NCBI GenBank assembly: GCA_009379825.1
Contig: WHTA01000054.1
Span: 1 to 39,360 of the forward strand
Source: Streptosporangiales bacterium
GTDB lineage: Bacteria > Actinomycetota > Actinomycetes > Streptosporangiales > WHST01
Direction: 5' to 3'
DNA length: 39,360 nucleotides
The notes beneath the pieces are model-generated. The model was not told where the DNA came from. It ran no database searches and saw only the letters and a list, made by a program, of their open reading frames with translations. Below are positions 1 through 39,360 of the stretch, piece after piece (position 1 is the first letter of the stretch; the number at the start of each line of letters is the position of its first letter). Both the position numbers and the translations under genes were made by a program.

Positions 1-42
1 CTCGTAATGAATAGGTCGTCGGTTCGATTCCGACAGGTGGCT
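1..42 (+). tRNA. tRNA-Thr (anticodon CGT), 3' half only
   Basis: The window opens inside a tRNA. The seven-base anticodon loop CTCGTAA is at 1-7 (anticodon CGT, reading ACG for threonine). It is followed by the 3' anticodon stem (8-12), a five-base variable loop (13-17), T stem GTCGG (18-22), T loop TTCGATT (23-29), matching stem CCGAC (30-34), acceptor strand AGGTGGC (35-41) and discriminator T (42). No CCA is encoded, as is usual in actinobacteria. The 5' half lies outside the window, so acceptor pairing cannot be checked. Confidence 0.9.
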
Positions 43-623
43 CTCATACCGCCGCAGGTCACGGATGCGCGACTATGCATCGTCGTTGATCTTGAAGATG
101 GTGGTCCATGACCACGGCCACGGTCTGGATAACGGGCCTGATCTGTTTCCGATGTACGGGTCGGCTTCAGCAGGTGGCTCAGCGTGTCGACCGCTGACCG
201 CGCCGGAAGGTGGTCAACTTTCAGCTGCCGACACCTGCTCAAGTCTTGCCTGCCGTTGACAGACCGACGCCGGGGCGTATGGTCGAATTGTCTTATTCCA
301 CTTGGCCCTCGTTGCCAGCTGGCAGTTAGAACACGCCGGTCTTGGGTACCGAGCACGAGACCGGCGGCGGCAACACATCCGGGATTGATGTCCGTGACGT
401 TGTGGCAGAGAGACGGACTCGGGACAGAGGGCCGTCCTGCCGTGCGATCTCAAAGACTCTCAGGTGCGGACACTCCGCATCGCGCACGAGACCCCCCGGG
501 CCACGGAACGGATCTCCCAATTCCCATGCTCAGGAACCTTGAATCCCATCCATGCACCGGGAGGCACTACCAGCCTACTACCGGGTAAATCTCTCGTGCC
601 TCCGCGGGTTACAGGAGGTAGTC
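43..623. other. gap without a recognisable gene
   Basis: About 580 bases between the tRNA and the secreted-protein gene. Short open frames exist on both strands, but their translations are arginine/proline-rich with no domain, no convincing ribosome site and no recognisable homology. No integrase, insertion-sequence end or further RNA gene could be seen. The last part carries the ribosome-binding site of the next gene. Confidence 0.5.
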
Positions 624-1085
624 ATGAGAAGGCTTTTTGTAGCTCTGATCGCGGCTTGTGGGCTGCTGTTCGTCACGGCCACCGCTGCCCAGGCGGCGGT
701 CAGGTTCCACGCCGGCCCCACGTTCACCGACCAGGGCACCACCTTCAACGTGACGGGGAACATGTCGGGTCTCGGTAACGAGGACCTGACCGTACAGCTG
801 GACGCCACCGGCACCGGCTCGGTGATCTGCGAAAACCCAGCGGGCAAACGTGCACCGGGCCAAGACACCACGGTGAACGCCTCAGGCACCGCGTCCGGTA
901 TCGAGGTCAAGAACGGCCGTGCTTCCTTCGATGTCACGACCGCCGAGCCCCCGGCACCGGACCCGGCGGTGGTGTGCCCCAACCGGCAGTGGAGCGCCAC
1001 CATCACCGATGTCGAGTTCACCTCGGCGACGCTGACCCTGATCCAGGGCGGTGAGATCGTGTTCCAGCAGACCAACCAGCTCTGA
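624..1085 (+). CDS. small secreted protein of unknown function
   Basis: A 153-residue protein starting at the ATG at 624, chosen because AGGAGG sits at 613-618, at good spacing, and because a classical Sec signal peptide begins there: MRR, a hydrophobic core of about 15 residues, then a likely cleavage after the first AQA near residue 24. The mature part is rich in Thr, Ser, Gly and Val with alternating polar and hydrophobic residues, suggesting an all-beta domain. It has two cysteines (in VICEN and VVCPN) that could form a disulfide outside the cell. I do not recognise the family and assign no function. It stands alone: a tRNA lies upstream and the next gene converges on it. Confidence 0.75.
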   Translation: MRRLFVALIAACGLLFVTATAAQAAVRFHAGPTFTDQGTTFNVTGNMSGLGNEDLTVQLDATGTGSVICENPAGKRAPGQDTTVNASGTASGIEVKNGRASFDVTTAEPPAPDPAVVCPNRQWSATITDVEFTSATLTLIQGGEIVFQQTNQL

Positions 1086-1130
1086 TCCGGAACACTGAGC
1101 GTTGCTGACTCCTGGAGGCGTCTCGCTCGG

Positions 1131-1147
1131 GGTAGTCGGCGACTACC
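1131..1147. terminator. perfect inverted repeat between convergent genes
   Basis: GGTAGTCG, one base, CGACTACC forms a perfect 17-base dyad. As RNA it could fold into a 6-bp stem with a five-base loop. It lies between the stop of the secreted-protein gene (1085) and the stop of the convergent DivIVA gene (1197), where a bidirectional terminator would be expected, but no T-run follows. A protein-binding site is the alternative. Confidence 0.4.
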
Positions 1148-1196
1148 ACGGCAACCCAGTCACCAGCCCATCCTGGAACGGACCCTCACCGGGCAC

Positions 1197-1706
1197 CTAC
1201 GCCCGCACCTGGCGATCGGGGGAGCCCGTGATCATTGGTGCGCGGTCCGGGTCGATGCTGGGAATCTCGGTGAGGACGGCGTGCAGCCGGGCGAGCGTGG
1301 CGTTCAGCTCGGTGCGTTGTCGGTCCAGATCCGCTTGGATCCGTTCGGCGTAGCGGTTTGCGGCGGCGCGGATGGCTTCGGCTTCCTGGTCGGCGGCGGC
1401 GATGATCGCGCCGGCTTCCTCCTCGGCGAACTGGAGTAGCAGACGTGCACGTCTGCCGAGTCCCGCGTAGCTTGGCTCCGCGCACTCGCGAAGCAGCTGT
1501 TGCAGCCTCTCCAGCTGCTGCTCCAGCTCGGCGATGTCGTTCTGGTATTCGGCTATCCGCGGCTGGATGTACTCCAGGTAGACGTCGACCTGGTCCCGGT
1601 CGTAACCGCCCACCACCACGTCGAAGACGGTGGTGCGTAGGAAGTCCTCCACCCAGGTGTGCTTGGCGCGGAGGGCAGGATCGGTTCCGTTCGTCATCGC
1701 CGTCAC
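1197..1706 (-). CDS. DivIVA/Wag31-like coiled-coil protein
   Basis: A 169-residue protein read from a GTG at 1706; an in-frame ATG at 1697 is an equally possible start. Near residues 25-45 is the DivIVA lipid-binding signature: a hydrophobic FDVVVGGYDRDQVDVYL stretch, with GYDRDQVD typical of the family. A long heptad-patterned coiled coil follows, rich in Glu, Ala, Leu and Arg (residues about 50-150). DivIVA proteins bind curved membrane and organise polar growth, septation or chromosome positioning in actinobacteria. This one is shorter than Wag31 (usually about 260 residues) and has no cell-division neighbours, so it is probably an accessory DivIVA-domain protein and not the essential Wag31. 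The hairpin at 1131 could end its transcript. Confidence 0.8.
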   Translation of the reverse strand: MTAMTNGTDPALRAKHTWVEDFLRTTVFDVVVGGYDRDQVDVYLEYIQPRIAEYQNDIAELEQQLERLQQLLRECAEPSYAGLGRRARLLLQFAEEEAGAIIAAADQEAEAIRAAANRYAERIQADLDRQRTELNATLARLHAVLTEIPSIDPDRAPMITGSPDRQVRA

Positions 1707-2176
1707 CGTCCCTGTGGTCGTGGTTGTGGTGCGTAGAAGCGGACGAGCCCGTGGTGGGAGTCATCGACCCTCCGCGTCTCGGTGCGAGCACTCCCGCGCC
1801 GAACACCAGCGACGCACCCATCTGGTGGTGCTGCGCCGGGGGGCTCTGGTCACGGGCACCGCGACGTCGTGATCAGTTGGTCGACTCCAGGTGACTGATC
1901 GAGCTCGAGCAATCGGTCTGCGCGTCGCAGAACCCGCGACGGTGGATTGTCTTGATGTCGATACTCCATCGGCAGCCTCCCAAGATCGCTGCGCCCGATG
2001 GCCTCCCTGTTATGCAACTACCTCACGATCGCCACCACGACCATTCCGAGGACAGCAATGACGCCCGGTAACCGTAACTACGAAACGTGGCGCGGGATCC
2101 GATCAATGCTTCCGTGTCTGGGGTGGACGTTCGCTGAACGTGGTCGTCGCGTCGAACTCGTATCCCTGGGACCACC
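1707..2176. other. gap without a recognisable gene
   Basis: About 470 bases between two minus-strand genes. A 7-bp inverted repeat (GATCAGT at 1871-1877, ACTGATC at 1894-1900, 16-base spacer) is the only clear structure. It could be a weak terminator for the methyltransferase transcript or a regulatory site for the DivIVA gene. Open frames here show no domain. Confidence 0.45.
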
Positions 2177-2962
2177 TCAGGCCCGGCGGGCCAGCAGGCC
2201 GATACTCACTACGCCGTACGTCGCCGTAGCACCGGCGGCGCGCTCGGACACGAACCGGTAGTCGTTCTCTCGGATCGTCTCGATCTCGAAGCCGGTGTCG
2301 CGGATCGCGGCGAGGTAGTCGTCGCGCTGGGCGGCACCGCCGATGCAGGCTGCCCACAACGAGGCGTCACAGGTGATCCCTTCGGGCAGCCGGCGGGTGG
2401 AGACGATGTCCGCGAGCGCCAGCCGGCCACCGGGACGCAGCGCGGTGGCGGCTGCCCGGAACACCGTCGGCTTGTCGGGCGAGAGGTTGATGACGCCGTT
2501 GGAGATCACGCAGTCGACCGACACGTCCTCGACCGGCGGCCGCTCGATGTAGCCCTCGCGAAACTGCACCTGCGGGAAACCTCCCTCGCGCGCCAGTCGG
2601 GTTGCCTTGGCGAGCTGGGCGGTCGTCATGTCGACGCCGATCACCTCGCCTTCGTGACCGGTCGCGACCGCGGCGAGGAAGCTGTCCATGCCTGAGCCGC
2701 TGCCGAGGTCGAGCACGGTCTCCGCCGGCTCGATGTCGGCCAGGTCCAGGAAGTAGCCGACGCCGGCGAAGGACTCGAGGGCGGCCGCCGGGATTGCGTC
2801 GAGGTCGCGGGCGGCGTACCCGAGGCGCTCGGCGAGTCCGCGACCGGTCTCGAAATGGAACTCGCGCCCGGGCTCGAGGGCAACTTCTTCGTACATCGAC
2901 TTGACCCGCGACTCCAGGTCGGCAGTGTCGAGACGGCGGGCGGAAGTGGACTCGGTGGTCAT
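2177..2962 (-). CDS. ArsM-like SAM-dependent methyltransferase
   Basis: A 261-residue class I methyltransferase. The SAM-binding glycine motif VLDLGSGSGMD lies near residues 83-93, an acidic strand end GVDM follows about 25 residues later, and CVISNGVINL is the hallmark motif IV of the arsenite methyltransferase (ArsM/AS3MT) family. Of the three cysteines used by ArsM for arsenic, the two downstream positions are plausible here (CVISN and AACIGG). The upstream GCGNP-type cysteine is missing, replaced by FAGVGYF just before the glycine motif. Arsenic methylation is therefore doubtful and the substrate may be a small thiol, selenium or organic acceptor. It is the last gene of a minus-strand group after the DsrE gene (gap about 37 bases) and the HD-GYP regulator. 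Confidence 0.8.
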   Translation of the reverse strand: MTTESTSARRLDTADLESRVKSMYEEVALEPGREFHFETGRGLAERLGYAARDLDAIPAAALESFAGVGYFLDLADIEPAETVLDLGSGSGMDSFLAAVATGHEGEVIGVDMTTAQLAKATRLAREGGFPQVQFREGYIERPPVEDVSVDCVISNGVINLSPDKPTVFRAAATALRPGGRLALADIVSTRRLPEGITCDASLWAACIGGAAQRDDYLAAIRDTGFEIETIRENDYRFVSERAAGATATYGVVSIGLLARRA

Positions 2963-2999
2963 GATGCTTCCTTTCTGTGCCGGCGCGCGACGCTGGACA

Positions 3000-3365
3000 T
3001 CAGTAGCTGAAGGTCGTGGCCGGCTCGTCGCCGATCCAGTTCCAGAGCGGGATGGTGCCGTTGAGCTCGGCGCCGGCGATCAGCTCCTCGGCGTCGAGCT
3101 GCTTGGCGTTGAAGCAGATCGGGCAGACGTAGTAGCGCCCGCCGGCCGCCTCGAACCGCTTTACCAGATCAGTCAGCGGCGGGCACCCCTCGCAGGCCAC
3201 GCCGACCGCGACGCCCGGCACCGCGAGCCGGACCGCCTCCTTGGTCAGGAACACCAACGTCTCGCGCCCGGTCTCGGCAGCCCCCACCGCGACCAAGAAC
3301 GCGACCGTGACCTTCTCCTGGTCCTCCAGGCCTGTCGTCAGGCTCACCACGGCTTTGCTCGGCAT
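3000..3365 (-). CDS. DsrE-family protein
   Basis: A 121-residue DsrE/DsrF-like protein (PF02635-type fold), a family that carries sulfur as a persulfide or senses sulfur species. The ATG at 3365 is preferred to an upstream GTG at 3386 because a strong purine-rich ribosome site (GGAGGGAG) precedes it. Two cysteine motifs stand out, CEGCPP (near residue 58) and CPICF (near residue 81). Four conserved cysteines in a small protein fit persulfide transfer or redox sensing. The gene lies between the HD-GYP/LuxR regulator and the ArsM-like methyltransferase on the same strand, so the three probably act together. The exact partner is not known from sequence. Confidence 0.82.
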   Translation of the reverse strand: MPSKAVVSLTTGLEDQEKVTVAFLVAVGAAETGRETLVFLTKEAVRLAVPGVAVGVACEGCPPLTDLVKRFEAAGGRYYVCPICFNAKQLDAEELIAGAELNGTIPLWNWIGDEPATTFSY

Positions 3366-3377
3366 GACGTTCTCCCT

Positions 3378-3414
3378 CCCTCTCACCGGAGTTCGGTGAA
3401 GTCCGGTGAGAGGG
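3378..3414 (-). promoter_or_regulatory. perfect 13-bp inverted repeat before the DsrE gene
   Basis: CCCTCTCACCGGA (3378-3390) and TCCGGTGAGAGGG (3402-3414) are perfect inverted arms with an 11-base centre that itself carries another CGGTG/CACCG copy. The repeat lies after the stop of the HD-GYP gene (3456) and directly abuts the ribosome site of the DsrE gene. As DNA it could be the operator of the adjacent LuxR-type regulator. As RNA it forms a strong stem next to the Shine-Dalgarno sequence and could act as an intercistronic attenuator or stabiliser. No T-run follows. Confidence 0.6.
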
Positions 3415-3455
3415 ACGCTAGGAGCCGGTTGACTCCGTGTCGTCGGGTGAACTCC

Positions 3456-5165
3456 CTACAAATCGAGCGGGTCAAGCAGCCCGTGGCGGAGCGCGAACAG
3501 CGTCGCGGTCGAGCGCGAGGACGCCCCCGTCTTGGTGTAGATCCGCTCGATGTGGGTGCCGGCAGTCTTGCGCGAGATGCCCAGCTGGCGGGCGACGTCG
3601 CTGGTCGCCATGCCGTGCGCGATCAGCACCAGCACCTCGACTTCCCGCGCGGTGAGACCGGCCGGGCCGGCTACCGGCCGCCGGCTGCCGGCGCCTGCTG
3701 CGGCGAGGACGGCGTCGGCGGCGGCCTGGTCCAGTCGCCCGGCGGCCACCTCGCCTCGGATCCTTGTGGCGGCCTGCTTGACGCTCAGGGCCGGCCGCCC
3801 GGCCCGCGGTTCGACGAGCTCGTGGAACGCACACGCCGCGGCGAGAATCCGGCCGGACATCGGGATCGCGGTGCCGATCACTCCGCGGTGGTAGCCGGTG
3901 CCGTCCATCCGCTCGTGCGCGAACCCGGCGATCGCCCCCAACCTGGCCAGCGCCCGCGGGCGAGCCAGCACGCGCTCGGTGTAGTACGAGCTGGCGCGCA
4001 GCCGCTCCCGCTCGACACCGGTCAGCGAGGTCGGCTTGTCCAGGATGGTGATCGACACCCCGTGCAGCCCGATGTCGTGGACCAGTCCGGCGCGGTACAC
4101 CGCGACCGCGTCCGGCGTCGACAGCCGCAGCAGTCCTGACGCCGCTCGGGCGAGGTCGGCGACGCCCCGCGAGTGACCGGCCCGCGAGGTGCACCGCAGG
4201 TCGGTGAAGTCGGCCAGCGCCACCAGCGCGGTGTCCAGCTGCTCCTCGAGCAGCGGGCGCGCCAGCGCCGGTTGCGCCGCGATGAGCTCGTGCGCGTCGT
4301 AGCCATCGTCATCGGACGGCAGGATCTCGCCGGCGATCTCGCAGAATGCGTCGACCAGCGCCGGGTCGAACTGCTTGCCGCGCCGAGCCTTGGCCACCTC
4401 GACCGCGGCAGGCACACCACCGCGCCTGTGGTGCACCTCGACCACGTCGGCGAGGTGGAACAGTCGCACCTGCAGCGGGAGCTGCTCCCCGCCGACCCCG
4501 CGCGGGACTCCCCCGCCGTCCCAGCGAGCGAAGAACTGCCGCAGCGCCAACGAAATCTCGGGTCCGAGTCCGAGCTGGTCGGCCAGCGTGGAGGTGGTCA
4601 GGCAATGGCCCTGGATGCCACGGGCGACCCGGCTGCCACCGCTGGCCACCAGCGTGGCGACGGCCAGCAGGCGCTGCGGGAGCGGACGATCCGCGCCGGC
4701 ATGGCTCAGGAAGAACGCGAAACCGGGCAGGCCACCCAGGTCCGCGTCGTAGCTGTCCGCCCGGAAGGCGATGTCGTCACCGAAGCTCGCAGCCACCTCA
4801 GGGGCATCGGCCACGCACCCCACCCAGGCCAGCATCGCGACGTGGAACAGCGCCGGCTGCTCCCCCTCGGGCAACCCGACGTGCCGGCCCAGCCGTGCCG
4901 CGACCTGCCACGCCCGAAGCAGGTGCTCCATCGGCTGCCCCAGCCCCAGATCGGTTGCCAGCGAGAAGGCCGCCAGCAACTGGGCCAGGCTGACGCCTGC
5001 GTCTGCGTTGCCGTCGGTCTGGCCCCTGTCCACGAGTTCAGCGTAGGAGTCGCCGGGACCGACCGCCCCCGAATCGAGGCTGATCGTTGGCTCGGCATGC
5101 GCGAGCAACGCCAGGATCGCGATGACACCGTAATGGGCAGCCTGCCTGACGCAGCTTCGCCCCAC
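3456..5165 (-). CDS. tandem HD-GYP-like domains fused to a LuxR-type HTH regulator
   Basis: Up to 569 residues. The C-terminus (about 503-563) is a LuxR/GerE helix-turn-helix, with GLTAREVEVL and RKTAGTHIERIY. Residues about 310-490 form an HD-GYP-like phosphohydrolase domain with LVHDIG (HD pair) and HERMDGTGYHRG (GYP-type motif). The N-terminal half also ends in an HD-GYP-like second half (FFARWDGGGVPRG, then FHLADVVEVHH and FDPALVDAF), so there are two copies. The N-terminal copy shows no clear HD pair and may be non-catalytic. HD-GYP domains usually hydrolyse cyclic dinucleotides or sense ligands; LuxR domains bind DNA. The start is uncertain: homology begins near residue 60, and a GTG at 5033 is an alternative to the GTG at 5165. 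It heads the DsrE/methyltransferase group. Confidence 0.82.
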   Translation of the reverse strand: MGRSCVRQAAHYGVIAILALLAHAEPTISLDSGAVGPGDSYAELVDRGQTDGNADAGVSLAQLLAAFSLATDLGLGQPMEHLLRAWQVAARLGRHVGLPEGEQPALFHVAMLAWVGCVADAPEVAASFGDDIAFRADSYDADLGGLPGFAFFLSHAGADRPLPQRLLAVATLVASGGSRVARGIQGHCLTTSTLADQLGLGPEISLALRQFFARWDGGGVPRGVGGEQLPLQVRLFHLADVVEVHHRRGGVPAAVEVAKARRGKQFDPALVDAFCEIAGEILPSDDDGYDAHELIAAQPALARPLLEEQLDTALVALADFTDLRCTSRAGHSRGVADLARAASGLLRLSTPDAVAVYRAGLVHDIGLHGVSITILDKPTSLTGVERERLRASSYYTERVLARPRALARLGAIAGFAHERMDGTGYHRGVIGTAIPMSGRILAAACAFHELVEPRAGRPALSVKQAATRIRGEVAAGRLDQAAADAVLAAAGAGSRRPVAGPAGLTAREVEVLVLIAHGMATSDVARQLGISRKTAGTHIERIYTKTGASSRSTATLFALRHGLLDPLDL

Positions 5166-5192
5166 GGAGGTGCGTGACCGTGGATTTCAAGG

Positions 5193-5440
5193 ATGCCGAT
5201 CGGCTTCCTCACCGAGCACACCAAGCCGGGGACGCACCTCCGACGCCGCCAGTTCGCCATCCTGGGGGCCGGATTCGACACTCGCTCGTTCCGGCTCGTC
5301 GCCGCCCCCGGAGGTGGCGAGGCGTTCGAGTTGGATCTGCCCGGTACCGCACCAGGTACTTCACCCCCGCCGGCCGCGACCTGACCGGCCTCGACCTGGA
5401 ACGGTTCGTCCTGGCCGAGAAGAAGGAACGACGTCGTCTG
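5193..5440 (+). pseudogene. remnant of a TIGR00027-type SAM methyltransferase
   Basis: Two pieces of a leucine-carboxyl-methyltransferase-like (Ppm1/TIGR00027) enzyme remain. The frame starting at 5193 reads an N-terminal segment with FLTEHTKPG, then the SAM motif LGAGFDTRSFRL and FELDLP. About 15 codons later a different frame reads a C-terminal-like tail, RYFTPAGRDL and LERFVLAEK. The middle of the enzyme (about 150 residues) is missing and the two parts are out of frame, so this is a deletion remnant. The tail overlaps, on the other strand, the end of the DHA2 transporter gene. Confidence 0.65.
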
Positions 5441-6791
5441 TTGGCGACGGTCTCCGGATGGCGATGGCGCAGGACGCAGCCGCCGACGCGAGCGCTGCGG
5501 CCGCGAGGAACAGCCAGCCGTGCCGGAACGAGTCCATCGTCGGCGCACCGCCGTAGATCATGACCAGGATCGCAGTGCCCAACACCGTGCCGATCTGCCG
5601 GGACGTGTTGATCATCGAAGCACCCGTACCCCAATGGTCGGGCGGCAGCGCCGCTGCCATGACGCCGGACAGGCTCGGCATGACCAGACCCACACCGCTA
5701 CCGGTGCACAGCTGGCCAGGCAGTATTGCACCGAAGTAGTCGGGTGCCGGCCCGGCCCGCCACACCCACATCGCCGCGCCGACCGCGAACAGGATGCCGC
5801 CCGCGGTGGCGACCGGTGCGGGGCCGAAGCGGCGCGCCAACCGTCCGCCGACGGTGAGCGAGACCAGGACGACCATCACCGGCCCCGGCGACAGCGAGAG
5901 CCCCGCGATCAGAGCGGAGTTGTGCCACATGCCGGTCAGGAACAGTACGTTCCCGAACAGCATGCTGCCGAATCCCGTATAGAACAGCAACATGGCCAGA
6001 CAGGCCAGCCACATCGCAGGCACCCGCAGCGCCTGCAGGTCAAGGACGGGGGCCGGATGGCGGGTCGACCTGACCACCACCCAGGTCAGCGCCGGCGCAG
6101 CAACGACGAAGGCAAGCAGGACGCCCTTGCTGCTCCAGCCGGCTTCCGGGGCCTCGACCAGTGCCCAGGCCAGTGCGCCGACGCCCACCACCAGGCCGAT
6201 GGCACCGAGCACGTCAGGGACACCCGAGGCATCTTCCTTGGTCTCGCGCAGCACGCGCGGGCCGAACACCAGTGCCAGCACCCCGACAGGGATGTTCACC
6301 AGGAAGATCCAACGCCAGGACAGCTGCACCAGCAAGCCGCCGATCGGTGGGCCGAGCGCCCCGGCGGCACCGCCCACCGCCGCCCACGTACTCACGGCGA
6401 TCGCGCGCCGTGCCGCCGGTACCGACGCCAACAGCAGGGCCAGCGAGGTCGGCAGCACCAGGGCCGCACCCACTGCTTGCAGCATTCGGAACGCGACCAA
6501 CAGCGGCACCGATGTAGCCGCGGCGCACGCCGCGGAGCCTACGGTGAACACCGCCACGCCGATCAGGAAGACCAGCCGCCGCCCGTACCGGTCGGCGAAG
6601 CGGCCTGCCAGCGCGAGCAGTGCGGCGAACACCACCGTGTAGCCGTTGAGTACCCATGACAGCGAAGCCAGCCCGATGCCGGCGAACGTCGACCGGATGT
6701 CGGGGAGTGCGACGTTCACGATGAACAGGTCCAACGTGACGAGAAAGGCCGCTGCAGAAACCACCAGCAGGACAGCCCAGGGCAGCGCCAC
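5361..6791 (-). CDS. DHA2-family MFS exporter (14 TMS type)
   Basis: About 476 residues from a GTG at 6791. No start has a strong ribosome site; a CTG overlapping the thiolase stop is possible. TM1 has the DHA2 pattern VTLDLFIVNVALPDI, the first cytoplasmic loop has the MFS signature GRFADRYGRR, and a DHA-type motif C region reads GPPIGGLLVQLSWRWIFLVNIP. Thirteen to fourteen hydrophobic segments are visible. Such proteins export drugs, antibiotics or metabolites with protons. The gene follows the thiolase on the same strand with about 44 bases or less between them, so it is likely co-transcribed and HxlR-controlled. The last 28 residues are Arg/Pro/Gly-rich and are read over the opposite-strand methyltransferase remnant, suggesting the original stop was lost in a rearrangement. 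Confidence 0.85.
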   Translation of the reverse strand: MALPWAVLLVVSAAAFLVTLDLFIVNVALPDIRSTFAGIGLASLSWVLNGYTVVFAALLALAGRFADRYGRRLVFLIGVAVFTVGSAACAAATSVPLLVAFRMLQAVGAALVLPTSLALLLASVPAARRAIAVSTWAAVGGAAGALGPPIGGLLVQLSWRWIFLVNIPVGVLALVFGPRVLRETKEDASGVPDVLGAIGLVVGVGALAWALVEAPEAGWSSKGVLLAFVVAAPALTWVVVRSTRHPAPVLDLQALRVPAMWLACLAMLLFYTGFGSMLFGNVLFLTGMWHNSALIAGLSLSPGPVMVVLVSLTVGGRLARRFGPAPVATAGGILFAVGAAMWVWRAGPAPDYFGAILPGQLCTGSGVGLVMPSLSGVMAAALPPDHWGTGASMINTSRQIGTVLGTAILVMIYGGAPTMDSFRHGWLFLAAAALASAAASCAIAIRRPSPTDDVVPSSRPGRTVPGRGRSGRGRRG

Positions 6792-6835
6792 GTCTGGACC
6801 GATGTCGTGCGAGCTGTCGGCCCGACCTGCCGGTG

Positions 6836-8029
6836 TCAGAGGCGCTCGATGATCGTGGCGTTGGCCGTGCCGCCGGCCTCGCACATGGTCTGCAGGCCGT
6901 ACCGTCCGCCGGTCTGCTCCAGCACCGACAGCAGAGTCGTCATCAGCCGTCCACCGCTGGCGCCGAGTGGATGCCCGATCGCGATCGCGCCACCGTTCAC
7001 GTTGACCTTGGCCGGGTCGGCACCGGTCTCGGCCTGCCAGGCCAGCACCACACTCGCGAACGCCTCGTTCACCTCGAACGCGTCGATGTCCGCCAGGGTC
7101 AGGCCCGCGCGGTCGAGCACCTTCGCCGTGGCCGGGATGATGCCGGTCAGCATGTACAGCGGATCGTCGCCCACCACGGCGAACGAATGCAGCCGGGCGC
7201 GCGGTCGCAGCCCGAGCCGCCGCGCGGTGTCGCCACCGGTGATCAGCTCCGCGGACGCGCCGTCGTTGACGGGGGACGAGTTGCCTGCCGTGACGTGCCA
7301 ACCGAGTTCGGGGAATTGCCGCTCCCACGCCGCCGTGTGAAACGCCGGCGCGAGTCCGGCGAGTACCTCGACCGAGGTGTCCGGCCGCACCGACTCGTCC
7401 CGGGTGACCAACACTGGCGCACCGTCGGAGCCTGGCACCTCGATGAAGCTCACGTCTCGACTGAACCGCCCGTCGACCCAGGCCAGCGCGGCACGACGGT
7501 GGCTCTCGGCGGCGAAGGCGTCCAGCTGTTCGCGGGACAGGTGCCATTTCGCCGCGATGAGCCCGGCGCTGATGCCCTGCGGCACCAGGCCTTCCGGGTA
7601 CCGCCCGGCGACCGCGGCGCCCAGGAAGTCCTGGTCCACCGCCTGGCTCCCGATGGGGAGCCGGCTCATCGACTCCACACCTGAGGTGATGACGACGTCG
7701 TAAGCTCCGCTCAGCACGCCTTGGGCGGCGAAGTGCATCGCCTGCTGGCTGCTGCCGCACTGCCGGTCCACGGTTACCGCAGGTACCGACTCGGGAAGTC
7801 CGGCCGCCAGTGCCGCCCACCGCGCGTTGTTCGAGCTCTGCTCCCCGAGCTGTCCGACCACGCCGCTGATCACGTCGTCGACGACGGCCGGGGCGATGCC
7901 GGTGCGTTCGATCAGGGACCGGATCGCGTGCGCGTGCAGGTCCACCGGGTGTACCGGCGCCAGCGCGCCGTCCGGCTTCCCCTTGCCGATCGGCGTACCC
8001 ACCGCGTCCACGAGCACCGCGTCCCGCAT
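6836..8029 (-). CDS. thiolase (acetyl-CoA acetyltransferase family)
   Basis: A 397-residue thiolase with a full-length family size. The ATG at 8029 is preceded by AGGAGG at ideal spacing, which overrides longer open frame upstream. The nucleophilic cysteine is in DRQCGSSQQA (near residue 90). The conserved NEAFA, the histidine in GGAIAIGHPLGASGGR and the C-terminal cysteine in MCEAGGTANA are all present, so it should be active. It either condenses two acyl-CoAs or, more often for this group, cleaves 3-ketoacyl-CoA in a degradation route. It is the first gene of an operon with the DHA2 exporter and is divergent from an HxlR regulator, with two shared palindromic operators in the gap, so it is probably repressed until an inducer appears. 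Confidence 0.9.
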   Translation of the reverse strand: MRDAVLVDAVGTPIGKGKPDGALAPVHPVDLHAHAIRSLIERTGIAPAVVDDVISGVVGQLGEQSSNNARWAALAAGLPESVPAVTVDRQCGSSQQAMHFAAQGVLSGAYDVVITSGVESMSRLPIGSQAVDQDFLGAAVAGRYPEGLVPQGISAGLIAAKWHLSREQLDAFAAESHRRAALAWVDGRFSRDVSFIEVPGSDGAPVLVTRDESVRPDTSVEVLAGLAPAFHTAAWERQFPELGWHVTAGNSSPVNDGASAELITGGDTARRLGLRPRARLHSFAVVGDDPLYMLTGIIPATAKVLDRAGLTLADIDAFEVNEAFASVVLAWQAETGADPAKVNVNGGAIAIGHPLGASGGRLMTTLLSVLEQTGGRYGLQTMCEAGGTANATIIERL

Positions 8030-8081
8030 GGCTGCCTCCTGGTCGAGGATCACCGGTACCGAGGTCAGCTTCACACGACTG

Positions 8082-8098
8082 AGTTGGATTCCACAACC
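8082..8098. promoter_or_regulatory. HxlR-type operator, copy 1 (thiolase side)
   Basis: AGTTGGATTCCACAACC matches copy 2 at 14 of 17 positions and keeps the inverted GTTGG/CAACC-type arms imperfectly. It lies 53 bases upstream of the thiolase ATG, where a repressor would cover the promoter of the thiolase-exporter operon. Assignment to HxlR is inferred from position and duplication. Confidence 0.6.
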
Positions 8099-8135
8099 CA
8101 CTGTGACGGACAAGACAGGACCGCCTGACGTGCTA

Positions 8136-8152
8136 GGTTGGATTACCCAACC
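8136..8152. promoter_or_regulatory. HxlR-type operator, copy 2 (HxlR side)
   Basis: GGTTGG-ATTAC-CCAACC is a perfect 6-bp dyad with a five-base centre, seven bases before the ATG at 8160. It begins exactly 54 bp after copy 1, close to five helical turns, so two dimers could sit on the same DNA face. Its place suggests autoregulation of the HxlR gene. Confidence 0.65.
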
Positions 8153-8159
8153 GATCCGG

Positions 8160-8612
8160 ATGTCTGTGGGTGCCGTGAGCCGGGACTGTTCGATCGCCAA
8201 CGCACTCGGCGTCATCGGCGAGCGTTGGACGCTACTCGCCCTGCGGGAGATCTTCCTGGGCAACCGGCGCTTCGACCCGATCGCACACCACACCGGCGCC
8301 AGCCGCGACATCCTCGCCACCCGACTCCGCACGCTCGTCGACGCCGGTGTGCTGGAACGGCGGCCCTACCAGGACCGGCCAACCCGGTACGAGTACGTGC
8401 CCACCGAAGCCGGGCGCGCACTGCGCCCCATCCTGCACGCGTTGATGAACTGGGGCGACCGCTACGTCACGACCGGGCCGCCACCCACCGAGTGGGAGCA
8501 CTCCTGCGGCGCCGCGCTCCGCGTGCAGCCGGTGTGCGGCCATTGCGGGCAGCCCGTGAGTTTCGACGACGTCCGTCCACGCCGGCTAGGTACCGTGCGG
8601 CCCAAGGCGTAG
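8160..8612 (+). CDS. HxlR-family transcriptional regulator
   Basis: A 150-residue winged-helix protein of the HxlR family. Near the N-terminus is the conserved cysteine followed by the family core (SRDCSIANAL, then GERWTLLALREI), then a wing with YEYVPTEAGRAL. The C-terminus has a small cysteine-rich extension (SCGAAL, CGHCGQPV) that may bind zinc. HxlR proteins sense redox or electrophilic aromatic compounds, often through the N-terminal cysteine. The ATG at 8160 is chosen over GTG 8130 because operator copy 2 spans 8136-8152 and would otherwise be inside the coding part; GTG 8175 is a third option. It is divergent from the thiolase-DHA2 operon, which it most likely represses. Confidence 0.88.
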   Translation: MSVGAVSRDCSIANALGVIGERWTLLALREIFLGNRRFDPIAHHTGASRDILATRLRTLVDAGVLERRPYQDRPTRYEYVPTEAGRALRPILHALMNWGDRYVTTGPPPTEWEHSCGAALRVQPVCGHCGQPVSFDDVRPRRLGTVRPKA

Positions 8613-8656
8613 AGCCCTGCGCCAACTCGAAGAAGCCTGCCCGCGACCGCGTGCCG

Positions 8657-9295
8657 TTAGGTCTCATGCTGTGCCGGCTCACCAGGCGGCGTCGGCGCAT
8701 TGACTCGGTACAGCACGCCTACCATCCGCAGTCCGAAACACGCGGCCGCCGCGACGAGCGCGGCCACGAGACCGTAGGCACCCAACCGGCACGCGACTGC
8801 GGTGATGGTCGCACCCAGCAACGCAGGTATGGCGTAGAGGCCGCTGCTGAGTACGGTCGGCACTCGGCGGACCAAGACATCGCGCAGGGTACCGCCGCCG
8901 ACTCCGGTGATCGCTCCAAGCAGGATCGCCGGTCCGGTGCCGAGCCCAAAGCTCCAAGCCTTCGCTGCACCGGTTACCGCGAAGAGCGCAAGCCCTGCCG
9001 CATCGAACACGTTGATGGGCAGGATGAGCCGGTGTGACCGGTGCCCGACGAGGAACGCAACGAGCCCGCCGCCGGCGGCGACGACGAGGTAGCGCCAGTC
9101 ACTGAACGTCGTCGGCGGCAGCGCACCGATAAGGATGTCGCGAACGATGCCGCCACCTAAGGCCGTGATCATGGCAAGCGTGATCACGCCCACGATGTCG
9201 AGGCGCGCGGCACGGACGGCGATCAGCGCGCCATTGAGCGCGAACGCGAACGTCCCCACGAGATCGAGATTGAGCAGCAAGGTCGCTTCGTCCAT
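8657..9295 (-). CDS. TRIC/YicG-family membrane channel protein (UPF0126)
   Basis: A 212-residue integral membrane protein with two repeats of three helices, the arrangement of bacterial TRIC-type cation channels (formerly UPF0126/YicG). The glycine-rich signatures of each repeat are visible: ALGGGIVRDILIG near residue 47 and GVGGGTLRDVLVRR near residue 135. The ATG at 9295 begins directly before TM1; longer open frame upstream is Ala/Pro-rich and not membrane-like. Family members conduct monovalent cations, mainly K+, though the physiological role in bacteria is poorly known. The gene is convergent with HxlR and has no obvious partner. Confidence 0.9.
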   Translation of the reverse strand: MDEATLLLNLDLVGTFAFALNGALIAVRAARLDIVGVITLAMITALGGGIVRDILIGALPPTTFSDWRYLVVAAGGGLVAFLVGHRSHRLILPINVFDAAGLALFAVTGAAKAWSFGLGTGPAILLGAITGVGGGTLRDVLVRRVPTVLSSGLYAIPALLGATITAVACRLGAYGLVAALVAAAACFGLRMVGVLYRVNAPTPPGEPAQHET

Positions 9296-9528
9296 GCCAG
9301 TGTTTCTAGCAGCCGCAATCAAGCCCGCAGAGCACCAGACCGCCACCCTGGCTACCGAAGCCGCCGGCAGGCACGTCGGCTCCACCTCGGGAGGCGTCTC
9401 GACACACAAGGCGGGCGTCGCGTCGGTTGACGCGGCGTCGCCGGCCTCGGCCGAACCCGCCTCGACGAGCTGTCGCGCCAGCCCGCAGCGTGGGACGAGC
9501 CGGCACCCTGCCATCGGCGCGCTCGCGC

Positions 9529-9760
9529 TCAGCTCGCCTCGCAGCCGCTTCTCCCGCGGTTTCCGTGCCGGACGGGAACCGCGGCGAGCAACACCGACGT
9601 GTACGGATGCTGTGGCTGCTCATACACCAGCTCGGTCACCCCGGTCTCGACGAATCGTCCGAGATACATCACCGCGACGCGGTCGCAGACGTTCCTGACC
9701 ACGGCGAGGTCATGCGAGATGAACAGGTAGGTGAGTCCCAGGTCGCGCTGGAGTCTCAGG
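9529..9760 (-). pseudogene. C-terminal fragment of an oligopeptide ABC transporter ATPase
   Basis: Reading the minus strand from about 9760, the translation shows the end of a DppD/OppF-like nucleotide-binding subunit: [19 protein letters not shown] with the Walker-B-distal H-loop histidine, [14 protein letters not shown], and the family tail motif [17 protein letters not shown]. Everything before this (Walker A, Q-loop, signature motif, Walker B) is missing, and upstream codons are unrelated, so it is a non-functional remnant of about 65 recognisable residues. No permease or binding-protein gene remains nearby. Confidence 0.8.
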
Positions 9761-10164
9761 GGCAGCGCGAGCGGCACGGGCGTGGATCGACTGGTTTGGC
9801 AGGGCTGATCGCCTTCACCGCGACGAACCTCGAAGCCCTGAGTTGCACCGTGACCGAGCAGCGCACCGGCTAGACCGACCCGAACCCACCGCTGGCAAGC
9901 GTGTTCGGCATCGCCGGGCAAGCCGGATCCCGACTGTCCGCGCAGGTCCCCCAAGGTCATGTCCCACAGGACCTGGAGACGTTCCCCGCCCAGGCCGAAC
10001 GGGTGACTGCCCGGAGCCGGCGGGGGATGTCGTTCTCCTCGGTAGCGCGGCTGGCACTGTGACGCAGCTTTCTGCTTTCCGCCGGTACCCCATCGGGGGC
10101 GGGGCTATCGTGCTGATACCGAGCCCGGCGCGTCCGGCGGGTCGGCCGATGAGGGGTGGGGCTC
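9761..10164. other. gap without a recognisable gene
   Basis: About 400 bases between the ABC-ATPase remnant and the response-regulator gene. No frame gives a recognisable protein, and the open frames are probably chance or decayed sequence. The last 25 bases, G-rich, include the ribosome site (GAGGGGTGGGG) for the ATG at 10165. Confidence 0.45.
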
Positions 10165-11825
10165 ATGACCAAGGCGACGATCCTCACGGTGGACGACGAT
10201 CCGATGGTCCTGCAGGCGATCAGCCGGGATCTACGAGCCAAATACGGTTCCGACTACCGGATCGTCTCGACGTCATCGGGGGCCGAGGCCCTCGCAGTGC
10301 TGGCCGAGCTGACGCAGCGTCTGCGTCCGGTCGCCCTGATCGCCACCGACCAGCGGATGCCGGGCATGACCGGCACCGAGATGCTCGAGCAGGCCAGGAG
10401 TTCCGCGCCGGACGCCAAGATCCTCCTGCTCACCGCGTACGCCGACACGGACGTCGCGATCAAGGCGATCAACGACATCGGTCTGGACTACTACCTGGTC
10501 AAGCCGTGGGAACCGCCGGCCGAACGGCTGTACCCGGTCATCGACGACCTGCTTGGGGACTGGCAGCGGGCGCACCCGCAGGACACCGAGGACGTGCAGG
10601 TGGTCGGGCACCGCTGGTCCGAGCGGGGGCACGAGGTCACCACGTTCCTGACCCGTAACTACGTGCCCTACCGGTGGCTCGACATCGACAGGGACGAGGA
10701 GGCTCAGCGGCTGTGCGGGCTCGCCCGGGCTAGGCCCGACGACCTGCCGCTGGTCTTCGTACCCGACGGCGAGGTCCTCCGCTCGCCGGCGGCGCTCGAC
10801 CTCGCCGGCGCGCTGGGCCTGCGCACCCGCGCACTGCAGCCACTCTACGACCTGTGCATAGTCGGGGGCGGACCAGCGCGGGGCTCGCGGCGGCGGTGTA
10901 CGCGGCCTCGGAGGGCCTGCGCACCGTGACCGTGGAACGGGAAGCGCCTGGGGGGCAGGCCGGCCAGAGTGCCTCCATCGAGAACTACCTGGGTTTCCCG
11001 AAAGGCCTCTCCGGCGCCGATCTCACCCACCGAGCCGTCGCACAGGCCGCCCGGTTCGGCGCGGAGATGCTGCTGGCCCGCGACGTGGCGGCGTTCGAGG
11101 AACGCGGGCCGGTGCGCGCGGTGCGCTTCGCCGACTCGCAGGACGATCTCGAGGCGCGGGCGCTGCTGGTGGCGACAGGAGTCTCCTACCGGCGGCTGGA
11201 GGCGCCTGGCCTGGCTGCGCTCACCGGTCGCGGCGTCCACTACGGCGCTACCGCCAGCGAGGCCGGCCAGTGCCAGGACGAAGAGGTCTGCATCGTCGGT
11301 GCCGCGAACTCTGCCGGCCAGGCGGCGCTCAACCTCGCCCGCTACGCGAAGCGCGTCGTCATGCTGGTCCGCGGGCGCGCTCTGGAAGACGGCATGTCCA
11401 TGTACCTGGTCGCCCGCATTCGGGAAGCACCGAACATCGAGGTCCGGCTGCACACCGTGGTGGCTGCGGCCCGTGGCGACGGTCACCTGGAGGCCGTCAC
11501 GCTGGTGGACCGGGCCTCCGGTGAGGAGGAGGAAATGGCGACCAACTGGCTGTTCGTGTTCATCGGCGCATCGCCCCGCACCGACTGGCTCGGCAGCGAG
11601 GTGAACCGGGACCAGAAGGGCTTCGTCGTCACCGGGCAGGACCTCGTGGCCAGCCCGCCGGCCGCCTGGTCGCAGGCCCGGCCGCCGTTGACGCTGGAGA
11701 CCAGCGTCCCTGGGGTGTTCGCGGCCGGCGACGTGCGGCTGAACTCCATGAAACGGGTGGCGTCCGCCGTCGGCGAGAGCGCCATGTCGGTGTACCTGGT
11801 GCACCGCTATCTGGCGGCGATGTGA
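10165..11825 (+). CDS. response regulator fused to a thioredoxin-reductase-like flavoprotein (apparent frameshift)
   Basis: Residues 1-130 are a receiver domain with acidic pocket DDD (10-12), phospho-acceptor Asp62 (IATDQRMPG), Thr90 and Lys113. Residues about 143-225 resemble a thioredoxin/glutaredoxin-like linker domain. The FAD Rossmann motif (LCIVGGGPA) starts near 230 but the frame shifts at 10877-10880: the expected GGGPAGLAAAV needs removal of a CG from a GCGCG run. The second frame runs to 11825 with VATGVSYR, the NADPH motif [13 protein letters not shown] and the C-terminal GVFAAGDVR. The CxxC site usual in thioredoxin reductases (CATC) is replaced by GATAS, so disulfide chemistry is not expected. 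The one-base overlap with the next kinase marks it as its likely partner. The shift could be a sequencing error. Confidence 0.85.
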
Positions 11826-13216
11826 TGAGCGTCGACGATCTGCGCCAGCTCAGCCTGTTCGACGGTACCGGCGACGAGCAGCTGGCCGAGTTCCTCGCCG
11901 CCGGTACCGCGGTTCCGTTCGTGCCGGGAGACGTGCTCTTCGTGGAGAACCAGCACGCCGACTTCTGGTGGGTCCTCGTGGCGGGCAGCATCGAGCTGGT
12001 ACGCAACGTCCGGGGCGAGGAGACCCGACTCGGCGTGATGGGCGAACCCGGGCAGTGGTCCGGCGGATTCCGTGCCTGGGACGAGCACGGGGTCTACCTG
12101 GCGACGGGTCGGGCCTCGACCAGTGGCCGCATCCTCCAGGTGCCGTCCCAGGACCTGCGCAGGATCTGGGCCGGCCGGTTCCCACTCGGTCTCTACCTGA
12201 CCGAAGGAGTCTCCCGCTCCGCGCGCAACTTCGAGAACCTGGCACGGCAGAAGGAAGCGCTTGTCGCCCTGGGCACGCTCGCGGCCGGGCTTGCGCACGA
12301 GCTGAATAATCCCGCCGCCGCGGCCACGCGAGCCGTCGACGCCCTCGGTCAAGCCTGCGACGAGATGCTGTCCGCCCTCCGGCGGTTGGCGGCGGCCTCG
12401 ATCGGCGCGGACCAGTTCACGGTGTTGGACGAGCTGCGCCGCGAGGTCGGGCCGAAAGCCACCGGGGCGGACGCGCTGGCCACCGCGGACCGCGAGGCCG
12501 CCCTCTCCACCTGGCTGTCCCGCCACGGGGTCGCACGCGAGTGGGAGATCGCCGCCGCACTCGCCGCCGCCCAGGTGGACGTCGCCTGGTGCGAGCGAAC
12601 GAACGAGGCCCTGGGTGACACCGCGCTCGAGCCCGGCCTGGAATGGGTGGCGAGCACCCTGTCCGTTGCGGGCCTGCTCGGGGAGGTCAAGGAATCCACC
12701 CGTCGTATCTCGGAGCTGGTGGGAGCGGTCAAGTCGTATTCACAGCTCGATCGGGCGTCGATGCAGCAGACCGACGTCACCGAGGGCCTCGACAGCACCC
12801 TGGCGATGCTGGCCCACCGGATTCCCCCTGCGGTGACCGTAGTACGGGAGTACGACAGCGACGTACCACGTATCGAGGCGCTCGCGGCCGAGCTCAACCA
12901 GGTCTGGACCAACCTGGTCAGCAACGCCCTCGACGCGATGGTCGACCAGGGGACGCTGCGCGTGTCGACCCGGATGGACAAGGACGCGGTGGTGGTGGAG
13001 GTCGGCGACACCGGCCCGGGAATGTCCGCCGAGACGAGGGATCACGCCTTCGACCCCTTCTTCACGACCAAGGGCGTCGGCGAGGGCACCGGCCTCGGGC
13101 TGGACATCTCCCGCCGCATCGTCGACCGGCACAACGGCGGCATCGCCATCGAAACCCGTCCGGGCGAAACGGTGCTCAGGGTGAGCCTCCCGCCGTACCG
13201 TTCAGCGACGAGGTGA
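11825..13216 (+). CDS. histidine kinase with N-terminal cyclic-nucleotide-binding domain
   Basis: A 463-residue protein starting at the ATG in the TGATG overlap with the upstream stop. Residues about 5-135 form a cNMP-binding/CRP-like beta-roll (PGDVLFVENQ, FWWVLVAGSIELV). The H-box is GLAHELNNPAA with His158. The catalytic domain has N-box NQVWTNLVSNALDAM (358-372), G1 GDTGPGM (394-400), F-box FDPFFTTK and G2 GEGTGLGLDI. The sequence aligning with the second dimerisation helix (ISELVGAVKSYSQLD) comes about 140 residues after His158 instead of about 65, so the helical hairpin carries a long insertion. There is no membrane segment, so it senses a cytoplasmic signal. It most likely phosphorylates the receiver of the upstream flavoprotein, forming a redox two-component pair. 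Confidence 0.9.
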   Translation: MSVDDLRQLSLFDGTGDEQLAEFLAAGTAVPFVPGDVLFVENQHADFWWVLVAGSIELVRNVRGEETRLGVMGEPGQWSGGFRAWDEHGVYLATGRASTSGRILQVPSQDLRRIWAGRFPLGLYLTEGVSRSARNFENLARQKEALVALGTLAAGLAHELNNPAAAATRAVDALGQACDEMLSALRRLAAASIGADQFTVLDELRREVGPKATGADALATADREAALSTWLSRHGVAREWEIAAALAAAQVDVAWCERTNEALGDTALEPGLEWVASTLSVAGLLGEVKESTRRISELVGAVKSYSQLDRASMQQTDVTEGLDSTLAMLAHRIPPAVTVVREYDSDVPRIEALAAELNQVWTNLVSNALDAMVDQGTLRVSTRMDKDAVVVEVGDTGPGMSAETRDHAFDPFFTTKGVGEGTGLGLDISRRIVDRHNGGIAIETRPGETVLRVSLPPYRSATR

Positions 13217-13415
13217 CTGCAGGGAGAACAGGCGTCCGTGTTCGGTCGTTGTTGGACGGACGCCGGCCAGCTGCATCGCGTGCCAGACGAGGACCTGGTG
13301 GCGGTCAGGACCGGCTTGCCGAGGTCGCGCTCCCGCGTGTCGATCATGCCCGCCGTACGGGTGCCGGTACTCGTGATGACGACGGCTCCGGTCGTGGCCG
13401 TGGTGGCGGGACACT
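13202..13415 (-). pseudogene. C-terminal remnant of a maleate-isomerase/Asp-Glu-racemase-family enzyme
   Basis: On the minus strand the translation from about 13400 reads a segment like the second half of the maleate isomerase/arylmalonate decarboxylase family: STGTRTAGMIDTRERDLGKPVLTAT. It then continues in another frame (shift near 13305, one C apparently lost) as QVLVWHAMQLAGVRP and HGRLF, ending at 13202. Only about 65 residues remain and the N-terminal catalytic cysteine half is absent. The catalytic CVSCTN position is altered to ITSTGT. It resembles the intact enzyme at 15879-16649 and probably derives from a second copy. Its end overlaps the kinase gene's 3' end on the other strand. 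Confidence 0.65.
13231..13264 (+). terminator. 9-bp inverted repeat after the kinase gene
   Basis: GGCGTCCGT (13231-13239) and ACGGACGCC (13256-13264) are perfect arms around a 16-base loop, beginning 14 bases after the kinase stop. It could end the two-component operon, although there is no T-run and the site also lies in the remnant gene on the other strand. Confidence 0.35.
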
Positions 13416-13691
13416 CACCGACCCGGACAGCAGCTGGCAGGTCTTCTCGGCCCGCCGGCGAAGCTGCACGACAGACAGCCGAACCTGTTCCCGGTCGCCT
13501 CGATCAATGCTGTGGCCAGCTGGAGCAGGATTCCCGTGCCGGCCACCCAGCTCGCGAGCGTGCCGAACTCGAGGAAGCTGCGACTGGGCGCGTCCTCGGC
13601 CATGAAGATGGCGAAGGTGGCGCCCGCCATCAGCAAGATGGTGAACGCCAGGACGCGTTGCCTGCCGATCCGGTCACCGAACTGCGAGTAG
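13416..13691 (-). pseudogene. remnant of an MHS-family transporter
   Basis: Minus-strand translation gives FGDRIGRQRVLAFTI followed by LLMAGATFAIF, the loop and helix after TM2 of metabolite:H+ symporters, then jumps directly to MAEDAPSRSFLEFGTLASW, which matches the MAEYSPDRK...SFLEVGTLAG region of the neighbouring MHS gene. About 45 residues are deleted between these parts, and both ends of the protein are missing. With the racemase-family remnant beside it, this is a decayed second copy of the transporter/enzyme pair found intact or nearly so at 13.8-16.6 kb. Confidence 0.7.
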
Positions 13692-13739
13692 TGCGTAGAT
13701 CGTGCGCAGCGTCCTGCATTGCTCTGGAGCAGCCCGGAT

Positions 13740-13755
13740 GGATTGTCAACAATCC
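13740..13755. promoter_or_regulatory. GntR operator upstream of the MHS transporter
   Basis: GGATTGT-CA-ACAATCC is a perfect 7-bp dyad with a two-base centre, 62 bases before the transporter ATG. Its core ATTGTCAACAAT differs by one base from the palindrome at 16674-16685 and by two from the one at 15881-15892, so all three probably bind the GntR protein encoded at 15177-15833. Confidence 0.65.
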
Positions 13756-13817
13756 GATCGCCGACTAGGCCTGGACTTAACCTTCGCTCTATCGACGCCC
13801 CGACGCGAGGAGGACCG

Positions 13818-15208
13818 ATGGGCGAGCCACGCTCAGCTCACGCAACGACCAGCAACGACTCCCGGCGCACGCTGCGTCGCGCGATAGCGGCATCGGCCGT
13901 CGGCAACGCGACCGAGTGGTTCGACATCGGCCTCTACGCGTACGCGGTCACCTATGTCGCAGCAGCGATCTTCCCCGGAAGCGCGGAGGACGCCGTGTTC
14001 TTCGCGCTGGGGGCATTGGCGATCTCCTACGTCGTCCGGCCGCTGGGTGGCCTCGTCTGGGGGCCACTCGGCGACCGCATCGGGCGAAGGACCGTCCTGA
14101 CGCTGACCATCCTGCTGACGGCGGGCGCCACGTTCTGCATCGGCCTGCTGCCGACCTACGAACGCGCCGGGTTCTGGGCGCCCCTGCTCCTCGTGGTGCT
14201 ACGCCTCGTGCAGGGCTTCTCCACCGGCGGCGAGTACAGCGGCGCCGCCACCTTCATGGCCGAGTACTCGCCCGATCGCAAGCGGGGGTTCTACGGCAGC
14301 TTCCTCGAGGTCGGCACGCTCGCCGGCCGCTGCTTCGGCGCCTCGCTGATGCTGGGACTCTCGATGGCGCTCGACGACGCCGCGATGCAGGCATGGGGTT
14401 GGCGCGTACCGTTCTTCCTCGCTCTGCCGCTGGGGAGCGTCGGTCTACCTTCGCTCCAAGATGGAGGACACGCCGATCTTCCGCGAGCTGGAGCGGCTCG
14501 GACAGAAGGAGACCAGCGCCAAGGCGCAGTTCACCGACCTGCTTCGCCACTACTGGAAGCCGTTGCTGTTGCTCGGCGGGCTCGTCCTGCCGCTGAACGT
14601 GGTGAACTACACGCTGCTCAGCTATGCACCCACGTACCTCAGCAAGGAAATCGGGTTGAGCGTCGACACAGCCCTGTTCGCTCCCCTTGTGGCGATGCTG
14701 GCCATGACACTCGTCGTCCCGTTCACGGGCGCACTCTCCGACAGGTACGGCAGGAAGCCGCGTGGTGGGTCTCGCTCGTCGGCCTGTTCATCCTCGTAAC
14801 GCCGATGTACGTCGTGATGGGCACGAGCCTCGCCGGCGCCGTCATCGGGACCGTGGTGCTCTGCCTGCTCTACATCCCGCAGCTGGCAACGATCTCGGGC
14901 ACCTTCCCCGCGATGTTCCCTACGCACGTCAGGTTGGCCGGCCTGGGCATCGCGTACAACGTGTCGACGGCGCTGTTCGGCGGCATCTCGGCAGCGATCA
15001 GCGACGGCTGATCCAGCTGACCGGCAACGACCTGATGCCGGCGTTCTACATGATGATCGCCTGTGCGATCGACGCCGTCGCGTTGTACTTCGTCACCGAG
15101 ACAGCGGGATGCGCCATCGGTGGTCGGGGGACACCCGGAGAACCGTTGCCGGCGAGCGTCGAGACCGGCGACCCGATCACCCAGCGCTCGAAGCCGTCGC
15201 CGTCGTGA
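13818..15208 (+). pseudogene. MHS-family MFS metabolite:H+ symporter, frameshifted
   Basis: The ATG at 13818 follows GAGGAGG. The first frame reads a typical MHS transporter: NATEWFDIGLYAY in TM1, GDRIGRRTVL loop, LRLVQGFSTGGEYSGAA and MAEYSPDRKRGFYGS. Near 14435-14460 the frame changes (SKMEDTPIFREL continues in another frame). It changes back near 14750-14762, where RKP must join WWVSLVGLF across an extra CG, and again near 15005, where one base seems missing before LIQLTGNDL. Joined, the pieces make a nearly full-length transporter of about 460 residues for a carboxylate or similar compound. Three separate shifts in otherwise good sequence mean either recent gene death or sequencing errors. 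It converges with the GntR gene and overlaps it by 32 bases. Confidence 0.75.
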
Positions 15209-15833
15209 CGGCGTCGACGAGCAGTGCCACCGCATCCTCCAGATGCGCGACGATGGTGCGATCGACGAGCGCGACGTCGGACGCCTGGAACGCCTCGGCG
15301 ATGGCGCGGTGTTCACTGACCTGCTTCGCCAGGTCGCCTTCGGCCGGCGGCACGGCGTTGAGGCACATCCGCGTCTCGGTGATGAGCGTCTCGTGCATCC
15401 GCGTCAGGTGCGGACTGTTGGCCAGCGAGACGAGAACCTGATGGAACTCCATGTTGTCGTCGAGGTGCTCGACCAACTGGGCACCGACCGCCACCGGGTC
15501 GTGCAGGAAGATCTCGGCCACGGCCGCGCGCTCCACGGCCCGACGCGCCAGGTACAGGTCACGGATGTTCTCGGCCGTGACCTCGGCGACGAAGACGCCG
15601 CGGCCGCGAACGGAGTAGAGCAGCCCCTCCTGGGTGAGCCGCTGCATCGCCTCTCGCAACGGGCTCCGGCTCACGCCGAACGCGTGCGCGAGCTTGCCCT
15701 CGATCAGCTGACTCCCCGGCAGGATCTCACCGTGGCTGATCGCCGCACGGAGCTTGTTCGCGATCAGCTCCGCCGTTGACTCCCGAGCCAGTGGCCCCAG
15801 GTGCGACTTGGACACGGACACGACGAAATCCAC
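15177..15833 (-). CDS. GntR-family regulator, FCD subfamily
   Basis: A 218-residue regulator read from a GTG at 15833 (further in-frame GTGs a few codons later are alternatives). The winged helix is clear: IANKLRAAISHGEILPGSQL, then FGVSRSPLREAMQRLTQEGLL and RGRGVFVAEV. The C-terminal all-helical FCD ligand domain shows EFHQVLVSLANSPHL, the histidine in SEHRAIAEAF, and a final HLEDA, which can bind a metal and a carboxylate effector. The loop before EFH is shorter than usual. It follows the isomerase/racemase-family gene on the same strand and faces the MHS transporter. Three copies of one palindrome mark the promoters, so it most likely represses this transporter/enzyme set and itself until the substrate is present. 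Confidence 0.88.
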   Translation of the reverse strand: MDFVVSVSKSHLGPLARESTAELIANKLRAAISHGEILPGSQLIEGKLAHAFGVSRSPLREAMQRLTQEGLLYSVRGRGVFVAEVTAENIRDLYLARRAVERAAVAEIFLHDPVAVGAQLVEHLDDNMEFHQVLVSLANSPHLTRMHETLITETRMCLNAVPPAEGDLAKQVSEHRAIAEAFQASDVALVDRTIVAHLEDAVALLVDAVTTATASSAG

Positions 15834-15878
15834 CTCGAAGACGAGTACCTGCGATCTCGGGTGAGGTCGCGGACGACA

Positions 15879-16649
15879 TTATTGTCGACGATCGACAGCC
15901 AGATTACCGTGCTGACCGCCTGTCGCCCGCAGCAACCACTGGCCGTCCCCTGTCGCGTGCCGTCCGGCCAGCCGGGCAGCGGCCCACATCGTGGCCTGGT
16001 TGGCCGTGACCACCGGCTTGCCCAGCTCTTGCTCGAGCGGCGCGATGACGTCGTACGTCGCCAGGTTCGTACACGACACGCAGACCGCCTCCGCGTCCGG
16101 GCGATCGGCCCTGCGGATCAGGTCCATCGTGGTCTCCGGGGAGACGTTCTTGATGCCACTGCTGAGCCCCAGGTTCGTGCTGGCAGCCAACGTCATCCCG
16201 GCCTCGGCAAGGAAGCTCGCGAACAAGGCGGTGAGCGGATCGTTATACGGCGTGGCCGCCGCCACCCGGGTCACACCGAGGCTGCGCAACGCTTCCACGA
16301 GGGCGCCGCTCGTCGTGACCGCGGCCGGAGCCCCCGCGTCCCGCATGCCCTCGACGAGCTTCCGTTCGCCGACGTGGCCGCGGACGAAGCTGCACGACGT
16401 GCATGCGTACGCATACGCCGCAGCCTCGGTGTCCAGCAGACACCGCACGCTGTCCTCGACCGCACGGACCTTGCTGATGCTCTCGATCGTTCCGACCGTC
16501 GCATCGGCCGGGCCGTTCTCGACCCGCGCAGTCCTGGTGAAGTACAGCGTCACGCCCGGCGGCGCCCACCGCCAGAGCTCCCGGTCGTGCGCCATGTCAT
16601 GTGGAACGACAACACCAACACCCACTGATCGTGCAGACCCGTCAACCAT
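15879..16649 (-). CDS. maleate isomerase / Asp-Glu racemase-family enzyme
   Basis: A 256-residue enzyme starting at the ATG at 16649, with a GAGTGAGG ribosome site before it. Both cysteine motifs of the family are present: ACTSCSF near residue 83 and CVSCTNL near residue 196, giving the two catalytic cysteines of the pseudo-symmetric racemase fold. VGTIESISKVRAVEDSV and PYNDPLTALF fit the maleate cis-trans isomerase/arylmalonate decarboxylase branch better than true amino-acid racemases. It may isomerise or decarboxylate an unsaturated or substituted dicarboxylate, which would suit the MHS carboxylate-type transporter nearby. The stop codon is the first base-triplet of one GntR operator (15881), and another operator lies in its promoter. 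The precise substrate cannot be told. Confidence 0.85.
   Translation of the reverse strand: MVDGSARSVGVGVVVPHDMAHDRELWRWAPPGVTLYFTRTARVENGPADATVGTIESISKVRAVEDSVRCLLDTEAAAYAYACTSCSFVRGHVGERKLVEGMRDAGAPAAVTTSGALVEALRSLGVTRVAAATPYNDPLTALFASFLAEAGMTLAASTNLGLSSGIKNVSPETTMDLIRRADRPDAEAVCVSCTNLATYDVIAPLEQELGKPVVTANQATMWAAARLAGRHATGDGQWLLRATGGQHGNLAVDRRQ
15881..15892. promoter_or_regulatory. GntR operator before the GntR gene
   Basis: ATTGTCGACGAT, one base off the perfect palindrome at 16674-16685. It covers the last codons of the enzyme gene and lies 48 bases upstream of the GntR start, suggesting an internal, autoregulated promoter. Confidence 0.5.
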
Positions 16650-16660
16650 GCCCTCACTCT

Positions 16661-16686
16661 AGTATACAAACCGATTGTCGACAATC
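16661..16686 (-). promoter_or_regulatory. promoter and GntR operator of the isomerase/racemase-family gene
   Basis: On the minus strand a -10-like TATACT (complement of 16661-16666) lies 11 bases before the ATG at 16649. Directly upstream is GATTGTCGACAATC (16673-16686), a perfect 14-base palindrome that would place a repressor between -10 and -35. The region is distinctly A+T-richer than its surroundings. No good -35 hexamer is visible. Confidence 0.65.
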
Positions 16687-16739
16687 TGATTGGTCGCCGT
16701 GAATTGCGATCACGCTCCGCCGGGGTACGGGACGGTCTT

Positions 16740-17160
16740 GCGCGCGCGACGCAGCGCCTGCGCCCTCCATGCGCAGGCGCTCGAGCAACGTCTTGGCGTA
16801 GCCGGCCGCGTCGGCGTTCAGCGACGCGCCATCCTCCCAGGCGTTGTAGTAGTTGGGAAGGCGAGTCCGTCGCGAATGGTCACCGCGTGCAGCTCGGTCA
16901 GCACGTTCTCCAGGTGGAGCACCGCGTGTCGGCCGTCGGCGCCGTAGCTGACGAAGGCCACCGGCTTCGCCGTCCGTGCGTGAAGCCAGTCGATGAGCGC
17001 CTTCACCGAGGCCGGACAGCTGTGGTTGTACTCGGGTGTGGCGACGACGAACGCACGCACCTGCGCCACCCCCGCGCGAGGGGCATCCTCCGCGACTGGG
17101 GACCAGGTCGCCGACGAACAAGCCTTCGACCTGTGACTCGGCCCGTCGATATCCGCGAGA
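16740..17160 (-). pseudogene. NADPH-dependent FMN reductase remnant
   Basis: The minus-strand frame from a GTG at 17069 reads AFVVATPEYNHSCPASVKALIDWL, the FMN-binding core of the NADPH-dependent FMN reductase/azoreductase family, followed by KPVAFVSYGADGRHAV. At about 16861 the frame changes: FPNYYNAWEDG and AAGYAKTLLERL, the normal C-terminus, continue in another frame because one C seems lost. The N-terminal Rossmann strand and GSxR phosphate loop are absent or unrecognisable, so this is a truncated, frameshifted gene. No ribosome site fits the GTG well. Confidence 0.7.
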
Positions 17161-17302
17161 CGCTGGAACTACCCGACCCGGACGCCCAACAACTGGTCGT
17201 GTTCCTACCCGCCGACGAAACCACGGCAACACGCTCCGCGCCGTCCGAGGTGTACGGGCTGTTGTGGAAGAGCCCACGACGGCTGGGTTATAGTCGCGGC
17301 CT

Positions 17303-17321
17303 AGCCGGCGGGGGGCCGGCT
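17303..17321 (+). other. hairpin in the leader of the DUF2188 gene
   Basis: AGCCGGC (17303-17309) and GCCGGCT (17315-17321) pair around a G5 loop and are followed by TT, 19 bases before the ATG at 17340. A TATAGT box lies just upstream at 17289-17294. The hairpin could affect translation or end upstream transcripts; it is too short to call firmly. Confidence 0.3.
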
Positions 17322-17339
17322 TTCGAAGGGGGACGCACG

Positions 17340-17651
17340 ATGACGCCTACGCGCACGCCGTTTCAGGTTGTCCCGACTGCAGGTGGTTGGGAGATCAGGC
17401 AGGACGGTGTCGCCCTGCTCACGGTGCAGACCAAGCAGGTGGCGATCGACGAAGCCATTGTCCAAGCCGAGCTGACGAAGCCGAGCTCCGTCGCTGTGCT
17501 GGACGCCGCCGGCCGGGTCGAGGAGGAAGCCAACCTCGGCGACCCGTTACCGCAGGCGTCCCCTCGTCGGCGGCGCCAGCCCCCGGCCGAGAACGGCGAC
17601 GAGCAGCAGCCGGCAGCTGAGCAGCAGGAGCAGGCAAGACAAGCCAGCTAG
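17340..17651 (+). CDS. DUF2188-family small protein
   Basis: A 103-residue protein from the ATG at 17340, preceded by GAAGGGGGAC. Residues 6-65 match the DUF2188 pattern: FQVVPTAGGWEIRQDG, then VQTKQVAIDEAIVQAEL and VAVLDAAGRVEEEANLGD. DUF2188 domains are small beta-alpha folds of unknown function that often tolerate stress-related contexts. The rest is a Gln/Glu/Arg-rich, probably disordered tail. A clear paralogue lies at 33314-33598 in this window, with the same VQTKQVA core. It converges with the PiT gene, 15 bases between stops. Confidence 0.82.
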   Translation: MTPTRTPFQVVPTAGGWEIRQDGVALLTVQTKQVAIDEAIVQAELTKPSSVAVLDAAGRVEEEANLGDPLPQASPRRRRQPPAENGDEQQPAAEQQEQARQAS

Positions 17652-17666
17652 TCGCGTACGGGCCGC

Positions 17667-18668
17667 TCAGATCACCAGTTGGAGCGGTACGTAGCAGAGC
17701 GCTGCGACCGTACCGGCGCCTGGAAGCGTGCACACCCACGCGATGACGATGTTGCCCGCCACGCCCCACCGCACCGCGGACAGCCGCCGGGTGGACCCGG
17801 CGCCTGCGATGGCCGAGGTGATCGTGTGGGTGGTGGACACGGGGACGCTGAACACGAACGCGGTGGTGTACAGCACCGCGGCGCCGCTCATCTCGGCCGC
17901 GAAGCCCTGCGGCGGGTCCAGGTGGACGATCCGGCGGCCGAGGGTGCGCATGATCCGCCAGCCGCCTGCCCACGTGCCGGCCGCAAGCGCCACCGCGACC
18001 GAGAGGATCACCCACAGCGGTACCTGGAAGTCGTCCTGCATGCCGACGGTGACGAGCGCGAGGACGATGACACCCATCGTCTTCTGCGCGTCCTGCAGGC
18101 CGTGCCCGAGCGCCATCGCGGACGCCGAGATCGCCTGGGCGACCCGGAACCCGCGTCCGACCGGCCCCGGCGCACGGTTCCTGAAGATCCACGTGATGGC
18201 GAGCATCACGCAGAACGCGAGCGTGAACCCGATCAGCGGGGACGCGATCATCGGGATGACCACCTTCTCGCCCACGCCGGACCAGTGCACGGCAGTACCG
18301 GACGCGAGTGCGGCGCCGACCAGGCCGCCGATGAGCGCGTGCGACGATGACGACGGCAGCCCGAACGCCCAGGTAAACAGGTTCCATGCGATCGCACCGA
18401 CGAGCGCGGCGAGCACCACCACCAGCCCGCCCTCGGTCGCCGGCGTAGCGATGATCCCGCTGCCGACCGTCACCGCGACACCCGTACCGAGCAGGGCGCC
18501 GATGAAGTTCATCACCGCACCGAGCGCCAGCGCGATCCGTGGCGTCAGTGCGCGCGTCGACACACTGGTCGCGATCGCGTTCGCCGCGTCGTGGAAACCG
18601 TTGGTGAAGTCGAACACCAACGCCACTGCGACGAGGAGGAACAGCTCGAACCACTGCACGCCGATCAC
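17667..18668 (-). CDS. pit: PiT-family inorganic phosphate transporter
   Basis: A 333-residue membrane protein with the two inverted PiT signature repeats: FDFTNGFHDAANAIATSVSTRAL near residues 20-42 (GFHDAANAIA is diagnostic) and GHGLQDAQKTMGVI near residue 205, the diverged second copy. SSSHALIGGL and VSTTHTITSAIAG are the paired substrate-site motifs. About ten transmembrane segments are visible. The family takes up metal-phosphate with protons at low affinity. The GTG at 18668 has a purine-rich GAGTAGG site before it. No PhoU-like DUF47 regulator gene, often a partner, lies directly adjacent; the upstream neighbour is a methyltransferase 26 bases away on the same strand. Confidence 0.93.
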   Translation of the reverse strand: MIGVQWFELFLLVAVALVFDFTNGFHDAANAIATSVSTRALTPRIALALGAVMNFIGALLGTGVAVTVGSGIIATPATEGGLVVVLAALVGAIAWNLFTWAFGLPSSSSHALIGGLVGAALASGTAVHWSGVGEKVVIPMIASPLIGFTLAFCVMLAITWIFRNRAPGPVGRGFRVAQAISASAMALGHGLQDAQKTMGVIVLALVTVGMQDDFQVPLWVILSVAVALAAGTWAGGWRIMRTLGRRIVHLDPPQGFAAEMSGAAVLYTTAFVFSVPVSTTHTITSAIAGAGSTRRLSAVRWGVAGNIVIAWVCTLPGAGTVAALCYVPLQLVI

Positions 18669-18694
18669 CTACTCGGCTCGCGAGGCGGACGCCG

Positions 18695-19330
18695 TCAGGC
18701 GGTGGAGTTGACCTCGACGACGCACAGCCGGCAGGTGGCACCGTCCGGGCCATCGAAGATGGGGTGCTCGTCGGCCTCGCGTACGGTCACCACACCACGC
18801 TCGGCCATACCGTCCAGGTGCGCCTTGTAGCCGCCGGACTCCCAGACCCGCGCCAGCACCGTAGCCACGACGACTCCCCCGGCACGCACGACGCGGACGA
18901 ACTCGTCGAACGCCGCCGGGCCGACGTGGCCGTCGGTCAGCGTGCCCACGCACAGCACCGCGTCGTAGCTGTCGTCGGCGAACTCCAGCGGCCGGGTGAG
19001 GTCGGTCTTCACCAGGTTGCGGTAGACGCCCCGCCCCCTGGCCCGCTCGAGCATGCCCTCGGAGATGTCCGCCCCGTCGATCGTCACCGACAGCCGCTCG
19101 TTCAGCGCCACACCCGCCAAGCCGGTGCCACACCCGGCGTCGAGTACCACCCCGACGCCCGGCGCGACGTCGGCCAACCGCGCCGCCGCGAGCCCCGGCC
19201 CGAGATACCCCAGGCCGTCGACCGTGTCGGCGTCATAGTTCCCGGCCCACTCGTCGTAGACCTCCTCGGCCTCGTCCACACCCTGGAGGTTGTAGACGCG
19301 CTGCAGCACCCGTTCCGGTGTCTCGGACAC
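18695..19330 (-). CDS. class I SAM-dependent methyltransferase (WBSCR27-like)
   Basis: A 211-residue methyltransferase from a GTG at 19330. VYDEWAGNYDADT near residue 24 and VLDAGCGTGLAG near 62 (SAM-binding) resemble the WBSCR27/Williams-Beuren-type small-molecule methyltransferases. GADISEGMLERAR is the acidic motif II and YDAVLCVGTLTDGHV is motif IV. The C-terminal CRLCVVEV is a beta strand with two cysteines. The substrate is unknown. It precedes the PiT gene with only 26 bases between, so the two may be co-transcribed, although no shared role is obvious. It is divergent from the transporter operon starting at 19496. Confidence 0.85.
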   Translation of the reverse strand: MSETPERVLQRVYNLQGVDEAEEVYDEWAGNYDADTVDGLGYLGPGLAAARLADVAPGVGVVLDAGCGTGLAGVALNERLSVTIDGADISEGMLERARGRGVYRNLVKTDLTRPLEFADDSYDAVLCVGTLTDGHVGPAAFDEFVRVVRAGGVVVATVLARVWESGGYKAHLDGMAERGVVTVREADEHPIFDGPDGATCRLCVVEVNSTA

Positions 19331-19419
19331 GCTTGATCACCCCATCGTCTTCGCGACCGCATCCCACGGTTCCACATCATGGCCGCGGGAGACAGGCCAA
19401 CCATGGGACGTCGAGATTT

Positions 19420-19457
19420 GGTTAACCGTTGACAGACAACCCTACGGGACTCATCAT
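19420..19457 (+). promoter_or_regulatory. probable promoter with operator-like repeats for the transporter operon
   Basis: TTGACA at 19429-19434 and CATCAT at 19452-19457 are 17 bases apart. Overlapping the -35 box is GTTGACAGACAAC (19428-19440), a partly symmetric GTTG/CAAC element, and just upstream is the perfect 8-base dyad GGTTAACC (19420-19427). Either could bind the GntR protein encoded three genes downstream. Evidence is pattern only. Confidence 0.45.
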
Positions 19458-19495
19458 GCTCGGAACCGCAATCGCACGACAGGGTGGTCGTGAGG

Positions 19496-20998
19496 ATGAG
19501 CCAGCAGGCTGCAGCGTCGAAGCGTCGGTCGGGGACCAGCAGGTACGAGGAACCACCACTCACCGGCGAGGAACGGACGGCAGGTAGGTACCGCCCGCTA
19601 CGGGTCGTCTCCCGGGTACCTCCGTACCTGGGCTGGTTGGCGTTCTTCGGGCCGGGGATCGTCTACGTGGCGCTGGCACAGGGCAGCGGCGAGCTGATCT
19701 TCTGGCCGTACGTGGTGGCCAAGTACGGTCCCGCGTTCCTCGGCCTGATCATCCCTGCGTGCTTCCTGCAGTACGCGGTCGCCGTCGAGATCGGGCGCTA
19801 CACGGCGACGACCGGGGAGACGTTCTTCAGCGGCTTCCGACGGTTGCATCCGGTGTACTCGGCCGTTCTCTGGGTGATGCTCGCCATCACGTTCCTGTGG
19901 TTCGCGGGCTACGCGAGCGCGGGTTCGACGGCGCTGGTCGCACTGACCAACTTCCCACCCGGCCTCAGCCCGCGAGGGCAGACGCTGTTCTGGTCGTACT
20001 TCGTGGTGGTCGTGTTCACCCTCATCCTGGTGTTCGGCAAGGTCGTGTACTCGATCATCGAGAAGTTCATGGGGCTGGTGGCCGTGCTCACCGTGGTCGG
20101 TCTGGTGTTCGCCGCCTTCCACCCGGCTGTGCTGCAGGTGTGGCCGGAGTTCTTGGCACGCACGATGACCTTCCAGGTCTCGTGGCCGGACAACTGGGAC
20201 CCCGCCGACGCGAGCGGCCTCACCTCGGCGCTCATCTTCGCCGGAGCCGGTGGCTTCTTCTCGGTCATGTACAGCTACTGGGCCCGCGACAAGGGAGTGG
20301 GCCTGGCGCGTTACGTCGGACGGATCACCAGCCCGGTCACGGGCGAGAAGGAAGCGATCCCCGACACCGGCTACCTGTTCACCGACACGGCAGAGAACCG
20401 CAAGAACTACAAGGGCTGGATGCGGTGGATCCACATCGATCCCGCCTTCGCGACGATCACGAACACTGTCACGCTGCTCATGACGTGCGTGCTCGCGTAT
20501 GCACTGCTCTGGCCGAAGGGCCTCGTCCCCGAGGAGTTCGACATCGCGGTGGTGCAGGCCGAGTTCTTCCGCAACTCGTTCGGGCTGATCGGCGGCCTCA
20601 TCTTCTTCTTCGTGGCCGCGTGTTTCCTCGCCGACACCTGGCTTGCGACGACGGACGCCGTAGCCAGGATGCACGCCGACTACTTCATCTCCAACTCCGC
20701 GCGGGTACGCCGCTGGGGGTTCAGGAAGGCGTACTACGTGTTCGTGGCCATCCTCGTCGTCATCAGCCTCGCTACGCTCCCGCTCGCCGAGCCTGGCACG
20801 CTGCTCACGATCGGCGGCGTGCTGAACGCGTTGGCGATGGCGATATACATCCCCGGGCTGATCTACCTGAACTACGTCAAGATCCCACGGCAGCTGCCGG
20901 GTTGGGCCCGTCCACGCAAGCTGTCGCTGGCCTTGATCTGCCTGTCGGGAGTCGCCTACCTGGCGCTCGGGATCGCGTACCTAGCCACCTTCTTGTGA
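19496..20998 (+). CDS. Nramp-related membrane transporter lacking the metal-site motifs
   Basis: About 500 residues with some eleven transmembrane segments of the Nramp (APC/LeuT) fold, from the ATG at 19496 (GTG 19484 is in frame). TM1 reads FFGPGIVYVALAQGSGELIF: the metal-binding DPGN of true Nramp proteins is replaced by QGSGE. The TM6 MPH motif is also absent; GFFSVMYSYWARD stands in its place. A divalent-metal role is therefore unlikely, and an organic or other substrate is more probable. The gene heads an operon with an oxidoreductase seven bases downstream, a GntR regulator and an SDR, so it probably imports the compound these enzymes degrade. Confidence 0.8.
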   Translation: MSQQAAASKRRSGTSRYEEPPLTGEERTAGRYRPLRVVSRVPPYLGWLAFFGPGIVYVALAQGSGELIFWPYVVAKYGPAFLGLIIPACFLQYAVAVEIGRYTATTGETFFSGFRRLHPVYSAVLWVMLAITFLWFAGYASAGSTALVALTNFPPGLSPRGQTLFWSYFVVVVFTLILVFGKVVYSIIEKFMGLVAVLTVVGLVFAAFHPAVLQVWPEFLARTMTFQVSWPDNWDPADASGLTSALIFAGAGGFFSVMYSYWARDKGVGLARYVGRITSPVTGEKEAIPDTGYLFTDTAENRKNYKGWMRWIHIDPAFATITNTVTLLMTCVLAYALLWPKGLVPEEFDIAVVQAEFFRNSFGLIGGLIFFFVAACFLADTWLATTDAVARMHADYFISNSARVRRWGFRKAYYVFVAILVVISLATLPLAEPGTLLTIGGVLNALAMAIYIPGLIYLNYVKIPRQLPGWARPRKLSLALICLSGVAYLALGIAYLATFL

Positions 20999-21005
20999 GG
21001 CGCCT

Positions 21006-22334
21006 GTGAACCTGCTCAACCTGCTGTCCGCCCGTGCCGAGCCGATCCGCTGTGCGGTACTCGGGTGCGGGAAGTTCGCCACCATGTTCCTGAGCCAGGC
21101 CAGGCGGCTGCCCAACCTGCACGTGGCCGCCGTCGCCGACCTGTCGGCCGAACGTGCCCGGGTCGCACTGATGGAGGCGGGATATCCGGCCGAAGGGATC
21201 GGTTCGCCCTCGCTGCAGCGGGCGGTGGCCGAGGGCACCACCTACGTGACCGAGCAGTCCGGGGACCTGCTCGGCGCCTCCGGGATCGACGTGGTCGTCG
21301 AGGCCACCGGCGACCCGCTCGCCGCGACGGAGCACGCGGCTGCGGCAATCGACGGTGGCCAGCATGTGGTGATGGTCAGCGTGGAAGCCGACGTCCTCGT
21401 GGGTCCGCTGCTTGCGCAGCGGGCGGGTCGCAACGGTGTCGTCTACTCGATGGCGTACGGCGACCAACCGGCCCTGATCTCCGAACTGGTCGACTGGGCG
21501 CGGATCGTCGGACTGGACGTGGTCGCCGCAGGCAAGGGCACCAAGTACCTGCCCGAGTACCACTCCTCGACACCCGAGACGGTGTGGGACCACTACGGCT
21601 TCACCGTGGCGTACGCACGCGAGGCGCGACTCAACGCCGCGATGTTCAACTCGTTCCTCGACGGCACCAAGTCCGCGATCGAGATGGCCGCGGTCGCCAA
21701 CGCCACCGGGCTCGTGCCGCCCGAAGACGGGCTGCGGTTCCCGCCCGCGGGAGTGGACGATCTCGCCGCCGTCTGCATCCCCGAGGCGGCCGGCGGCGCG
21801 CTGCCGCACTCCGGCACCGTGGAGGTGGTGTCCAGCCTGCACCGCGACGGCAGCGAGGTGGCCAGGGACCTGCGCTGGGGCGTCTACGTGACGGTGCAGG
21901 CACCGTCGGACTACGTCGCGCGATGCTTCGCCGAGTACGGTCTGTCCACCGACGCCTCGGGCAGGTTCACGACCATGTACCGGCCCTACCACCTGATCGG
22001 TCTCGAGCTCACCGTCAGCGTAGTTTCTGCGGCGCTTCGCGGGGAGCCGACAGGTACACCGGCGTACCTCACGGCAGACGTCGTCGCGACCGCCAAGCGC
22101 GACCTGACCGCAGGCGACGAGCTGGACGGCGAGGGTGGGTTTACTGTGTTCGGCATGCTGACCACAGCCGCCGCGTCGCGTGCATCGCAGCTCCTCCCCA
22201 TCGGGCTGGCTCGCGGGGCACGGGTGCTGCGTCCCGCGCCCCGGGGCACACCACTGAGCTGGGCCGACGTGGAGGTACCCGGTGACTCGCTGGCGCGGCG
22301 GCTACGCACCGAGCTGTTGCAACGATCGGAGTGA
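21006..22334 (+). CDS. NAD(P)-dependent homoserine-dehydrogenase-like oxidoreductase with SAF domain
   Basis: A 442-residue protein from a GTG at 21006, seven bases after the transporter stop. The N-terminus is a Rossmann NAD(P) fold (CAVLGCGKFATMFL), with VVVEATGDPLAATEHA and HVVMVSVEADVLVG typical of the homoserine-dehydrogenase-like group sometimes annotated with flagellar FlgA because of a C-terminal SAF domain. The SAF-like part is near residues 350-430 (VATAKRDLTAGDEL, then LARGARVLRPAPRGTPLSWADV). The true reaction of this group is not established here. It lies between a transporter and a GntR/SDR pair, indicating a catabolic dehydrogenase working on a hydroxy- or amino-acid-like compound. 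Confidence 0.82.
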   Translation: MNLLNLLSARAEPIRCAVLGCGKFATMFLSQARRLPNLHVAAVADLSAERARVALMEAGYPAEGIGSPSLQRAVAEGTTYVTEQSGDLLGASGIDVVVEATGDPLAATEHAAAAIDGGQHVVMVSVEADVLVGPLLAQRAGRNGVVYSMAYGDQPALISELVDWARIVGLDVVAAGKGTKYLPEYHSSTPETVWDHYGFTVAYAREARLNAAMFNSFLDGTKSAIEMAAVANATGLVPPEDGLRFPPAGVDDLAAVCIPEAAGGALPHSGTVEVVSSLHRDGSEVARDLRWGVYVTVQAPSDYVARCFAEYGLSTDASGRFTTMYRPYHLIGLELTVSVVSAALRGEPTGTPAYLTADVVATAKRDLTAGDELDGEGGFTVFGMLTTAAASRASQLLPIGLARGARVLRPAPRGTPLSWADVEVPGDSLARRLRTELLQRSE

Positions 22335-22336
22335 CG

Positions 22337-23032
22337 ATGGCCGGACTCCCGCACCCTGGCCAGCCGGCGCTCGGCGGCCTCGGCGACACGGTCACCAGCT
22401 ACCTGCGCGACGCGATCCTGGCCGGGCATCTGCAGGACGGCCAGCGCATCGTGGAGCGCGACGTCGCGGAGATCCTGGGAGTGAGCCGCGGCCCGGTCCG
22501 CGATGCGCTGCGACAGCTGGAAGCAGAGGGACTCGTCGTCTCGTCGCCCCGCCGCGGCAGTCACGTCGCCTCGCTGACGCCTGACGCAGGCTTGGAGATC
22601 ATGGCGATCCGCGCCGTCGTCGAGCCGCTGGCGGTCTCGTTCCTCCTGCAGCCGCAAGAGGAACAGCACTTCGAGGCACTGCACGACATCCTGACCCGGC
22701 TGCGCACGGCGTGCGAACAGGGCGACTGGTCGCAGGCCGTGCAGCAGGACTTCGCGCTGCACCGACAGCTGTACGTGCTCTGCGGTCGCCGGCGGCTGTT
22801 GCGCATCTGGGACGACCTTGGCGCACCGCTGCTGCACATCTTCCGCCTCAACCGGCACCTCTACGACGACATCGGCCAGGTCTACGACAACCACGCCGCA
22901 TTGGTCGCGGCGATCGAGGGCGGTGACTCCGAGCGCGCCGAGCGCGCCATCAAGGAACACGTGACGATGTTCCAGCCGCGACTACTCGAGCTCATGGCGA
23001 TCAGGAACGACGCCGATGACGAAGGCAGCTGA
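22337..23032 (+). CDS. GntR-family regulator, FCD subfamily
   Basis: A 231-residue regulator. The ATG at 22337 is preferred (GGAG five bases upstream) to the GTG at 22331 that overlaps the upstream stop. The HTH reads LRDAILAGHLQDGQRI and LGVSRGPVRDALRQLEAEGLV. The FCD ligand domain keeps the metal set: Asp and His in QDFALH, His in YDNHAALV and His in IKEHVTMF. It is embedded in the operon it probably controls, between the SAF-domain oxidoreductase and the SDR, whose start it overlaps by 17 bases. A likely target is the operator-like element at 19420-19440. Confidence 0.9.
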   Translation: MAGLPHPGQPALGGLGDTVTSYLRDAILAGHLQDGQRIVERDVAEILGVSRGPVRDALRQLEAEGLVVSSPRRGSHVASLTPDAGLEIMAIRAVVEPLAVSFLLQPQEEQHFEALHDILTRLRTACEQGDWSQAVQQDFALHRQLYVLCGRRRLLRIWDDLGAPLLHIFRLNRHLYDDIGQVYDNHAALVAAIEGGDSERAERAIKEHVTMFQPRLLELMAIRNDADDEGS

Positions 23033-23762
23033 CCCGGCAGCCGCCGCCGTCGTCACCGGGGCGAGCCGCGGCATCGGCAAGGCGATCGCGCGCCGGCTCG
23101 CCGAGGACGGCTACCGGATGGTGCTCGTTGACGTGCTCGACGACGTCCGCGAGGTCGCAGCGGAACTCGTGGACGCAACCGCGTACGTCACCGACGTTCG
23201 CGACGACCACGCGCTGCGTCAGGTCATGGCCGCCGCGAGTCCACTCGAGGTGCTGGTGAACTGCGCGGGAAGCTGCCATCGCACCAGCTTCGCCGAGATG
23301 ACACCGGAGAACTGGCGGAAGGACGTCGACACCAACCTCACCGCCACGTTCTTCGCCTGCCAGGCCGCCGTCTTCCCGCACATGCGCGACCAGCGGTACG
23401 GCCGGATCGTGAACATCGCGTCCGTGTCCGGCAAGATCGGCGGCATCGGCCCCGTACAGCGGGACGCCGCGGGCGGCCGGTCCGGTCCCGCCTACGCCGC
23501 ATCCAAGGCCGGCGTCATCAACCTCACCCGGTGGATCGCCCGCGAGATCGGGCAGTGGGGCATCACGTGCAATGCCGTAGCGCCAGGGCCGATCGCCACC
23601 GAGATGACCGAAGGACACAGCTATGGGCTGGACGACATGCCCATCCCGCGCATGGGCACGCCCACCGAGGTCGCCGACGCGGTCGCGTACCTCGCCGCCC
23701 GCGAACGCGGCTACACCACCGGCGCCTGCCTGCACGTCGACGGCGGGCTCGTACGTGCGTGA
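23016..23762 (+). CDS. short-chain dehydrogenase/reductase (SDR)
   Basis: A 248-residue classical SDR. The cofactor motif TGASRGIGKAIA begins near residue 15, NCAG is near 85, and the catalytic set Asn-Ser-Tyr-Lys is present, with SVSG and YAASKAG around residues 145-168. The C-terminal GACLHVDGGLV is standard. The fold is that of the FabG-like 3-oxoacyl or polyol/hydroxyacid dehydrogenases; an Asp after the second strand (LVDVLDD) suggests NAD(H) preference. It overlaps the GntR gene by 17 bases and is the last gene of the transporter operon, converging with the MocR gene 9 bases away. Confidence 0.92.
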   Translation: MTKAADPAAAAVVTGASRGIGKAIARRLAEDGYRMVLVDVLDDVREVAAELVDATAYVTDVRDDHALRQVMAAASPLEVLVNCAGSCHRTSFAEMTPENWRKDVDTNLTATFFACQAAVFPHMRDQRYGRIVNIASVSGKIGGIGPVQRDAAGGRSGPAYAASKAGVINLTRWIAREIGQWGITCNAVAPGPIATEMTEGHSYGLDDMPIPRMGTPTEVADAVAYLAARERGYTTGACLHVDGGLVRA

Positions 23763-23771
23763 CGCGTGCGG

Positions 23772-25130
23772 TCAGCCCTTCGCGCGCACGACCGAGGCGG
23801 CGACGGCTATCTGCCGGGCGACGGCGCGGACGTCGCCGGTGATCGCCGCGGTGGAGACCCGGATGTGCGGTGACCGGTCGTTGACCTGGAAGGCGCTGCC
23901 CGGCGCCACGCCGATGCCCTTCGAGGCGAGGTACACGAGAGCGTCGCGCTCCGACCGCACAGGAACCCAGACGTTGAAACCGCCGCCGGCGGGGATGTCG
24001 ATCCCGTGCTGTGCCAACGTCTCCACGAACACGGACTGCCTGCGACGGTACTCGTCGCGCGTCCGTCTGGTGTGCTGGATCCGCTTCTCGTCCTCGAGCA
24101 TCAGGCGCAGCAGGTCCTGGTTGACCCGGCTGATGTCGAAGCCGCCGACGCGGCGGCGGTGCACCTCGCGGATCAGGCGGGGTGCGCTGTTGATCACCGC
24201 GACCCGGATGTCGGGGTGGATGTCCTTGGAGAACGCCTTCATGTAGAGGGTGTGCTCGGGTGCCCACTCGGCAGCCGTCATGCACGGGACAGGCAACAGC
24301 TCGCCGTAGAAGTCCCCGTCGAGGATCCAGACGTTGTGGCTCGCACACAGCCGCGCGATGGCCCGCAGCCGCGTCCTGCTCGTGACGACACCCGACGGGT
24401 TGTGCACGCGCGGCTGCAGGATCACCGCCTTCGCACCTGCGGCCACGGCGTCGCGGAACGCGCCGAGGTCGAGGCCCTCGTCGTCCATCGGCAGCGGCAC
24501 GGGGTCGAGGCGGAAACGTTCGAGGAGGTCGAGGTACGGGGCGAACTCCGGCTCGGCAACGACCACCCGGGTTCCCGGGCCGCCGAGCACCGGCAGGATC
24601 TCCGCCATCGCTCCCAGGATGTGGGTGGCGAGCAGGGTGTTGTCGTCGGTCGGGGGGAACGGCAGCAGCGTCGCGAGCGCGTCCGCCAGGTGGGGGTCGA
24701 GCTCGCTGGTCGGGTACCCCGGGTAGCTCGGGCACCTCGCGAGCCGCCGCAGGTAGGGCCGCAGGTCGATGAGCTGCCCCGGGTCGGGGAAACCGGTGGA
24801 GAGGTCGGTGGGCAGGTCCGCTCCGACGACGCGCCGGAACTGTCGCCACGGGTTCGTGGCGGCACGGTCGATGACCACGGTGCCGCGCCGTCCCCCGGTC
24901 TCGAGCATCCCGTCGGTCACGAGCAGCTTCCACGCGTCGCTGATCAGCCCGGCACTCACGCCCAGCTCGGCGGCGAGCGCCCTGGTGGTCGGTAGCCGCG
25001 TTCCAGCGGGGATCGCGCCGCTCACGATCAGCTCGCCGACCCGCTGGGCGATGCCTCGGGCGGACCGGTCCTCGAGGCCGCGGGCGATGCGCCGTAGCGG
25101 CGGGCCGTCCTTCGTCTCTATTTTGATCAC
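23772..25130 (-). CDS. MocR-type (GntR/aminotransferase fusion) regulator
   Basis: A 452-residue protein. A GTG at 25130 is chosen because the longer frame upstream would run through the divergent promoter and is not conserved-looking. Residues about 20-85 are a GntR winged helix (AQRVGELIVSGAIPAGTRLPTTRALAAELGVS contains the core). The rest is a fold-type I aminotransferase domain: NPSG (substrate Asn), DGDFYGEL (cofactor Asp and Tyr), AFSKDIHPDIR with the PLP lysine, and IRVS with the C-terminal arginine. MocR proteins bind PLP and often an amine or amino acid to control transport and catabolic genes. It is divergent from the GMC-cyclase-hydrolase operon, its most likely target. Confidence 0.88.
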   Translation of the reverse strand: MIKIETKDGPPLRRIARGLEDRSARGIAQRVGELIVSGAIPAGTRLPTTRALAAELGVSAGLISDAWKLLVTDGMLETGGRRGTVVIDRAATNPWRQFRRVVGADLPTDLSTGFPDPGQLIDLRPYLRRLARCPSYPGYPTSELDPHLADALATLLPFPPTDDNTLLATHILGAMAEILPVLGGPGTRVVVAEPEFAPYLDLLERFRLDPVPLPMDDEGLDLGAFRDAVAAGAKAVILQPRVHNPSGVVTSRTRLRAIARLCASHNVWILDGDFYGELLPVPCMTAAEWAPEHTLYMKAFSKDIHPDIRVAVINSAPRLIREVHRRRVGGFDISRVNQDLLRLMLEDEKRIQHTRRTRDEYRRRQSVFVETLAQHGIDIPAGGGFNVWVPVRSERDALVYLASKGIGVAPGSAFQVNDRSPHIRVSTAAITGDVRAVARQIAVAASVVRAKG

Positions 25131-25211
25131 GACATAAAAGATATTGATCGTTGACAAAAACGTCCAGCCTTGATGACACTCGCAGTCAGCTGCGAAGAAG
25201 AGGCAGGCGGC
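25131..25211. promoter_or_regulatory. divergent promoter region, MocR / GMC operon
   Basis: An A+T-rich 80-base gap between two divergent starts. TTGACA at 25151-25156 can serve as a -35 for the rightward operon, although no good -10 follows. On the other strand TTGTCA and TATCTT precede the MocR start. The stretch TTGATCGTTGACAA (25144-25157) shows only partial symmetry. It is the expected MocR binding region, but I cannot define the operator. Confidence 0.4.
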
Positions 25212-26748
25212 ATGAACCACGATGTGATCATCGTCGGGGGCGGCACAGCAGGCTGCGTACTCGCACGCCGACTCTCCGACGATCCCGACCGTACGGTGCT
25301 GCTCCTCGAGGCCGGGCCGGACTACGCCTCGACGCAGGAAACCCCCGAGGAGATCCGCAGCGCGAAGCTCCCCCCGATGTCGCACGACTGGGGGTACGTC
25401 GGAGCCGACCGCGGCACGGCGGAGAACCCGGTGTACCTACCCCGCGGGAAGCTCATCGGCGGCTCCTCCGCCACCAACTACGCGTTCGCCATGCGGGCAC
25501 GCCCGTCCGACCACGACGAGTGGGCCGCGATGGGGCTGGCCGGCTGGGGTTTCGACGACGTACTCCCGCTGTACCGCCAACTGGAGGCCGACGCGGGCGG
25601 CGACGACCGGTGGCACGGACGCGACGGGCTCTTCCAGGTCACCCGCCCTGGCTGGGACCGCGTGGCACCGACCGCGCGGGCCTTCGCCGACGCCTGCCGC
25701 GCACTGGACATCCCGGTCGTCGACGACGTGAACGCGCCCGGCGAGCCCGGTTACGGCATCGTGCCCCGCAACGCGGTGGACGGCGTCCGCGAGAGCCTCG
25801 CCCCGACCTACCTCAACCCCGTGCGCGACCGTCCGAACCTGCAGGTGCGCGGCGACACCCTCGTCGACCGGGTGCTCGTGGACGGCGGGCGCGTGACGGG
25901 AGTGCTGCTCGACACCGGCGAGGAGATCTCCGGCCAGCACGTGGTGGTGAGCTCGGGCGCGTTCAACTCCCCGACGATCCTCATGCGCTCGGGCATCGGC
26001 CCGAGGGAGGAGCTGGAACCGCACGGCATCCAGGTCGTCCACGAGTTACCCGGGGTCGGGCGGAACCTCATGGAACACCCGGTGTTCTGGAACATCCACG
26101 CCGCGCACCCCACCGACGACGAGGCCGAGACGATCTTCCAGTCGTGCCTGAGCTTCCGGCTCCGGCCGGAGGAACCCGACTACGACCTGCACCTCATCCC
26201 GTCCTCGCTGATGGCGGCCGAGGACATCCCACCGCAGTACGTACCGCCGGCCCAGGACCACCCCACCGGGTTCGACTTCGTCGTGTTCGTCTCCAACATG
26301 CGTCCGCGCTCCCGCGGGCGGGTGCGCCTGCCGTCCGCCGACCCGGCCGCGGCTCCGGTCATCGAGCTGAACCTGTACCGCGACGAGCGGGACGCGGAGA
26401 TCGTGGCCGACGGCGTCAAGGTGGCGCGGCGGCTGGTGGCCCAGTCCCCGCTCGCCGGCTATCTCGCCGGGGAGCGCGCGCCCGGACCTGACGTCGGCGA
26501 CGACGAGCTCGTGGATGCGGTGCAGCGGTCGGTGACGCACTACAACCACCCGAGCGGCACCTGCCGGATGGGGCTACCGGACGACCCGGCGTCGGTCGTC
26601 GACCGCGACGGGAGGGTGGTCGGCCTCGACGGGCTGTCCGTGATCGACGCGTCGATCATCCCGGTGTTGCCGCGGGTGCCGATCAACCCGACGACAGTCC
26701 TCATCGCCGAGAAGCTCGCCCGCACGTTCTGCGAAAGGAAGCAGACCA
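25212..26748 (+). CDS. GMC-family flavin oxidoreductase (choline-dehydrogenase-like), no stop of its own
   Basis: About 512 residues up to the next gene, from the ATG at 25212 with AGGCAGG upstream. The FAD fold is DVIIVGGGTAGCVLARRLS, with LLLEAGPDY at the second strand end; GGSSATNYAFAMRARPSD is the GMC signature 1 region and GAFNSPTILMRSGIGP signature 2. The C-terminus has the catalytic His in YNHPSGTCRMG, SVIDASIIP and the Asn in INPTTVLIAEKLA. It oxidises an alcohol to an aldehyde. The frame has no stop at the expected place: it stays open through the out-of-frame cyclase gene and enters the amidohydrolase frame. A one-base indel near 26740 would end it at TAG 26768-26770. Confidence 0.88.
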
Positions 26749-27669
26749 GTGGCACACCAGTTCACCGTAGCCAGGAGCCCGTGGGGTCCCGACGACGAGA
26801 TCGGGGCACTCAACCACATCACCCCGGAGTCGCGGGCGAGCATCATGGCCCGCGTCGACGGGTCCCGGGTGTTCGACCTGTCGTGCGACTACTTCGTCGG
26901 CATGCCGACGTGGAGCGCCCTGGGCGACCCGGCGTACCAGATCTACAAGACCCACGACCCGGCCGGCGACGTGGTCTCCAACCCGATCGGGCTGGACGAC
27001 GAGGCGAACCGGCTGACCAGCTACACCGGCGACGCCATCGCCATGTACACCCACAGCGGTACGCACATCGACGCGCTGAACCACTTCGGCTGCCACGGCG
27101 AGATCTACAACGGGTTCCACGCGCACGAGCACTTCGGCAACCGCACCTGGAACAAGTGCGGCGTCGACACCATCCCTCCGGTGATCGCGCGCGGCGTCAT
27201 GTTCGACATCCCGGCCGTCAAGGGCGTCGACCAGCTGTCTGCCTCGTACGGCATCGGCCCCGCGGACCTGGCGGCCGCGGCCGAGCGGCAGGGCGTGACG
27301 ATCGAAGCCGGCGACGTCACCATCGTCCGCACCGGCCGGTTCCAGGAGTGGCCGAACGCCGAGGCGTTCCTCGCCGACGAGCCCGGCCTCAACCTCGACG
27401 GCGCGAAGTGGCTCGCCGAGCGGGGCGCGATGATCGTCTGCTCGGACAACGTGGCGGTGGAGCAGCTGCCCACCGAGGACGAGACCACCTGGTGCCCGGT
27501 GCACATGTACCTCTTCAACGAGAAGGGCATCCCGATCATCGAGGTGGTGAACTGCGAGGAGCTGGCGGCCGCGCAGGTCTACGAGTTCGCCTTCCTCGGG
27601 CTGCCACTGAAGCTGCGCGGTGCCTCGGCCTCGCCGATCCGCTGCATCGCCATGCCGCTGAGGAGCTGA
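26749..27669 (+). CDS. cyclase-family metal-dependent hydrolase (kynurenine-formamidase-like)
   Basis: A 306-residue protein from a GTG at 26749, preceded by GAAAGGAAGCAG. The family metal motif is present as HSGTHIDALNHFG near residues 103-115, which supplies His and Asp ligands to a zinc or manganese, and VIARGVMFDIP and GDVTIVRTGR follow as usual (PF04199). Related enzymes hydrolyse formylkynurenine or open cyclic amides. It lies between the GMC oxidoreductase and an M20 amidohydrolase on the same strand (5-base gap to the latter), suggesting ring opening or amide cleavage within the same pathway. The substrate is not evident. Confidence 0.9.
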   Translation: MAHQFTVARSPWGPDDEIGALNHITPESRASIMARVDGSRVFDLSCDYFVGMPTWSALGDPAYQIYKTHDPAGDVVSNPIGLDDEANRLTSYTGDAIAMYTHSGTHIDALNHFGCHGEIYNGFHAHEHFGNRTWNKCGVDTIPPVIARGVMFDIPAVKGVDQLSASYGIGPADLAAAAERQGVTIEAGDVTIVRTGRFQEWPNAEAFLADEPGLNLDGAKWLAERGAMIVCSDNVAVEQLPTEDETTWCPVHMYLFNEKGIPIIEVVNCEELAAAQVYEFAFLGLPLKLRGASASPIRCIAMPLRS

Positions 27670-27674
27670 GGTCC

Positions 27675-28916
27675 GTGCTCGAACCCAACGCGGAACGCCT
27701 CCGCGCGACGCTCGAGGCGTTCTCGTCCGCGGACGTCGGGGGCACCCCGCGCGGCGGCGTGTCCAGGCCCGCGGCGTCCGACGCGGACAAGGCTGTGCGC
27801 GACCGGTTCGCCGGCATGGCCGGGGATCTCGGGCTCGCCGTACGCGTCGACGACGCCGGCAACATGTACGCACGCCGCGAGGGGAGCCGGCCGGACGCCG
27901 AGCCGGTGCTCGTCGGGTCGCACCTGGACACCGTCGTGCCCGGTGGCCGGTTCGACGGGATCCTCGGCGTCGGCCTTGCGCTCGAGACGGTGGCACTGCT
28001 GAACGACGCCGACACCCGCACCGCGCGGCCGGTCGAGGTGGTGAACTGGACCGGCGAGGAGGGTGCACGGTTCCCGCCCGCGATGCTCGGCTCCGGGGTG
28101 GTGACAGGCGCCTGGGACGTCGAGTACGCCCACTCGCGTACGGACGCCGCGGGAGCGAGGCTCGGGGACGAGCTCTCCCGTATCGGCTACCTGGGCGAGC
28201 GCGGCAACCGCCTTGGGTCGTTCTTCGCCTCGCTCGAGGCGCACATCGAGCAGGGCACGCAGCTCGAGGAGGCCGACGCCGACGTCGGCGTCGTGTCGTT
28301 CATCGAGCCGGTCAGGTGGTGCACCACCCGGGTGACCGGCCGGGGCGGGCACGCCGGCGGGCCCGGCCCTGACGGTCGGGCGGAGGCCATGGTGGCCGCG
28401 GCCCGGATGGTCGCTGCCGCGCGGGACGCGTCGCTGGACAGCGGTGACTTCAAGACGACCGTGGGGACGATGCGGGTCGAGCCAGGGTCGAACAACGTCA
28501 TCCCGCACGAGGTCACGTTCAACCTCGACATCCGCAGCCAGGACGACGACACGCTCGGGCAGCGGCTGGCGCGCGTGACCGAACGGTTCGACGAGATCGC
28601 GCGCCAGGAGGGGGTGGAGGTGGCGGTCGAGCAGGCCTGGGCCCTGTCCGGTCCACCGTTCGACGCCTCCGTCCAACAGCTGCTTGCCCGGGTGGCGGGC
28701 GAGCGCGGCGTCCGCTGGGCACCGGTGCGTGGGCACATCGGCCACGACAGCCTGCACCTGGCGTCGATGGGACCCGCGGCGATGCTCTTCACCCGGACCC
28801 AGGGTGGGCTGTCGCACTGCGAGGGGGAGTTCGCCCCGTGGGAGTCGGTGCTCACCACCGCCACGGTCTACGCCAACGCCGCGCTTGCCCTTGCCGACGC
28901 CGAGACCCTCACCTGA
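27675..28916 (+). CDS. M20-family amidohydrolase (hydantoinase/carbamoylase type)
   Basis: A 413-residue zinc amidase starting at the GTG at 27675, just after the cyclase stop. Di-metal ligands are visible: GSHLDTV (His, Asp), TGEEGARF (Glu pair, one the catalytic base), EAHIEQG (His) and GLSHCEGEF (His). The small lid domain segment GRGGHAGGPGPDGRAEAM and the dimer-face Arg/Asn around PGSNNVIPH agree with N-carbamoyl-L-amino-acid hydrolases, allantoate amidohydrolases and ureidopropionases. It would release an amino acid or amine from a carbamoyl or ureido compound, so the operon may degrade a cyclic urea, hydantoin or formamide. It converges with the next gene, stop codons almost touching. 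Confidence 0.9.
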   Translation: MLEPNAERLRATLEAFSSADVGGTPRGGVSRPAASDADKAVRDRFAGMAGDLGLAVRVDDAGNMYARREGSRPDAEPVLVGSHLDTVVPGGRFDGILGVGLALETVALLNDADTRTARPVEVVNWTGEEGARFPPAMLGSGVVTGAWDVEYAHSRTDAAGARLGDELSRIGYLGERGNRLGSFFASLEAHIEQGTQLEEADADVGVVSFIEPVRWCTTRVTGRGGHAGGPGPDGRAEAMVAAARMVAAARDASLDSGDFKTTVGTMRVEPGSNNVIPHEVTFNLDIRSQDDDTLGQRLARVTERFDEIARQEGVEVAVEQAWALSGPPFDASVQQLLARVAGERGVRWAPVRGHIGHDSLHLASMGPAAMLFTRTQGGLSHCEGEFAPWESVLTTATVYANAALALADAETLT

Positions 28917-29843
28917 TCAGCGGCGCAGGGCCTCGAACGCGGTACGTGCCGCGGCGCCGATCGCCAGGTCGATGTCGTGGGCGACCTTCGCCCTGCGGGT
29001 CGACCGGGTCAGCGCGGCGACGGCCACCCGGTCGCCCGTCTCCGCCTCCACGACGCCGATCTCGTGCCGCAGGTGCAGGAACGTCCCCGTCTTGCCGCTC
29101 ACCCGTACCGTGTCGGTACGCAGGTCGGCGGCGAGGCGGTGGGTGAAGACCTGCAGCGACATCAGCCGCCGCAGCTCGGCCGTCGCCTCAGGGACGGCGA
29201 CCTGGTCGAGCCACACCCGCTGCAGCAGGTCGACGAGCCCGTCCGCGCCGGCGACGTTGCCGCGGTCCGGGTCGAGCGTCTCGATCGCGTGCTGCCCGGT
29301 GCTGTCGGACTGGATGGCGAGCTCCATCGCCAGCCCGAAGTCGTTGCCTGCCGCCCCCGCGGCGCACTCGTACATCCGCTGCATCGGGTGCCTGAACCTG
29401 ATCCCCTGGCAGCCCCAGCTGCGCAGGCTCTGCTGCATGCCGTCGACACCGACCAGGTCGAGCAGTACGTCCGCGGCCGCGTTGTCGCTCACCGACAGCA
29501 TCTGGTGCAGCAGGTCGCCGACCGCGACGGTCACCGGGTAGCGGAACGCCGCGATGCCGGTCGGCCCGAGGCTGCTCCCTGCCGGGTCGACGGTGATCTG
29601 CCGCGCCGCGTCGAGCGCGCCCGTCGCGATGCGTTCGAGCACAGCGAGCGCCAGCGGCACCTTCGCGACGGACGCCAACGGCACCGGCGTCTCGACGTCG
29701 AACCCCAGCTGCTCGCCGGTGTCGACGTTGCGCGCGAGCAGGTGGCCGTGCACGCCGAGCCGCTCCCAGTCCAGCGCGGTCGACTCGGCGAGCGGCAGCA
29801 GCTCGGGCGCACTGGCGACGTACGCGGGCTGGCGCCCGGTCAT
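28917..29843 (-). CDS. cytoplasmic penicillin-recognising serine protein (BlaB-like)
   Basis: A 308-residue protein from the ATG at 29843. It has the serine active-site triad of motifs: Ser58-Val-Ala-Lys61, Ser119-Asp-Asn121 and Lys251-Thr-Gly. The Glu166 of class A beta-lactamases has no counterpart (the omega-loop region reads IETLDPDRGN), so it should acylate slowly or not turn over. There is no signal peptide or membrane segment, so it stays in the cytoplasm. Its gene follows a LysR gene and is opposite a class A beta-lactamase, exactly as BlaB of Streptomyces cacaoi, a regulator of beta-lactamase induction. I therefore infer a regulatory role; an esterase is the alternative. Confidence 0.82.
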   Translation of the reverse strand: MTGRQPAYVASAPELLPLAESTALDWERLGVHGHLLARNVDTGEQLGFDVETPVPLASVAKVPLALAVLERIATGALDAARQITVDPAGSSLGPTGIAAFRYPVTVAVGDLLHQMLSVSDNAAADVLLDLVGVDGMQQSLRSWGCQGIRFRHPMQRMYECAAGAAGNDFGLAMELAIQSDSTGQHAIETLDPDRGNVAGADGLVDLLQRVWLDQVAVPEATAELRRLMSLQVFTHRLAADLRTDTVRVSGKTGTFLHLRHEIGVVEAETGDRVAVAALTRSTRRAKVAHDIDLAIGAAARTAFEALRR

Positions 29844-30735
29844 GCGCGTGCCGCCAGCCGTGCTCGTCGTCCTGCCGCTGCCCTTGCGCTTTTCCGACTG
29901 CGGGCTCGAGCAGCGGCAGCAACCAGTCCGGCGCCTCCGGCGCCAGCTGGTAGCCACGCCGCAGCGGTACGTCGGCCAGCCGCGACCAGGCCACCTGATG
30001 ACGGCGCGCGTACTGCTCCGTGCACAGCAGCAGGCCGGCGCAGGCGAGCGTCTCGGCGAGCGCGGTGGCCGTGGACGACGCGACCTGCACCCGCCCCTCC
30101 GGCAGCCCGGCCCGCGCGGCGGCCCGGCGCAGCTGCTCGGTCACCTGCGGCAGGTCGTCCTCGGGCGTGACGAGCAACGCCGGGTCCACACCGGACGCCG
30201 CCCGCCGTGGCCGGAGGCTCTCCAGGTGTACGCCGCCGTGCCCGAGCGGGTCGGCCGCCGCCAGGCCGAGAGGTACGTCGAACGCCGAGGCGTCCGCGGG
30301 CACCCGGACGAGCGCGAGGGTGAGCGACCCGGCCGCCCGCGCGTCGGCGCGTGCCTGCGCAGGCAGCTCCTGCACGCTCAGCGCGACCCCGCGCTCGGCG
30401 GCGGCGCGGATGACGCGGGCCAGCGCCTGCGGGTCGCAGTCCGGCGGCACGCCGAGCACCTGTCCCGCGGACGCCCGCGCGGACCTGGCCACGCCGCGCA
30501 GCTGCTCCGCCCGGCGCAGCACGTCCTGCGCGTGCGGCAGCAGCAGGCTGCCGAACCTGGTGATCTCGATCTGCCGCCTGGTGCGGTCGAACAGCTCACC
30601 GCCGAGCTCCCGTTCGAGCGTCTTCACCCTGCGGCCGAGCAGTGGCTGCGCGATGCCGAGCACGTCCGCGGCGCGGGAGAAGCTGCGTTCCTCGCTCACC
30701 GCGACGAACGTCTCTAGGTGCACCAGCAGGTCCAT
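29840..30735 (-). CDS. LysR-family regulator of the beta-lactamase gene (BlaA-like), possible C-terminal frameshift
   Basis: A LysR protein of about 298 residues. The HTH is at the start, HLETFVAVSEERSFSRAADV with LGIAQPLLGRRVKTLE, which strongly resembles the Streptomyces BlaA type. ATGs at 30735, 30747 and 30774 are possible starts; 30735 fits the usual MDLLVHLETF beginning. The effector domain is shortish and Ala/Arg-rich. The same frame has no stop and runs on through the next gene to 29188. Shifting by one near 29905 gives an Arg/Ala-rich tail ending in a TGA that overlaps the next ATG (ATGA at 29840-29843), the usual coupling, so an indel there is likely. Confidence 0.82.
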
Positions 30736-30818
30736 CCGTCGACCCATATCAGGGATGCATGGTTCGTTCAACATCACCTATTGGACATGCCTGCAGGTGA
30801 GCTGGTTGGCATCCGCAG
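30736..30818. promoter_or_regulatory. divergent control region, LysR / beta-lactamase
   Basis: An A+T-richer gap between the LysR start and the beta-lactamase ATG, where LysR proteins bind T-N11-A sites. Candidate elements are GGTTCGTTCAAC and TATTGGACATG around 30763-30790, but no single symmetric site stands out. Placement is by family knowledge. Confidence 0.45.
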
Positions 30819-31721
30819 ATGCCATCACCCCCACCGGTGTCCCGTCGATCGCTGCTGAAGGCCGGGCTCGCCGTCTCGACCGTCGGCGTACTCGTGCCGT
30901 CCTGTGCCGCGGCGATGGCGGAGCCGGACGTGCCCAGGCGGCTACGGGCGATCGAGCGACGGTACGAGACGCGGCTCGGCGTCTACGCGCGCAACGTCGA
31001 CACCGGCGAGACCGTCAGGTACCGCAGCGGCGAGCGGTTCGCCATGTGCTCGGCGTTCAAGGGCCTATTGGCCGCGCACGTGCTGCGCGACTACGACCGC
31101 CACGGCGAGTACCTGGAGCGGGTCATCCACTACTCGAAGGACGACCTGCTCGACTGGTCCGTGGTCACCGAGAACCACGTCGACACCGGGATGGCCGTAC
31201 GCGACCTCTGCCTGGCCGCGGTCAGCCACAGCGACAACGCGGCCACCAACCTGCTGCTGCGCGAGACCGACGGACCGCACGGGCTCACCAAGTTCTGCCG
31301 GACGATCGGCGACGGGCACACCCGGTTGGACCGGCGCGAGCCGGACATGAGCTCTGCAAAGCCAGGCGACCCGCGCGACACGACCACACCGGCGGCGATC
31401 GGGCGTTCCTACGCGCGGCTCGTCCTCGGCGACGTACTGCGGCCCGCCCACCGCGACCAGCTGACGTCCTGGCTGAAGGTGAACACCACGAGCGAGCCGC
31501 GGTTCCACGCCGGCCTGCCGGACGACTGGGTGATCGGCGACAAGACCGGCACCGGCGGCTACGGCACCGTCAACGACGTCGGCATCGTCTGGACGCCGAA
31601 GGGCACGACGCTCGTCCTCGCCGTGATGTCCACGAAGGAGATCAACGGCGCCACCGCGGACGACCGCGTGGTCGCGGACACCGCCCGCCTGCTCGCCCGC
31701 GTCCTCGCCCCCGGCGAGTAG
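30819..31721 (+). CDS. bla: class A beta-lactamase with Tat-type signal
   Basis: A 300-residue serine beta-lactamase. The N-terminus has a twin-arginine motif SRRSLLKAG followed by a hydrophobic stretch; a cysteine at 29 (LVPSC) could be a lipoprotein site. Active-site motifs are Ser78-Ala-Phe-Lys81 (Ambler 70-73), Ser138-Asp-Asn140 (130-132), Glu174 in EPDMS (Glu166, with the usual Asn170 replaced by Ser) and Lys242-Thr-Gly (234-236). PGDPRDTTTP is a typical class A segment. A cysteine precedes the active serine, but position 238 is Gly, so the KPC-type disulfide is absent. It is divergent from the LysR/BlaB-like pair and is likely inducible. The ribosome site is weak. Confidence 0.93.
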   Translation: MPSPPPVSRRSLLKAGLAVSTVGVLVPSCAAAMAEPDVPRRLRAIERRYETRLGVYARNVDTGETVRYRSGERFAMCSAFKGLLAAHVLRDYDRHGEYLERVIHYSKDDLLDWSVVTENHVDTGMAVRDLCLAAVSHSDNAATNLLLRETDGPHGLTKFCRTIGDGHTRLDRREPDMSSAKPGDPRDTTTPAAIGRSYARLVLGDVLRPAHRDQLTSWLKVNTTSEPRFHAGLPDDWVIGDKTGTGGYGTVNDVGIVWTPKGTTLVLAVMSTKEINGATADDRVVADTARLLARVLAPGE

Positions 31722-31730
31722 CAGGTCACG

Positions 31731-31810
31731 TCAGTAGGCGACGGTGAGCCGCGGTTCTCCGGTACGGGTCTCCAGCTCGTCCAGCACTGCCACGGCGAGG
31801 TCCTCGGCAA
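31731..31810 (-). pseudogene. C-terminal fragment of an unidentified gene
   Basis: On the minus strand about 26 codons read LAEDLAVAVLDELETRTG and end in TVAY and a TGA at 31731, with codon use like a real gene. It stops making sense at about 31811, exactly where a truncated PucR gene begins on the other strand. It is too short to name and is probably the surviving end of a gene cut by a rearrangement. Confidence 0.35.
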
Positions 31811-32651
31811 GCGCTCAACTACGCGATCAACAAGAAGGCGGAGGGCCTGGAACGACAGACGCATCGCACGCTGCTGACCAGCGTGCTGACGCACGCGCTC
31901 CCGGTGAGCGAGCTGGCGTTGCGTGCGCGCGGTCGGCGTACCGCTCGAACGGCGCATCCTGGTGGGGATCATGCTGCGGCTGAACACCTCGGCCGTACTC
32001 GAACCACGGTCGCAGGACCAGCTGCGCGACCTTGCCCACGCGGTGCAGAGCACGTTGCGGCGGCAGGGGGTCAAGGCGCTGGTGAGCACCGTCGACGAAC
32101 GCACGGTCGCGGGCTTGCTCGCGCTGGAGCCGACCGAACCCGACGGCCCGGTGCTCGACCAGCTGGCCACGACACTGCGCGGCCAGGAATGGGCCGACCA
32201 CGTCATGATGGGCGTAGGCTCCGCGGTCACGTCGGTCAGCGGGGCGAGACACACACTGAGCGAGGCGCAGCAGGCCGCGGACGCCGCCGTCGGCTACCGG
32301 GGCAGGGCACCGTACTTCCGGCTCCCCGACGTGGGGCTGCGCGGCTCCCTGTTCCTGATGCGCGGCGACCCCCGACTGCAGACGTACGTGGAGCAGGCCC
32401 TCGGGCCGCTCCTGGCGCACGACGCGCGGCACGGCACCGAGCTGGTGTCGACGCTGGAGTGCTACCTGCGCGCCGGCTGCAACAAGTCGGCGGCGGCCCA
32501 GGCGGCGCACCTGTCCAGGCCCGCGTTCTACGAGCGGCTGAACCGCGTCCGGCGCATCCTCGGCGTCGACCCGAGCACCGTAGACACCAGGCTGTCACTG
32601 CACGTCGCCCTGGTGGCCCTGAGCATCATCCGCGACTCGGAGACGGGTTAG
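31808..32651 (+). pseudogene. truncated PucR-family regulator
   Basis: The main frame from 31923 gives 242 residues with the PucR C-terminal layout: a GGDEF-like middle (VSTVDERTVAGLLAL, MMGVGSAVTSVSGARHTLSEA) and a final PucR helix-turn-helix (TLECYLRAGCNKSAAAQAAHLS followed by FYERLNRVRRILGVD). Upstream, a second frame continues the homology back to 31808 (LNYAINKKAEGLERQTHR), separated by a shift near 31928 in a GCGCGC run. The N-terminal sensor domain is missing and no start codon or ribosome site fits the start of homology, so the gene is cut off at its 5' end. The HTH half itself looks intact and could be expressed from GTG 31923. Confidence 0.75.
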
Positions 32652-32666
32652 CGCGCGCCGCACCGA

Positions 32667-33104
32667 TCACCGTCGGTGGGCTGTGCGGCGGCGCACGCGG
32701 TCGGGTTTTACGTGCAGGGTCACTGCGAAGTCGCCGGTGCCCAGGTCTACGCGGGTCTCGGCTTCCCAGCCGTTGCCTGGTACCGGTCGCCAGGCGACCA
32801 CGATGCCGCGCCGCCACTGGCCGGTGACCAGCACCTCGGCATCCCCCGTGGGGGCTAGCCGGCCGGTGTGGGGGTGCCACCGGCCCGGCATCTCGACGCG
32901 GGTCCACTCGCCGCCGGTGCGCTCGCCTTCGACCCACCACTCCCAGGGGCACGTCGCGCCCGGCTCCGGCGGGTGGCACCGGGTGGCGAACCGACCGAGG
33001 TTCCACGACGTCGTCTGTCGGCCGGGTCCCCACGGGTGCCCGGCCGGGCAGGCCGTCGGCAGCTCCCACCAGTCCGGGAGTTGGTCACCCGGCCGCCAAC
33101 CCAT
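32667..33104 (-). CDS. SOS-type, LexA-box-controlled protein of unknown function
   Basis: A 145-residue protein from the ATG at 33104. I do not recognise its family. It is unusually rich in Trp (about ten), Pro, Gly and Arg, with three cysteines in the first half (TACPAGHPWG, TRCHPP, ATCPWEWW) plus histidines, a pattern that could bind zinc like a ribbon. The second half looks like a beta sheet (WRRGIVVAWRPVPG, ETRVDLGTGDFAVTLHV). The start is fixed by the promoter: a -10 box six bases upstream puts the first transcribed base on the A of ATG, so the message is leaderless. The promoter is covered by a perfect LexA palindrome, so expression should follow DNA damage. No neighbour shares its strand closely enough for an operon. 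Confidence 0.75.
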   Translation of the reverse strand: MGWRPGDQLPDWWELPTACPAGHPWGPGRQTTSWNLGRFATRCHPPEPGATCPWEWWVEGERTGGEWTRVEMPGRWHPHTGRLAPTGDAEVLVTGQWRRGIVVAWRPVPGNGWEAETRVDLGTGDFAVTLHVKPDRVRRRTAHRR

Positions 33105-33139
33105 ATCTCGAACATATGTTCGATTCAAGATCAGGTCAA
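33104..33139 (-). promoter_or_regulatory. leaderless promoter overlapped by a perfect LexA (SOS) box
   Basis: On the minus strand, TTGACC (complement of 33134-33139), 17 bases, TATGTT (complement of 33111-33116), six bases, then ATG at 33104. TCGAACATATGTTCGA at 33108-33123 is a perfect 16-base palindrome matching the actinobacterial LexA consensus TCGAAC-N4-GTTCGA and covers the whole -10 box and the stretch up to the start. Confidence 0.88.
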
Positions 33140-33313
33140 CATTTCCCGGAAGCCGAGGCGATATGCAGGCTTTGTCGGCTGCTGACCGCTGTCTGCGTGC
33201 AGGTGACATAGCTCTCCGCACGCTTCGACCTCCGTCGAGTTGCCGTTCCCGCTACGCTGCGGAAGAGGTAGGCATGCAACGGGTGGCAGACCGGCCTCAA
33301 CGGAGGGGACATC

Positions 33314-33598
33314 ATGGCACCAGCACGTAGCGAGTTCGAGGTGGTCCCGACGGGGACCGAATGGCAGATCAAACGTGACGGCCAGGAATTCGTCGCGGTC
33401 CAGACCAAGCAGGTCGCGGTCGACGAGGCGGTCTTCCAGGCCAGCCGCAATGCGCCGAGCCACGTCGTCGTACGGCGTCTCGACGGCGGTATCGAGGACG
33501 AAGCCAACTTCGGCGACGCTCCCCAGAACGCCGCTCCCGCTGGCCAGCAGCAGCAGCCGGCGGCGGTCCGCCCACTCCAGGTCGTGAACCGGCAGTAA
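33314..33598 (+). CDS. DUF2188-family small protein, second copy
   Basis: A 94-residue protein from the ATG at 33314 with a strong GGAGGGG ribosome site. FEVVPTGTEWQIKRDG, then FVAVQTKQVAVDEAVFQA and EDEANFGDAP, align throughout with the DUF2188 protein at 17340 in this window. The tail is Gln/Ala/Pro-rich (GQQQQPAA) and probably disordered. Function is unknown. It is convergent with the EamA exporter gene and stands 200 bases from the LexA-controlled gene, reading away from it. Confidence 0.85.
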   Translation: MAPARSEFEVVPTGTEWQIKRDGQEFVAVQTKQVAVDEAVFQASRNAPSHVVVRRLDGGIEDEANFGDAPQNAAPAGQQQQPAAVRPLQVVNRQ

Positions 33599-33617
33599 CA
33601 GTCCCCTAACGCCTACC

Positions 33618-34505
33618 TCAGCCACCCACTCGGCCGGCGGCGCGGGTCTCCGCACCAACGCTGACCACCACGGCCGCGGCGCCTGCGAGCAGCACCGGTT
33701 CGAACGGCTCGTCCAACACCAGCACGCCGACCGTGTACGCGACGACGGGTACGGCGTACGCGTAGGTGCTGACCAGGCCCACCGGCGCAGCACGTAGCAG
33801 CCAGCTGTACAGCCAGAACCCGGCCAGCGAGTCGACGAGCAGCAGGTAACCCGCCGCGACCCAGGACGCCGGCGCGACCGCGGCACTGTCCAGTTCCCCC
33901 GTCTCGCCCGCGACGACACCCGCGGCGAGCAACGCGAGGCCACCGGCGAGCAGCTGCACCACGGTCGTCGTGTACGGCGCGGGCAGGTCGGTCGCCCGGG
34001 CGGCCCAGACCGTACCCGCGGCCCAGCCGACCGCCGCCGCGAGCACCAGCAACGTCCACGGCGACCAGCCGAACGACCCGGCGCCCCCGAACGCCACGAC
34101 CGCGACACCGGCGAAGCCGACCAGCACCCGGACCACACCGGCGCGGGTCGGCCGGTCACCGAGCCCGGCACGTAGCACCGCCACCCACAGCGGCACCGCC
34201 GCGACCGTCAGCGCCGCCGTACCCGCGTACACGTGCTGCTCCGCCACCGCGACCAACCCCTGCGCGCCCAGTAGGCACCCACCGATGCCGGACGCGGTCA
34301 GTACCCGCCTGCCGCTCAGCTCACGGACCGCGGCCGGCCGCCCGGCCAGCAGCAGCACGCCCGCGCCGAAGAAGATGCCGCCGGTCACAAGCAACGGCGG
34401 CAGCGTCGCCACCAGCACCCGCATGGCCGGCAGCGACGAACCCCAGCACACCCAGAGCAGCGCGAGCGCACCGAGCACCCGTGGCCGCACCCGCCCGATC
34501 GCCAC
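33618..34505 (-). CDS. EamA/DMT-family exporter
   Basis: About 295 residues from a GTG at 34505 (an ATG at 34550 is in frame but would collide with the divergent gene). Ten hydrophobic segments form two EamA repeats: ALALLWVCWGSSLPAMR at the start of the first, and SPWTLLVLAAAVGWAAGTVW opening the second, with the typical end of repeat AYAVPVVAYTVGVLVLDEPFEP. EamA proteins export amino acids, metabolites or drugs. It is divergent from a LysR regulator, a standard arrangement for LysR-controlled exporters, and it converges with the DUF2188 gene. Confidence 0.88.
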   Translation of the reverse strand: MAIGRVRPRVLGALALLWVCWGSSLPAMRVLVATLPPLLVTGGIFFGAGVLLLAGRPAAVRELSGRRVLTASGIGGCLLGAQGLVAVAEQHVYAGTAALTVAAVPLWVAVLRAGLGDRPTRAGVVRVLVGFAGVAVVAFGGAGSFGWSPWTLLVLAAAVGWAAGTVWAARATDLPAPYTTTVVQLLAGGLALLAAGVVAGETGELDSAAVAPASWVAAGYLLLVDSLAGFWLYSWLLRAAPVGLVSTYAYAVPVVAYTVGVLVLDEPFEPVLLAGAAAVVVSVGAETRAAGRVGG

Positions 34506-34569
34506 TCGCCCAGCCGAGCAGGACCGATGAGTCCAACGACTGTTCGTCATGGCGACATGCAGTGAGATC

Positions 34570-35487
34570 ATGACCGACGTGATAGGCGTGACGGTCAACC
34601 AGCTCGAGGTGCTGCTCGCGGTCGCAGAACGCGGCAGCTTCACCGCCGCCGCAGTGGCGCTCGGCATCACCCAGTCGGCGGCCAGTCGCGCCGTCGCGAC
34701 GCTGGAACGGCACCTCGGCGTCCCGCTGTTGACGCGCGGCATCGGCGGCGCACGGCTGACCGCCCGCGGCCGCCAGGTCGCCGAGCACGCCCGCGCCGCA
34801 CTCGACCAGGTACGGGCGATCGAGGCCCTCTCCCGGCCGGAGCCGGCGCAGCGGCTACGCATCGGCGCCGGCGCCAGCGCCAGCTCCCACCTGGTGCCGG
34901 CTGCCGTGACCAGGCTCGCCGAAGACTGGCCGGCCAGCGACGTGCTGACCGTCCAGGGCGACGACGACGAGCTCGCCGGATGGCTCGCGGACGCAACGAT
35001 CGACCTGGCCGTCACCAGCACACCGATCGACAGCGGCGACCACTACGCGCGCACCGAGATCACCGACGACTTCCTCGCCGCCCTGCCCGGCAGGCACCCG
35101 CTCGCCCAGCTGGCCCCGGTGCCGCTCGCCGACCTGCTCGCCGCGGGCGTCGCCGACCCAGGCGGCACCTGCGGACCGAACCTCGCGGCCGGGTTCGCCG
35201 CGCACGGCCTGAGCTGGCAGCCGGCGCACCTGGTGCGCGACGTCGAGACCGTCCTCGCGATGGTGCGGGCCGGCATCACCGCAGGGATCCTGCCCGCGCT
35301 GTCCGTCGCCGCAACGCCGGCCGGCGTCGCGCTGTTGCCGCTCGACCCGCCGCTGCACCGCACACTCCACGTCCACCACGCCCCTGCCGACGAGCTCGCC
35401 GGTCGACTCGCCGCGTTCCTCGCGCACACGGAACCCGCGTCCTCGCGCTTCGCGGCTGCGAGGACGCAGCGCAGGGTCAGCTCGTGA
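34570..35487 (+). CDS. LysR-family regulator
   Basis: About 305 residues from the ATG at 34570 (ATG 34549 is an alternative). The N-terminal HTH reads NQLEVLLAVAERGSFTAAA and LGITQSAASRAVATLERHLGV. The effector-binding half has LRIGAGASASSHLVPAAVTRL, DLAVTSTPI and GITAGILPALS in the expected order. It probably controls the divergent EamA exporter; the two candidate starts overlap or lie within about 65 bases, so one shared operator region serves both. Confidence 0.9.
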   Translation: MTDVIGVTVNQLEVLLAVAERGSFTAAAVALGITQSAASRAVATLERHLGVPLLTRGIGGARLTARGRQVAEHARAALDQVRAIEALSRPEPAQRLRIGAGASASSHLVPAAVTRLAEDWPASDVLTVQGDDDELAGWLADATIDLAVTSTPIDSGDHYARTEITDDFLAALPGRHPLAQLAPVPLADLLAAGVADPGGTCGPNLAAGFAAHGLSWQPAHLVRDVETVLAMVRAGITAGILPALSVAATPAGVALLPLDPPLHRTLHVHHAPADELAGRLAAFLAHTEPASSRFAAARTQRRVSS

Positions 35488-35582
35488 GACGGTCACCTTG
35501 ACGCGCCTACGCCGGTCGGCGAGGCTGACGCAATCGATTGGCGCCGTCTCTGGCCAGCATCCAGCGGCTCGAAGGGTGACTC

Positions 35583-36041
35583 ATGCAGGAGACGTTCACG
35601 CTCACCGTCAACGGTGTCGAGCACCAGATCACCGCCGATCCCGACACGTCGTTGCTGTCCGTGCTACGCAACGAGCTCGGCCTGATGGGCAGCCGCTACG
35701 GCTGCGGGCTGGGCATGTGCGGTGCGTGCTTCGTGCTGCTGAAGGGGAAGCCGGTGTCGTCGTGCGACACCCCCATGTGGTCCGCGGCCGGCGGCGAGGT
35801 CACCACCGTGGAAGGGCTCGGCACCGAAGACGCGCTGCACCCCGTACAGCAGGCGTTCCTCGACGAGCAGGCCGCGCAGTGCGGGTACTGCACGTCGGGG
35901 ATCCTGGTCAGCGCCGCCGCCCTGCTCGCTGAGAACCCCACGCCGGACGAGGACCAGGTGGCCGCTGCACTCGATCGCAACCTCTGTCGCTGCGGCGTGC
36001 ACGACCGGGTGGTCCGCGCCGTCGTACGGGCCAGCCGATGA
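35583..36041 (+). CDS. 2Fe-2S subunit of a molybdenum hydroxylase (xanthine dehydrogenase family)
   Basis: A 152-residue small subunit from the ATG at 35583. The plant-type ferredoxin cluster has its cysteines in YGCGLGMCGACFVLL and a fourth in VSSCDTP; the second cluster is in QCGYCTSG and NLCRCGVHDR. This is the layout of CoxS, IorA and similar subunits. It passes electrons from the molybdenum centre to an acceptor. The stop overlaps the large-subunit ATG by four bases (ATGA), so the two are translationally coupled. No FAD subunit gene follows, as in isoquinoline-1-oxidoreductase-type two-subunit enzymes. Confidence 0.95.
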   Translation: MQETFTLTVNGVEHQITADPDTSLLSVLRNELGLMGSRYGCGLGMCGACFVLLKGKPVSSCDTPMWSAAGGEVTTVEGLGTEDALHPVQQAFLDEQAAQCGYCTSGILVSAAALLAENPTPDEDQVAAALDRNLCRCGVHDRVVRAVVRASR

Positions 36042-38215
36042 CCACCGCACAGCGGGCGCAGCTGCCGAAGAGCCTCGCCGACAACCCGCGGCTGTCGTGC
36101 TGGCTGACCGTGCAGCCGGACGGGACGATCGTCGTACGGGTCGGCAAGGTCGAGCTCGGCCAGGGCATCGCCACGGCGCTGGCGCAGATCGCCGCGGACG
36201 AGCTCGACGTCGCCGTCGACCGGATCCTGATGCTGCCCACCAGCACCGCGGTCAGCCCGGACGAGGGCATTACCGCCGGCAGCCTGTCGGTGCAGTTCTC
36301 CGGTAGCGCACTGCGCCAAGCGTGCGCTGAGGTCCGGGCGCTGTTCACCGCCGCGGCCGCGGCGGAGCTCGGCGTGGCCGCCGACGCGGTGGCCGTGCGC
36401 GACGGCACGTTCAGCGCCGTCGGCGGGGCGGTCTCGGCCAGTGACGCAACTGGCGCCGGCTCGACCAGCGACGCAGCCGGCGCCGTCTCGTACGGGGACC
36501 TCGCCGCCCGCGTCGACCTCGACCGGGACGCCGAAGGCGCCGCTTTACCGCGCGCCACGCGGGAGCTGCGCGTCGTCGGCACCGACGTGCCGCGGCTCGA
36601 CCTGCCGGACAAGGTCACCGGTAGGCCGTGCTTCATCCACGACCTCGTGCTCGACGGCCAGCTGCACGGCCGCGTGGTGCGACCGCCGTCGCCCGCGGCC
36701 ATCCTCGCCGACGTCGACCCGCGCGCCGCCGAACAGCTCGACGGGGTGCTCGCCGTCGTCCGCGACGGCAGCTTCCTCGGCGTCGTCGCGACCACCGAGG
36801 ACACCGCCGAGCGCGCCGCCGACGCCGTACGCGAGGCGGCGAACTGGAAGGAAGAGGAGAGTCTGCCCGACGAGGACGACCTGGCGAGCTACCTGCGCAG
36901 CGGGCCGACGGACACCACCGTGCTGGACGAGGCCGAGCCGGACGAGGCGACCGGCGTAGCGCAACGGCACACGGCGTCGTACAGCAGGCCGTTCCTCGCG
37001 CACGCGTCGATGGCACCGAGCTGCGCGCTGGCCAGGTGGGACGGCGACCAGCTCACCGTGTGGACGCACAGCCAGGGCGTACACCGGTTCCCGACCGCGG
37101 TCGCGATGGCGTTGGGGATCGACAGCACCTCGGTGACGGTGCACCACGTGGTGGGTGCCGGGTGCTACGGGCACAACCCCGCCGACGACGTCGCGTTCGA
37201 CGCCGTGCTGCTGGCGCGGGCCGTGCCCGGTCGGCCGGTGCGGGTGCGGTGGAGCCGCCGCGACGAGCTCACCTGGGCGCCGTTCGGCTCGGCGATGAGC
37301 ATCGACGTCGAGGGTGCGCTGGACGCCGACGGGAACCTGGCCAGCTGGACGTACGACGTGTGGAGCCAGGGCCACACCTCGCGGCCGGGATACTCGCCGG
37401 ACAGCCCCGGCCTGCTCGCGGCCACCCACCTGGAGCGGCCGAGCCCGCTGGCGCCCGCCGACGACCCGGCGCCGAGCCGCGGTGGGGGCGGCGGGCGCAA
37501 CGCCGTCCCGCTGTACGCGATCCCGCGCCGGCAGGTGCGCGTGCACCGGAAGCTGGACATGGCGCTGCGGTCGTCGGCGCTGCGGTCGCTCGGCGCGTTT
37601 GCGAACGTGTTCGCCACCGAGTCGTTCGTCGACGAGCTGGCTGCGCTTGCCGGCCGCGACCCGCTGGAGTTCCGGCTGGCCCACCTCACCGACCCGCGTG
37701 GGCGCGCCGTGCTCGAGGAGGCCGCCGCGCGCGCCGGCTGGGCCGACCGGCAGCCCGCCGACTCGGTCGGCTACGGCATCGGCCTCGCCAGGTACAAGAA
37801 CGCGGGCGCGTACTGCGCGGTCGTCGCGGAGGTCGAGGCGGTGCACGAGGTGCGGGTACGCCGGCTGACCGTGGCGGTGGACGTCGGTCAGGTCGTCAAC
37901 CCGGACGGCGTACGCAACCAGCTGTCCGGCGGCGCCATCCAGGCGGCGAGCTGGACGCTGAAGGAGCGGGTGCGGTTCGACCGCCTGCGAGTGATCAGCG
38001 ACGACTGGGAGAGCTACCCGATTCTCGGCTTCCGCGAGGCGCCACGGGTGGACGTACACATCGTGTCGCGTCCCGACGAGCCGTCACTGGGCGCCGGCGA
38101 GGCAGCGCAGGGCCCGACGGCGGCAGCGATCGGCAACGCCGTCACGACCGCGCTCGACGTACGGGTGCGCGACCTCCCGATCACCACCGAGCGCATCGTC
38201 GCCGCACTCGAGTGA
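36038..38215 (+). CDS. molybdopterin-binding large subunit, IorB-like (aldehyde/isoquinoline oxidoreductase type)
   Basis: A 725-residue catalytic subunit. VGKVELGQGIATALAQI near residue 40 and DEGITAGSLSVQFSG belong to the N-terminal molybdopterin domain of the IorB type. TGRPCFIHDLVLDGQLHG begins the aldehyde-oxidase-like a/b hammerhead. VVGAGCYGHNPADDVAFDAVLLA near 372 and ALRSLGAFANVFATESFVDELA near 520 are cofactor-binding stretches. The catalytic glutamate is in GAGEAAQGPTAAAIGN. A low-complexity linker with two SDA(T/A)GA copies lies near residue 150. No cofactor-assembly (XdhC) gene is in view. It needs molybdenum cytosine dinucleotide in related enzymes. Substrate unknown; N-heterocycles and aldehydes are typical. 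Confidence 0.93.
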   Translation: MTTAQRAQLPKSLADNPRLSCWLTVQPDGTIVVRVGKVELGQGIATALAQIAADELDVAVDRILMLPTSTAVSPDEGITAGSLSVQFSGSALRQACAEVRALFTAAAAAELGVAADAVAVRDGTFSAVGGAVSASDATGAGSTSDAAGAVSYGDLAARVDLDRDAEGAALPRATRELRVVGTDVPRLDLPDKVTGRPCFIHDLVLDGQLHGRVVRPPSPAAILADVDPRAAEQLDGVLAVVRDGSFLGVVATTEDTAERAADAVREAANWKEEESLPDEDDLASYLRSGPTDTTVLDEAEPDEATGVAQRHTASYSRPFLAHASMAPSCALARWDGDQLTVWTHSQGVHRFPTAVAMALGIDSTSVTVHHVVGAGCYGHNPADDVAFDAVLLARAVPGRPVRVRWSRRDELTWAPFGSAMSIDVEGALDADGNLASWTYDVWSQGHTSRPGYSPDSPGLLAATHLERPSPLAPADDPAPSRGGGGGRNAVPLYAIPRRQVRVHRKLDMALRSSALRSLGAFANVFATESFVDELAALAGRDPLEFRLAHLTDPRGRAVLEEAAARAGWADRQPADSVGYGIGLARYKNAGAYCAVVAEVEAVHEVRVRRLTVAVDVGQVVNPDGVRNQLSGGAIQAASWTLKERVRFDRLRVISDDWESYPILGFREAPRVDVHIVSRPDEPSLGAGEAAQGPTAAAIGNAVTTALDVRVRDLPITTERIVAALE

Positions 38216-38226
38216 CCCCGGACGGG

Positions 38227-38424
38227 TCAGAGGAACGCGGCGACGGCCAGGGCCACGGTGCCGGCCAACACGCCGAGCGCGATCAGCACGATGACAGCGA
38301 CCAGGCCCACCAGACCTGCAATGCTGACGAACAAACCGGCAGTACGTGAGAGCACCCGACCGACGCTGTGGTCGCGCCGCTGCGGTCGCGGGTAGGGTGC
38401 ACTGGCAGGCTTAGCTAGCGTCAT
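38227..38424 (-). CDS. small membrane protein
   Basis: A 65-residue protein from the ATG at 38424, with a GGGGAATC ribosome site seven bases before it. The N-terminal 30 residues are basic and Pro/Arg-rich; residues about 30-65 are one long run of Val, Leu, Ala, Gly and Ile without charge, enough for two tightly packed transmembrane helices. Such small membrane proteins are common in actinobacteria and usually have no known function. It converges with the molybdenum hydroxylase gene, 11 bases between stops. Confidence 0.6.
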   Translation of the reverse strand: MTLAKPASAPYPRPQRRDHSVGRVLSRTAGLFVSIAGLVGLVAVIVLIALGVLAGTVALAVAAFL

Positions 38425-38699
38425 GTAGATTCCCCGTCACTTGTCGCCCCTCCCGAGGCGCAACCGGATGAGGCCGGCCCGGCAGAACGGATCCGCCGAC
38501 TCCCGCCTCGGTACTCCCATAACTACCCTGACGCCGGTCACGCATGCGACAAGATTCGGTCTTGTCTAAGTAACACCGCGCCGCGCGCCTCGCAACAGCC
38601 ACACCGAGGGCCCTAAGGTTCGCCCCTTCCCTCCTGACTAGAGCCATCCGGGCCACCCCCGGCGCCGCGCACCTAAGATCCGCCCTAGCGCTCCGCCTC
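38425..38699. other. gap upstream of the small membrane protein gene
   Basis: About 275 bases without a supported gene. It holds the ribosome site of the small membrane protein and the inverted repeat at 38548-38566. Beyond about 38600 the base composition becomes C-rich on this strand, leading into the repeat region. Confidence 0.45.
38548..38566. promoter_or_regulatory. perfect inverted repeat, possible operator
   Basis: GACAAGA-TTCGG-TCTTGTC is a perfect 7-bp dyad with a five-base centre, 124 bases upstream of the small membrane protein start. Its size and spacing fit a TetR-like operator or a short hairpin. No regulator gene is near enough to pair with it. Confidence 0.4.
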
Positions 38700-39064
38700 C
38701 GTGACCACCCCTCGCGCACCGCCCCGCCCGGGGCAGCCGATCACCGCCCGCACCGCGCTCGCACCAGTCGGGCAGCCGGGGCAGCCCACCGCCGCTAGGC
38801 ACCGCCACACTCCGCCCCCACGCACCGCCCGGACCGGGACAGCCCACCACCGCGCACACCACCATCGCGCCGCCCGGGATAGGCCGAGCGCCTCGCGCAC
38901 CTCCCCGCGGGCTGCCCTCGCATCCAGCCGGTCGAGGGCGGCCCACGCCGCACCGATCCACCAGGCGGGCACGGTCGACCCACTGCCTCCGCGGTGCTCG
39001 CCCTCGGACACCACTGCCGGGGCGGGGTCCCACACCGGCGGGGCCGGGTCAGCCCACGGGCGCC
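38700..39064. repeat. degenerate C/G-rich repeats
   Basis: A C-rich stretch with diverged copies of a short element like CCGGGGCAGCCCACCGCC, for example around 38725-38740, 38775-38795, 38830-38850 and 39040-39055. It looks like the worn flank of the regular array that follows. Open frames across it are compositional artefacts. Confidence 0.5.
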
Positions 39065-39360
39065 CACTTCGGCGGGCCGGGTCAGTGCGAGGCCCCACGC
39101 CCGCACAATCGGGTCAACGCACGACCCCACTTCCGCAGACCGGGGCAGGACACACACGACCCACGCCCGCACAATCGGGTCAACGTGTCGACCCCCACTT
39201 CCGCAGACCGGGGCAGCACACGACCCACGCCCGCACAATCGGGTCAACGCACGACCCCCACTTCCGCAGACCGGGGCAGCACACGACCCACGCCCGCACA
39301 ATCGGGTCAACGCACGACCCCCACTTCCGCAGACCGGGGCAGCACACGACCCACGCCGGC
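39065..39360. repeat. nested tandem repeat, about 63-bp unit, running off the window
   Basis: CACTTCCGCAGACCGGGGCA recurs at 39128, 39196, 39259 and 39322, and a diverged form at 39065 (spacings 63, 68, 63, 63). Between them CCGCACAATCGGGTCAACG recurs at 39102, 39168, 39232 and 39295. The two elements are themselves related (CCGCA, a variable middle, CGGG, CA, then CACGACCC), so each 63-bp unit is a dimer of a roughly 31-bp monomer. The last two units are identical, a sign of recent expansion. The right end is cut by the window. Units of 63 bp could encode 21-residue repeats, but no start or domain supports coding. Confidence 0.85.

What the first reader, a model, noticed from the sequence alone, without database searches (positions are those of the whole stretch)
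32667..33139. Unknown leaderless gene under a perfect LexA box
The sequence shows TTGACC, 17 bases, TATGTT, six bases, ATG, with the perfect palindrome TCGAAC-ATAT-GTTCGA covering the -10 box. The match to the actinobacterial SOS consensus is exact, and the spacing makes the first transcribed base the A of the start codon. The encoded 145-residue protein is Trp- and Cys-rich and resembles no family I know. This is a strong candidate for a new DNA-damage-induced function, possibly a nucleic-acid-binding or toxin-like protein; the function is inference only.
Basis: partly seen in the sequence, partly recalled or inferred. Interest (0 to 1): 0.75.

Follow-up and report, generated by a model that had tools for sequence, protein, structure and literature searches.

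The report
DNA-damage-controlled gene of undescribed zinc-protein family
The window holds a gene under a perfect DNA-damage (SOS/LexA) switch, and its protein is a diverged, enlarged relative of a small, probably metal-binding protein family that I found in no curated family database; relatives on actinobacterial chromosomes, plasmids and prophages mostly carry the same switch, so the family looks like an unrecognised part of the actinobacterial SOS response.

Summary
The protein alone looks like an orphan, with no Pfam, NCBIfam, PHROG, PADLOC or PDB relative. However, its first ~56 residues match an undescribed family of small proteins (CPxGHxWxPGxxxVGWxPCxC...GHRTxxCxxC). A profile built without the window protein finds it at E = 3.3e-8. 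The family occurs in 75 of 346 genomes of the order, on Rhodococcus plasmids and in prophages/phages. A LexA box with at most 2 mismatches lies just upstream of 36 of 57 members, against 0.64 expected; 16 have at most 1 mismatch, against 0. Promoter sequence outside the box is near random (31% identity). In 15 of 34 members a TANNNT hexamer sits 6-8 nt before the start codon (0.7 expected), supporting leaderless transcription in the window and one large clade. The window protein is a distant relative: it has lost the CxC...H half of the conserved metal ligands and gained an ~85-residue tail without relatives. Molecular function is unknown; my best guess is a LexA-repressed small metal-ribbon protein binding nucleic acid or a partner protein. 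No induction data exist here.

The parts
33134..33139 (-). -35-like hexamer TTGACC
   Evidence: read directly
33108..33123 (.). perfect LexA/SOS palindrome TCGAAC-ATAT-GTTCGA
   Evidence: kept in relatives
33111..33116 (-). -10 hexamer TATGTT inside the LexA box; 6 nt before ATG, so a leaderless start is predicted
   Evidence: geometry in relatives
32667..33104 (-). coding sequence of the 145-aa protein (P0001), stop codon included
   Evidence: codon-position GC
32925..33104 (-). residues 1-60: domain related to the small CPxGH...GHRTxxCxxC family; C19, H23, C43, C52 kept, CxC and GH lost
   Evidence: AlphaFold pLDDT about 75-90 over residues 11-70
32670..32924 (-). residues 61-145: extension without detectable relatives; predicted beta-rich at low confidence

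Best explanation
This is a LexA-repressed, DNA-damage-induced single gene. LexA bound to the palindrome covers the -10 element and blocks RNA polymerase. After DNA damage LexA is cleaved, and a leaderless or nearly leaderless mRNA is made, starting at the A of the ATG. The product is a diverged, extended relative of a small (65-80 aa) soluble actinobacterial family whose invariant C-x3-H, C-x-C, H and C-x2/4-C residues predict a metal (zinc) ribbon. The family works most likely as a stress-time binding protein, on nucleic acid or on a repair, replication or transcription partner, and is carried both by chromosomes and by mobile elements. Shown by computation: the box, its conservation, the promoter geometry and the homology. 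Inferred: LexA binding, induction, metal binding and the binding function (the last step about 0.35).
For: Sequence. The A1 profile, built without the window protein, finds it at E = 3.3e-8. Box with <=2 mismatches at 36 of 57 members against 0.64 expected, maximum 4 in 200 draws. 29 non-redundant promoters are only 31% identical outside the box. TANNNT 6-8 nt before the start in 15 of 34 against 0.69 expected. Plasmid, phage and prophage copies also carry the box. This genome has lexA with three boxes upstream, recA with a one-mismatch box about 140 bp upstream, and a radical SAM gene under a perfect box, a type of gene listed as a LexA target in S. venezuelae (PMC9380542). The experimental consensus there is tCGAAC-N4-GNNCGa. 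Seven Cys/His positions are invariant in 25 of 25 relatives aligned. AlphaFold gives a confident small three-strand fold for a short member (pLDDT 84).
Against: No induction or binding data. Members were not sampled independently; counting only distinct promoters lowers the number to 29. Sub-clades lacking a near box exist (mycobacteriophage type). Fold comparison gave no significant match. The window protein lacks three of seven invariant ligands, so its metal site may be altered or lost. The genus relative G001 lacks the gene at this place, so it is not a conserved core gene of the lineage.
Confidence: 0.66

Rival explanations
1. SOS checkpoint protein: the product halts cell division after DNA damage, like SulA, SosA, DivS or ChiZ.
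For: Small, SOS-boxed, stand-alone gene, lineage-specific, as division inhibitors tend to be; SosA is a precedent for unrelated proteins taking this role (PMC6851548).
Against: No hydrophobic membrane segment and no LysM or SulA match; the Cys/His pattern suggests a metal ribbon; carriage on plasmids and phages is not typical.
Confidence: 0.12
2. Accessory gene of mobile elements (a moron): plasmids and prophages use the host SOS signal to express a small protein that modifies host or rival-element behaviour (anti-repressor, exclusion, restriction alleviation or toxin), and chromosomal copies are domesticated.
For: Copies on more than 50 Rhodococcus plasmids, in the integrase-side region of phage ReT1v-1, next to an integrase in L118, and six matches in one genome.
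Against: One large genus carries mostly a single copy in over 50 genomes; no conserved partner gene; no PADLOC match.
Confidence: 0.3
3. The palindrome is a chance or unrelated site and the gene is not SOS-controlled.
For: At one mismatch the genome holds 61 sites against 25 for a control pattern, so many near-sites are background.
Against: Conservation in relatives is about 50 times chance and confined to the box.
Confidence: 0.04
4. The window protein is not homologous to the small family; the CPAGHPWGPG stretch is a coincidence.
For: The match covers about 30-56 residues; CxC and the GH histidine are missing, and the rest has no relatives.
Against: E = 3.3e-8 with an independent profile, 57-65% identity over about 28 residues in several genomes, and the same LexA-box-to-start arrangement.
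Confidence: 0.08

Closest known systems
PHROG phrog_12017 (phage proteins of unknown function)
   Same: Short members of the family match it (best E = 3.1e-5): similar size and CPxGH...VGWxPC core.
   Different: The window protein itself has no hit. PHROG gives no function and no SOS link; the mycobacteriophage relatives examined here lack a near LexA box.
Actinobacterial LexA/SOS regulon (e.g. Streptomyces venezuelae, PMC9380542)
   Same: Operator matches tCGAAC-N4-GNNCGa and overlaps the promoter.
   Different: I found no description of this gene family as a LexA target in the open-access library; supplementary target lists could not be checked.
SOS-induced small effectors (SulA, SosA, DivS/ChiZ, TisB, DinQ)
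   Same: Small stand-alone product, expected to be made on DNA damage.
   Different: No membrane segment; Cys/His ribbon pattern; no sequence relation.
Zinc ribbons such as archaeal RNase P protein Rpp21 (1x0t)
   Same: Top VIA-align row for the short model (Z 4.2, 54 residues, rmsd 4.5).
   Different: Far below a convincing match; Foldseek found nothing with E < 1.

Membership tests
LexA/SOS regulon of Actinobacteria | operator matching TCGAAC-N4-GTTCGA in the promoter | tested here: met
   perfect, overlaps the -10
LexA/SOS regulon of Actinobacteria | operator kept upstream of related genes | tested here: met
   36 of 57 with <=2 mismatches against 0.64 expected
LexA/SOS regulon of Actinobacteria | genome encodes LexA and RecA with such boxes | tested here: met
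LexA/SOS regulon of Actinobacteria | LexA binding and induction by DNA damage | not testable with these tools
   needs an experiment
undescribed small CPxGH...GHRTxxCxxC family | significant profile match | tested here: met
   E = 3.3e-8, profile built without the window protein
undescribed small CPxGH...GHRTxxCxxC family | C-x3-H and the two later cysteines | tested here: inconclusive
   C19, H23 and C43 kept; C52 aligns with the last Cys in A2 and A7 but not in A8
undescribed small CPxGH...GHRTxxCxxC family | C-x-C and the GH histidine | tested here: not met
   absent in the window protein, invariant in 25 relatives; so it is a diverged relative, not a canonical member
undescribed small CPxGH...GHRTxxCxxC family | length about 65-80 aa | tested here: not met
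   145 aa
phrog_12017 | profile match | tested here: not met
   window protein 0 families; relatives match weakly
SOS cell-division inhibitors | match to SulA or LysM, or a membrane segment | tested here: not met
   no Pfam match; no hydrophobic segment seen on reading the sequence
type II toxin-antitoxin systems | conserved adjacent partner gene | tested here: not met
   no neighbour shared by more than 5 of 17 loci
zinc ribbon fold | structural match to a solved ribbon | tested here: inconclusive
   best Z 4.2; no significant Foldseek hit

The most novel reading that the evidence does not exclude
An unnamed metal-ribbon protein family is a widespread, LexA-controlled, often leaderless effector of the actinobacterial DNA-damage response, shared by chromosomes, conjugative plasmids and prophages, with a new molecular role (for example modulating RNA polymerase, RecA or replication). 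The window protein is a variant in which one metal half-site was lost and a new domain gained.
Probability: 0.3. Interest if true: 0.8.

Novelty: new variant of a known kind. Interest (0 to 1): 0.6.

Why it matters
SOS regulons are well mapped in a few model bacteria, but most actinobacterial LexA targets have no known function. Here one protein family is tied to LexA by comparative evidence across chromosomes, plasmids and phages, yet I found it in no curated family library. The plasmid copies carry no entry in the (incomplete) PLSDB gene table, perhaps because the genes are very short and start at or next to the operator. It gives a defined list of genes for direct tests in culturable Rhodococcus strains.

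Tried and rejected
Single-protein searches of genome and viral collections found nothing, nor did phages and plasmids. Only the order-wide six-frame search with a looser cut-off exposed the family. The G002 hit is a reading, in another frame, of a peptidase gene region: rejected. The L006 reading MWQPLADPPPDWEILT near another LexA box looked like a paralog but stops after 16 residues: rejected. A suspected frameshift from an uneven GC3 split was my own phase error (the split point was not a multiple of three); both halves have coding bias. Fold searches gave no usable match; pdb_via rows for the full protein fall only on the low-confidence C-terminal part. No adjacent partner gene was found. 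The A4 profile was too diverse for the viral scan, so A5 was used. A literature search with family peptide strings gave nothing. A first script for -10 geometry failed on its pattern; one search replaces it. The box logo is inflated by selecting promoters with <=2 mismatches; the unbiased figure is.

Full report
OBSERVATION. The minus strand reads TTGACC-17-TATGTT-6-ATG, with TCGAACATATGTTCGA at 33108-33123 covering the -10, and a 145-residue frame to 32667. It is the only site within three mismatches in the window, against 0.05 in shuffles. The genome holds eight perfect sites of the TCGAAC-N4-GTTCGA form. The ORF has coding composition (GC3 0.87). An in-frame GTG lies upstream at 33221, but relatives start just after the box, so 33104 is the better start.

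THE GENOME USES THIS OPERATOR. lexA (C80) has three boxes upstream: CCGAACATGCGTTCGA, TCGAACAAATGTTTGA and TCGAATGTATGTACGA. recA (C28:5429-6214) has TCGAACAAGTGTTCGG about 140 bp upstream. A radical SAM gene follows a perfect box (identified by its sequence); a radical SAM protein gene is a LexA target in Streptomyces venezuelae, where the measured consensus is tCGAAC-N4-GNNCGa (PMC9380542).

THE PROTEIN IS NOT AN ORPHAN. Pfam, PHROGs, NCBIfam, PADLOC and PDB sequences give nothing useful. A six-frame search of 347 genomes of the order gave short matches of 57-65% identity to residues 9-37. These lie at the start of 65-80-residue proteins: RPDWWxYPxxCPAGHPWxPGRVxVxWxPCDCP...GHLxVRCRxxGCxxxWYRPRH. 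A profile of ten of them (A1), built without the window protein, recovers it at E = 3.3e-8 and finds the family in 75 of 346 genomes of the order, over 50 of them in one large genus. A wider profile finds 10 of 395 genomes in the class. Relatives occur on 56 plasmid records, 54 of them Rhodococcus, with no gene listed under the matches shown in the incomplete PLSDB table; in Rhodococcus phage ReT1v-1 and mycobacteriophages; and in IMG/VR prophages. Short members match phrog_12017, function unknown (best E 3.1e-5). No Pfam or NCBIfam model fits.

THE BOX BELONGS TO THE FAMILY. Members were collected by protein similarity only. In the 130 nt before the first invariant Cys codon, 16 of 57 have a LexA box with at most one mismatch (control 0) and 36 with at most two (control mean 0.64, maximum 4 of 200 draws; reversed pattern 1). 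Among members with the VGW/VSW motif it is 35 of 44 (my count). Box spelling differs by clade: TCGAANNNNTGTTCTA, TCGATCATATGTTCGA, TCGAACNNNTGTGCGA. Twenty-nine non-redundant promoters average 31% identity outside the box. In another, SQVC-type prophage clade, about half of the loci have a one-mismatch box further upstream, and L108 a perfect one. The box end lies 3-26 nt from the start codon, and 15 of 34 members have TANNNT 6-8 nt before the start against 0.69 expected. Leaderless transcription is therefore well supported for the window gene and the large-genus clade, and not shown for the Rhodococcus/phage clade.

WHAT THE PROTEIN LOOKS LIKE. C16, H20, C34, C36, H47, C52 and C57 (numbering of the L046 protein) are invariant in the 25 relatives aligned. 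This predicts metal binding (inference from the pattern; not tested). AlphaFold gives a confident small beta fold for the short member (pLDDT 84) and confidence of about 75-90 for window residues 11-70, low for the tail. Fold searches found no significant match; archaeal RNase P Rpp21, a zinc ribbon, tops the VIA list at only Z 4.2. The window protein keeps C19, H23, C43 and perhaps C52, but has lost CxC and the GH histidine together. This suggests two groups of ligands, of which one was lost (inference). Residues 61-145 have no detectable relatives.

CONTEXT. In the genome of the same genus with sequence in this region (G001), only the neighbouring PucR-type regulator gene matches, at 75% DNA identity, and not the SOS gene; G001 has no family member. 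The gene is thus lineage-specific at this place (gain here or loss there). No conserved partner gene was found near relatives.

MECHANISM. LexA occupancy of the palindrome covers the -10; LexA loss after damage frees the promoter; a leaderless mRNA is translated from its first codon. Regulation is inferred from strong comparative evidence. The protein's job is a guess: a small metal-ribbon binder of nucleic acid or of a partner in the damage response, with a mobile-element accessory role as the main rival.

NOVELTY. I found no named family and no paper describing it in the open-access library. Supplementary LexA target lists were not readable here, so single members may be listed there as hypothetical proteins. 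As an operator-gene arrangement it is ordinary SOS; as a protein family with a broadly kept SOS link it appears new.

Noticed in passing
window 31800-32651 (+): The PucR-type regulator next door is a truncated, frameshifted copy: the homologue in G001 (L143, minus strand 3601-5352) is a 583-aa ORF, whereas here the frame breaks near 31930 and the 5' part is missing next to a class A beta-lactamase-like gene (30819-31721).
   Followed up: partly
window 33314-33598 (+): DUF2188 protein gene, divergent from the SOS gene; the palindrome could in principle also affect it.
   Followed up: no
G000:C65:24828-24843 (L010:1501-1516): The identical 16-mer TCGAACATATGTTCGA lies 63 bp before a 5-formyltetrahydrofolate cyclo-ligase gene, not a classic SOS gene.
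   Followed up: partly
G000:C61:1337-1352 (L009): Perfect LexA box before a short gene containing FAEPIDVESRDACPTSFRWRGRVYRVQGVLAHWLETGPLW, which looks (from memory) like the DUF6504 type found near imuB/dnaE2.
   Followed up: no
G104 (six matches) and G107:C181:7241-7595: Some genomes hold several copies of the family; in G107 a tandem pair has a broken first copy with a stop, suggesting recent duplication and decay.
   Followed up: partly
L101:4313-4549; L113:2681-3361: BrnT-type toxin annotation next to a plasmid copy and next to a mycobacteriophage relative (Sejanus); two cases only.
   Followed up: no
L123, L128, L130, L131, L133: SQVC-type prophage relatives carry TCGCACGGGTGTTCGA-like boxes 114-118 nt upstream of the aligned Glu, rather than at the start codon.
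   Followed up: partly
G000:C11:29065-29080 (L006): Perfect LexA-type box between a sigma-factor gene (minus, 392-1330 of L006) and a gene on the plus strand starting at 1600.
   Followed up: no
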